This document shows, piece by piece, positions 1 through 38,893 of a DNA stretch of 38,893 nt; position 1 is the first letter of the stretch, and every line of letters begins with the position of its first letter. This DNA comes from Bacteroidia bacterium (lineage in GTDB: Bacteria > Bacteroidota > Bacteroidia > J057), in NCBI GenBank assembly GCA_019695295.1, contig JAIBAH010000030.1:1-38893 (forward strand), read 5' to 3'. Below the pieces are notes generated by a model. That model saw nothing but the letters and a program-made list of their open reading frames with translations, did not search any database and had not been told where the DNA came from. The position numbers and the translations under genes were made by a program.

Positions 1-125
1 GGCAGCCTCAAAACCCCCTTTTTTCTCTCACTCCTGTGCATTGTCTTCTAATCCAAGCCCCACAAAAAAGTTCTTATTTTTTTAATCTTATGGAGAAAAC
101 TGTGCGGCAAAACTGAACCACCTCA
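1..125. mobile_element. possible end of an insertion sequence (IS21-like) abutting hsdS
   Basis: No coding region is visible here. The segment ends in ...CA at 124-125, exactly where the hsdS reading frame breaks. It carries the heptamer AAAACTG twice, at 96-102 and 109-115, separated by a GC-rich hexamer. Repeated terminal motifs and TG...CA ends are known for IS21-family elements, so I infer an element end lying in the window, with the body to the left. There is no transposase in view. A plain rearrangement or an assembly edge would look similar. Confidence 0.35.
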
Positions 126-1004
126 TAATAATACATCACCACTTTCTACGTGAGTCCTATACATAGAATTGTGCATTTCCTCCGAAATATAAACAACATT
201 CTGCGTTTCAATTTTATTTACCAACACATTTTGGCTTCTAATAAAAGGAATTCCATTTTTTAAATAATTACTTTGCCCGCCTATGGGTGTTGTCCCGCTC
301 CCAATAAAAGTAGAAATATCTCCAATAGCATATTCATTCCAATTACCATTATTCGATAAAGCCTCCTCTAATTTTGCTTGTTTATATAATTTCAGTTGCG
401 CTAATTTTGATTGACAATCTTCTAATAAGGATGAGTTTTTAGTCAATTTTTGGTTTATAGTTTCTGATATTCGTTTTTGCTCAGATATAGAAGGAAGATA
501 TATTTCAAATTCTTCTAAAAAATTGGATATTTGAAAATTACGTAATCCTGTTGAAATTTTTTGATATTTATTAAAAGTTCCTTTTAAATATTCAAAATTT
601 AAGTAATAGTTTACAAATGGAGCAAATACAAATTTAGATAACCTTAACAAACGAAAGAAATTACTGCATGTTAATGGGTAGGGACTTGTTTCTATTGTTT
701 CTTTGTCAATCAAAAGTGTTCTTCCTACGGGTTGAGTATCACTTCCTCCTGATATTTCTATAACAATATCATTTTCTTCTAACTTTCTTAAAGAAAAAGC
801 ATGGCTATTTATACTTCTAAGAGTAGCATTGCTTGCTTTATTTTTATACCATTCTTTGAAATCTGTTGCTTTTATTACACCAGCTAATGTATTTTGAGTA
901 GAATTTGTATTAGTGGGAGTATCTCCCCAAATACCTCCTATTAGGTAAATTACAATTTCATTTAGTTTATATTTTACCCAATGATTAGGGATATTAACTT
1001 CCAT
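123..1004 (-). pseudogene. hsdS: type I restriction-modification specificity subunit HsdS, 3'-truncated
   Basis: The specificity subunit reads the two halves of the bipartite target of a type I restriction-modification complex. Residues 1-170 look like a complete first target recognition domain. Residues 170-218 are the central conserved helical spacer (LPSISEQKRI onward). A second recognition domain starts near 221 (NWNEYAIGDI, then GSGTTP) but stops at residue 293 just after VESGDVLL, where family members usually continue for another 100 or so residues. The stop TGA is formed at the junction at 123-125. The gene lies 44 bp downstream of hsdM on the same strand, the usual order. Half of the target recognition is therefore missing. 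A truncated HsdS could still dimerise and read a palindromic site, as described for some half-subunits, but that is inference. Codon use is AT-richer than in the rest of the window. Confidence 0.85.
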
Positions 1005-1048
1005 AGTATAAATATTTATGAATAAAAATATACTTAGTAATCAGGTCT

Positions 1049-2407
1049 TTACACCTTCATTTTTTGTAAAACATCAATTTGTTTATATAAATCTGCTATC
1101 ATCTCATCAATAATCAAATTAGAATGTGGCAGCTTTATATATGGAACAATCTCATTAAACGACAAATCAAAGCCTTTTTCCTGAATTTCGCAAAGGTTAT
1201 GCGACTTAAATTTATCGGTTTCTTTTCTTTTAAAAAAACATTTCTCAAAATCAGCAAAATGTTCTGATGTGAGAGGGTTGCTTTTAGTAGTAACCTTTTG
1301 GACGTTTTTGCGGGCATCATACATCCAGAGATTTTCGGTTTCTTTACCTTTGTCTAAAAAGATGACACAGGCTTTTACGCCGTTGGCATAAGCTGCAAAG
1401 ATACCTTCGGGTAATTTGATAACTGTGTGAAGGTTGCAAACAGAACCTTGGCTTTTTTCTTTATCCAAGTAGTATGCCCAGATTTTTTTTGCGGCTTCGC
1501 TACTCAAACAACTGTCGGGTAAAACGATGGCTGCTTTTCCGCCAATTTTGAGCTTTTCTATAATAAGCTGTAGGAAGTTAAGTTGCTTATCACTGGTTTT
1601 GATAGGAAATTTTCTTTTGACAGGTGCAGCCCCTTTGTTTCCAAAAGGAGGATTAGAAATAATCATATCTAAATCATTCGGCATTTTGTCTTCCTCGATA
1701 GAATCACCCAGCATGATGGTTTCGCTGCCATCAATCCCATGTAGAAATAAATTCATTAAAGCCAAACGGTGTGGGCGTTTCACTAATTCTTGCCCATAAA
1801 AAGTATGATGTTGATATTTTTCCTGTTTTTGAGCATATTCTTTGGGATAGTTTTGTTTTATCCATTCCGCAGAGATAGTCAAGAAACCCGATGTGCCAAC
1901 TGCGACATCTGCCAGCTTAAAGTTCTTGGTTTTGAAGGGATTAGGCTTCATTACATTCACTATCATCTGAATTAATGGGCGTGGCGTAAAATATTGTCCT
2001 GCACCTTTTTTTCCATCATTTGCTACCCTCCCAATCAACTCTTCAAAGGCTATTCCTATTACATCTGCATCTATTTTTGACCATTCAATTGTATTAATCA
2101 ACTGAATAATTTTGCGTAAACTTTCTGCTTTTGTAATTCGAGAAACAGGTTCCTGAAAAATTGCGCCTAATAAACCATTTTCTTTTTGGAGTGTATTAAG
2201 CGTTTGATTTAATCTATTCACTAACTCTTCATTTGGAGTATTACTAAGCGTTTGCCAACCGCATTCATTAGGGATAAGGAGCTTTTTCTCGTCTGCCATT
2301 TTTAAAAAAAGTAGATAAGTTAGTTGCTCTATATAGTCTGACGAATCCACGCCATCATGTCTTAGATGATGGCAAAGTTGCCAAAATTTATTAGTAATAT
2401 CTATCAT
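1049..2407 (-). CDS. hsdM: type I restriction-modification system DNA methyltransferase subunit HsdM
   Basis: This is an adenine-N6 methyltransferase that protects host DNA and forms the core of the type I complex with HsdS. Residues 1-125 resemble the helical HsdM N-terminal domain (LRHDGVDSSDYIEQLTYLLF). GQYFTPRPL at 137-145 leads into the Rossmann methyltransferase fold. The SAM-binding motif is DVAVGTSGF at 167-175, slightly unlike the more common DPAxGTGGF. The catalytic motif NPPFG lies at 252-256. At 452 residues the length is normal and the protein looks intact. No hsdR is present in the window; it could lie beyond the left edge. The AT-rich composition against the neighbouring parC suggests an acquired module. 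Confidence 0.95.
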   Translation of the reverse strand: MIDITNKFWQLCHHLRHDGVDSSDYIEQLTYLLFLKMADEKKLLIPNECGWQTLSNTPNEELVNRLNQTLNTLQKENGLLGAIFQEPVSRITKAESLRKIIQLINTIEWSKIDADVIGIAFEELIGRVANDGKKGAGQYFTPRPLIQMIVNVMKPNPFKTKNFKLADVAVGTSGFLTISAEWIKQNYPKEYAQKQEKYQHHTFYGQELVKRPHRLALMNLFLHGIDGSETIMLGDSIEEDKMPNDLDMIISNPPFGNKGAAPVKRKFPIKTSDKQLNFLQLIIEKLKIGGKAAIVLPDSCLSSEAAKKIWAYYLDKEKSQGSVCNLHTVIKLPEGIFAAYANGVKACVIFLDKGKETENLWMYDARKNVQKVTTKSNPLTSEHFADFEKCFFKRKETDKFKSHNLCEIQEKGFDLSFNEIVPYIKLPHSNLIIDEMIADLYKQIDVLQKMKV

Positions 2408-2613
2408 TATTTTATAATTAATATCAAATTTTATTCAAAATTATAGTAAATTAGTATAATTACCAAACTTTTTTATAGATTTTAGTCAAAATAATAATAA
2501 TAATGTGCAGTTATTACAAGGAAATCTGACTTTTGATTGATTCTGAATATTTTTTGAATTAAATAAACATGACAATGTATTGATAAGCAATAATTTAATG
2601 TTAAAGATAACTT

Positions 2614-2640
2614 TAGCCAGCAATTATAAATTGTTGGCTA
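2614..2640. repeat. imperfect inverted repeat upstream of hsdM
   Basis: The arms TAGCCAGCAATT (2614-2625) and AATTGTTGGCTA (2629-2640) match in 11 of 12 positions, with a 3-nt loop and one G-T wobble. No T-run follows on either strand, so an operator or structural element is as likely as a terminator. Confidence 0.55.
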
Positions 2641-2646
2641 TCAATA

Positions 2647-2654
2647 CAAAAGTA
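2647..2654 (-). promoter_or_regulatory. candidate -7 element for hsdM
   Basis: On the minus strand this reads TACTTTTG, matching the Bacteroidota TAnnTTTG consensus. It would give a leader of about 240 nt before hsdM, so the assignment is tentative. Confidence 0.3.
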
Positions 2655-2803
2655 AACTATACAGAAACTTTTTTGCCAATTCATATCATCAAACTAAAGA
2701 ATATTTTCCGTCGGGGCTCATAGTGAAGCAAACAAAATGAGTATTTTGGTTCAAAAAAAGCAAAAAAAAGTAGTTTTTTATTTTAATTCAGATAAAAATA
2801 TTT

Positions 2804-2841
2804 TACTTTTGCAGTGAATTGCAAAAATATATATATCTTTG
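2804..2841 (+). promoter_or_regulatory. candidate parC promoter region with two TAnnTTTG elements
   Basis: TACTTTTG (2804-2811) and TATCTTTG (2834-2841) both match the phylum -7 consensus. The TTTG ending the first lies 22 nt upstream of the second and could serve as its -33 element. The second element is 28 bp before the parC start. Confidence 0.55.
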
Positions 2842-2868
2842 CCAAAAATTAAAGCCTTTCATTAAAAA

Positions 2869-5454
2869 ATGCAGCAAGAAGAAAAAAATCTGATGGTATC
2901 AGGGTTATTCGAAAACTACTTTCTGGATTACGCCTCGTATGTAATCCTTGAGAGGGCGGTTCCCCTGCTTTTGGACGGATTAAAGCCCGTTCAGCGCCGG
3001 ATTTTACATTCTATGTATGAAATGGATGATGGCCGCTTTCACAAAGTAGCCAATATCATCGGTCAAACGATGCAATATCATCCTCACGGAGATGCCGCAA
3101 TCGGAGAAGCACTTGTAAATCTGGGCCAAAAAGAATTACTGATAGAAACACAGGGAAACTGGGGCGATATCCGTACAGGCGATTCGGCTGCAGCTCCCCG
3201 TTATATCGAAGCCCGTTTGTCAAAATTTGCCCTTGAGGTAGTATTTAACCCCAAGGTTACCGAGTGGCAGGCTTCCTATGATGGCAGAAAAAAAGAACCG
3301 CTGGCACTGCCCGTGAAGTTTCCCCTCTTGCTTGCGCAGGGAGTAGAAGGCATTGCCGTAGGACTTTCCACCAAAATCCTCCCCCATAATTTCTGTGAAC
3401 TGATTGAGGCTTCCATTGATGTTTTGCAGGGAAAACCCACTCAGATTCTGCCGGACTTTATTACCGGAGGAATGATTGATGTCACCAATTATAACGGAGG
3501 AAAAAGAGGAGGAAAAATCCGCTTTCGCTCCAATATAGAAGTCTCCAACAAGAACACCCTTGTAATAACGAGTATTCCGTACGGAACTACCACCACAAGT
3601 GTGATTGACTCTATCATTAAAGCCAATGATAAAGGCAATATCAAAATAAAAAAAGTTACCGATAATACCGCTCAGCATGTGGAGATTGTGGTAGAACTTC
3701 CGGCGGGAGTTTCTCCGGATGTCACGCTCGACGGTTTATACGCCTTCTCTGAATGTGAAGTATCCATTTCTCCTTCCGCTTGTCTGATTATTAACAACAA
3801 GCCCTATTTTCTGAGCGTAGATGAAATCCTTGAGCTTTCCACCAAAAATACGGTGGCTTTTCTCAAGGCAGAACTGGAATTGCAGCTTGCTGAGTTAAAA
3901 GAAAAACTCCTTTTCTCTTCCCTCGAAAAAATCTTCATCGAAAAAAGGATTTACCGGAAAATAGAGGAATGTGAAACCTGGGAAGCCGTTATTGAAACGA
4001 TTGATACCGGACTTAAGCCTTATAAAAAACTGTTTTACAGAGAGATTACTACGGATGATATTCTCAGGCTTACCGAAATAAAAATTAAGAGAATCTCCCG
4101 TTTTGACAGCTTTAAAGCCGACGAACTCATCAGAAGTCTGGAAGAACAAATCTCGAAAACGGAGTTTCATCTGGCAAATCTGATTGATTATTCTATCGAA
4201 TACTTCCGGAAACTTCTGGAAAAATACGGAAAAGGAAGAGGCCGCAAGACTATCATCAAAACCTTTGACAACATCGAAGTGCAAACGGTTGCAGTAGCCA
4301 ATCAGAAACTCTATGTAAACCGTAAAGAAGGATTTGTGGGGTACGGACTCAAAAAAGATGAGTTTGTTTGCGATTGCTCGGATATGGATGACGTAATCGT
4401 ATTTTTGGCCGACGGCAAATATAAGATATCCAAAGTTTCAGATAAAGCCTTTTTTGGCAAAGAAATCATTCATCTGGATGTATGGAGAAAAAATAACGAG
4501 CGGATGATTTATCATGCGGTTTACCGTGATGCCGCTTCGGGTATCAATTACGCCAAAAGATTTAATGTAACCGCCATTACCCGCGACAGGGAATACGACG
4601 TAACCAAAGGAAGCAAAGGCTCAAGGATTTTGTATTTTTCTGCAAACCCTAACGGAGAAACCGAAATCATCGGCGTTTTCCTGACCCAGGGCTGCAAAGC
4701 AAAACTCAAAACCTTTGACTATAATTTTGCCGACCTCGCCATTAAGGGGCGGGATTCTCAGGGAAATATCGCTACGAAATATCCTATCCGGAAAATCGTC
4801 AGAAAATCACTCGGGGCTTCAACACTGGGAGGCAGAAAAATATGGTATGACGAAACGGTAGGAAGGCTGAATACTGATAACCGGGGAAGATATCTTGGGG
4901 AGTTTGATACCAACGATAAGATTCTGGTTATCTTTAAGGACGGAAGTTACGAAATCACTAATTTTGAGCTGACTAACCGTTATGACAATGATAAAATTCT
5001 CAAACTGGAGGCATTTGACCCGGAAGCAGTAGTTTCCTGTGTTTATCTCGACGGTAAAACGAAATCTCACTTTGTCAAACGATTCCTGATTGAAACCGCT
5101 ACAGAAGGCAAAACCTTTTCCTTTATTTCTCCTGAACCCGGATCTAAACTCCTTTTTGTATCCACTGATCCGGAACCGGTCATAGAATACGAATTCAAAA
5201 AAGGAGATGACAAAAAGGCAGCAGTGGAAACGCTTCAGGTTCAGCTTTCTTCCTTTATTGAAGTGAAAGGATGGAAAGCACTGGGCAATAAACTGGATGC
5301 TAAAAATAAAGTGCTTTCGCTCAGGGAAATCACTCCGCCGGAACCAAAAGAAGAAGAGTCTTCAGAAGAAAAAATCTCCGTTGGCTCTCATATTGAATGG
5401 ACAGGAGACGCACTCAAGATAGACGAGACCGGTCAGATGGAATTATTCGGCTAA
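2869..5454 (+). CDS. parC: DNA topoisomerase IV subunit A (ParC-type)
   Basis: ParC is the DNA-cleaving subunit of a type IIA topoisomerase that decatenates daughter chromosomes, working with ParE (not in the window). The catalytic tyrosine is Y112 in AAPRYIEARL. The preceding helix reads MQYHPHGDAAIGEALVNLGQ, followed by IETQGNWGD. This pattern is typical of the Bacteroidota ParC/second-GyrA lineage rather than of GyrA, whose equivalent usually has KYHPHGD with DGQGNFGS. Residues 1-480 form the breakage-reunion and coiled-coil part. The rest is a divergent C-terminal domain ending in an acidic stretch and MELFG. The length of 861 residues fits the family. The gene is transcribed alone and converges on the histidine kinase with only 8 bp between stops. 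Confidence 0.92.
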   Translation: MQQEEKNLMVSGLFENYFLDYASYVILERAVPLLLDGLKPVQRRILHSMYEMDDGRFHKVANIIGQTMQYHPHGDAAIGEALVNLGQKELLIETQGNWGDIRTGDSAAAPRYIEARLSKFALEVVFNPKVTEWQASYDGRKKEPLALPVKFPLLLAQGVEGIAVGLSTKILPHNFCELIEASIDVLQGKPTQILPDFITGGMIDVTNYNGGKRGGKIRFRSNIEVSNKNTLVITSIPYGTTTTSVIDSIIKANDKGNIKIKKVTDNTAQHVEIVVELPAGVSPDVTLDGLYAFSECEVSISPSACLIINNKPYFLSVDEILELSTKNTVAFLKAELELQLAELKEKLLFSSLEKIFIEKRIYRKIEECETWEAVIETIDTGLKPYKKLFYREITTDDILRLTEIKIKRISRFDSFKADELIRSLEEQISKTEFHLANLIDYSIEYFRKLLEKYGKGRGRKTIIKTFDNIEVQTVAVANQKLYVNRKEGFVGYGLKKDEFVCDCSDMDDVIVFLADGKYKISKVSDKAFFGKEIIHLDVWRKNNERMIYHAVYRDAASGINYAKRFNVTAITRDREYDVTKGSKGSRILYFSANPNGETEIIGVFLTQGCKAKLKTFDYNFADLAIKGRDSQGNIATKYPIRKIVRKSLGASTLGGRKIWYDETVGRLNTDNRGRYLGEFDTNDKILVIFKDGSYEITNFELTNRYDNDKILKLEAFDPEAVVSCVYLDGKTKSHFVKRFLIETATEGKTFSFISPEPGSKLLFVSTDPEPVIEYEFKKGDDKKAAVETLQVQLSSFIEVKGWKALGNKLDAKNKVLSLREITPPEPKEEESSEEKISVGSHIEWTGDALKIDETGQMELFG

Positions 5455-5462
5455 AGAAGAAT

Positions 5463-6761
5463 TTAATTTAAATTGATTTGATTGGGAATCACCATTTCAA
5501 AGGTAGTTCCTTCTCCTTTTCTCGACGAGAAAGTGATATTTCCCCTGATGGTTTGCAGCGATTTTTGCACGATATACAGCCCGATTCCGGTTCCTTTCCG
5601 GTCGTTATTGGCACGGTAAAACATCTCGAAAATACGGTTTCCATGCTCCTTGTCAATCCCCACACCGTTGTCTTCGACCTGAATCAGGATATCGGAATGA
5701 TTGTACTCCTTTAGCATCACTTTACAGTAGGGCTTTTCTTTGCTGAAGTCTGCGTAATGTACCGCATTGGTAATCAGGTTCTGAAGTATCAACTGGATTT
5801 TGGTCGGGTCTGAGAATACCTGTTTGGTTAGTTTATATTCGATAAAGACTTCTACTTTTTTATCGGAATGATAAAACTCCATTTGCTGAGTGATTTCTTC
5901 CAGAATTTCCATAAGATTGATGGGCTCAATCTTTACATCACTTCGGTGTGCCCTGGAGTATTCCAGCATGTCTTTGATGAACTTATCCAGTCTGTTGACA
6001 GAACGCTCCTGTAAATCCAGATATTGTTTTTTTTCTTCTTCTGTTGCCGCAGCTTTTTGAAGTTCCATTAATCCCTGAAGCGACACAACCGGGGCCCTTA
6101 AATCATGGGAAATACTATAGAGTAAATGATCCAGCTCTTTATTTTTTTCGATGAGTTCCTGATTTTGTTTTTCCAGTGCTTCCTGATTGGATTCATTCAT
6201 GTGTTTAAAGTACCGCATCGCAAGACTACTTGCCATCGCAATCACCAATAATAATGCAGTAGTATTTACTTTTTCTGCAAAAACACTGGGATAAGACTTT
6301 ACCCACTCCGGAAATATAAATTCAAGGGTAATAAAAAGTATGGCAAAGCTGACAGTGGCCAGGCCGATAATTTTGTGATAGGAAGATTCCCAGATAGTAT
6401 GAGAAACCGTAATGAAAAGCAGAAGATAAAAAGGCATCGCACCTAATATCCCGTTCGCCTCAAACCAAAACATCCCTATACTGACAAAACTCACAATCAC
6501 AATCAGTATTTTGGACAGCAAAGGCTTATTCATATACCGGGAAATAAAATAGGTTCCGATTAGCCCGGCCTCAGATATCAGCATTTTTACATTAACCATT
6601 TCAAATCCGGTATGTACAAACGTGAAACTGAATACAATCAAAAATGCAATCAATATACTAATATAAAACAGCCCAAGGTTAATAATAGCAACATCCGAAG
6701 AAATGCCCTCCGATATTCCTGATATGTAATCAACCCCCCGTTTTAGTTTATTGCTTTTCAA
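5463..6761 (-). CDS. membrane-bound sensor histidine kinase
   Basis: This is a sensor kinase of a two-component system. The first 190 residues carry about six hydrophobic membrane segments with no evident periplasmic sensor domain. A coiled coil follows (residues 186-212, rich in E, Q, N and K), then the HisKA box with the phosphoacceptor H219 in SISHDLRAP. The ATPase domain shows the N box around N328 (NLITNAVHYAD), G1 DNGVGID at 364-370, a FEMFYRA stretch and G2 GTGIGLY at 390-396. All catalytic motifs are intact. No response regulator is adjacent, so it is an orphan kinase. Sensing within the membrane is inferred only from the absence of a soluble input domain. Confidence 0.9.
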   Translation of the reverse strand: MKSNKLKRGVDYISGISEGISSDVAIINLGLFYISILIAFLIVFSFTFVHTGFEMVNVKMLISEAGLIGTYFISRYMNKPLLSKILIVIVSFVSIGMFWFEANGILGAMPFYLLLFITVSHTIWESSYHKIIGLATVSFAILFITLEFIFPEWVKSYPSVFAEKVNTTALLLVIAMASSLAMRYFKHMNESNQEALEKQNQELIEKNKELDHLLYSISHDLRAPVVSLQGLMELQKAAATEEEKKQYLDLQERSVNRLDKFIKDMLEYSRAHRSDVKIEPINLMEILEEITQQMEFYHSDKKVEVFIEYKLTKQVFSDPTKIQLILQNLITNAVHYADFSKEKPYCKVMLKEYNHSDILIQVEDNGVGIDKEHGNRIFEMFYRANNDRKGTGIGLYIVQKSLQTIRGNITFSSRKGEGTTFEMVIPNQINLN

Positions 6762-6822
6762 TTTTTAAAATGACTGCAAGTGTATAGAAATAATATAAAT
6801 AAATGTTTAACTAATAATACCG

Positions 6823-6830
6823 CAAAGTTA
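6823..6830 (-). promoter_or_regulatory. candidate -7 element for the histidine kinase
   Basis: On the minus strand it reads TAACTTTG, matching TAnnTTTG, about 62 bp upstream of the kinase start. I found no clear -33 partner. Confidence 0.45.
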
Positions 6831-6900
6831 AGCAAAAATCGGGGCTAATTTGATAAGATGTAAGAAATAAGACAATAAAATATCTTTTTTTTCGTCATCA

Positions 6901-6918
6901 TTCAGGCATTATCCTGAA
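6901..6918. repeat. short inverted repeat, possible operator
   Basis: TTCAGG (6901-6906) and CCTGAA (6913-6918) are perfect inverted arms separated by 6 bp. They sit 7 bp upstream of a -7 element, where an activator or repressor dimer could bind. The arms are short, so chance cannot be excluded. Confidence 0.3.
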
Positions 6919-6925
6919 TTTTTTC

Positions 6926-6933
6926 TATCTTTG
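6926..6933 (+). promoter_or_regulatory. candidate -7 element for the 118-aa exported protein
   Basis: TATCTTTG matches TAnnTTTG and leaves a leader of about 150 nt before the start codon at 7088. Confidence 0.45.
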
Positions 6934-7087
6934 TTTGTAAGATGAAAAAAGAAAAAACGAAATCAATGAAAATAAGATAATCCCGTTTTCGTATTATCTT
7001 AAAGGGCTATAAAATCAGTCCTACTATAAATAATTTATGAAAATAAAAATATAAAAATTTGTTTTAATCATTAAAAATCAATTTATT

Positions 7088-7444
7088 ATGAAAAATAATT
7101 TTCTTACTTTGTTGTTTTTAGCAGTGGCTTCATGCGCTTTTGCACAAACCAAAGTCATGCAGATTACCACCGTTGAGTCTATTATTCCGGGAGGACTCGG
7201 CCGCTCCAAAATGATTGTAACCGACGAAACGGGAAAGCAGACAGACTCAGAAATGAAAAACTTTTACAGCATGGTCGGAATAAATCTTGAAAATATTCAA
7301 AGCAATGATGTAAGTATTGTGAAAATCATGAATAAATATTCAGGGGAAGGCTGGAAGATTACATCAGTCAATTCTGCTACGCAAAGCCCTAATGAGCAAT
7401 ATCCTCAGGGGATTTTTATAACCAGATATCTCTTAACAAAATAA
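7088..7444 (+). CDS. small exported protein of unknown function
   Basis: The 118-residue protein begins with a clear Sec signal peptide (MKNNFLTLLFLAVASCAFA, cleaved before QTK), so it is probably periplasmic or secreted. The mature part has no cysteines and no recognised catalytic motif. Its C-terminal 40 residues (KYSGEGWKITSVNS ... GIFITRYLL) loosely resemble DUF4177-like folds, where a GEGW motif is followed by two strands, but the match is weak. It has its own promoter candidate and is followed by a good terminator, so it is likely monocistronic. I do not recognise a function. Confidence 0.75.
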   Translation: MKNNFLTLLFLAVASCAFAQTKVMQITTVESIIPGGLGRSKMIVTDETGKQTDSEMKNFYSMVGINLENIQSNDVSIVKIMNKYSGEGWKITSVNSATQSPNEQYPQGIFITRYLLTK

Positions 7445-7478
7445 TTAAAGAATACTTATTATTTGGTTTTTGCAGGAC

Positions 7479-7516
7479 GCCTCATGCAGGAAATTTTACC
7501 CGTTTGAGGCTTTTTT
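7479..7516 (+). terminator. rho-independent terminator after the 118-aa exported protein
   Basis: The arms GCCTCA (7479-7484) and TGAGGC (7505-7510) are followed by six T residues. The loop is long (20 nt) but can pair partly. Confidence 0.6.
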
Positions 7517-7664
7517 CTTCACGTATATTAAACTCCTGAACACATGGCTGTTACCATTGATGAATAATTTACGACTTTTACAGTAAGAGCTTGCGCAATC
7601 ACTTTTTATGCAGGTTCTGAAAATAAAATATTGGTTTACTAAACTTATTAATCATATAAAAGCC

Positions 7665-8348
7665 ATGAAAACGATTTATCATTTATCCCTCCTTTTAATT
7701 ACTGTAATGCTTTTCAGTAGTTGTGGTTCCACCCTCAGATATACTGCAACTGATGCGCCGGTGGAGTTTAAAACCCATAAAACCATTGCTGTTTTACCCG
7801 TAGAACTTGTGCTCAAAGGCAAAGACTATCCGAAAGACTGGGACGAAGACAAAATTACACAATTTGAAACTGACCAAAGCGAAATCTATCAGTCTCTCAT
7901 GTATGAGGCTCTGCTTAGAAAATTCCGTACCACCAAAGGCGTGAAAATTCAGTCAATTGACAATACAATGGAAATTCTGAAAGATAAACGGCTGGATGTG
8001 AAGGATATCTGGACAGAGGATGAATCCAGACTTGCTCAGATGCTTGGAGTAGATGCGGTGGTAAGAACCAAAATCGAACAGGTCAGATACATGTCAGACA
8101 GACAGGCCATGAATGTCTCTGCCGCAACCAATGCGATAATCTGGGGTGCGCCCGCCTTTTATCCTTACGGCGGAATCTCTCCCCGTACAGCTACCCTGCG
8201 AACAACCTGCGCTATTGTGGACGGTAAAAACAGCAAAGTTCTGTGGAGAATGGGCGTAAAAAGGGACACTCAATGGAACAACCCTCCCAAGGAAGTAGCC
8301 TTCACGGTTTTTAGAAAAATGGCAAGAAACTTCCCTTATTCGGAGTAA
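7665..8348 (+). CDS. lipoprotein of unknown function
   Basis: I chose the ATG at 7665 because it begins a textbook lipoprotein signal (MKTIYHLSLLLITVMLFSSC) with the lipobox cysteine at residue 20. The in-frame ATG at 7608 would bury the signal behind 19 extra residues. The mature protein starts GSTLRYTATDAP, then has KTIAVLPVEL and, near the middle, LAQMLGVDAVVRTKIEQV. That beta-strand/helix pattern is seen in CsgG- and GNA1162-like lipoproteins that sit at the outer membrane. A hydrophobic Ala-rich stretch follows (AATNAIIWGAPAF), then VDGKNSKVLWR. The arrangement supports an envelope lipoprotein, but the specific role is unknown. Confidence 0.75.
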   Translation: MKTIYHLSLLLITVMLFSSCGSTLRYTATDAPVEFKTHKTIAVLPVELVLKGKDYPKDWDEDKITQFETDQSEIYQSLMYEALLRKFRTTKGVKIQSIDNTMEILKDKRLDVKDIWTEDESRLAQMLGVDAVVRTKIEQVRYMSDRQAMNVSAATNAIIWGAPAFYPYGGISPRTATLRTTCAIVDGKNSKVLWRMGVKRDTQWNNPPKEVAFTVFRKMARNFPYSE

Positions 8349-8418
8349 AATCCGGCTGAAAGACATCTTCTGTGTCATATATTAATATGACAAATTGTCT
8401 ATTTATGATTCATGGCAA

Positions 8419-8426
8419 TATTTTTG
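8419..8426 (+). promoter_or_regulatory. candidate clpP promoter
   Basis: TATTTTTG matches TAnnTTTG, with a TTG at 8395-8397 about 21 nt upstream. It would leave a leader of about 87 nt for the clpP start at 8514. Confidence 0.5.
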
Positions 8427-8513
8427 TTGCATATTTGAAATATTTTCCGAAATTTGCTTACCAATTTCAGAAACATTGATATTTCTCATTTCACATTTAA
8501 AACAAAAGTTACA

Positions 8514-9227
8514 ATGATTCATCCAAATGAATTTCAAAAATATGCAACCAAACATTTAGGAATAAATAGTATGGTAATGCATGATTATGTAAACAATTTC
8601 AATGACAACATTTATGGCATGACTCCCAATATCGTGGAGGAACGTAAAATGAATGCTGCTATCCTTGACGTATTTTCCCGTCTGATGATGGACAGGATTA
8701 TCTTCCTCGGTACAGGAATCGATGATTATGTGGCAAATATTATTACCGCTCAGTTGTTGTTCCTGCAATCTACGGATTCCTCCAAAGATATTTATATGTA
8801 TATCAATTCTCCGGGAGGCTCAGTTTATGCAGGCCTTGGAGTATATGATACAATGCAACTTGTTAGTCCTGATGTTGCCACTATCTGTACAGGAATGGCC
8901 GCTTCAATGGGTGCGGTACTCCAGTGTGCCGGTGCTAAAGGAAAGCGTTCTGCCCTGTATCACTCCAGAATTATGATACATCAGCCTTTAGGGGGTGCAA
9001 GAGGTCAGGCTTCTGACATCGAAATCGTTCACAATGAGATTCAAAAACTGAAAAAAGAACTTTATACGATTATCGCTTTCCATACGGGACAAACCTACGA
9101 AAAAATCTGGGAAGACTCCGACCGTGACTACTGGATGAAAGCAGAAGAAGCCAAAGCTTACGGACTTGTGGATGAAGTACTTGTAAGTAAAAGTAAAGGC
9201 TCTTATAATCAGAATAATCCTCAGTAA
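8514..9227 (+). CDS. clpP: ATP-dependent Clp protease proteolytic subunit ClpP
   Basis: ClpP is the barrel-shaped serine peptidase that degrades proteins unfolded and fed in by ClpX. The start at 8514 (MIHPNEFQKYATKHLGINS) fits the N-terminus of Bacteroidota ClpP. An upstream in-frame ATG at 8454 would add 20 residues. With the 8514 start the catalytic triad is S131 (GMAASMGA), H156 (MIHQPLGG) and D205 (EDSDRD), all in canonical contexts. The substrate-binding YINSPGGSV motif lies at 96-104. At 237 residues it is slightly longer than the E. coli enzyme because of the N-terminal extension. clpX follows on the same strand after a 187-bp gap that contains a hairpin. Confidence 0.96.
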   Translation: MIHPNEFQKYATKHLGINSMVMHDYVNNFNDNIYGMTPNIVEERKMNAAILDVFSRLMMDRIIFLGTGIDDYVANIITAQLLFLQSTDSSKDIYMYINSPGGSVYAGLGVYDTMQLVSPDVATICTGMAASMGAVLQCAGAKGKRSALYHSRIMIHQPLGGARGQASDIEIVHNEIQKLKKELYTIIAFHTGQTYEKIWEDSDRDYWMKAEEAKAYGLVDEVLVSKSKGSYNQNNPQ

Positions 9228-9260
9228 GCAATTCTTGTTAAAAAAGTATAATCATTCTTA

Positions 9261-9299
9261 AAAGGTTTCCCGAAGGTAATTACTTTTGGGAAATCTTTT
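9261..9299 (+). terminator. hairpin between clpP and clpX
   Basis: The arms AAAGGTTTCCC and GGGAAATCTTT pair over 11 bp with one G-T wobble. The short T-run makes it an attenuator or moderate terminator that would partly uncouple clpX from clpP. Confidence 0.6.
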
Positions 9300-9371
9300 A
9301 TAATACTATTAAAAGATATAGCGGAAAGGAAGAATATTCCGCTATTTTTAGCAACCTCTCAGATTTTCTTG

Positions 9372-9379
9372 TAATTTTG
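9372..9379 (+). promoter_or_regulatory. candidate clpX promoter
   Basis: TAATTTTG matches TAnnTTTG and is 35 bp upstream of the clpX start. Together with the hairpin before it, this suggests clpX can be transcribed separately from clpP. Confidence 0.5.
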
Positions 9380-9414
9380 CAGAATAATCCGTTTTATCTA
9401 TCTCAATTTAAAAA

Positions 9415-10623
9415 ATGGCAAAAAATATATCCTGCTCTTTTTGTGGAAGAAGCCGAAGTGAAGTAAATGTGCTGTTGTCTGGCTTGGGAAATACGCATAT
9501 CTGTGATGAATGTGTAAAGCAGGCCAAGTCTGTAGTAGATCAGGCATCCGCCGAGCAAAAACCGGAATCTTCTCTTGGAAGTATCCCCAAACCGAAAGAA
9601 ATCAAAAAACATCTTGATAAATACATTATCGGTCAGGACGATGCCAAAAAAGTAATCTCCGTAGCCGTATATAATCACTATAAAAGACTGCAGAATGTAG
9701 CAGAAGGCTCCAACGAGGTAGAAATTGACAAAAGTAATATTCTTTTAGTGGGACAAACCGGTACAGGAAAAACCCTTATCGCCAAAACCATTGCCAAAAT
9801 ACTGAATGTGCCTTTCTGTATTGCCGACGCAACCGTACTTACCGAAGCGGGATATGTGGGCGAAGATGTGGAAAGCCTGCTCGTAAGACTCCTTCAGGAA
9901 GCCAATTACGATGTGCAGCAGGCACAAAAGGGAATTGTATATATTGACGAAATCGATAAAATCTCCCGTAAGTCCGACAATCCTTCCATTACAAGGGATG
10001 TAAGTGGAGAGGGCGTACAGCAGGCTCTGCTCAAACTGCTGGAAGGGACTATCGCCAATGTTCCCCCCAAAGGCGGAAGAAAGCATCCCGAGCAAAGTAT
10101 GGTGCAGATTGATACTAAAAATATCCTCTTTATCTGCGGTGGTGCATTTGAAGGGATTGACAATATCATCTCCAGAAGAATCGCTTCCCAGACGATTGGA
10201 TTTGCAGGCAAAAATAATCAGTCCGGAGAAAAGGAAAATATCTACCGCTATATTCAGCCGATTGACCTCCGTAAATACGGGCTGATTCCTGAAATTATTG
10301 GCCGTTTGCCCGTCATTACTTTCCTCGACCCACTCGATAAAAAAGCCCTGAAAAGCATTCTTACTGAACCGAAAAATGCCATCATCCGTCAGTATGTAAA
10401 AATGCTGGAACTTGATGGGGTGGATTTGTCTTTTGATGAAAAGGTACTGGACATCGTCGTGGACAAAGCCGAAGAACTTAAACTCGGTGCAAGGGGACTA
10501 AGAGGAATTATCGAAACCATTATGCTGGACTTAATGTATGATATTCCCGATTCCAACGAGACTTCCTTTACCGTTACAGAAGAATACGCAAGGGAAAAAC
10601 TGAGTAAACTCATGCCCGGTTAA
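9415..10623 (+). CDS. clpX: ATP-dependent Clp protease ATP-binding subunit ClpX
   Basis: ClpX is the hexameric AAA+ unfoldase that recognises tagged substrates and translocates them into ClpP. The N-terminal zinc-binding domain has its four cysteines at 7, 10, 30 and 33. The AAA+ core shows Walker A GQTGTGKT at 113-120, the pore loop GYVG at 146-149 and Walker B VYIDEID at 175-181. The IGF loop that docks on ClpP is present in SQTIGFAGK. At 402 residues it has the family's normal length. It follows clpP in the conserved order. The LOG-family gene begins 30 bp downstream and may be co-transcribed. Confidence 0.97.
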
Positions 10624-10653
10624 ATTTTTTATATCTTTCAGAGTATTTCAATT

Positions 10654-11247
10654 ATGATATCCATTAACGCTGTTTGTGTTTTTTGCGGAGCCAATTCCGG
10701 TAACCTTCCGGTTTTTACAGAAGCGGCCGAAACCGTCGGTAAAATGATTTCCAGACATCATATCCGCCTCATCTACGGAGGAGGAAAAGTAGGGCTGATG
10801 GGAAAAGTTGCTGATGCAGCCCTTTCCGCTCAGGGCTATGTCATTGGAATCATTCCTTTTTTTCTCGGACACAAGGAAGTGGCTCACGAAGGTGCGCAGG
10901 AGCTGATTTCTCTCAGTAGTATGCATGAGCGGAAAGCCAGAATGTATGAACTTTCTGATGCCTTTATTGCATTGCCGGGCGGATTTGGTACCCTCGATGA
11001 GCTTTTTGAGATTATCACATGGGCGCAGCTGGGATTACATGCAAAACCCGTCGGGCTGCTCAATGTAAATGGATATTTTACTCCTTTATTGCAGATGGTG
11101 GATAATATGGTCACCAACGGATTCCTGAAACCCGAACTCATGGATTTAATCATTGTAGATGAGGACGCAGAAAGATTATTGCAAAAAATGCGTGAGTACA
11201 CTGCCCCTGAAACAGAAAAATGGATGAACAAGCCTTTTGAAATTTAA
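10654..11247 (+). CDS. LOG-family protein (nucleotide 5'-monophosphate phosphoribohydrolase type)
   Basis: LOG-family enzymes cleave the N-glycosidic bond of (cytokinin) nucleoside monophosphates to free base and ribose 5-phosphate. The two signature stretches are present: GGGKVGLMG at 42-50 and PGGFGTLDE at 108-116. The latter holds the catalytic glutamate (E116), and the conserved R93-K94 pair precedes it. The 197-residue Rossmann-like protein has the usual length. It starts 30 bp after clpX; a near-consensus TATCTTTC lies in the gap. Members are often called lysine decarboxylase by old annotation. In bacteria the physiological role is likely nucleotide salvage, and cytokinin production cannot be inferred. 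Confidence 0.9.
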   Translation: MISINAVCVFCGANSGNLPVFTEAAETVGKMISRHHIRLIYGGGKVGLMGKVADAALSAQGYVIGIIPFFLGHKEVAHEGAQELISLSSMHERKARMYELSDAFIALPGGFGTLDELFEIITWAQLGLHAKPVGLLNVNGYFTPLLQMVDNMVTNGFLKPELMDLIIVDEDAERLLQKMREYTAPETEKWMNKPFEI

Positions 11248-11341
11248 TCCTTCAACGGGTTCTGATTCAGCGAATTTCTCTTTTTATTTCCTCTCAGACT
11301 GATGTTTTGGAGAACGGTAAATCCCCGATCTCCTGATTTTT

Positions 11342-12391
11342 TTATCCCAAACGAAACTTAAAAGGCACTACTACCCAATAATAAATATTCTTCCCTGACA
11401 ACCTGGCCGGAGTGAAACGAAGGGTATGGATAACTTTGGTCACCTGATCGGCAAGGACAGGATGTACGTCCTTCACAATGAGGTAGTCTTCGGTTTTTCC
11501 CTCAGGAGATACCAGTATCCTTAGCGTAAAATCGCCTTCAATGCCTGCTTCTCTTGCGATTACAGGATAACCAATTTTTTTTCTGATTTCATCCATGTTT
11601 ATCGGCTCGGGACGCACTTCGGAAGGCATGAACTTACTGGGCAGGTAATAAGAGCCTCCGTACGAAAACTGCGCAATTGATTCCTGGGTTTCCGGCAAAG
11701 CATTAACGGATTGAGGGACAATCTCAAAGGGATACTCAAAAACAACTCCGGAGTAAGGCAACACTTTATTCCTGAAATTTTTTCTGAAAATGTTTTCTAA
11801 TTTTATTTTCCCGTACGGATAAGCCTTCATTTCCTGAATATTCCCCGTATAAAAATACAGTTTATTGCCATATCCTGATACTTCCAGACGAATACTTTTA
11901 CTACTTGTGCTATCTCCCTTTTCCTTATAAAGTATAATGCTGGCAAACTGACACTGAAAACGATTGTCCATTGTAGTAAGCGGAGCATCAGAAGAGGATT
12001 CTATATAAATAACCTCACCGGCGGCAATCCTTCCTTCCACAGGGCTTCCATCAGATTTTTTGACAACAAAGTCCGGAGCGGGAACTTCCTGTATCTCAAA
12101 AGATTGTTTTTGGAGCAATACAGAGTCCGGACTCAGGTAATATAGTTGCATACTCCGTAAATCATCGCCATAAGGCGTAATCACCCACTCTTTACCGGAA
12201 TTTTGTATCAGTCTGCTGTCAGAATCAAGAGTTTCCAGCATTTTTAAATCCTCATTTCTCGAAAGCATTACCTTTTTACACGAGTCTTCCCCGGGTTTTG
12301 TCCGGGAGTTAATACAGTTTTTATATAGAATATTCTGGGTAAAACCCGCTGTCGAAATAAACAAAAATAGAAGCAACAGTCCTTTTTTCAT
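11342..12391 (-). CDS. exported protein with C-terminal TonB domain
   Basis: A Sec signal peptide (MKKGLLLLFLFISTAGFTQ) opens the protein. The mature 330 residues end in a TonB C-terminal domain at about 265-349, recognised by GYPVIAREAGIEGDFTLRI, then VSPEGKTEDY, LRFTPARLSGK and a final strand VVVPFKFRLG. That domain normally contacts outer-membrane receptors. There is no membrane anchor or Pro-rich spacer as in classic TonB, so this is one of the exported TonB-C-only proteins common in Bacteroidota rather than the energy transducer itself. The N-terminal half contains hydrophilic strands I do not recognise. It is divergently oriented to the gldN-like gene. Confidence 0.8.
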   Translation of the reverse strand: MKKGLLLLFLFISTAGFTQNILYKNCINSRTKPGEDSCKKVMLSRNEDLKMLETLDSDSRLIQNSGKEWVITPYGDDLRSMQLYYLSPDSVLLQKQSFEIQEVPAPDFVVKKSDGSPVEGRIAAGEVIYIESSSDAPLTTMDNRFQCQFASIILYKEKGDSTSSKSIRLEVSGYGNKLYFYTGNIQEMKAYPYGKIKLENIFRKNFRNKVLPYSGVVFEYPFEIVPQSVNALPETQESIAQFSYGGSYYLPSKFMPSEVRPEPINMDEIRKKIGYPVIAREAGIEGDFTLRILVSPEGKTEDYLIVKDVHPVLADQVTKVIHTLRFTPARLSGKNIYYWVVVPFKFRLG

Positions 12392-12427
12392 AATGTCTTT
12401 TTTGGGGGGATGAGATGATTTTTACAA

Positions 12428-12435
12428 CAAATTTA
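12428..12435 (-). promoter_or_regulatory. candidate promoter for the TonB-domain protein
   Basis: On the minus strand it reads TAAATTTG, matching TAnnTTTG, about 37 bp upstream of the start at 12391. Confidence 0.5.
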
Positions 12436-12572
12436 CAGAAATCTTCCGGATTCTCCCAATGGATTAACCCCAATACTGAAAAAATATAATTTCCTGTATT
12501 TTGTACTAAAACATACGGATTAATCGTAATGAACGAAAATATTCGTAATTTGCGTCATATTTCTTCCTCTGT

Positions 12573-13436
12573 ATGAAAAAATTATTGTTTTTACTCGTTT
12601 TATCAGGATTTTTTAGCGAATGCCTTGCTCAGATTGATGTAAGACCGGAAGATCATTTCTGGAGAAGAAGGGTAGCTGTAAGGGTAGAGCTCAACGAAAA
12701 AATGAATATGCCTTTCAAGTATCATGACAAAAATGAATCCGGAGATTTTCGGTTTACGGAAACCAATGGAATCGTAATGGCAATACTGAATGCGGTGAAG
12801 TCCGGAGAAATCGGAGGGTATGACGCGCATACATGGGAGCCACTGCCCGGAAATAAAATCATTCAAAGGATGAAATACCTCGCTCAGGCCTGGAATAAAG
12901 GGAGAAATGACCTTGAAGGGGAGAAAACGACCGCCGATTTCTGGGACAATGTCTTTATTCCGGATGATGAGGAAGAAAATATGCTGAGTGCTTCAGTTAC
13001 CGAAATGCCTGCGGACGGTATGTTTACCACTGATGTTTATAACAAAAAGAAAAGCCATAATCACTGGGATATGGATTTAACCCCCTTTGAGCAATCGATT
13101 ATCCTTGTGGACGACTGGATTTTTGATAAAAACAGCAGTACAATGCGCTACAATACCCAATACATTCAAATTGTATGGGTGGACCCTACCGGTACGCTGC
13201 CTGAAAGGGTTTTGGCCAACTTCGACTATAAGGAAATCATGCCTGTACTGGAAAGAGCGCAATGGAAAGCGAAGTGGAATGACACCCCTAACCTGAATCT
13301 CAGACAGGCACTGGACTTACACCTTTATCATGGGTTTCCTGTCAATATTTCGGGTAACGCAATTCAGACAATGGACGAATCCCAGAAACGCTATCAGGAA
13401 TTGATAGAGTTTGAAAGCTATCTCTGGAGTCATTAA
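12573..13436 (+). CDS. gldN: GldN/PorN-family type IX secretion component
   Basis: GldN/PorN is a periplasmic protein of the type IX secretion system that forms a ring with GldK near the outer membrane. A signal peptide (MKKLLFLLVLSGFFSECLAQ) is followed by FWRRRVAVRVELNEKMNMPF, the family's first hallmark. The family pattern continues with AILNAVKSGEIGGYD, DWIFDKNSSTMRYN, LDLHLYHGFPVN and a C-terminal ELIEFESYLWSH. Length (287 residues) fits. In most genomes gldN follows gldKLM; here it stands with an apparent T9SS cargo gene 54 bp downstream and no gldKLM. It is therefore either a relocated gldN or, more likely, a paralogue. The symbol denotes the family. Confidence 0.78.
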   Translation: MKKLLFLLVLSGFFSECLAQIDVRPEDHFWRRRVAVRVELNEKMNMPFKYHDKNESGDFRFTETNGIVMAILNAVKSGEIGGYDAHTWEPLPGNKIIQRMKYLAQAWNKGRNDLEGEKTTADFWDNVFIPDDEEENMLSASVTEMPADGMFTTDVYNKKKSHNHWDMDLTPFEQSIILVDDWIFDKNSSTMRYNTQYIQIVWVDPTGTLPERVLANFDYKEIMPVLERAQWKAKWNDTPNLNLRQALDLHLYHGFPVNISGNAIQTMDESQKRYQELIEFESYLWSH

Positions 13437-13490
13437 GGCAGGTTAAACCTTTTCGCTCAGTCCTCGTCTTCTTTTTTTATTTTATTCAGT

Positions 13491-15014
13491 ATGATAAAAA
13501 GATACTGTTTTTTAATTCTGCTGTGCTGCGCCAAAAGTATTTGTGCTCAATGGAACCTCAGCAACCAACTGACGTTTGGAGGGAGTGACGAGGACAAAGG
13601 TTTTGCGATGGACACAATTCCCGGAGGAGGCTTCTTTCTGGCAGGCAGTTGTGAGTCCGAAGATGGAGACGCAATGCTCAAACATCAGTACAACGACGCC
13701 TGGATTCTCAAACTTACCCCACAGAAAACAATAGACTGGCAACTGAAAGTCGGGGGATTTGACCTTGATGAAGCAAAATCAGTGAAGGCTCTGCCTGACG
13801 GAGGATGTATTGCCGCCGGCTGGACTGATTCCAGCGACAGTCTTATGAGCGGAAGCCATGGCTCAAGAGACGCATGGATTGCCCGCATTTCGAAAAATGG
13901 CGCACTGCTTTGGATAAAATTGTTCGGAGGTTCCGGGATGGAAGCTTTCAATTCCGTAGTTCAGGCACCGGACGGCAACTTTGTGGCGCTGGGCTTTACC
14001 GATTCTCAGGACGGGGATATCGGCTTTCATCACGGAGGCTGGGATTTCTGGATGGTAAAAACAGACACACTCGGGAATTTAATCTGGGAAAAAACACTGG
14101 GAGGAAGCAATCTGGATGCAGGATATGATATCATCCATACAACAGACGGCGGGTTTCTGATGACAGGACAAGCCCGCTCAGCGGACGGAGATGCTTCCGG
14201 TTATCAGGGAGAGTGGGATGTGTGGCTCGTCAAAACGGATGCCTCCGGAAATATAGAATGGCAAAAAATGATGGGGGGAACCGGTTCCGACGGCGCATAT
14301 AAGATTTTAGCTACCGCTAACAGCGAGTATTATGTTGCTGCATGGACTGCCTCTGCGGACGGGGACGTAACCGGACACCTCGGAGGGGTGGACGCATGGA
14401 TTATAAAAACGGATACATACGGAAATATCCAATGGCAAAAAAACTTTGGTGGAAGCAGTTATGATTTGGTGTGTTCCCTTTCCCTTACCCATCAGGGAGA
14501 AATTGCCGGAGCCGGATTCTCACGGTCTCAGGACGGCGACCTTTCAGGCAATGCCGGGTGGGACGACGCCTGGATTGCCCTGTGGGATACAAGTGGAAGC
14601 AAGCTATGGAGCAGACGCGTTGCTGGTAGCCTGTATGATCAGTTCTGCGATATCAGCGCAGCCCCTTCAGGAGTACTCACCGTTTTGGGATGGACCAATT
14701 CTATGGATGGAGATATTCCGGGAACAAAGGGAGTGGAAGATGTATGGCTCCTGACTTTTGATAAAAATACAGGAACAGATTCTCCGGTTTTATCCCGGGC
14801 TTTTTCCTGCTTTCCTAATCCGGGAAGCGATGCACTGAGGCTAAAATCCCCGATTCCTTCCACTTTCAGACTTACTGACCTGAGCGGAAATGTACAACTG
14901 CTTTCTCCCTCCGGAATCAATCAATGGGAACCGGATACCCGAAATCTTGCTCCCGGAATCTACCTGCTTCAGGATACCAAAAACGGATTTACCTGTAAGT
15001 GGGTGAAAATGTAA
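13491..15014 (+). CDS. secreted repeat protein with type IX sorting domain
   Basis: A signal peptide (MIKRYCFLILLCCAKSICA) exports the protein to the periplasm. From residue 440 (CFPNPGSDAL, then FRLTDLSGN, LAPGIYLLQ and a final KWVKM) it carries a type A T9SS C-terminal sorting domain that directs it across the outer membrane. Between them are about seven imperfect repeats of roughly 55 residues with the pattern GGS.D.G, DGGF...G, S.DGD, DAW..K.D..GNI.WQK. They resemble blades of a beta-propeller and each contains an Asp-rich DGD that could bind calcium. Function is probably adhesive or structural. The neighbouring gldN-like gene is on the same strand and likely co-transcribed. Confidence 0.85.
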   Translation: MIKRYCFLILLCCAKSICAQWNLSNQLTFGGSDEDKGFAMDTIPGGGFFLAGSCESEDGDAMLKHQYNDAWILKLTPQKTIDWQLKVGGFDLDEAKSVKALPDGGCIAAGWTDSSDSLMSGSHGSRDAWIARISKNGALLWIKLFGGSGMEAFNSVVQAPDGNFVALGFTDSQDGDIGFHHGGWDFWMVKTDTLGNLIWEKTLGGSNLDAGYDIIHTTDGGFLMTGQARSADGDASGYQGEWDVWLVKTDASGNIEWQKMMGGTGSDGAYKILATANSEYYVAAWTASADGDVTGHLGGVDAWIIKTDTYGNIQWQKNFGGSSYDLVCSLSLTHQGEIAGAGFSRSQDGDLSGNAGWDDAWIALWDTSGSKLWSRRVAGSLYDQFCDISAAPSGVLTVLGWTNSMDGDIPGTKGVEDVWLLTFDKNTGTDSPVLSRAFSCFPNPGSDALRLKSPIPSTFRLTDLSGNVQLLSPSGINQWEPDTRNLAPGIYLLQDTKNGFTCKWVKM

Positions 15015-15164
15015 TTCTACCTCCCTTTTTCCTGAAAACCCGGTAAAATTATCGGGATATAGTGCAAAAATTTGTATCTTTCATAAAAACAGCAATTATA
15101 ATACAGGAATTCAGGAACATTACTTCTGTGCATTCGTACAAATTAAAACATAATCATATAATAT

Positions 15165-16457
15165 ATGCAATCCATTGCTGTTCGAATTAAAGAGATAAGA
15201 AGACAGGTCGAAACCGGAGACTATAATCTGGCTACCCGCCGGATTCTGGATTTATTTCTGGACTACTATATATCCCGAAAGTGGAAAATTGAAGCTGTTG
15301 CTTTAAGGGCCGAATATAATATGAACCTCGTGGCCAAAGAGCTTACCGGAGAGCACGCTCAGTCCGTCAACGACTGGAAAGCCCGGGTTATGACACTTCT
15401 GGATAATATTCAGGAGGAGTTAATGCCTGACGAGGCGCAATCCGGAGAAATACAGCCGGAATCTATTCAGTATCCGGTTAACCAATCTCCTGTCTCTTCC
15501 GGCGAATATACCGGGGAAAAAGAGGTATTCAGAGCCAGCAGAATCACCAAGCGGTTTAATAATCCTTCCTATACTTTTGAATTACCGCCCGTAGATTTAG
15601 TGCTGAGATTAGGCGAAATCACCGGAATCGTAGGGGAGAACGGAAACGGGAAAACCACTCTGCTCAGAATGATTGCCGGTGATCTGGAAGCTGACAGCGG
15701 AGATTTATCTTACCCGCTTTTTGGTGGTGTGCCGGTAAACTGGTACGAATTCCGCTCAAAGATTGCCTATATTCCTCAGCACGTTGCCAAATGGCACGGA
15801 TACCTGAAAGACAATCTGCATTTCACGGCGGCACTGCATGGCATAAAAGGGGAAGAAAACGAGGAGCAGGTAAATTTTATCATTCATCGCCTTGGGCTTT
15901 CCAAATACGAAAATGCCACCTGGAGCGAAATTTCCGGTGGGTATAAACTTCGGTTTGAGTTAGCAAAAGCCCTCGTATGGAGGCCTCAGCTCCTGATTAT
16001 TGACGAACCGCTTGCTCACCTCGATATCAATGCTCAGCAATTATTTCTTCAGGATTTACGCTTCCTGACAAACAGTCTTCAGCATCCGATGGCAGTGTTT
16101 ATCAGTTCTCAGCATCTTCATGAGATAGAAAGCGTCTCCGATAACATCATTTTTATCAAAAATGGACAGTTGATGTATAACGGTAAAATGAAAGCATTCG
16201 GAACAGAAAGAAATGAAAATATCTTTGAGATAATTACCCCGGCAGGAGCCCATGAACTGGAAACCCTGTTTGCGGACTATGAGGGATTTAAAATTGCGGA
16301 TGTAGGTCATATCAAAATCATACACGCTCCCCTTTCCCTGACAAGCGCCAGATTCATGGCTAAATTGGGTGAAAAAGAAATCGAAGTACAGTACTTCAGG
16401 GATATTTCTACTTCCACCTCCAAGTTATTTAAAGAAACCCTCACCCTTAACCGATAA
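15165..16457 (+). CDS. ABC ATPase with N-terminal effector-associated-like helical domain
   Basis: Residues 1-87 form a predicted all-helical domain. Its pattern (ETGDYNLATRRILDL, then ALRAEYNMN, then DWKARVMTLLDNI) resembles effector-associated domains of the EAD11 type, small modules that recruit partners in multi-protein signalling and conflict systems. A linker to about 118 leads to an ABC nucleotide-binding domain: Walker A GENGNGKTT at 157-165, Q-loop Q205, signature ISGGYKLR (256-263, in place of LSGGQ) and Walker B LLIIDEP with D280-E281. The switch histidine position in SSQHLHEIE is glutamine (Q316), unlike the usual SSH. The domain ends near 340, and a C-terminal 90-residue extension has no recognised match. 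Two paralogous membrane genes follow 5 bp downstream, which argues for an ABC-type complex with them. Confidence 0.85.
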   Translation: MQSIAVRIKEIRRQVETGDYNLATRRILDLFLDYYISRKWKIEAVALRAEYNMNLVAKELTGEHAQSVNDWKARVMTLLDNIQEELMPDEAQSGEIQPESIQYPVNQSPVSSGEYTGEKEVFRASRITKRFNNPSYTFELPPVDLVLRLGEITGIVGENGNGKTTLLRMIAGDLEADSGDLSYPLFGGVPVNWYEFRSKIAYIPQHVAKWHGYLKDNLHFTAALHGIKGEENEEQVNFIIHRLGLSKYENATWSEISGGYKLRFELAKALVWRPQLLIIDEPLAHLDINAQQLFLQDLRFLTNSLQHPMAVFISSQHLHEIESVSDNIIFIKNGQLMYNGKMKAFGTERNENIFEIITPAGAHELETLFADYEGFKIADVGHIKIIHAPLSLTSARFMAKLGEKEIEVQYFRDISTSTSKLFKETLTLNR

Positions 16458-16462
16458 TTCCG

Positions 16463-17755
16463 ATGCGTATCACAGAGTCTTTTACTCCTCCTTTTCTTAA
16501 AGATACAGACCGGAGGCTGCTGCTGAATCACCCCACAATCTGGGCTTCCCGGATTCATCATCTTGTGTTTTGGGCAGGCATTTTGAATTTTATTTGTTTT
16601 CTATGGGGGAGATTTCATCCGATTGAGATGAATAATCAACCCAATACCGGAGTGTCAGTTTTCTTTATCTTCATTGCACAGGCAATGGTTTTTTTATACT
16701 GGGTGTACAATGTAAAAATACGGGGTCTGGAACAGGCTTTCGGACACTTTACCCGTAAATTACAAACCCTGGATGTATTCATCAGCCTGGCGGGAGTGGT
16801 TTCGGTTTCCCTGGCGATGTTTGCCTTTAGTCTTGGTTTTCAGCTGAATACCCGTACGCTCATAACGAAGGAACAACTGGTAAAGGATGTAAATACCCTC
16901 AATATTGGTCAGACGATTTTGTTTCCAAAGTATTTGGGGAGAGGAACATCAACCCCTAATTATTTTTATGAAATAAATGCGGGACTGCCATCTGACCTTT
17001 TGGCTCAACAACTCGATGAAGAAGGGTTAAGTGCAGTTGTGTCAGCCATCAAAAATACAGAAGAGGAAAACCGGTACATTCAAGAATTTATTCATACAGC
17101 CAATAAATACCGTACGTCTCCTTTTGATTATCCCAAGGCATTGCTTTCTACCGGATACTTCTTTTCCAAACAACCCGATTCTCTCAAAAATGAATTGCTG
17201 AATACGACTTTTTACAAAAATTACTCAGCAGAGAATGTCTTTACAGCGAATCCCGTAACGTATGAAGTGAATGACAATATCCGAAAAATAGGAGAATCAT
17301 ATAAGCCATTGGTAAATTTGTATAAAAATACGGATTTCAGTCTTTTTTTGTTTATTACCGGCTGGATTACTTTGGTTTTCATGGCCTTTAAACGGACAAG
17401 CATCAGAGAGGCTGCTCTGGCCGCAATCGCGGGAGTACTCCTGAATGTTGTTGCAGGAATGACGGGTTATATTGTCGGCGAATTGTATATTGTGGTTTTT
17501 TATTCCGCATATTTTATGCTTGGGTTCTTTGTATTTACAAAAAGAAATCATGCCCGCGTTCTCCTGCTTCAGAAAGCAGGATTGGCACTGCTCGTAGCGG
17601 CTTCCCCTCTCCTGACTTTGGTATTATTCAAAAATCATGACACAGGAGGAAATAGCTTTTTCCCTTTCCTCTCCATCGTGGTTTCCTTCTTATTATGGTT
17701 TTTGGCCTATAATCCTATGTTTATCCGGTTGATGGCACGACCTAAAAATCAGTAA
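16463..17755 (+). CDS. multi-pass membrane protein, candidate permease subunit 1
   Basis: The 430-residue protein has about eight hydrophobic segments near residues 32-50, 63-82, 105-127, 291-309, 316-337, 341-358, 368-389 and 399-419. A hydrophilic stretch at 128-290 probably lies outside the cytoplasm. The N-terminus carries TPPFLK, LLLN and IHHL.FW, and residues 131-149 carry RTLITKEQLVKDVNTLNIG. All recur at the same positions in the next gene. The start lies 5 bp after the ATPase stop, so translational coupling is likely. I do not recognise a characterised family. From position and partner it may be one half of a transmembrane domain pair driven by the upstream ATPase. Confidence 0.8.
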   Translation: MRITESFTPPFLKDTDRRLLLNHPTIWASRIHHLVFWAGILNFICFLWGRFHPIEMNNQPNTGVSVFFIFIAQAMVFLYWVYNVKIRGLEQAFGHFTRKLQTLDVFISLAGVVSVSLAMFAFSLGFQLNTRTLITKEQLVKDVNTLNIGQTILFPKYLGRGTSTPNYFYEINAGLPSDLLAQQLDEEGLSAVVSAIKNTEEENRYIQEFIHTANKYRTSPFDYPKALLSTGYFFSKQPDSLKNELLNTTFYKNYSAENVFTANPVTYEVNDNIRKIGESYKPLVNLYKNTDFSLFLFITGWITLVFMAFKRTSIREAALAAIAGVLLNVVAGMTGYIVGELYIVVFYSAYFMLGFFVFTKRNHARVLLLQKAGLALLVAASPLLTLVLFKNHDTGGNSFFPFLSIVVSFLLWFLAYNPMFIRLMARPKNQ

Positions 17756-17788
17756 TTTATTATCTAAAAATATAATAAAATCATTTAT

Positions 17789-19048
17789 ATGCGTTTTCTC
17801 GAAAATCTTACCCCTCCTTTTTTAAAGAAACTGGACAAATATCTTTTGCTGAATCGTCCGAATCTTTGGTCCACTCAGATTCATCATCTCCTTTTCTGGG
17901 GATCAATCCTGAACGGGTTGCTGATATTTGCGGGATTCTGGTATCCGGTAAAGTTGAATGATGTGCCTCACACAGAAGAGGTTTCCTTTCTTACTGTAAT
18001 TCCTGTACTCATTGCTTTTCTTGCATGGGTGTATAAAATGTCTTTACACAAAGCCGAGGCCGTTTTTGGACAAACGAATACGTCTATTCAGAACAGAAAT
18101 GTACTCATTTATTTATTAGGAATATTTTTCCTGTTTTCCGGTCCCGTAATTTTTGGAATTTCACTGAATAAAAAAATCAGAACACTGATTTCTCCGGAAG
18201 AGCTCGTTCAGGATATCAATACCCTGAATACAGGTCACACGCTGATGTTTCCTCTGCCTGAAAAAGACAGTGAGAATGTACATCTGTATTTGCAAAACTG
18301 GATAGACGTGTATTTTAATGACCCTGTTCCCTATACTAATCAAGTAATGAGCAAGGAAGAATGCCTGAAATGGGGGGAGAGAAACATTAAAAGTGAATCT
18401 GAAAAACTGGATTATCTCCTGAAGTTCGAAAAAACCATCATCAAGTATAATCCTGATCCTTTCAGCCTGAAGAATGATGTGAATCTGGAAAAGCTCTCTC
18501 TTTCTGAGTACGGTTATAATCCCGATAACTATAATATAATAAGAAATATTTCCCGTATCGCAAAAACGTATGATTCTTACTCATTCTTTGGAATTAACGA
18601 TGAACTTCCTAAAATCTGGAGCCTGTTTTTATTATGGGCAGGATTGATTCTGACGGTATTCCTGCGTACAGATTTACGGACTACCATTATTTCAGGAGTT
18701 ACCAGTTTTGGAATTGTGCTTCTTTCCGTTTTTGTAAGCGAGATGTCTCATTACAGCGTCAGGGATGAAATCCTGAGATTCTTTTACTTTCTGAGCTGGA
18801 TTGTCTCGGCGGTACTGGCTTTCTCCTCCAGAAATACGGTTCGGTTTAACCTTGTCCGGAAAGTAGCCCTTTCTTTACTGATTGTTTTTACTCCTTTTTC
18901 GGTAGCCATGTTTTTTGGCCCCGATAGTGGTGGGAAAAACGCAGAGCTTGCAATGGCTTATAGCGGGATTTTCTTAGGCTACGCTGCATGGTTCCTTGTT
19001 TTTAACCGTAGAATGATGACTTTTATCAGTCAGCCAAAACAAGAGTAA
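17789..19048 (+). CDS. multi-pass membrane protein, candidate permease subunit 2 (paralogue)
   Basis: This 419-residue protein is a diverged copy of its upstream neighbour. The first 155 residues align without gaps: TPPFLK at 8-13, LLLN at 19-22, IHHL.FW at 31-37, RTLISPEELVQDINTLNTG at 131-149. Predicted membrane segments fall at 32-50, 65-83, 105-125, 275-293, 300-317, 329-345, 357-376 and 385-405. The hydrophilic region between 126 and 274 differs strongly from that of the paralogue, which suggests the exposed part has diverged while the membrane core is kept. The 33-bp gap and the terminator after it mark it as the last gene of a three-gene operon. Confidence 0.8.
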   Translation: MRFLENLTPPFLKKLDKYLLLNRPNLWSTQIHHLLFWGSILNGLLIFAGFWYPVKLNDVPHTEEVSFLTVIPVLIAFLAWVYKMSLHKAEAVFGQTNTSIQNRNVLIYLLGIFFLFSGPVIFGISLNKKIRTLISPEELVQDINTLNTGHTLMFPLPEKDSENVHLYLQNWIDVYFNDPVPYTNQVMSKEECLKWGERNIKSESEKLDYLLKFEKTIIKYNPDPFSLKNDVNLEKLSLSEYGYNPDNYNIIRNISRIAKTYDSYSFFGINDELPKIWSLFLLWAGLILTVFLRTDLRTTIISGVTSFGIVLLSVFVSEMSHYSVRDEILRFFYFLSWIVSAVLAFSSRNTVRFNLVRKVALSLLIVFTPFSVAMFFGPDSGGKNAELAMAYSGIFLGYAAWFLVFNRRMMTFISQPKQE

Positions 19049-19072
19049 TACCGGTTAGAATGAAAAATCAAT

Positions 19073-19112
19073 AAAAAAGAGGCTGTTTCCCCAAAAGGAC
19101 AGCCTCTTTTTT
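19073..19112. terminator. bidirectional terminator between the ABC operon and carA
   Basis: The perfect arms AAAAAAGAGGCTGT (19073-19086) and ACAGCCTCTTTTTT (19099-19112) have A- and T-tracts on either side, so it can end transcripts from both directions. Confidence 0.85.
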
Positions 19113-19126
19113 GAATTAATGACGTT

Positions 19127-20245
19127 TTATAGGGTAATGGTTTCCTGTTTTGTCATCAGATTCACAAACTCATCGAAGAGATAATGACTATCGTGAGGGC
19201 CGGGAGAAGCCTCCGGATGATACTGCACAGAGAACGCTTTTTTGTTTCGGACTCTTATCCCCTCAATCGTCTGGTCATTGAGATTAAGGTGCGTAACTAC
19301 CACATTCGGGGACTTGCGGATTTCGTCATTGGAAACAGCAAATCCATGATTCTGGGAGGTAATTTCACTTTTTCCGGTCATCAGGTTTTTCACCGGGTGA
19401 TTTACCCCTCTGTGTCCGTTGTGCATTTTGTAAGTACCTACTCCACAGGCAAGCGATAAAATCTGATGTCCAAGACAAATCCCGAAAAGCGGGGAGTCAT
19501 CTTCGAGAATTTGCCTGACGGTATTGATGGCATACTTCATAGGGGCCGGGTCGCCGGGACCATTCGAAAGGAAGTAACCATCCGGTTCAAAAGACTTCAG
19601 CTCTTCGTAGGAAGTATTTGCCGGAAAAATTTTCACATAGCAACCCTTGAGAGCGAGTTGACGAAGGATATTTTTCTTAATCCCAAAATCCAGTGCTGCC
19701 ACCTTGAATTTTGCCGCAGGCTCGCCGAAAAAATAAGGTAACTGAGCCGATACTTTTGAGGCAAGCTCCAGCCCGTTCATATCAGGACATTTATTCAGGA
19801 TTTTTTTCAGTTCGGCCTTTGTGGATACTTCTGAAGAAATCACACAATTCATTGCGCCTTTATTCCGGACGAGATTTACGAGTTTGCGGGTATCCAAATC
19901 TGAGATACCTACCACATTATTATGATTCAGGAAAGAATCCAGGGACTCAACGGCATCGTGACGGGAGTAGATACGGGAGAAATTTTTTACAATTAATCCT
20001 GCAATTTTTGCGGAAGGACTTTCATACTCCTGCTTATGAACGCCGTAATTTCCGACGTGAACATGCGTCTCAATCAGAACCTGACCAAAATAGGAAGGAT
20101 CGGTAAATACCTCCTGATATCCGGTCATTCCCGTATTGAAGCACAGCTCTCCGGTTGTAGTTCCTTTTTTTCCGATAGAGTACCCTTCCAGAAAGGTTCC
20201 ATCTTCTGAGAGCAGAAAAGCAGGTTGCCGGTTAATATATTTCAT
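19127..20245 (-). CDS. carA: carbamoyl-phosphate synthase small (glutaminase) subunit
   Basis: CarA hydrolyses glutamine and passes ammonia to CarB to make carbamoyl phosphate for pyrimidine and arginine synthesis. The N-terminal half is the CarA-specific domain (EGYSIG, then GELCFNTGMTGYQE, TDPSY). The C-terminal half is a class I glutamine amidotransferase with the nucleophile C257 in FGICLGHQ and the H343-P344-E345 end of the triad in QYHPEASPGPHD. The 372-residue length is normal. carB is not adjacent. It ends in the shared bidirectional terminator and is separated from sucD by a terminator, so it is probably monocistronic. Confidence 0.97.
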   Translation of the reverse strand: MKYINRQPAFLLSEDGTFLEGYSIGKKGTTTGELCFNTGMTGYQEVFTDPSYFGQVLIETHVHVGNYGVHKQEYESPSAKIAGLIVKNFSRIYSRHDAVESLDSFLNHNNVVGISDLDTRKLVNLVRNKGAMNCVISSEVSTKAELKKILNKCPDMNGLELASKVSAQLPYFFGEPAAKFKVAALDFGIKKNILRQLALKGCYVKIFPANTSYEELKSFEPDGYFLSNGPGDPAPMKYAINTVRQILEDDSPLFGICLGHQILSLACGVGTYKMHNGHRGVNHPVKNLMTGKSEITSQNHGFAVSNDEIRKSPNVVVTHLNLNDQTIEGIRVRNKKAFSVQYHPEASPGPHDSHYLFDEFVNLMTKQETITL

Positions 20246-20374
20246 AATCTTTTTTCAATCGTAATGTCTGTATTCAGTTTTTTGGGGTTTACGGATTTTG
20301 AGTGCTCTCAGCAAATTATTCAGAGAGTATTGTCCTGAGCATAGAATGAAAGCCAGATTATACCCGGACATATT

Positions 20375-20404
20375 AAAAAAAAGATGTCCTTTCAGACATC
20401 TTTT
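20375..20404 (-). terminator. rho-independent terminator downstream of sucD
   Basis: The arms AAAAGATGTC and GACATCTTTT with a 6-nt loop are followed on the minus strand by a run of eight T residues. Confidence 0.85.
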
Positions 20405-20411
20405 ATATTTA

Positions 20412-21302
20412 TCATGCAGATACTAAGCCTTTGGATTTCAGCAGACTCACCATTGCGATACCAATATCAGCAGGCGATTTTACTACCTCAATGCCACAAG
20501 CTGACATAACCCTCATTTTTTCAGCGGCAGTTCCTTTTCCACCGGAAATAATCGCTCCTGCGTGTCCCATTCTTCTTCCCGGAGGTGCAGTTTGACCGGC
20601 GATAAAACCCACTACCGGTTTTTTCATATTATCTCTCACCCATTCAGCGCAGATTTCCTCATTGCTTCCTCCGATTTCTCCAATCATGATAACCCCATCG
20701 GTATCAGGGTCTTCATTGAAGAGGCGCATAATATCGAGATGCGAAGAGCCGTTTACGGGGTCTCCGCCGATTCCTACAGCAGTAGATTGTCCGTAGCCCA
20801 GCTGAGTAATCTGGTTTACAGCTTCATAGGTAAGCGTACCGGAGCGGCTGATAATTCCTACACGACCTTTTCTGTGGATAAACCCGGGCATAATCCCTAC
20901 TTTGCACTCATCCGGAGTAATTAACCCCGGGCAGTTTGGACCAATCAGGCGTACATTACGGTCTTTGATAAATTCTTTTGCATAAATCATATCATTTACC
21001 GGAATGCCCTCAGTAATGGCAACGATTAGTTTTACGCCGGCGTCAGCAGCTTCCATGATAGCGTCAGCAGCGAAAGCCGGTGGCACGAAGATAATCGACA
21101 CATCTGCACCGGTTGCTTTTACTGCATCTTCTACAGTATTAAAAACCGGGCGGTCCAGATGAAACTCTCCTGATTTGCCCGGAGTGACTCCTCCTACAAC
21201 CTGAGTTCCGTATTCTATCATCTGAGAAGCATGAAAAGAACCCTCTTTACCTGTAAATCCCTGAACGATTACTTTCGAATTTTTATTTACTAATATACTC
21301 AT
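20412..21302 (-). CDS. sucD: succinyl-CoA ligase [ADP/GDP-forming] subunit alpha
   Basis: The alpha subunit of succinyl-CoA synthetase performs the substrate-level phosphorylation step of the TCA cycle through a phosphohistidine. The CoA-binding Rossmann domain begins with [11 protein letters not shown] and GGVTPGK. The active-site histidine is H247 in [10 protein letters not shown], next to the conserved [17 protein letters not shown] at 118-127 and GIGGDPVNG are also typical. The 296-residue length is normal. The beta subunit gene sucC is not adjacent, as is common in Bacteroidota. The gene lies 37 bp downstream of a small GTPase gene on the same strand with no terminator between, so they probably share a transcript. 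Confidence 0.97.
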
Positions 21303-21339
21303 TGTTATAATATTGAGTGCGTGAAAAATCTTTTTATTA

Positions 21340-21840
21340 TTAAATATGCTTTGCTAAAAGTTGTTTGCCGACATGCAGAAAAAACTCCTCTACATTTTCC
21401 CCGGTTTTGGCACTTGTATAAAAATCAGGCTGGGGTTTAATGCTTTCTTTTACGGTAAGGAGTTGCTGCTCTGATAATAAGTCCGCCTTATTGGCAACGA
21501 TTGTGAGGTTTATATCCGGAACCATCCGCCTTACCCCCTCAATCTGCGCCTCAAGCCCGCTGTTTTTCTGGAAGTCAGAAATATCTGTCACATAAATAAC
21601 GCCTTCGCTGCCCTTGAGATAATTTTGCCACATTTTTTCCTGCCCTGCAACCTCCCAAAGGATTAAATCCAGAATCACACCCTCAATATTCATTGATTTT
21701 TTTACGATGCTCAGACCTATGGTAGAAAGATACTCCTCAGTAAACTTATGGTGTACAAAACGATTTATAAGAGATGATTTTCCTGCTGCAGGAGGCCCTA
21801 AAAGTACCACTTTCTTACTAAACCATTTTGATGCTTCCAT
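21340..21840 (-). CDS. Rab/Ras-like small GTPase
   Basis: This single-domain 166-residue GTP-binding protein resembles Rab/Ras-superfamily GTPases more than bacterial translation or Era GTPases. G1 is GPPAAGKS at 15-22, the switch I threonine is T40 in STIG, G3 is WEVAGQE at 62-68, G4 is NKAD at 117-120 and G5 is SAK at 143-145. G3 has glutamate (E63) where the family almost always has aspartate (WDTAGQE), while the catalytic glutamine Q67 is kept. There is no C-terminal prenylation motif, membrane segment or adjacent roadblock/MglB-type activator. It is upstream of sucD in a likely two-gene transcript. Substrate processes are unknown. Confidence 0.88.
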
Positions 21841-21871
21841 TTTTAAATAAGATATATTCGATATCGGGGGG

Positions 21872-21879
21872 CAAATTTA
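21872..21879 (-). promoter_or_regulatory. candidate promoter for the GTPase-sucD transcript
   Basis: On the minus strand it reads TAAATTTG, matching TAnnTTTG, about 32 bp upstream of the GTPase start. Confidence 0.5.
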
Positions 21880-22009
21880 GCTACAAAAATGGATTTTTAA
21901 AAAAAACTTGAATTAATTTCAGTAATTTTATCAAATATTCACAAGAATTTCAATTTTTTGGAATTTGGTTTTTTTTATTTAATATTGCAATCTTTATCAC
22001 GATTCATTT

Positions 22010-23086
22010 ATGCTCTGTATTTTCAGGTATTTTTTGTTTATATGTACTGTTTTTGCCTTTCATTCCGCTTTTAGTCAGGATGAAAACAAAAGCAGTACTC
22101 CTAAATCCGGAAAACCCGAGCTCGTCGTGAAAGTATTGCCTTCTGTTTGTCTGAAAGGGGAAGGAGTAAAAGTAGTCAGCGGTATTTTTATCCCCGGAAA
22201 GGACGAAAATACCTGTACCTTTGAAGCAAACGATTTTGTTGCATTCCGGCAGATGCTTTTACCGCCTGAATGCTGGGAAGAAAAAAAAGACCCCGCTGCC
22301 TATGGCGTAAAAGATACCCTTTTGCATTCTGTTCATGGCCGGTGGATTGAATTGTATCATGGATTCTGGTTTCCCCAAAAATCCGGTAAAATTCAGGTTC
22401 CTGCTCTAAAGATTCCCTATAAAATCCACACAGAAAATACCCCGAAAAATAACGACAAGATTGCAGAAAAAAAATCGGCTAAATTCAAAAGCGATACGGT
22501 AGTTTCCGGTCCGTTTTCCCTGAATGTCAATAATCTGCCCTCAACAGATTTGCTCAATGCATTTCTTCCGGGAAAAAATTTCCGGATGGAAGTAGATTTT
22601 TCCGATACTTTGCCCTATACCGGAGATATGATTACCCTGAAGGTAAGCATCACCGGAAAAGGAAATATCGCTCAGATTCCCAAACCTTTTATCAGGATTC
22701 CCAAGTCTTTTTATTATAATGAGCCGGCTGCACTTACTAATCTCTCTTCTTCACAGGAAGGAGTAGAAGGCACACGTCAGTTTATCTATGAATTATATCC
22801 CTCTCGCCCGGGAGATTACACCCTAAGCAGCATCAGCTGGTACTTTTTTAATACTCAGCTCAATCGGTATGATTCCCTCGTGTTTCCCCAGAAAACCATC
22901 AGGGTTACAGGGGAAGGCGAAATCAGCGAATCGGAAGGAAATGACCGGGAGGTGTTTTATCAGCAAATGCTCAAAGAGGATTATTCAGCCTGGACTTTAC
23001 CCGGAAAATACAGAATGATGTTTCTTTTCCCATTATTATTCATTATAATATGGGCAGGATACCGGGCTTCAAAAAAACTTTTTTAA
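22010..23086 (+). CDS. BatD-like protein
   Basis: BatD proteins are membrane-anchored, mostly periplasmic beta-domain proteins of the Bat (Bacteroides aerotolerance) system. Here a signal peptide (MLCIFRYFLFICTVFAFHSAFSQ) precedes beta-rich domains. The motif FRMEVDFSDTLPYTGDMITL, then KVSITGKGNIAQIPKPFI (about residues 192-227) is the family pattern. The PSRPGDYTL strand follows and one C-terminal membrane helix lies near 335-352. At 358 residues it is shorter than typical BatD. batA, batB, batC and moxR are not adjacent, so it is a lone copy with uncertain role. Domain assignment is by motif only. Confidence 0.68.
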   Translation: MLCIFRYFLFICTVFAFHSAFSQDENKSSTPKSGKPELVVKVLPSVCLKGEGVKVVSGIFIPGKDENTCTFEANDFVAFRQMLLPPECWEEKKDPAAYGVKDTLLHSVHGRWIELYHGFWFPQKSGKIQVPALKIPYKIHTENTPKNNDKIAEKKSAKFKSDTVVSGPFSLNVNNLPSTDLLNAFLPGKNFRMEVDFSDTLPYTGDMITLKVSITGKGNIAQIPKPFIRIPKSFYYNEPAALTNLSSSQEGVEGTRQFIYELYPSRPGDYTLSSISWYFFNTQLNRYDSLVFPQKTIRVTGEGEISESEGNDREVFYQQMLKEDYSAWTLPGKYRMMFLFPLLFIIIWAGYRASKKLF

Positions 23087-23603
23087 TTGATTTAGAATCC
23101 TCTCTTTCAGGGATACACATACAAAGTGCCTTTTTCTGCGTTTTGGGGAGGTTTTGACGGTACGAAAAAAAAGTAAAAAAAATTACAAATTTTTGCAACC
23201 CTTTTTCCGCTGCCTGCGTTTAAACTATTGAACTAAATAAAAAAAATTAAACTTACATGATCATTATCAGTCACACATATACTAAATGTATGAGTTCTGT
23301 TCAAAACAGGACGGCTGAAAATGTAAGTATTTCGACTTTCCCCCATCATAATCCCGGCACATTGGGGTTATTTTAACCGGAAACAATAAAGGCGAAAATA
23401 CTTACTGCTTCTTTCGCCAACCGGTTACCAATTCAGTACAAAATACATTAAAGATTGAACGACGGAGAATGATTTATTGGATTAATTACACCAATATTCA
23501 AACTTATTACACGTATGTTAATTACCGTTAGAAAATTAAGAACATTCTTCTCAATTTTACGAAAGAATAAGTATTAAATTTAAAACATTAACTTTTTAAA
23601 GTC
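23087..23603. other. long intergenic region with structured leader
   Basis: This 517-bp region has no ORF I can support. It includes a small hairpin CTGTT-CAA-AACAG at 23297-23309, a 5-bp-arm hairpin around 23340-23366 and a composite hairpin at 23375-23426 listed separately. These sit ahead of the large secreted Gly/Tyr/Asn protein and could form its 5' leader. No clear TAnnTTTG element was found. Confidence 0.5.
23375..23426 (+). repeat. composite stem-loop in the leader of the Gly/Tyr/Asn-rich protein gene
   Basis: AACCGG (23375-23380) pairs with CCGGTT (23421-23426), and inside it GGCGAAA (23391-23397) pairs with TTTCGCC (23412-23418). Two nested arms separated by an asymmetric bulge suggest a genuine RNA structure rather than a terminator, as no T-run follows. 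Confidence 0.45.
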
Positions 23604-25274
23604 ATGAAAGCAAAATACATCCTGTCAGCAATTTTAATGTTCTTCGGAACTATGTTGTTTGCTGATAATATCGAAAAAAATATCACGGAAACCGCGAATA
23701 GCGAAAATGGTACCGATGTAGCAGTAGTTACTGAAAACAATACAACGCTCGCTCCTGTACAGAAAATGGGCTGGGATGACTGGGATGATGAAGATGAGTT
23801 CCAGTATTCCCGCAAACTGAGAAGATTTCACCGTAACGGAAGTACAAACAGAGGAAATTCAAGCTGGGGCTATTATGACCCGTACTTTACCTCCAATGTT
23901 TACTATACAATCGGTACTCCCATGTGGAACAGCTACTTCTACTATCAGCCGGCAATGCCTGTAGTGCAGGTAAGTATGCCATGGTGGTGGGCTTTCACTG
24001 CGAGTGCTTTCTATACGCCGACATATTTTAATTATGGATACTATAATCCCTACGGAGGCGGTTTCTATGGAGGCGGAATGGGATACTACGGTTATGGATA
24101 TTGCGGAGGATGGCATCCTCATGGTGGTGGCTACTGGAATGGATATAATAATGGCTACTGGAACGGATACAATAACGGATTCAATCAGGGTTACTGGGCC
24201 GGATACAATCAGGGATTCGGAAATGGTGGCGGATTCGGAAATGGATATGGAAATGGTTACGGTGGCGGATACGGTGATGATTGGTGGTACTGGAGAAAAG
24301 AAAACCAAACCAATACTCCCAAAGGCAGCAATATCGGTGTACAAAGCGTAAGTAACCCCGGAAACAGTATCCCCAGAAATAATCAGAATAGTAATATAGG
24401 CCTTAATCCTAATTCCGGATTTAACTCTCAGAATGCAAGCCCGGTTGTTGCTAATCCCCGGAATAACGCTGAACCTGTATCCACTCCTGCATCTCCAAGA
24501 CCGAAATGGGACTCTCAGTCACAATATCAGGGAGGAGCGGTAAAAGGAAATGCATCGGAACCCGGAAGAAATGACGTTGAGCCCAGACCCAGAAATCAAT
24601 CGTGGAATACAGAACCAAAATCACAGCAAGTAACTCCTTCTACGACTATTCCAAAAGGAAATGTGAACGGAAACAATGGTTTTGATAATTCGCCCAGAAA
24701 TAATAATCAGGGAAATTTCAACACTGAACCCGTAAGACCACGTCAGGAAAATTTTGAAGCGCCCAGAAATAACAGCATTCAGAATCAACCAAGACCCACA
24801 CAAAATGAAACTTGGAACGCGCCTGCTCCCAGAAGCAACGCTTACCAAACGGAACCTGTAAAACCAAAAACAATGGATTCTCAACCAAAAACAAATTATG
24901 AAAACCCAGGTTTTAACAACAATGCTAATCAAAGCTACGGCAGGCCGTCAAACCAACCCGGATTTGAACAGAACCGTCCCAGGAACAACCAATCCGGGAC
25001 AGGGGCAGCGCAAAACGGACAATTCTACCCCTCCAACTCCGGTCAGCAACCGGTAGTGAGACCCAGAACTGAGCAGGCTCCTGCTAATTATTCACCACGC
25101 CCTCAGTCTGAAGGTCCGGGAAGAAACCAGCCGGCACCTAAAGCGAGCCAGCCAACACCCAGATCCTCCACTCCTGCTCCTTCTTCCGGAAGACCTTCCG
25201 GTAATACTCCGGGCAGAAAGTCAGGGATGTCAAACAACGAAACTACTAATGCCGCTTGGATGGTAGTTCCTTAA
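23604..25274 (+). CDS. large secreted Gly/Tyr/Asn-rich and Pro/Arg/Asn-rich low-complexity protein
   Basis: A signal peptide (MKAKYILSAILMFFGTMLFA) starts this 556-residue protein. After an acidic patch (WDDWDDEDEF near 57-66) comes an aromatic, glycine-rich block at about 85-230 with repeats such as GYWNGYNNG and GFGNGYGNGYGGG. The rest, to about 545, is disordered: Pro-, Asn-, Gln- and Arg-rich, with recurring PRNN, TEPV and QPRP motifs. It ends NNETTNAAWMVVP. Composition suggests an extracellular or surface structural protein, possibly self-assembling. No enzyme motif, sorting domain or membrane anchor is evident. Homologues in Bacteroidota are usually annotated only as hypothetical or prolin-rich. 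It appears monocistronic, with a terminator after it. Confidence 0.8.
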   Translation: MKAKYILSAILMFFGTMLFADNIEKNITETANSENGTDVAVVTENNTTLAPVQKMGWDDWDDEDEFQYSRKLRRFHRNGSTNRGNSSWGYYDPYFTSNVYYTIGTPMWNSYFYYQPAMPVVQVSMPWWWAFTASAFYTPTYFNYGYYNPYGGGFYGGGMGYYGYGYCGGWHPHGGGYWNGYNNGYWNGYNNGFNQGYWAGYNQGFGNGGGFGNGYGNGYGGGYGDDWWYWRKENQTNTPKGSNIGVQSVSNPGNSIPRNNQNSNIGLNPNSGFNSQNASPVVANPRNNAEPVSTPASPRPKWDSQSQYQGGAVKGNASEPGRNDVEPRPRNQSWNTEPKSQQVTPSTTIPKGNVNGNNGFDNSPRNNNQGNFNTEPVRPRQENFEAPRNNSIQNQPRPTQNETWNAPAPRSNAYQTEPVKPKTMDSQPKTNYENPGFNNNANQSYGRPSNQPGFEQNRPRNNQSGTGAAQNGQFYPSNSGQQPVVRPRTEQAPANYSPRPQSEGPGRNQPAPKASQPTPRSSTPAPSSGRPSGNTPGRKSGMSNNETTNAAWMVVP

Positions 25275-25314
25275 GGAATGATTTTGAGCCGCAGTTTATC
25301 TGCGAATATAAAAC

Positions 25315-25350
25315 AAAAACAGACTGTCGTTAACCCGGCAGTCTGTTTTT
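25315..25350. terminator. bidirectional terminator
   Basis: The arms AAAAACAGACTG and CAGTCTGTTTTT are perfect with a 12-nt loop. They sit between two convergent genes and can serve both. Confidence 0.85.
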
Positions 25351-25393
25351 ATTTTTGAGGAAAAGGATAGCAGAAACGGATTTTGGGTTGCTA

Positions 25394-26689
25394 TCAGGAA
25401 GGCCGGGCCGGACTAAGCATCTGTACAAATAAGAAAATACTCATGCCAAATGCCGGAATCAGATAATAAGGATACACCATCGGATTGAATAGAAAAAAAA
25501 GAGCAAAATAAATTTTCAGTGTACCTGCTAAATAATATCCGGGGTTTAGTTTTTTGTGAAAATAAAAATACAGAAGCGTAATCAAAAGGGTAAAACCAAG
25601 AAGAACATACATTTGTATTCTTTGCATAAACTGAATCCTTTCCAGGAAACTGCTTTCCGGAAAATGCATACAAAAGTATTTATTCAGACTTAATCCGTTA
25701 AAAAAATAAATGGTGTCTTTATCCAGCTTCGCTCCCCTGATCCATCCCTGTTCCGTTGCAATCAGCCACTGTTTAAAGCCATTTGTGAGAATGTCAGGCC
25801 TCTGGGATACGAAAGGCAGAAGATACAGAAGTATCACTCCGGCTGAAACCCACAGTATCAGTTGTATCGTTTGTTTCAGGGTATGGTTTCTGAAATATAA
25901 AATACCGGCGGCTGGCAGCCAGAAAAGCAGGTTGTACCTTGAAAGCAGGCAGGCTATCAGGGAAATAATAATGACCGGAAGATTGTCATAGTAAATCCCA
26001 ATCATCAGTAAAAGATAATAGGCAACGATAAGAATTTCGGAGGTACAGGTCAGCGTAAATTCATCGTCCAGAAAATATAAACTCCATATGATGGTGGAGA
26101 ATAATCCTATCCCCAAAAAATTCAGTGCAGGATGATTTTTTTTTGAGGCATAAAAGTACCCAAAAACGCCCATTACAACCGCAAAAACTGCGTAGGAGGC
26201 CCATCTCAGGTCCAGCCCGGCTGCGTAAGGAATCAGCATAGGTATCCAGAATGCCGGAAGATAGGGAGGATACACGTCATAGGAGTTCCGGAAATTAACG
26301 ATGTCATACGGGAATAAACCGCTGGCAAATTTTCTGGCCTGTAATTCCATTACAAAAAGTACATCTGAATTATGGTCCGGCGGATAGGTCATCAATAGTT
26401 TTCTTAGCTCTTCGTAGCAAACTGCGATACTTAGTATTCCCCAGAATATCCATATCCCTTTTTTATTTCCCGTAGAAGAAACCGCTTTTTCCGGCTCAAT
26501 CGCAGAAAAAATTCCGGAGGAAGCAACAATATATACAATCCCGGTAAGGATTCCGAGGGCTGCAATCAGTATAGCATTGAAATCACTATCAGTACACCAT
26601 GCTTTCCTGAACCAGAAATAATATTGCTCGGTGATTACCAAAAGCAGCATTAAAAGAATAAAAACCGGATAAAACCTTTTGTAAGTCAT
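25394..26689 (-). CDS. multi-pass membrane protein, likely GT-C-fold glycosyltransferase (GT87/DUF2029-like)
   Basis: The 431-residue protein has about 11 hydrophobic segments. The extracytoplasmic stretch SGLFPYDIVNFRNSYDVYPP (residues 138-157), followed by YLPAFWIPML, resembles the first loop of polyprenol-phosphate-dependent GT-C glycosyltransferases such as the GT87 family, where acidic residues bind the sugar donor. An earlier CTDSD near 32-36 may add another acidic site. Glycosylation of lipid- or protein-linked glycans at the membrane would be the expected role, but the substrate is unknown. The gene stands alone, with a promoter candidate just upstream. Some other polytopic membrane family cannot be excluded. 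Confidence 0.55.
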   Translation of the reverse strand: MTYKRFYPVFILLMLLLVITEQYYFWFRKAWCTDSDFNAILIAALGILTGIVYIVASSGIFSAIEPEKAVSSTGNKKGIWIFWGILSIAVCYEELRKLLMTYPPDHNSDVLFVMELQARKFASGLFPYDIVNFRNSYDVYPPYLPAFWIPMLIPYAAGLDLRWASYAVFAVVMGVFGYFYASKKNHPALNFLGIGLFSTIIWSLYFLDDEFTLTCTSEILIVAYYLLLMIGIYYDNLPVIIISLIACLLSRYNLLFWLPAAGILYFRNHTLKQTIQLILWVSAGVILLYLLPFVSQRPDILTNGFKQWLIATEQGWIRGAKLDKDTIYFFNGLSLNKYFCMHFPESSFLERIQFMQRIQMYVLLGFTLLITLLYFYFHKKLNPGYYLAGTLKIYFALFFLFNPMVYPYYLIPAFGMSIFLFVQMLSPARPS

Positions 26690-26711
26690 TAATTTTATTT
26701 CATTACCGCTA

Positions 26712-26719
26712 CAAAGGTA
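26712..26719 (-). promoter_or_regulatory. candidate promoter of the GT-C-like gene
   Basis: On the minus strand it reads TACCTTTG, matching TAnnTTTG, 23 bp upstream of the start at 26689. Confidence 0.5.
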
Positions 26720-26903
26720 ACAGATTTTGGTTTTTTATAAAATAAATTCCCCCCGGTTTTTGCATAAATCCATCCGCCAGGAAATCATTTTCTATAAAGC
26801 GGTTTTCCTTTGGTTTTGTTCCTGGAAAATGACTCTCTCCTGAATCTCTCTCTTTTGATGGAATAAATTTCAGATTTACAGTACGAAACGTAAAAATTCT
26901 CCT

Positions 26904-26911
26904 TAAATTTG
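26904..26911 (+). promoter_or_regulatory. candidate promoter of the ureohydrolase-fumC operon
   Basis: TAAATTTG matches TAnnTTTG and gives a leader of about 100 nt to the start at 27017. Confidence 0.45.
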
Positions 26912-27016
26912 CAGCCGGTTTCGGATAATTGTTAACCATGAGTCGAACAAAGGTAGATTTTCTGACTGCAAACCAGTTGCGTCATTCATTATAATTATAA
27001 AACAAATTTATACTAT

Positions 27017-28060
27017 ATGTCTTTGGAATCCAAAATTGAATCATTTGACCCCAACGCTATGGCAGTGGGGGAAACGCTTTTCGGCCTTCCTTTTGAACCG
27101 GAAGAGGCAAGACTGATTATCATCCCGATTCCCTGGGAGGTAACGGTTTCTTACCGTACAGGTACAGGGGCGGCTCCTTCTGCTATCCTGGAGGCATCAA
27201 AACAGGTGGATTTGTTTGAGAGTGAGATTCCGGATGCGTGGAAATTAGGCGTGGCAATGCTTCCGATTCCTGAGGAAATTGCAGAAAAAAGCCATCATCT
27301 CAGAAAAAAAGCGGAAGTGATTCTGAATGCTTTGTCAGAGGGTGAAGACGAAAATCAATATCAGGATTTGTACGAAGAAATCAACAAAGAAGGAGATATA
27401 CTTCGGGAATATATCCGTAAAACTGCCATGCACTGGATTGGTAAAGGGAAAAGAGTGGCTTTGCTTGGAGGAGACCACAGTACTCCCCTCGGGTTGATGG
27501 ATGCAATGGGCGAAGCGTACGGCGATTTTGGAATATTGCAGATTGATGCACACTGCGACCTGAGAGATGCCTATGAAGGCTTTAAGTATTCTCATGCTTC
27601 CATTATGTTCAATGCCTTACAAAACCCTCGTGTAACGAAACTGGTGCAGGTAGGAATCCGGGATTTTTGTGAGCAGGAGTTTCAACTGGCTCAGAATTCT
27701 GACAACAGAGTAAAAATCTATGAGTACAGAGCGATAAGAAAAGAACAATTTAGCGGAAAAAGCTGGTACGAAATTGCCGATGACCTTCTGGATGAGCTTC
27801 CGGAAAATATTTATATCAGCTTTGATATAGATGGGTTAGACCCCTCACTGTGTCCCAATACCGGTACGCCTGTGCCCGGAGGATTCCGCTTTGAGGAAGT
27901 AATGTTTCTGATTGAAAAAATCGTGGAAAAAAAGAAAAAAATTATAGGTTTTGACCTCAATGAAGTAGGGGTGGGGGAAGATGAATGGGACGCAAATGTA
28001 GGCGCAAGAGTACTTTGGGGGCTGTGTAACTATACAGGGAAATCGCTGGGATTAATCTGA
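27017..28060 (+). CDS. arginase/agmatinase-family ureohydrolase (agmatinase-like)
   Basis: Ureohydrolases use two manganese ions to hydrolyse guanidino groups. The metal ligands are all visible: H154 in GGDHS, D177, H179 and D181 in DAHCDLR, and D270 and D272 in SFDIDGLDP. The stretch EGFKYSHASIM and the PNTGTPVPGGF motif favour an agmatinase-type substrate (agmatine to putrescine and urea) over arginase. Formiminoglutamase or another guanidino substrate remains possible. An extra helical insert at about 85-125 is rich in Glu and makes the protein, at 347 residues, longer than a typical agmatinase. fumC follows after 52 bp, so the two are probably co-transcribed. Confidence 0.85.
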   Translation: MSLESKIESFDPNAMAVGETLFGLPFEPEEARLIIIPIPWEVTVSYRTGTGAAPSAILEASKQVDLFESEIPDAWKLGVAMLPIPEEIAEKSHHLRKKAEVILNALSEGEDENQYQDLYEEINKEGDILREYIRKTAMHWIGKGKRVALLGGDHSTPLGLMDAMGEAYGDFGILQIDAHCDLRDAYEGFKYSHASIMFNALQNPRVTKLVQVGIRDFCEQEFQLAQNSDNRVKIYEYRAIRKEQFSGKSWYEIADDLLDELPENIYISFDIDGLDPSLCPNTGTPVPGGFRFEEVMFLIEKIVEKKKKIIGFDLNEVGVGEDEWDANVGARVLWGLCNYTGKSLGLI

Positions 28061-28112
28061 TGAATCGGTTTATATATATACAATAATCATAAAAAACAAC
28101 AAAATTTGAATT

Positions 28113-29495
28113 ATGGAATATCGTATTGAAAAAGACACCATGGGAGAAGTCAGAGTCCCTGCTGACAAATACTGGGCTGCACAGACTCAGCGTTCTATTC
28201 AGAATTTCCGTATCGGAGGTCACAGAATGCCGCTGGAAGTGATTCGTGGGTTTGCTATCCTCAAAAAAGCCGCTGCCATTACCAATACTGAACTGGCGGG
28301 TATGTCTTTGGATAAAGCAGACTTAATCGGAAAAGTATGTGATGAAATTATGGAGGGAAAACTCGATGATCAGTTTCCGCTCGTTGTATGGCAAACAGGC
28401 TCGGGTACTCAGTCCAATATGAATGTAAACGAAGTGATCTCCAACCGGGCACTTGTGATTTCCGGAGGAACACTTGGTGAGAAAAGCCCTGTTCATCCCA
28501 ATGATGATGTGAACAAATCCCAGTCATCCAATGATACTTTTCCTACGGCTATGCATATCGCCGGATATGATAAAATCGTAAACTATACGCTCCCCAAAGT
28601 AAGGGCTTTAATGGAAACTTTCCGTCAGAAGTCTGAGGAGTATATGAATATTGTAAAAATAGGAAGAACGCATCTCATGGATGCTACTCCCTTAACCCTG
28701 GGGCAGGAACTTTCCGGGTATGCCGCACAGTTGCAGTATGGTATCGAGGCCGTTGAAAACAGTCTTCCTCACCTTGCAGAGCTTGCGCTGGGGGGTACCG
28801 CCGTAGGTACAGGGCTGAATACTCCAAAGGGATATTCCGAAACCGTAGCAAAACATATCGCTTCTATTTCGGGCCTTCCTTTCGTTACTGCTAAAAATAA
28901 ATTTGAGGCACTGTCTGCGCATGATGCCATCGTGGAATCTTCCGGAGCATTAAAAAGATTGGCCGTCAGCCTCATGGCAATTGCCAATAACGTCAGAATG
29001 CTGGCTTCAGGTCCCCGTTGTGGTATTGGTGAGATTTTGATTCCTGAAAATGAACCCGGCTCTTCCATTATGCCCGGAAAAGTAAATCCCACTCAGGCTG
29101 AAGCCATGACAATGGTGTGTGCTCAGGTAATCGGAAATGACGCAGCAATTACTGTGGCCGGTACTCACGGTCATTTTCAGCTGAATGTTTTTAAGCCTGT
29201 GATGATTTATAATCTGCTGGAATCTGCCCGCCTGCTTGGTGATGCCTGCGAGTCTTTCAATGAGCATTGTGCTTCCGGGATAGAGCCCAATCAGGAAAGA
29301 ATCAAAATGCATCTGAATAACTCCCTGATGCTGGTAACTGCCCTTAATACCCATATCGGCTATTACAAGGCAGCAGAAATTGCGAAGAAAGCGCATAAAG
29401 AACATTCTACGCTGAAAGAAGCGGCGATTTCGCTCGGATACCTCACCGCAGAGGAATTTGATAAGGTCGTAGTGCCGGAGCAAATGATTGGATAA
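28113..29495 (+). CDS. fumC: fumarate hydratase class II
   Basis: FumC reversibly hydrates fumarate to malate in the TCA cycle and needs no iron-sulfur cluster. The superfamily signature [10 protein letters not shown] is at 316-325, with the catalytic serine S318. H187 (GRTHLMDA) is the conserved base-region histidine. The substrate-binding [10 protein letters not shown] lies at about 95-104 and VHPNDDVN at 127-134. At 460 residues it is full length. It follows an agmatinase-family gene on the same strand; fumarate is not a product of that enzyme, so the pairing may simply be a conserved operon. Confidence 0.97.
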
Positions 29496-29612
29496 AACAT
29501 GAAATTTTGCTGTAACTACTGAGGTTTATCCTGAATACTACTATATTATGCAAGGCAGGATGTGGCCATGAATCAAATATCAGTTGCTCCAACCCTATTT
29601 TTATAAAACAGA

Positions 29613-29645
29613 AAAAGGCTGCAAACCCGAAAGTTGCAGCCTTTT
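29613..29645. terminator. bidirectional terminator between fumC and the YceI gene
   Basis: The arms AAAAGGCTGCAA (29613-29624) and TTGCAGCCTTTT (29634-29645) are perfect with a 9-nt loop and A/T tracts on both sides. Confidence 0.85.
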
Positions 29646-29671
29646 GTATATAGAAAATAAATGAAAAAGGC

Positions 29672-30358
29672 TTATTTGGAAGCAGTTGCAGTTGCAGCAG
29701 CTTTGATGTCAAGGCTCAATTCGATGTCGTCTTCAACAGCCGCATTTGCGAATTTCTTTAAGTCAAATAACTTATTGGTTTTAGAGTTCTCTACAATATT
29801 CCAAAGGGTTCTGTTAAATTTAAAGGTAGCTGCAGTGGAAAGATTGTCTCCGTTCATTTCTACTTTTGCAGGGAAAGACAAAGATTTAGTGACACCGTTA
29901 AGGTTCAGGTTACCAGTGATGGTATGAGTGGCTTTGGGGTCTCCGCTAAGTGCTTCTACTTTTGTGATTTCAAAAGAACTTGTAGGGAATGAATCGGTTT
30001 TGAAAAAGCCGGAACTCAGGTGACCCATTAATTTTTTCAGGTCGTCTCCGCTTGTACCGTCAGTTACATTGATTTGCTTCATATCAAATGTGAATTTTCC
30101 GGAAACGATGTTTCCGTTTTCAACATTTACCGCTCCTTCTTTGATAACAAGATTACCAGTATGATTGTGGCCTACTCCGAATCCGGTCCAGTTTACCTTA
30201 CTTGTAGTTGCATCTACATTCAGCATCTTTGTCCCTGCTTTTGATTCAGTGGTAGTTTGTGCCTCACCGGTTTTTGCCTCGTTAGCTTCAGAAGAACTAC
30301 CACATCCGGCAAAAGAAATCATTAAAATTACTGATAAAGTTAAGAATAAATGTTTCAT
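29672..30358 (-). CDS. YceI-family lipoprotein
   Basis: A lipoprotein signal peptide with lipobox ISFAGC (C19) precedes a Ser/Glu/Thr-rich linker (residues 20-43) and a YceI domain from about 45. YceI folds are lipocalin-like barrels that bind long isoprenoid or amphipathic lipids. Visible hallmarks are SKVNWTGFGVGHNHTG, GKFTFDMKQINV, LKKLMGHLSSGFFKTDSFPTS (in two parts), and TGNLNLNGVTKSL. The protein is probably anchored in the inner leaflet of the outer membrane or on the surface. It is transcribed alone, converging on fumC through a shared terminator. The ligand is unknown. Confidence 0.92.
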   Translation of the reverse strand: MKHLFLTLSVILMISFAGCGSSSEANEAKTGEAQTTTESKAGTKMLNVDATTSKVNWTGFGVGHNHTGNLVIKEGAVNVENGNIVSGKFTFDMKQINVTDGTSGDDLKKLMGHLSSGFFKTDSFPTSSFEITKVEALSGDPKATHTITGNLNLNGVTKSLSFPAKVEMNGDNLSTAATFKFNRTLWNIVENSKTNKLFDLKKFANAAVEDDIELSLDIKAAATATASK

Positions 30359-30737
30359 GTTTTAAGTAAATAATTATTATGGTTTAAAATTCAGTGTTTA
30401 AACGCTGAATCATTGAAATGGTTTACTTTTTTTGTTTTTTTTTGAAAAAAAATAGAATAAATATTTTAAACAGATAATAATCAGTGTTTTGTGTATTATT
30501 TTGTTTTTAAATTCAAACAAACAAAATCAATTCTTGTTTTTCATACAAATACAATCAAAAAAGCACTTTGAGGATTCAGGATTACTGTATGCACGGTGGA
30601 ATAAAGCAGAAATTAAAAAAGATAAAAAGAATAGATGATTTTAATTTGATTTTTTGAATTTAGCTTTAACTTTGCAATCCGAAACAATGTAATCTTAATT
30701 TATCAGAGCAGCAAAATATTAATTTTTTAAATAAATT
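30359..30737. other. AT-rich divergent intergenic region upstream of sdhC
   Basis: This 379-bp region is strikingly AT-rich with long T- and A-runs. It holds the sdhC promoter (30645-30674). No gene is evident and I could not identify the YceI promoter. Confidence 0.6.
30645..30674 (+). promoter_or_regulatory. sdhC promoter, close to the Bacteroidota consensus
   Basis: TTTG at 30645-30648 is followed after 18 nt by TAACTTTG at 30667-30674. That fits the phylum's TTTG-N19-TAnnTTTG rule almost exactly and is the best promoter in the window. Confidence 0.7.
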
Positions 30738-31538
30738 ATGAGCAAAGCGACAGCATTTTTTGCCTATTCTATCGGAAAAAAAGTAGTAATGGCATTAACC
30801 GGTTTGTTTTTAGTGAGTTTTCTTATCGTACACATGAGCGGAAACCTGCAATTATTTACCGAAAATCCGGTTGCGTTTAATGAATATACCCGTTTTATGA
30901 CCCATAGTCCTTTCATAAAAATGTCAGAGTTCATTCTGATTGCGGGTTTTTTACTGCATATTTATTTTGCAGTGAGATTAAGTACGCTCAATAATGCTGC
31001 CCGTCCTGAAAAATACCATTATAAGAAGGATGGAGAAAGCAGTTCCTGGATGTCCAGAAATATGGGTATCACAGGGAGTGTAATTTTGATTTTTTTAGGG
31101 GTACATTTATATATGTTTTACGGAATCTATCATTACGGAGCGGGAGAGTCAGTAGATGCCGGAACCGCCTTCAAAGAAGTATGGAAACTCACGCAGCCCG
31201 TAAGTGTAACGATTAACAACAATGCTGTAACTATTCCAAAAGGGGAGTTTCTTACCGGAGAAGCAGCTGAAGCCCTTCAGGGACAAAAGGTAATGGCAGT
31301 ATCTATGTATAAAGTTGCGTCAGATGCTTTTCAGCAATGGTGGATTGTGATGTTCTATCTTGCGTCTATGGTTTTAATGGCATTGCATCTTCAGCACGGA
31401 TTTCAGAGTGCTTTCAGAACGCTTGGCCTTGTCCATAAAAAATATACCCCTTTGATTCAGACAGCCGGATTTGCACTTTGTGTGCTTGTGCCTTTATTAT
31501 TTGCACTGATGCCGGTTTATCATTTTTTTGTAAAATAA
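30738..31538 (+). CDS. sdhC: succinate dehydrogenase/fumarate reductase cytochrome b558 subunit
   Basis: This membrane subunit anchors the succinate dehydrogenase complex and carries haem b between succinate oxidation and the quinone pool. Five hydrophobic helices carry histidines typical of the single-subunit b558 family: H32 (LIVHMSGN), H74 (LLHIYFAV), H123 (GVHLYMF), H217 and H220 (LHLQHGFQS). At 266 residues it is about 40 longer than usual because of a hydrophilic insert near 150-195 (TINNNAVTIPKGEF ... GQKVMAVSM) between helices 3 and 4. The flavoprotein (sdhA) and iron-sulfur (sdhB) genes that normally follow are absent; a terminator follows directly. They must lie elsewhere if the complex is functional. 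Confidence 0.92.
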   Translation: MSKATAFFAYSIGKKVVMALTGLFLVSFLIVHMSGNLQLFTENPVAFNEYTRFMTHSPFIKMSEFILIAGFLLHIYFAVRLSTLNNAARPEKYHYKKDGESSSWMSRNMGITGSVILIFLGVHLYMFYGIYHYGAGESVDAGTAFKEVWKLTQPVSVTINNNAVTIPKGEFLTGEAAEALQGQKVMAVSMYKVASDAFQQWWIVMFYLASMVLMALHLQHGFQSAFRTLGLVHKKYTPLIQTAGFALCVLVPLLFALMPVYHFFVK

Positions 31539-31561
31539 CTTAAGTGGTTTTCTCTCATAAT

Positions 31562-31599
31562 AAAAAGGGAAACTCCGGATAACGGGGTTTCCCTTTTTT
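31562..31599 (+). terminator. sdhC terminator
   Basis: The arms AAAAAGGGAAAC and GTTTCCCTTTTTT with a 13-nt loop end in six T residues. Confidence 0.85.
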
Positions 31600-31640
31600 G
31601 GTTTCAATACGGAAATGCCTGAATCGAACAGTCTCTCACA

Positions 31641-31730
31641 AAGTAACTGACCATAAAAAACCTGACACAAAAGGAAGTTCTAAAGAAGCAGGTCCTGTAA
31701 GGTTTTTGAAACCTTACAGGACTCAGAATG
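31641..31730. repeat. REP-like 90-bp repeat, copy 1
   Basis: The repeat begins AAGTAACTGACCATAAAAAA and ends in a hairpin. Its arms are AGGTCCTGTAAGGTTT and AAACCTTACAGGACT, separated by about 3 nt. The second copy lies 28 bp further on. The element fits a REP or BIME-like interspersed sequence without coding capacity. Confidence 0.85.
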
Positions 31731-31758
31731 AACGAAGCCAAAATCTTACTCTAATTTT

Positions 31759-31848
31759 AAGTAACTGACCATAAAAAACCTGACACAAAAGGAAGTTCTA
31801 AAGAAGCAAGTCCTATAAGGTTTTTGAAACCTTATAGGACTTAGAATG
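31759..31848. repeat. REP-like 90-bp repeat, copy 2
   Basis: It has the same length and start as copy 1. Only a few bases differ, all in the hairpin or its edge: G to A in the left arm (TCCTATAAGG) is matched by C to T in the right arm (CCTTATAGGA), keeping the stem intact. Confidence 0.85.
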
Positions 31849-31999
31849 CTAAGGGTTGGGTAAAATCGCTCTTTCTTTCCGTTCCCGGCGGCTTTGTGTG
31901 AAAAAAAATCCACAGGTTTGCATAATTCAGGTTTTTTGCATTATTTTGAACACAACGTAAAAGAAAAGGTGTTTATATACCAGTCAATCACAAACCAAT

Positions 32000-33355
32000 A
32001 TGTCTTCCAATCTTCCTCCCTATGTCAAAAATACGCCCCTGATGGGTTTAGCGATGGATGTACTTCGCCGTCCGCTGGAGGTATTTCCTGAAATCGTCGA
32101 AAAATATGGTTACGTTTCCCGGGCACGGTATGCCCCCGGAATGGCTACTTCCTGGATTATCGGGCATCCTGACGGAATCGAGCAGATTATGAAAACCAAT
32201 CAGAAAAATTATCCCCGTTCTGCTTTTTTCAACCGGCTTGTAAAAGAAGCGATTGGCCTGAATTTATTCACTGCTGACGGGGAAATATGGCACGAAACCC
32301 GTAAAAAGGTAGCGCCTACCCTTCACCGGCAGAAAGTAATGCTCTGGACCCAGCAAATCATTGATACTGTAAATGAAACAAAAGAGCGGTGGTTTCAGTA
32401 TGCCAAAAACGGAGAAACGGTATTCCTCCATGACGAGATGGCGCTTCTGGCCTTAAAAATATCCCTGAGAACGATGTTTTCCAATGATATTTTTACGGAA
32501 AGCACCAAAATCCGGGAGGGGATAGCGATGTTGCTTTGGTATGCCAACTACCGGATTTCCAGTCCTTTTTCCATAGACAATATCATCACTACCCCCCGCA
32601 AGAGAAGATATCTGAATGCAAAAGCAATAGTATATGAAGCGATGACCGGCATTATGGAAGAAAGAAAAAAAGGAAATATCCGGAAAAATGATTTGCTTGA
32701 CCTTATGCTTGACGCAAGGGATGAAGAAACCGGAATAGGAATGTCGGAAGATCAGATTAAATCCGAAATACTGGGACTGCTTACCGGCAGTAATGAATCT
32801 ACCTCTGCAATGCTTACCTGGACGATGTATGAGCTTAGCCGTAATCCGGATAAACTGGAAAAAATGAGGGAAGAAATCAGCGGTTTGGGGAAAAGTCCGG
32901 ATTCGCCGGAAGATTTTATGCGGCTTCAGTATCCTTCTATGGTCATTTATGAGTCTATGCGTATGTATCCTCCGGTTTGGCTGCTGGACAGAAGCGCGAC
33001 GAAGGAAGATGTACTGATGGGATATGATGTAGCCCCTGATACCAATATGCTTCTGCCTTTTTTTGTGCTTTACCGTCACCCTGATTTCTGGGAAAATCCC
33101 AATGAGTTTGTTCCTGAAAGATTTATGCCCGAAGAAGTGGAAAAAAGACATAAGTATTTATATCTTCCTTTTGGAGCCGGAGCCAGAAACTGTATCGGGA
33201 ATCACCTTGTAATGATAGAGAGTATCATTATTCTTGCAATTCTTTTTGAGTCCTTTGATATAGAAATGGTTTCAAAAGAACCGATAAAACCGATAGTGAA
33301 TTTTGCGCTTGTGCCCGGTGACAAAGGGGCAATCAGAATCAAAGTCCGAAAATAA
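32000..33355 (+). CDS. cytochrome P450
   Basis: This 451-residue haem monooxygenase is soluble and has no membrane anchor. The haem-thiolate cysteine is C398 in FGAGARNCIGNH. The K-helix ExxR is E318-R321 (YESMRMYPP), and PERF lies at 372-375. The I-helix reads LLTGSNESTSAML (260-272), one residue longer than the usual AGxDTT and with serine in place of the conserved threonine after the acid, which may alter proton delivery. Substrate is unknown; bacterial P450s of this form often hydroxylate fatty acids or terpenoids. No ferredoxin or reductase is adjacent. A DUF4440-like exported protein gene follows 12 bp downstream in the same operon. Confidence 0.93.
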   Translation: MSSNLPPYVKNTPLMGLAMDVLRRPLEVFPEIVEKYGYVSRARYAPGMATSWIIGHPDGIEQIMKTNQKNYPRSAFFNRLVKEAIGLNLFTADGEIWHETRKKVAPTLHRQKVMLWTQQIIDTVNETKERWFQYAKNGETVFLHDEMALLALKISLRTMFSNDIFTESTKIREGIAMLLWYANYRISSPFSIDNIITTPRKRRYLNAKAIVYEAMTGIMEERKKGNIRKNDLLDLMLDARDEETGIGMSEDQIKSEILGLLTGSNESTSAMLTWTMYELSRNPDKLEKMREEISGLGKSPDSPEDFMRLQYPSMVIYESMRMYPPVWLLDRSATKEDVLMGYDVAPDTNMLLPFFVLYRHPDFWENPNEFVPERFMPEEVEKRHKYLYLPFGAGARNCIGNHLVMIESIIILAILFESFDIEMVSKEPIKPIVNFALVPGDKGAIRIKVRK

Positions 33356-33367
33356 ATTTTTTAAATA

Positions 33368-33796
33368 ATGAGAAAAACGATACTACTGATACTTTTTTTA
33401 ACGGGGATTTCTGCCTTATTTTCGCAGCAGTCTAAAAATTTTCAAAAGGTAATTGAAGTGCTTTCTGCTCAGGAAAAAGCGTGGAATGAGGGCAATATTG
33501 ATGCATTTATGGAAGGCTACTGGCACTCGGATTCCCTTACCTTTGTTGGAAAAAACGGAGTAAAAAAAGGCTGGACGGCAACCCGTGACGGTTATATAAA
33601 AGGCTATCCCGATAAAGAGACGATGGGAAAACTGAAGTTTGATATTTTAAAAACGGAGTCTCTGGGCAAAAATGCCGTTCATGTGATAGGAAGGTGGACT
33701 TTGTTTCGCAGTATCGGGGATGTGGGCGGATATTTCAGTCTGATTTTTAAGAGAATGAATAGGAAATGGTATATTATTTCTGATCATACCAGTTAG
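33368..33796 (+). CDS. exported DUF4440/SnoaL-like (NTF2-fold) protein
   Basis: A signal peptide ([20 protein letters not shown]) is followed by a small cone-shaped NTF2-like domain. The pattern [20 protein letters not shown], then [22 protein letters not shown] and a final WYIISDHTS is characteristic of DUF4440 proteins. These often lack a known enzyme activity. It starts 12 bp after the P450 stop, so co-transcription is likely. Because the P450 is cytoplasmic and this protein is exported, a direct shared reaction is not evident. Its TAG stop overlaps the pyrD stop on the other strand. Confidence 0.85.
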
Positions 33797-34827
33797 AGAA
33801 GGGAGTGGAGGATTCTTCGTACAAGAGAAGGGCCTCCGTACACAAATCCCGTATAAAGCTGAATCAGGCTGGCCCCGGCAGCGAGTTTCTCTTTTGCATC
33901 CTGAGGGGTCATAATGCCTCCTACTCCGATGATGGGAAAAGCGCCTTTACTTTTTTTGAACAGGTACCGGATGACATAAGTAGAGCGGTCTTTCAGGGGT
34001 TTGCCGCTTAGTCCTCCTGCTCCGATACGGGATAGTTGCTCTCCGGAGGTAAGAAGATTATCTCTTGAAATGGTAGTATTGGTTGCAATCACTCCCTGAA
34101 TTCCGGAGTCTTTTACCACTTCCACGATATCATCAAGCTGAGAGTCGGTCAAATCCGGAGCGATTTTGAGAAGGATGGGCTTCTGAGTTGAGAAGGAATT
34201 GTTTTTATAAACCAGTTGTTTTAGCAGATGGGTAAGGGGTTCTTTCTCCTGAAGTTCTCTTAGCCCGGGGGTATTGGGAGAGCTCACATTGACTACAAAG
34301 TAATCTACGAAATGAAATAGCTTTTCGAAGCAAATCAGATAATCGTCCACTGCCTTTTCATTGGGGGTGTCTTTGTTTTTGCCGATATTTGCACCGAGTA
34401 CAATTCCGCGTCTGTCCATCTTGCTGAGCCGCTCCGCCGCAACTTCTACCCCACCGTTATTGAACCCCATCCGGTTTATGATAGCCTGGTCTTTTTTGAG
34501 CCGGAAAAGTCTTTTGGGCGGGTTTCCTGCCTGAGGCCGGGGGGTGATTGTTCCTGTCTCTACAAAACCAAATCCCAGATGTTTCCATTCTGTACCAATT
34601 TTTGCGTCTTTGTCAAATCCGGCTGCAAGCCCTACGGGGTTAGGAAACCGGATTCCAAAAACTTCTTTTTCCAGAAAGGGTGACTGAAGTACATATTTTT
34701 CTCTTAAAATATTTTTTACCCACTCTGCTGAAAGCATAAAAGACAGAATCCGGAAAGTGAAATGATGCACTTTTTCTGCATCCCACAAAAATAAGAAAGG
34801 ACGAATAAGCCGAAGGTACATATCCAT
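33793..34827 (-). CDS. pyrD: dihydroorotate dehydrogenase (quinone), class 2
   Basis: PyrD oxidises dihydroorotate to orotate in pyrimidine synthesis and passes electrons to the membrane quinone pool. The N-terminal amphipathic segment ([15 protein letters not shown]) is the class 2 membrane association region. FMN-binding motifs include [13 protein letters not shown] at 63-75. The catalytic serine is S183 in [11 protein letters not shown] (180-190). The final phosphate site reads [11 protein letters not shown] and [13 protein letters not shown]. The 344-residue length is normal. An alternative start two codons later cannot be excluded. Its stop overlaps that of the convergent DUF4440 gene by 4 bp. 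Confidence 0.97.
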
Positions 34828-34908
34828 ATAAATTTTGGCAAAAATGAATAAGATTTACTGGTTTTCCAAATAATAATGATTCCTTTTTTTGTGTGGTCGT
34901 TAAATACA

Positions 34909-34950
34909 AGCGTCCGGTTTGTAAAAGTACTTGGCTACAAACCGGACGCT
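34909..34950. repeat. strong hairpin downstream of the RicT gene
   Basis: AGCGTCCGGTTTGTA (34909-34923) and TACAAACCGGACGCT (34936-34950) are perfect 15-bp arms with a 12-nt loop. No good T-run follows on either strand, so it may be a transcript-stabilising or REP-like palindrome rather than a standard terminator. Confidence 0.7.
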
Positions 34951-34971
34951 GTGTCACTCATTCAGTATTTT

Positions 34972-36525
34972 TTATTCTCCGCCTTGGGGAGGAGGATTTT
35001 TGGGAGATTCCGGGTTGTTCCTGTTGACAGGATTGTTCCGGTTCTGATTGTTTTTATTGATTTGCAGATTCCTTTCTCCCGGGTTATTGCGGTTCTCTGG
35101 CTTGTTTCTGTTTTCCGGGTTATTCCGGTTTTCCGGTCTGTTTCTGTTTTCCGGATTTCTGTTTTCTGGCTTATTCCGGTTTTCAGGATTCCGGTTCTCC
35201 GGATTGTTTCTGTTTTCCGGATTCCGGTTCTCCGGACCTCTGTTTTCCGGATTTCTGTTTTCCGGGTTCCGGGGTTTTCTTTTCTTTTTCTTTTTGGGGT
35301 TAGGGCCGTCCTCCGGATTCCGGGGTTTCAGAGTAGGAGAACCCTCACTGTTGGAGAGGGTTTCTGCCTGTTGCTGAGACTGGGTTTTAATCTGAGGTTT
35401 CTTTTTGTTTTTATTTTTTTCTTTTTCCCGTTCTTTTCTGTTGGCTCTTTTTTCTGCCTCGGGGTCGTGCTGAGCCACTACGTTAAGGAATCCGAGTTCC
35501 CGGTTATCGTTTCCGCTTTCGTCAATGATTTCGTTGGAAAGGGTGGGTGCTTTTACTCCTTTGCGGTTCATCTGCATATATTTTTTTACCTCTTCGATAT
35601 CGAGCGGGTACCAGGTGGTTTCTCCTTCATATGCAAACCATATTTTGTGTTTAAAGATGTCGGTTTTCTGAACATATACCATTCCTCTTTCCGTATCGAG
35701 TCTTTCCACATTGGGAAAGTCTTTGAGTGCGTCCTTGTAGGTATCGAGTTCGTAGTTGAGGCAGCATTTGAGTCGCCCGCACAATCCGGAAATTTTGGCA
35801 GGATTCAGGGACAGGTTTTGGTAGCGTGCGGCGGAGGTCGTTACCACTTTGAACTCAGTGAGCCAGGTAGTACAGCAAAGCACTCTTCCGCATACGCCTA
35901 TTCCTCCGAGCAGGGCGGCTTCATGCCTTAAGCCAATCTGCTTCATCTCAACCCTTACTTTAAATTCCTTTGCGAGGATTTTGATTAGTTCCCGAAAGTC
36001 CACGCGGGAATCTGCAATATAAAAGAAGGTAGCCTTGGTTGAGTCCCCCTGAAATTCCACATCGCTGAGTTTCATATCAAGGCGCAGGGATTTGATGATA
36101 TTTCTGGTTTTGCGAATGGTAGCCGGTTCTTTAAGCCTGACGTTTCTGAGCATTTCCATATCCTGCTCACTGGCTTTCCGATACAGTTTGGAGATAGTAG
36201 GACTGTTGAGGCTTTTTTTGGAAAGCTGTAATTTGGCGAGGACTCCCCCGAGGGAAATTTCTCCGATATCAAAACCGCCTCTGTCTCCTTCTACTACTAC
36301 CCAGTCGCCGATATTGAGCCTCAGCCCGTTTACGTTTCTGTAAAATTCTTTTCTGGTATTTTTAAAACGGACTTCATAAATATTATCTGTTTCACTCAGA
36401 TAAGGTGGAAGCATATTATTAAGCCAGTCAAAGCTATTTAGTTTATTGCATCCTCCAGACGAGCAGCCGTTATTACACCCTCCAGTGCTGCATCCTCCTC
36501 CGGTTCCGCATGTGCCACATCCCAT
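34972..36525 (-). CDS. ricT: PSP1-domain RicT/YaaT homologue with PENR repeat tail
   Basis: RicT (YaaT) homologues in Bacillus belong to a complex that binds [4Fe-4S] clusters and controls RNA processing. Here the N-terminus is unusually Cys/Gly-rich (MGCGTCGTGG, then GCSTGGCNNGCSSGGC), followed by NKLNSFDWL. The PSP1 core occupies about 50-280. It carries the paired cysteine motifs CGRVLCC (C212, C217, C218) and SGLCGRLKCCLNYE (C249, C254, C255). A lysine-rich region at 350-415 is followed by 11 tandem PENR units at 420-479, spaced by N, NN, NK, NR or G, and a Pro/Asn-rich end. The tail is low complexity and likely disordered. Gene symbol follows the family; partners RicA and RicF are not seen. 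Confidence 0.88.
   Translation of the reverse strand: MGCGTCGTGGGCSTGGCNNGCSSGGCNKLNSFDWLNNMLPPYLSETDNIYEVRFKNTRKEFYRNVNGLRLNIGDWVVVEGDRGGFDIGEISLGGVLAKLQLSKKSLNSPTISKLYRKASEQDMEMLRNVRLKEPATIRKTRNIIKSLRLDMKLSDVEFQGDSTKATFFYIADSRVDFRELIKILAKEFKVRVEMKQIGLRHEAALLGGIGVCGRVLCCTTWLTEFKVVTTSAARYQNLSLNPAKISGLCGRLKCCLNYELDTYKDALKDFPNVERLDTERGMVYVQKTDIFKHKIWFAYEGETTWYPLDIEEVKKYMQMNRKGVKAPTLSNEIIDESGNDNRELGFLNVVAQHDPEAEKRANRKEREKEKNKNKKKPQIKTQSQQQAETLSNSEGSPTLKPRNPEDGPNPKKKKKRKPRNPENRNPENRGPENRNPENRNNPENRNPENRNKPENRNPENRNRPENRNNPENRNKPENRNNPGERNLQINKNNQNRNNPVNRNNPESPKNPPPQGGE
35089..35268 (-). repeat. tandem repeat encoding 11 PENR units
   Basis: Units of 15 or 18 bp repeat across 180 bp inside the RicT gene. 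The alternation of 5- and 6-residue spacing and the occasional K, R and G substitutions fit expansion by slippage followed by point mutation. Confidence 0.85.
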
Positions 36526-36660
36526 AATTTATATTAAGCTTAGAACATTAAGAAATAGTTAATGATTTTACCCAAGTCAGTATTTTTAGATTGATATAAA
36601 AAGCAGACTTCCGGCAAATTCACAACAAAGTTACGATAAAATATAAATTTTACAAAAAAT

Positions 36661-37968
36661 CTATTCGTACCGCTTTTGAAATTTCCGGAATAAATCGGTA
36701 TGAATGTTTTCCAGAGAGATTTTTCTTCCCTGAATGAAGGCGTCGGTGATTTTGGAGGTGCGCATGTCGAGTGCGTCTCCTTCGGAAATAAAAAGGGTTG
36801 CGTCCTTGCCCGGCTCCAGCGTTCCGGTTTGTTTTTCAATACCCAGAATCTGAGCGGGATAAAGGGTGAGTGCTTTGAGGGCCTGCTCGGGGTTTATGCC
36901 GTATGCTGCCGCCGTTCCTGCCTGAAAGGGCAGGTTTCTTTCATTCCAGAATACGTCCATATCGAAGCAATAGGGGATTCCTGCGTTTTCCAGTAATGCC
37001 GGCAAACGGTAGGGCAAATCTACGGGGTCATCTTCTCTGTAGGGCAGTTGATGGGGTTTGAAGAGTACGAGCGGAATGTTGGATTTTTTTAATAAATCGA
37101 GGAGAGTATAAGCTTCCTGAGCTCCTGCAATGACAATCCGCAGGTTGTACTGTTGTCCAAAAGCGATTGCGGAAAGGATTTGTTTTTCTGTAGATGCCCT
37201 GATAAACAACGGTTTTTCTTTTTTGAGTACTGGTATCATTGCTGAGTAAAGGAGGTTATGGCGGGCGTTTTTTTCGCTTCCTTTTTCAGATGCAAAGGCG
37301 AGCGCATTTTTCATAAAGGTGTGCAACTCTGTTTCGGCCTGAAGGATATTCTTTTTTTGTTCTTCAAGGGGAGGGGCGGAAGGGGAGAAGGAGGGCTCTG
37401 TGTCAAACCAATTGAGGTAAACGGCGTCTTCTTTTACGATTACGGCATCTTCATAATTCCATGCATCCAGCTGAACGATGGAGGAAGTGCCTGAAAATAC
37501 TCCTCCTTTAGGGGCAATCTGTGCGGTAAGTACTCCGTTGGCGCGATGGGTAGGGGTTACTTTGGAGTCGGCGTTGTAGGCTATGATTGAGCGGGCGTTG
37601 GGGTTGATACTACCGGTTTCCTGTGCGTCGCGGGTAGCTCTTACGGCTTCTATTTCTTCGAGGCCGATATCGGAATTTACTGCGATGAATCCGGGGTAAA
37701 TGTGTTTTCCTGCTAAATCCACTATTGTCATACTTCCGGGGTTTTGTGCATTTCCTCTGCTGCCGACTTTTATGATTTTGCCTTCGCTGATAATCAGGTC
37801 TCCTATGATGGGTGCTTCTCCTGTTCCGGTATGGATGACTGCGTTTTGGAACAGGATTGGTTTATTCAGGGTTTTTCCCGGGGCGGGGGTTACCTGAGCT
37901 GATAGTTGAATGGGGAAATAATACATTACCCAGCAAAGGAGGAATCGTGCGGATGTTTTTATGCTCAT
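36661..37968 (-). CDS. exported amidohydrolase-family protein lacking the HxH metal motif
   Basis: I chose the ATG at 37968 because it starts a signal peptide (MSIKTSARFLLCWVMYYFPIQLSAQ). An upstream ATG at 38037 would place 23 residues before it. The body has the amidohydrolase (imidazolonepropionase-like) framework: NAVIHTGTGEAPIIGDLII, VDLAGKHIYPGFIAV, and the C-terminal GINPEQALKALTLYPAQILG, GTLEPGKDATLFI. Where active enzymes have HxH after PGFID, this protein reads PGFIAVNSDIGLEEI. No histidine occupies either position. It may therefore bind metal differently, act on other chemistry, or be a non-catalytic homologue. Related exported proteins without HxH occur in Bacteroidota. It is probably periplasmic. 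Confidence 0.82.
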   Translation of the reverse strand: MSIKTSARFLLCWVMYYFPIQLSAQVTPAPGKTLNKPILFQNAVIHTGTGEAPIIGDLIISEGKIIKVGSRGNAQNPGSMTIVDLAGKHIYPGFIAVNSDIGLEEIEAVRATRDAQETGSINPNARSIIAYNADSKVTPTHRANGVLTAQIAPKGGVFSGTSSIVQLDAWNYEDAVIVKEDAVYLNWFDTEPSFSPSAPPLEEQKKNILQAETELHTFMKNALAFASEKGSEKNARHNLLYSAMIPVLKKEKPLFIRASTEKQILSAIAFGQQYNLRIVIAGAQEAYTLLDLLKKSNIPLVLFKPHQLPYREDDPVDLPYRLPALLENAGIPYCFDMDVFWNERNLPFQAGTAAAYGINPEQALKALTLYPAQILGIEKQTGTLEPGKDATLFISEGDALDMRTSKITDAFIQGRKISLENIHTDLFRKFQKRYE

Positions 37969-38111
37969 AATGAAGGAATGAATAAGCGTTGAATATTTTG
38001 CTGCGAATGTAAGAAGATGTGTTGAATATATTGCCAATTTAAGGGTAAATTATGGTTTTTTTTTGGGAAAAGAAGTCCCTACGAAGATTTCAGGGAATGG
38101 GTTTGGGGAGA

Positions 38112-38139
38112 GTAGAGGGAATTCGTGAATTCCCTCTAC
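38112..38139. repeat. perfect palindrome, REP-like
   Basis: GTAGAGGGAATTC (38112-38124) and GAATTCCCTCTAC (38127-38139) are perfect 13-bp arms with a 2-nt loop. It sits 8 bp past the stop of the right-edge gene but has no T-run, so a REP-type palindrome is more likely than a simple terminator. Confidence 0.7.
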
Positions 38140-38147
38140 AGGGTGGT

Positions 38148-38893
38148 TTACAGCATTAGTTTTGCGGTGGCGGTGTTGAGGATTCCGGATTTGATGTTGA
38201 TGGTGGCTGTCCAGGGCTGGTAGCCGGGGTGGTTGATGGTGATGGTGTATGTACCGATAAGGATGGAATCGAAGAAGGCGTTGTGGTCGGTGGAGCGTAC
38301 GGTTTGGGTGTAGTTTTTGAGGCCTTTGGTGATGATGACTACTACGCCTGTGGAATCGACTCCGTCTTCGAGTTCGACGAATAGTCCAAGTCGGGTTTTG
38401 CGGTGTCCGATGTCTATGATTTTGCGTGCTTCGGTGTATTCGTTGTAGAACTGGGTGGCGGTGGTACGGTACTGGAGTATCAGCCCGTCGAGAGTCTTGA
38501 GGTTTTGGGTGTTTTGGTTGAGTTTTAGGCTGAGGTTTTGTTTTGCGATTTTCTTTTCGTTAATGCGGTTTTCGGGGGCTTGCATTACGGTTGCGTAGGT
38601 GTCTATGAGGGTTTTGAAGTCGGTGACTAACAGGGCGGTTACGTTGTAGGGCGCGAGGTTGGCAAGCAGTGCGAGTGCTTCGTTGTGGGTTGAGAGTGCT
38701 TTGGCGTGAATTTCGGTGTCTCTGAGGAGTTCAAGGTCGGTTTTGGCAAGGGTGTATTTTTCTTCAAGGTCGGAGAGGTCTTCGGTGATGGCGTAGGCTT
38801 TGAGCTTGGATGCGAATACGAGGGTTTCGGCAATGGTTTGGTTCTGGAGTTTGGCTTTGCCTTTGGTTACGCCCTGGGTGGGTTGTGTCTGTA
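38148..38893 (-). CDS. helical protein with C-terminal carboxypeptidase-regulatory-like domain, 5'-truncated by the window edge
   Basis: The frame stays open from the stop at 38148 to the right edge (247 residues visible), so the true start is outside. An internal ATG at 38585 would give only 145 residues and cut through a helical region, so I do not use it. Residues from the edge to about 150 are long helices, probably coiled coil (TIAETLVFASKLKAYAITED, YTLAKTDLELL, KIAKQNLSLKLNQN). The last 75 residues (TGVVVIITKG, then LIGTYTITINHPGYQPW) form a beta-sandwich of the carboxypeptidase regulatory-like or PEGA type. Such two-part proteins occur widely in Bacteroidota without known function. GC is higher than in neighbouring genes. 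Confidence 0.7.
   Translation of the reverse strand, partial: QTQPTQGVTKGKAKLQNQTIAETLVFASKLKAYAITEDLSDLEEKYTLAKTDLELLRDTEIHAKALSTHNEALALLANLAPYNVTALLVTDFKTLIDTYATVMQAPENRINEKKIAKQNLSLKLNQNTQNLKTLDGLILQYRTTATQFYNEYTEARKIIDIGHRKTRLGLFVELEDGVDSTGVVVIITKGLKNYTQTVRSTDHNAFFDSILIGTYTITINHPGYQPWTATINIKSGILNTATAKLML

Follow-up and report, generated by a model that had tools for sequence, protein, structure and literature searches.

The window analysed here is a stretch of 38,893 nucleotides from the genome of a Bacteroidia bacterium (labelled G000; C-numbers denote its contigs and L-numbers denote loci or stretches). Two composite repeats lie in the tandem intergenic gap 5' of a cytochrome P450 gene (32000–33355, + strand). 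The gene upstream of this gap is an open reading frame of 266 amino acids (30738–31538, + strand) with no Pfam match above the cut-off. The repeats begin at least 103 bp 3' of its stop codon, beyond a separate terminator-like hairpin of that gene (31562–31598, unstranded), which is outside the repeat. Both repeats are on the + strand, in direct and not inverted orientation, with copy 1 at 31641–31730 and copy 2 at 31759–31848 (118 bp from start to start, 96% identity). As the initial annotation had described, they are of equal length (90 nt) and carry hairpin arms of about 15 bp. Each copy opens with the module TL (31641–31667 and 31759–31785, both +), which corresponds to the left terminus of a MITE-like element of 109 bp that is specific to this lineage. 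The spacer module S follows (31669–31691, +, AAAAGGAAGTTCTAAAGAAGCAG; its counterpart in copy 2 at 31787–31809, +), and then the REP-type palindrome H, to which no strand is assigned. In copy 1 the palindrome (31692–31722) reads GTCCTGTAAGGTTT-TTG-AAACCTTACAGGAC, with a perfect 14-bp stem and a loop of 3 nt; in copy 2 (31808–31842) it reads AAGTCCTATAAGGTTT-TTG-AAACCTTATAGGACTT, with a perfect 16-bp stem and the same loop size. Folding of each hairpin as single-stranded DNA gave −14.3 kcal/mol (z of about −8.4 against dinucleotide shuffles), and just one other perfect stem of at least 11 bp exists in the 38.9-kb window. A search of the window against Rfam returned no match. The two copies differ at four positions. 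Two of these constitute a variable stem pair, G-C in copy 1 and A-T in copy 2, and the matched difference in both arms had been read correctly (CCTGTAAGG/CCTTACAGG versus CCTATAAGG/CCTTATAGG). The remaining two are located 5' of the stem (GCAGG/GCAAG) and 3' of it (CTCAG/CTTAG), and give copy 2 a stem of 16 bp instead of 14.

The 90-mer was counted across the genome, a check proposed in the initial annotation, and about 19 near-full copies were found (78–100% identity); the pair in the window is therefore not alone. Copy 1 matches itself at 100% and G000:C60:1182-1271 at 98%. Many further matches cover the first 31 nt only. This surplus is due to the first 27–31 nt of the 90-mer being the TL end of the 109-bp element. 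About a dozen near-full copies of the latter occur, bounded by imperfect terminal inverted repeats, TAAGTAA...TTACTTA (TAAGTAACTGACC... and ...GTCCACTTACTTA), which are about 75% identical over 28 nt as read from the copies. Its interior holds a small hairpin of its own (AATTGTTT...AAACAATT), without H, and nothing beyond a possible TA was seen as a target-site duplication. The segment between the ends is modular: it may be the small hairpin, S-H, or the 3' tail of an IS200-like tnpA together with the repeat of that gene, GATTTCAGGGCTAACGCCCC. Forms with both ends, TL-S-H-TR, occur on C60 and C76. The right end TR is absent from most H-bearing copies, and also from both copies in the window; thus, the terminal inverted repeats expected of a MITE are found in the 109-bp form, and the window copies keep the left end alone. 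The stretches that were read revealed no transposase between the two ends. The 90-mer is a composite of a MITE-like left end (27 nt), the spacer S (24 nt) and the hairpin H. The proposal that the 90-mer itself is the REP unit is not supported, as that role falls to the palindrome of about 33 nt, the remainder being the lineage-specific MITE end and spacer. All H hairpins of this genome belong to the mosaic except three, which stand alone near gene ends; the two on C110 lie in a duplicated stretch. The stand-alone copies on C110 and C120 sit about 25 nt past stop codons.

The mosaic is confined to this genome in our searches. Searches of 12 further genomes from the family did not recover the 90-mer, one genome giving just two matches to the hairpin alone, and 394 other Bacteroidota genomes gave at most short, chance-like matches to the 109-bp element. 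The plasmids, phages and viral contigs searched gave no match. On C109, C30, C76, C77, C79, C90 and C156 the tnpA 3' tail and its repeat array stand behind the MITE left end, so that debris of a coding gene travels within the repeat. A copy on C119 (L223:840-1190) carries another sequence between its ends, CAGTAAAAGACAGACAACGACGG..., which is possibly a captured gene fragment. On C207 (L054:399-431) a 33-nt palindrome of the same design and of different sequence, AAACCCGTTGGATTTTTGAAATCCAACGGGTTT, is near a copy of the 109-bp element. In three related copies (C221b, C48 and C140; L051, L052 and L060) the loop TTG is inverted to CAA within repeats that are otherwise unflipped, which suggests cruciform processing or template switching of the palindrome.

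The hairpin H, unlike the mosaic, is found widely in the phylum. An exact search for CCTRTAAGGTTTTTGAAACCTTAYAGG in the GTDB genomes returned at least 110 stretches, nearly all titled with a Bacteroidota taxon; Cytophagales, Chitinophagales, Sphingobacteriales and Flavobacteriales are among those listed. A census with the pattern CCTNNNAGGTTTNNNAAACCTNNNAGG gave 544 matches in 65 of 395 genomes, at 1–41 copies per genome, and the reversed control pattern gave none. Beyond the 27 nt that were searched, pairs 8 and 9 are matched in 132 and 128 of 141 listed hairpins and pair 10 in 24 of 141. Pairing stops at pair 10, and the unit is thus about 33 nt, with a 15-bp stem and a 3-nt loop. Pair 8 varies in matched fashion among the same 141 hairpins (A-T 106, G-C 22, C-G 4). 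Most H matches in the 110 listed loci sit in gaps between called open reading frames. By simple longest-ORF calls, a stop codon precedes 50% of the listed copies from other genomes by no more than 40 nt, versus 21% expected (p=8e-11), and convergent gaps hold 39 copies in the listed loci compared to 15 in divergent gaps (p=2e-5). Several other Bacteroidota genomes contain the palindrome as inverted doublets with spacers of 20–35 nt, in the manner of REPINs. A 5' GTAG/GGAG foot is absent from H, as it is from the stems listed at RAYT loci. No relevant paper was found to contain the hairpin string.

The 110 listed H loci were searched by tblastn with the truncated RAYT of this genome (C38) as query. 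Seven RAYTs were found among them, and all seven are flanked by H on either side, at distances of no more than a few hundred bases. As these loci were chosen for bearing one H, only the presence of a RAYT and of a further H on its other side counts as independent there. An alignment of the seven genes was used to search 395 Bacteroidota genomes and found relatives in 79. At RAYT loci collected regardless of any hairpin, 28 of 29 have a palindrome of 13–19 bp with a loop of 3 or 4 nt, located upstream, downstream or within the gene. Overall, such palindromes accompany 35 of 36 RAYT loci, versus 10 of 305 control windows of 300 nt (3.3%). The arm sequences differ from one RAYT to another (e.g., AGACCTGACAGGTTTTCAAAACCTGTCAGGTCT, AAACCTCATAGGTTTTTGAAACCTATGAGGTTT, AGATCCGCAAAGTTTTCGAAACTTTGCGGATCT), with size and matched arms kept. 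Among the 79 genomes that encode such a RAYT, 31 contain hairpins of the CCTNNNAGG type, as do 34 of the 316 others (p=2e-8, a value that ignores kinship among genomes). At 20 of the 36 loci the cognate palindrome is inside the RAYT reading frame, mostly preserving the frame (L268, L269, L271-L285, L288, L289 and L296). Most rows of flanking genes have the motifs NHFH, NHIH or NHLH (NH[FIL]H) and YIHKNP, YIHLNP, YIHQNP or YIHHNP (YIHxNP). The NCBIfam model REP_Tyr_transpos (NF047646) scores the flanking genes at 52–69 bits, under its curated cut-off of 80, and their closest solved relative is the E. coli TnpA-REP 4er8 (E=6e-8). Judged by motif, by the sub-cut-off NCBIfam match and by this structural relative, the genes flanked by the palindromes are RAYTs. 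The suggestion in the initial annotation of a REP-like element of a RAYT system is therefore supported for the hairpin family (7/7 and 28/29 loci), and it is the 90-mer as unit for which it is not supported. For the hairpin as a family, spread as a REP by a RAYT is well supported by the palindromes at 35 of 36 RAYT loci, by the REPIN-like doublets and by a presence that tracks that of the RAYT. H does belong to a RAYT-linked family of Bacteroidota palindromes, the link being one of association, from which a mechanism may be proposed.

Two RAYTs were identified in the host genome. That on C197 (L270) is intact and is flanked by a hairpin different from H, AACTTCCCGAAAGTTT...AAACTATCGGGAAGTT; that on C38 ends before the catalytic tyrosine. 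No RAYT flanked by the exact H hairpin was found in this genome. The search for a REP-associated tyrosine transposase that had been proposed thus lends no support to a RAYT acting on H here, since the C197 gene has another hairpin and the C38 gene is truncated. We had taken the C38 gene to be the sole RAYT of its kind in the genome, a view that was dropped once the intact C197 gene, missed by the Pfam search, was found. The Pfam model Y1_Tnp (PF01797) gives no match to this intact RAYT, and Pfam-based surveys may consequently undercount the Bacteroidota branch. The genome also has an IS200-like tnpA on C134 (L048:1000-2145), which has the subclass 1.2 motif Y---Q--HH and scores 66 bits with the NCBIfam model transpos_IS200. 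Inverted arrays of hairpin repeats flank it, GGGGCGTAGCCCTGAAATC / GATTTCAGGGCTAACGCCCC. This gene was considered as the maker of H and was rejected, its own flanking repeat GATTTCAGGGCTAACGCCCC being a different hairpin. Inverted flanking repeats of at least 13 nt were found at 14 of 27 loci (the C134 tnpA and its relatives, L230–L258) versus 34 of 702 cross-locus controls. PMC6006769 assigns no REPs to subclass 1.2.

The initial annotation had regarded the matched change at the variable pair as compensatory and as evidence for selection or mobilisation acting on the fold, an argument that does not survive the inclusion of more copies. The 17 distinct rows of the 19-copy alignment from this genome have A-T in 6, G-C in 4 and an A.C mismatch in 7. 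Unmatched arm changes, named at the outset as what would speak against the claim, hence occur in 7 of 17 distinct rows at exactly the noted pair. The left and right bases vary independently in this genome (Fisher test, p=0.25), and the within-genome covariation score at this pair was matched or exceeded by 84 of 500 shuffles. For the phylum, both triplets were left free in the search pattern, which gave 95 hairpins among the matches listed per genome; many of these are related copies, so the counts do not represent independent events. The noted pair (pair 1) is paired in 46 of the 95, compared to a shuffle mean of 43.9, and 730 of 2000 shuffles were as high. In contrast, the neighbouring pairs 2 and 3 covary, being paired in 87 and 85 of 95 versus 37.5 and 44.4 in the shuffles, none of 2000 of which was as high. 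In 90 of the 95 listed hairpins pair 1 sets a left-arm purine opposite a right-arm pyrimidine, with G.T in 26 and A.C in 23. It is the one stem position tested that shows no association between the arms. We read it as a position that tolerates, and in some genomes fixes, a purine–pyrimidine mismatch, which is G.T on one strand and A.C on the other. In the mismatch-carrying doublets that were read the mismatch has one common orientation; one doublet (G182) is without mismatch. The matched base change noted here does not amount to evidence of covariation, and the apparent compensation came from comparing two copies alone. The case illustrates how a two-copy comparison can mislead, as the compensatory pair that was visible in the window was not upheld with more copies.

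We consider it probable that H is a REP-like element of a Bacteroidota RAYT/TnpA-REP system that was captured into a MITE-like mosaic and later multiplied there, yielding about 19 copies. A cognate Y1 (HUH) transposase would recognise the folded single-stranded palindrome of about 33 nt, the same palindrome that flanks its gene. Copying of the palindrome would yield short units standing on their own, in many cases shortly after a stop codon and in some as inverted doublets. H would have arrived as such a REP, with RACCTATAAGGTTT-TTG-AAACCTTATAGGTY changed to AGTCCTATAAGG...CCTTATAGGACT in this lineage. One H may then have been captured in the genome-specific mosaic, whose terminal inverted repeats are imperfect. 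The unit of left end, spacer and hairpin would next have multiplied to its present number, with two copies as the direct pair in the window. The multiplication of the 90-mer in this genome would thus have been the work of the MITE ends rather than of a RAYT. Arrival as a REP, capture by the mosaic and co-multiplication is the most economical account.

Alternatively, the spread of the 90-mer could be purely that of a MITE whose DDE transposase has been lost or lies in unassembled sequence (ends TAAGTAA...TTACTTA, possibly with a TA target), with the hairpin carried along passively. We regard this as a serious possibility, though not a probable one. The 109-bp elements with their imperfect terminal inverted repeats, the varied cargo (the small hairpin, S-H, the tnpA tail with its REP array, and the other sequence in C119) and the restriction of the element to this genome all fit it. 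Yet TR is missing from the majority of H-bearing copies, the two in the window among them, the stretches read have no transposase between the ends, and the hairpin occurs free-standing elsewhere. A purely MITE-borne spread covers the copies here and not the hairpin family, and so it complements the capture of a REP rather than replacing it. The positional bias of H past stop codons and in convergent gaps, the A and T runs that flank the stems, and the stand-alone copies on C110 and C120 would also be consistent with a bidirectional intrinsic transcription terminator, reused in Bacteroidota and conserved for termination, with the RAYT link incidental. We find this unlikely, as it leaves unexplained both the inverted doublets and the palindromes that flank or lie within RAYT genes (35/36) with a sequence specific to each RAYT; moreover, the window copies already sit behind a separate terminator-like hairpin. 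We give somewhat less credence still to a mutational process, such as template switching or cruciform repair, that would keep the copies palindromic without selection or transposase. Such a process could invert the loop, as in the three related copies, but mismatches at one pair persist in many copies, and it accounts for neither the dispersal nor the RAYT association.

The variable pair calls for a reading of its own. It seems to us very improbable that the G-C/A-T difference is a genuinely compensatory change, maintained because selection acts on the fold. The matched difference between the two window copies is what one would expect of it, and other stem pairs do covary across the phylum, among them pair 8 (A-T 106, G-C 22, C-G 4 of 141), which is outside the search pattern. 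At the noted pair itself, however, 7 of 17 distinct copies have A.C, and the arms are independent both in the genome and in the phylum (46/95 versus 43.9 shuffled). The variable pair may instead mark a strand or an end. We tentatively suggest, as a conjecture that may well prove wrong, that the TnpA-REP enzymes of Bacteroidota use a fixed 33-nt palindrome without GTAG, in which the free pair, four bases above the foot, serves as a polarity mark. The G.T wobble as opposed to the A.C mismatch would tell the enzyme which strand and which end are held. A polarity mark would explain why half of the listed copies have a mismatch at this pair while other variable pairs stay paired, and why the mismatch-carrying doublets share a common mismatch orientation.

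Like MITEs and TIRtrons (PMC3733652), the mosaic of this genome is short and non-coding, is bounded by terminal inverted repeats and encloses a hairpin. It differs from them in that its interior modules are swapped, the REP array of a second, IS200-like tnpA included. No autonomous partner of the MITE-like element was found. The hairpin family, for its part, resembles the REP/REPIN and RAYT systems of Proteobacteria (PMC2817692, PMC3116915, PMC8266576): short palindromes near a Y1 transposase gene, dispersed intergenic copies, inverted doublets, and a sequence distinct for each RAYT. Unlike the REPs of Proteobacteria, the Bacteroidota stems that we have seen lack the 5' GTAG foot and are nearly fixed in size, at about 33 nt with a 3-nt loop. 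By the pattern used they number 1–41 per genome, in contrast to hundreds per genome in Proteobacteria. Work on RAYTs and REPs rests on Proteobacteria with GTAG-tagged REPs, and the main text of PMC6006769 records the Bacteroidota branch as "atypical secondary structures" alone. That branch is TnpA-Y1 subclass 2.6, equivalent to RAYT group 5 of Bacteroidetes, in which such structures, without GT[AG]G, are stated to flank the gene (PMC6006769). The genes described here share with subclass 2.6 the phylum, the lack of GT[AG]G, and gene-adjacent hairpins with copies elsewhere in the genome, and most have HUH and Y motifs similar to its NH[LIV]H and YIH[QN]NP. The missing GTAG foot does not exclude this subclass, which is itself reported without it (PMC6006769). 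The structures of subclass 2.6 are called weaker in PMC6006769, whose main text gives no architecture for them, whereas the palindromes here are strong, perfect and often in frame within the gene. In-gene palindromes are reported there for subclass 2.4, and the flanking RAYTs are for that reason not assigned firmly to 2.6. Compared with that record, the REPs of Bacteroidota now have a definable anatomy of about 33 nt, with a 15-bp stem and a 3-nt loop, to which a phylum-wide census, doublets, a positional variant and candidate enzyme/substrate pairs are added.
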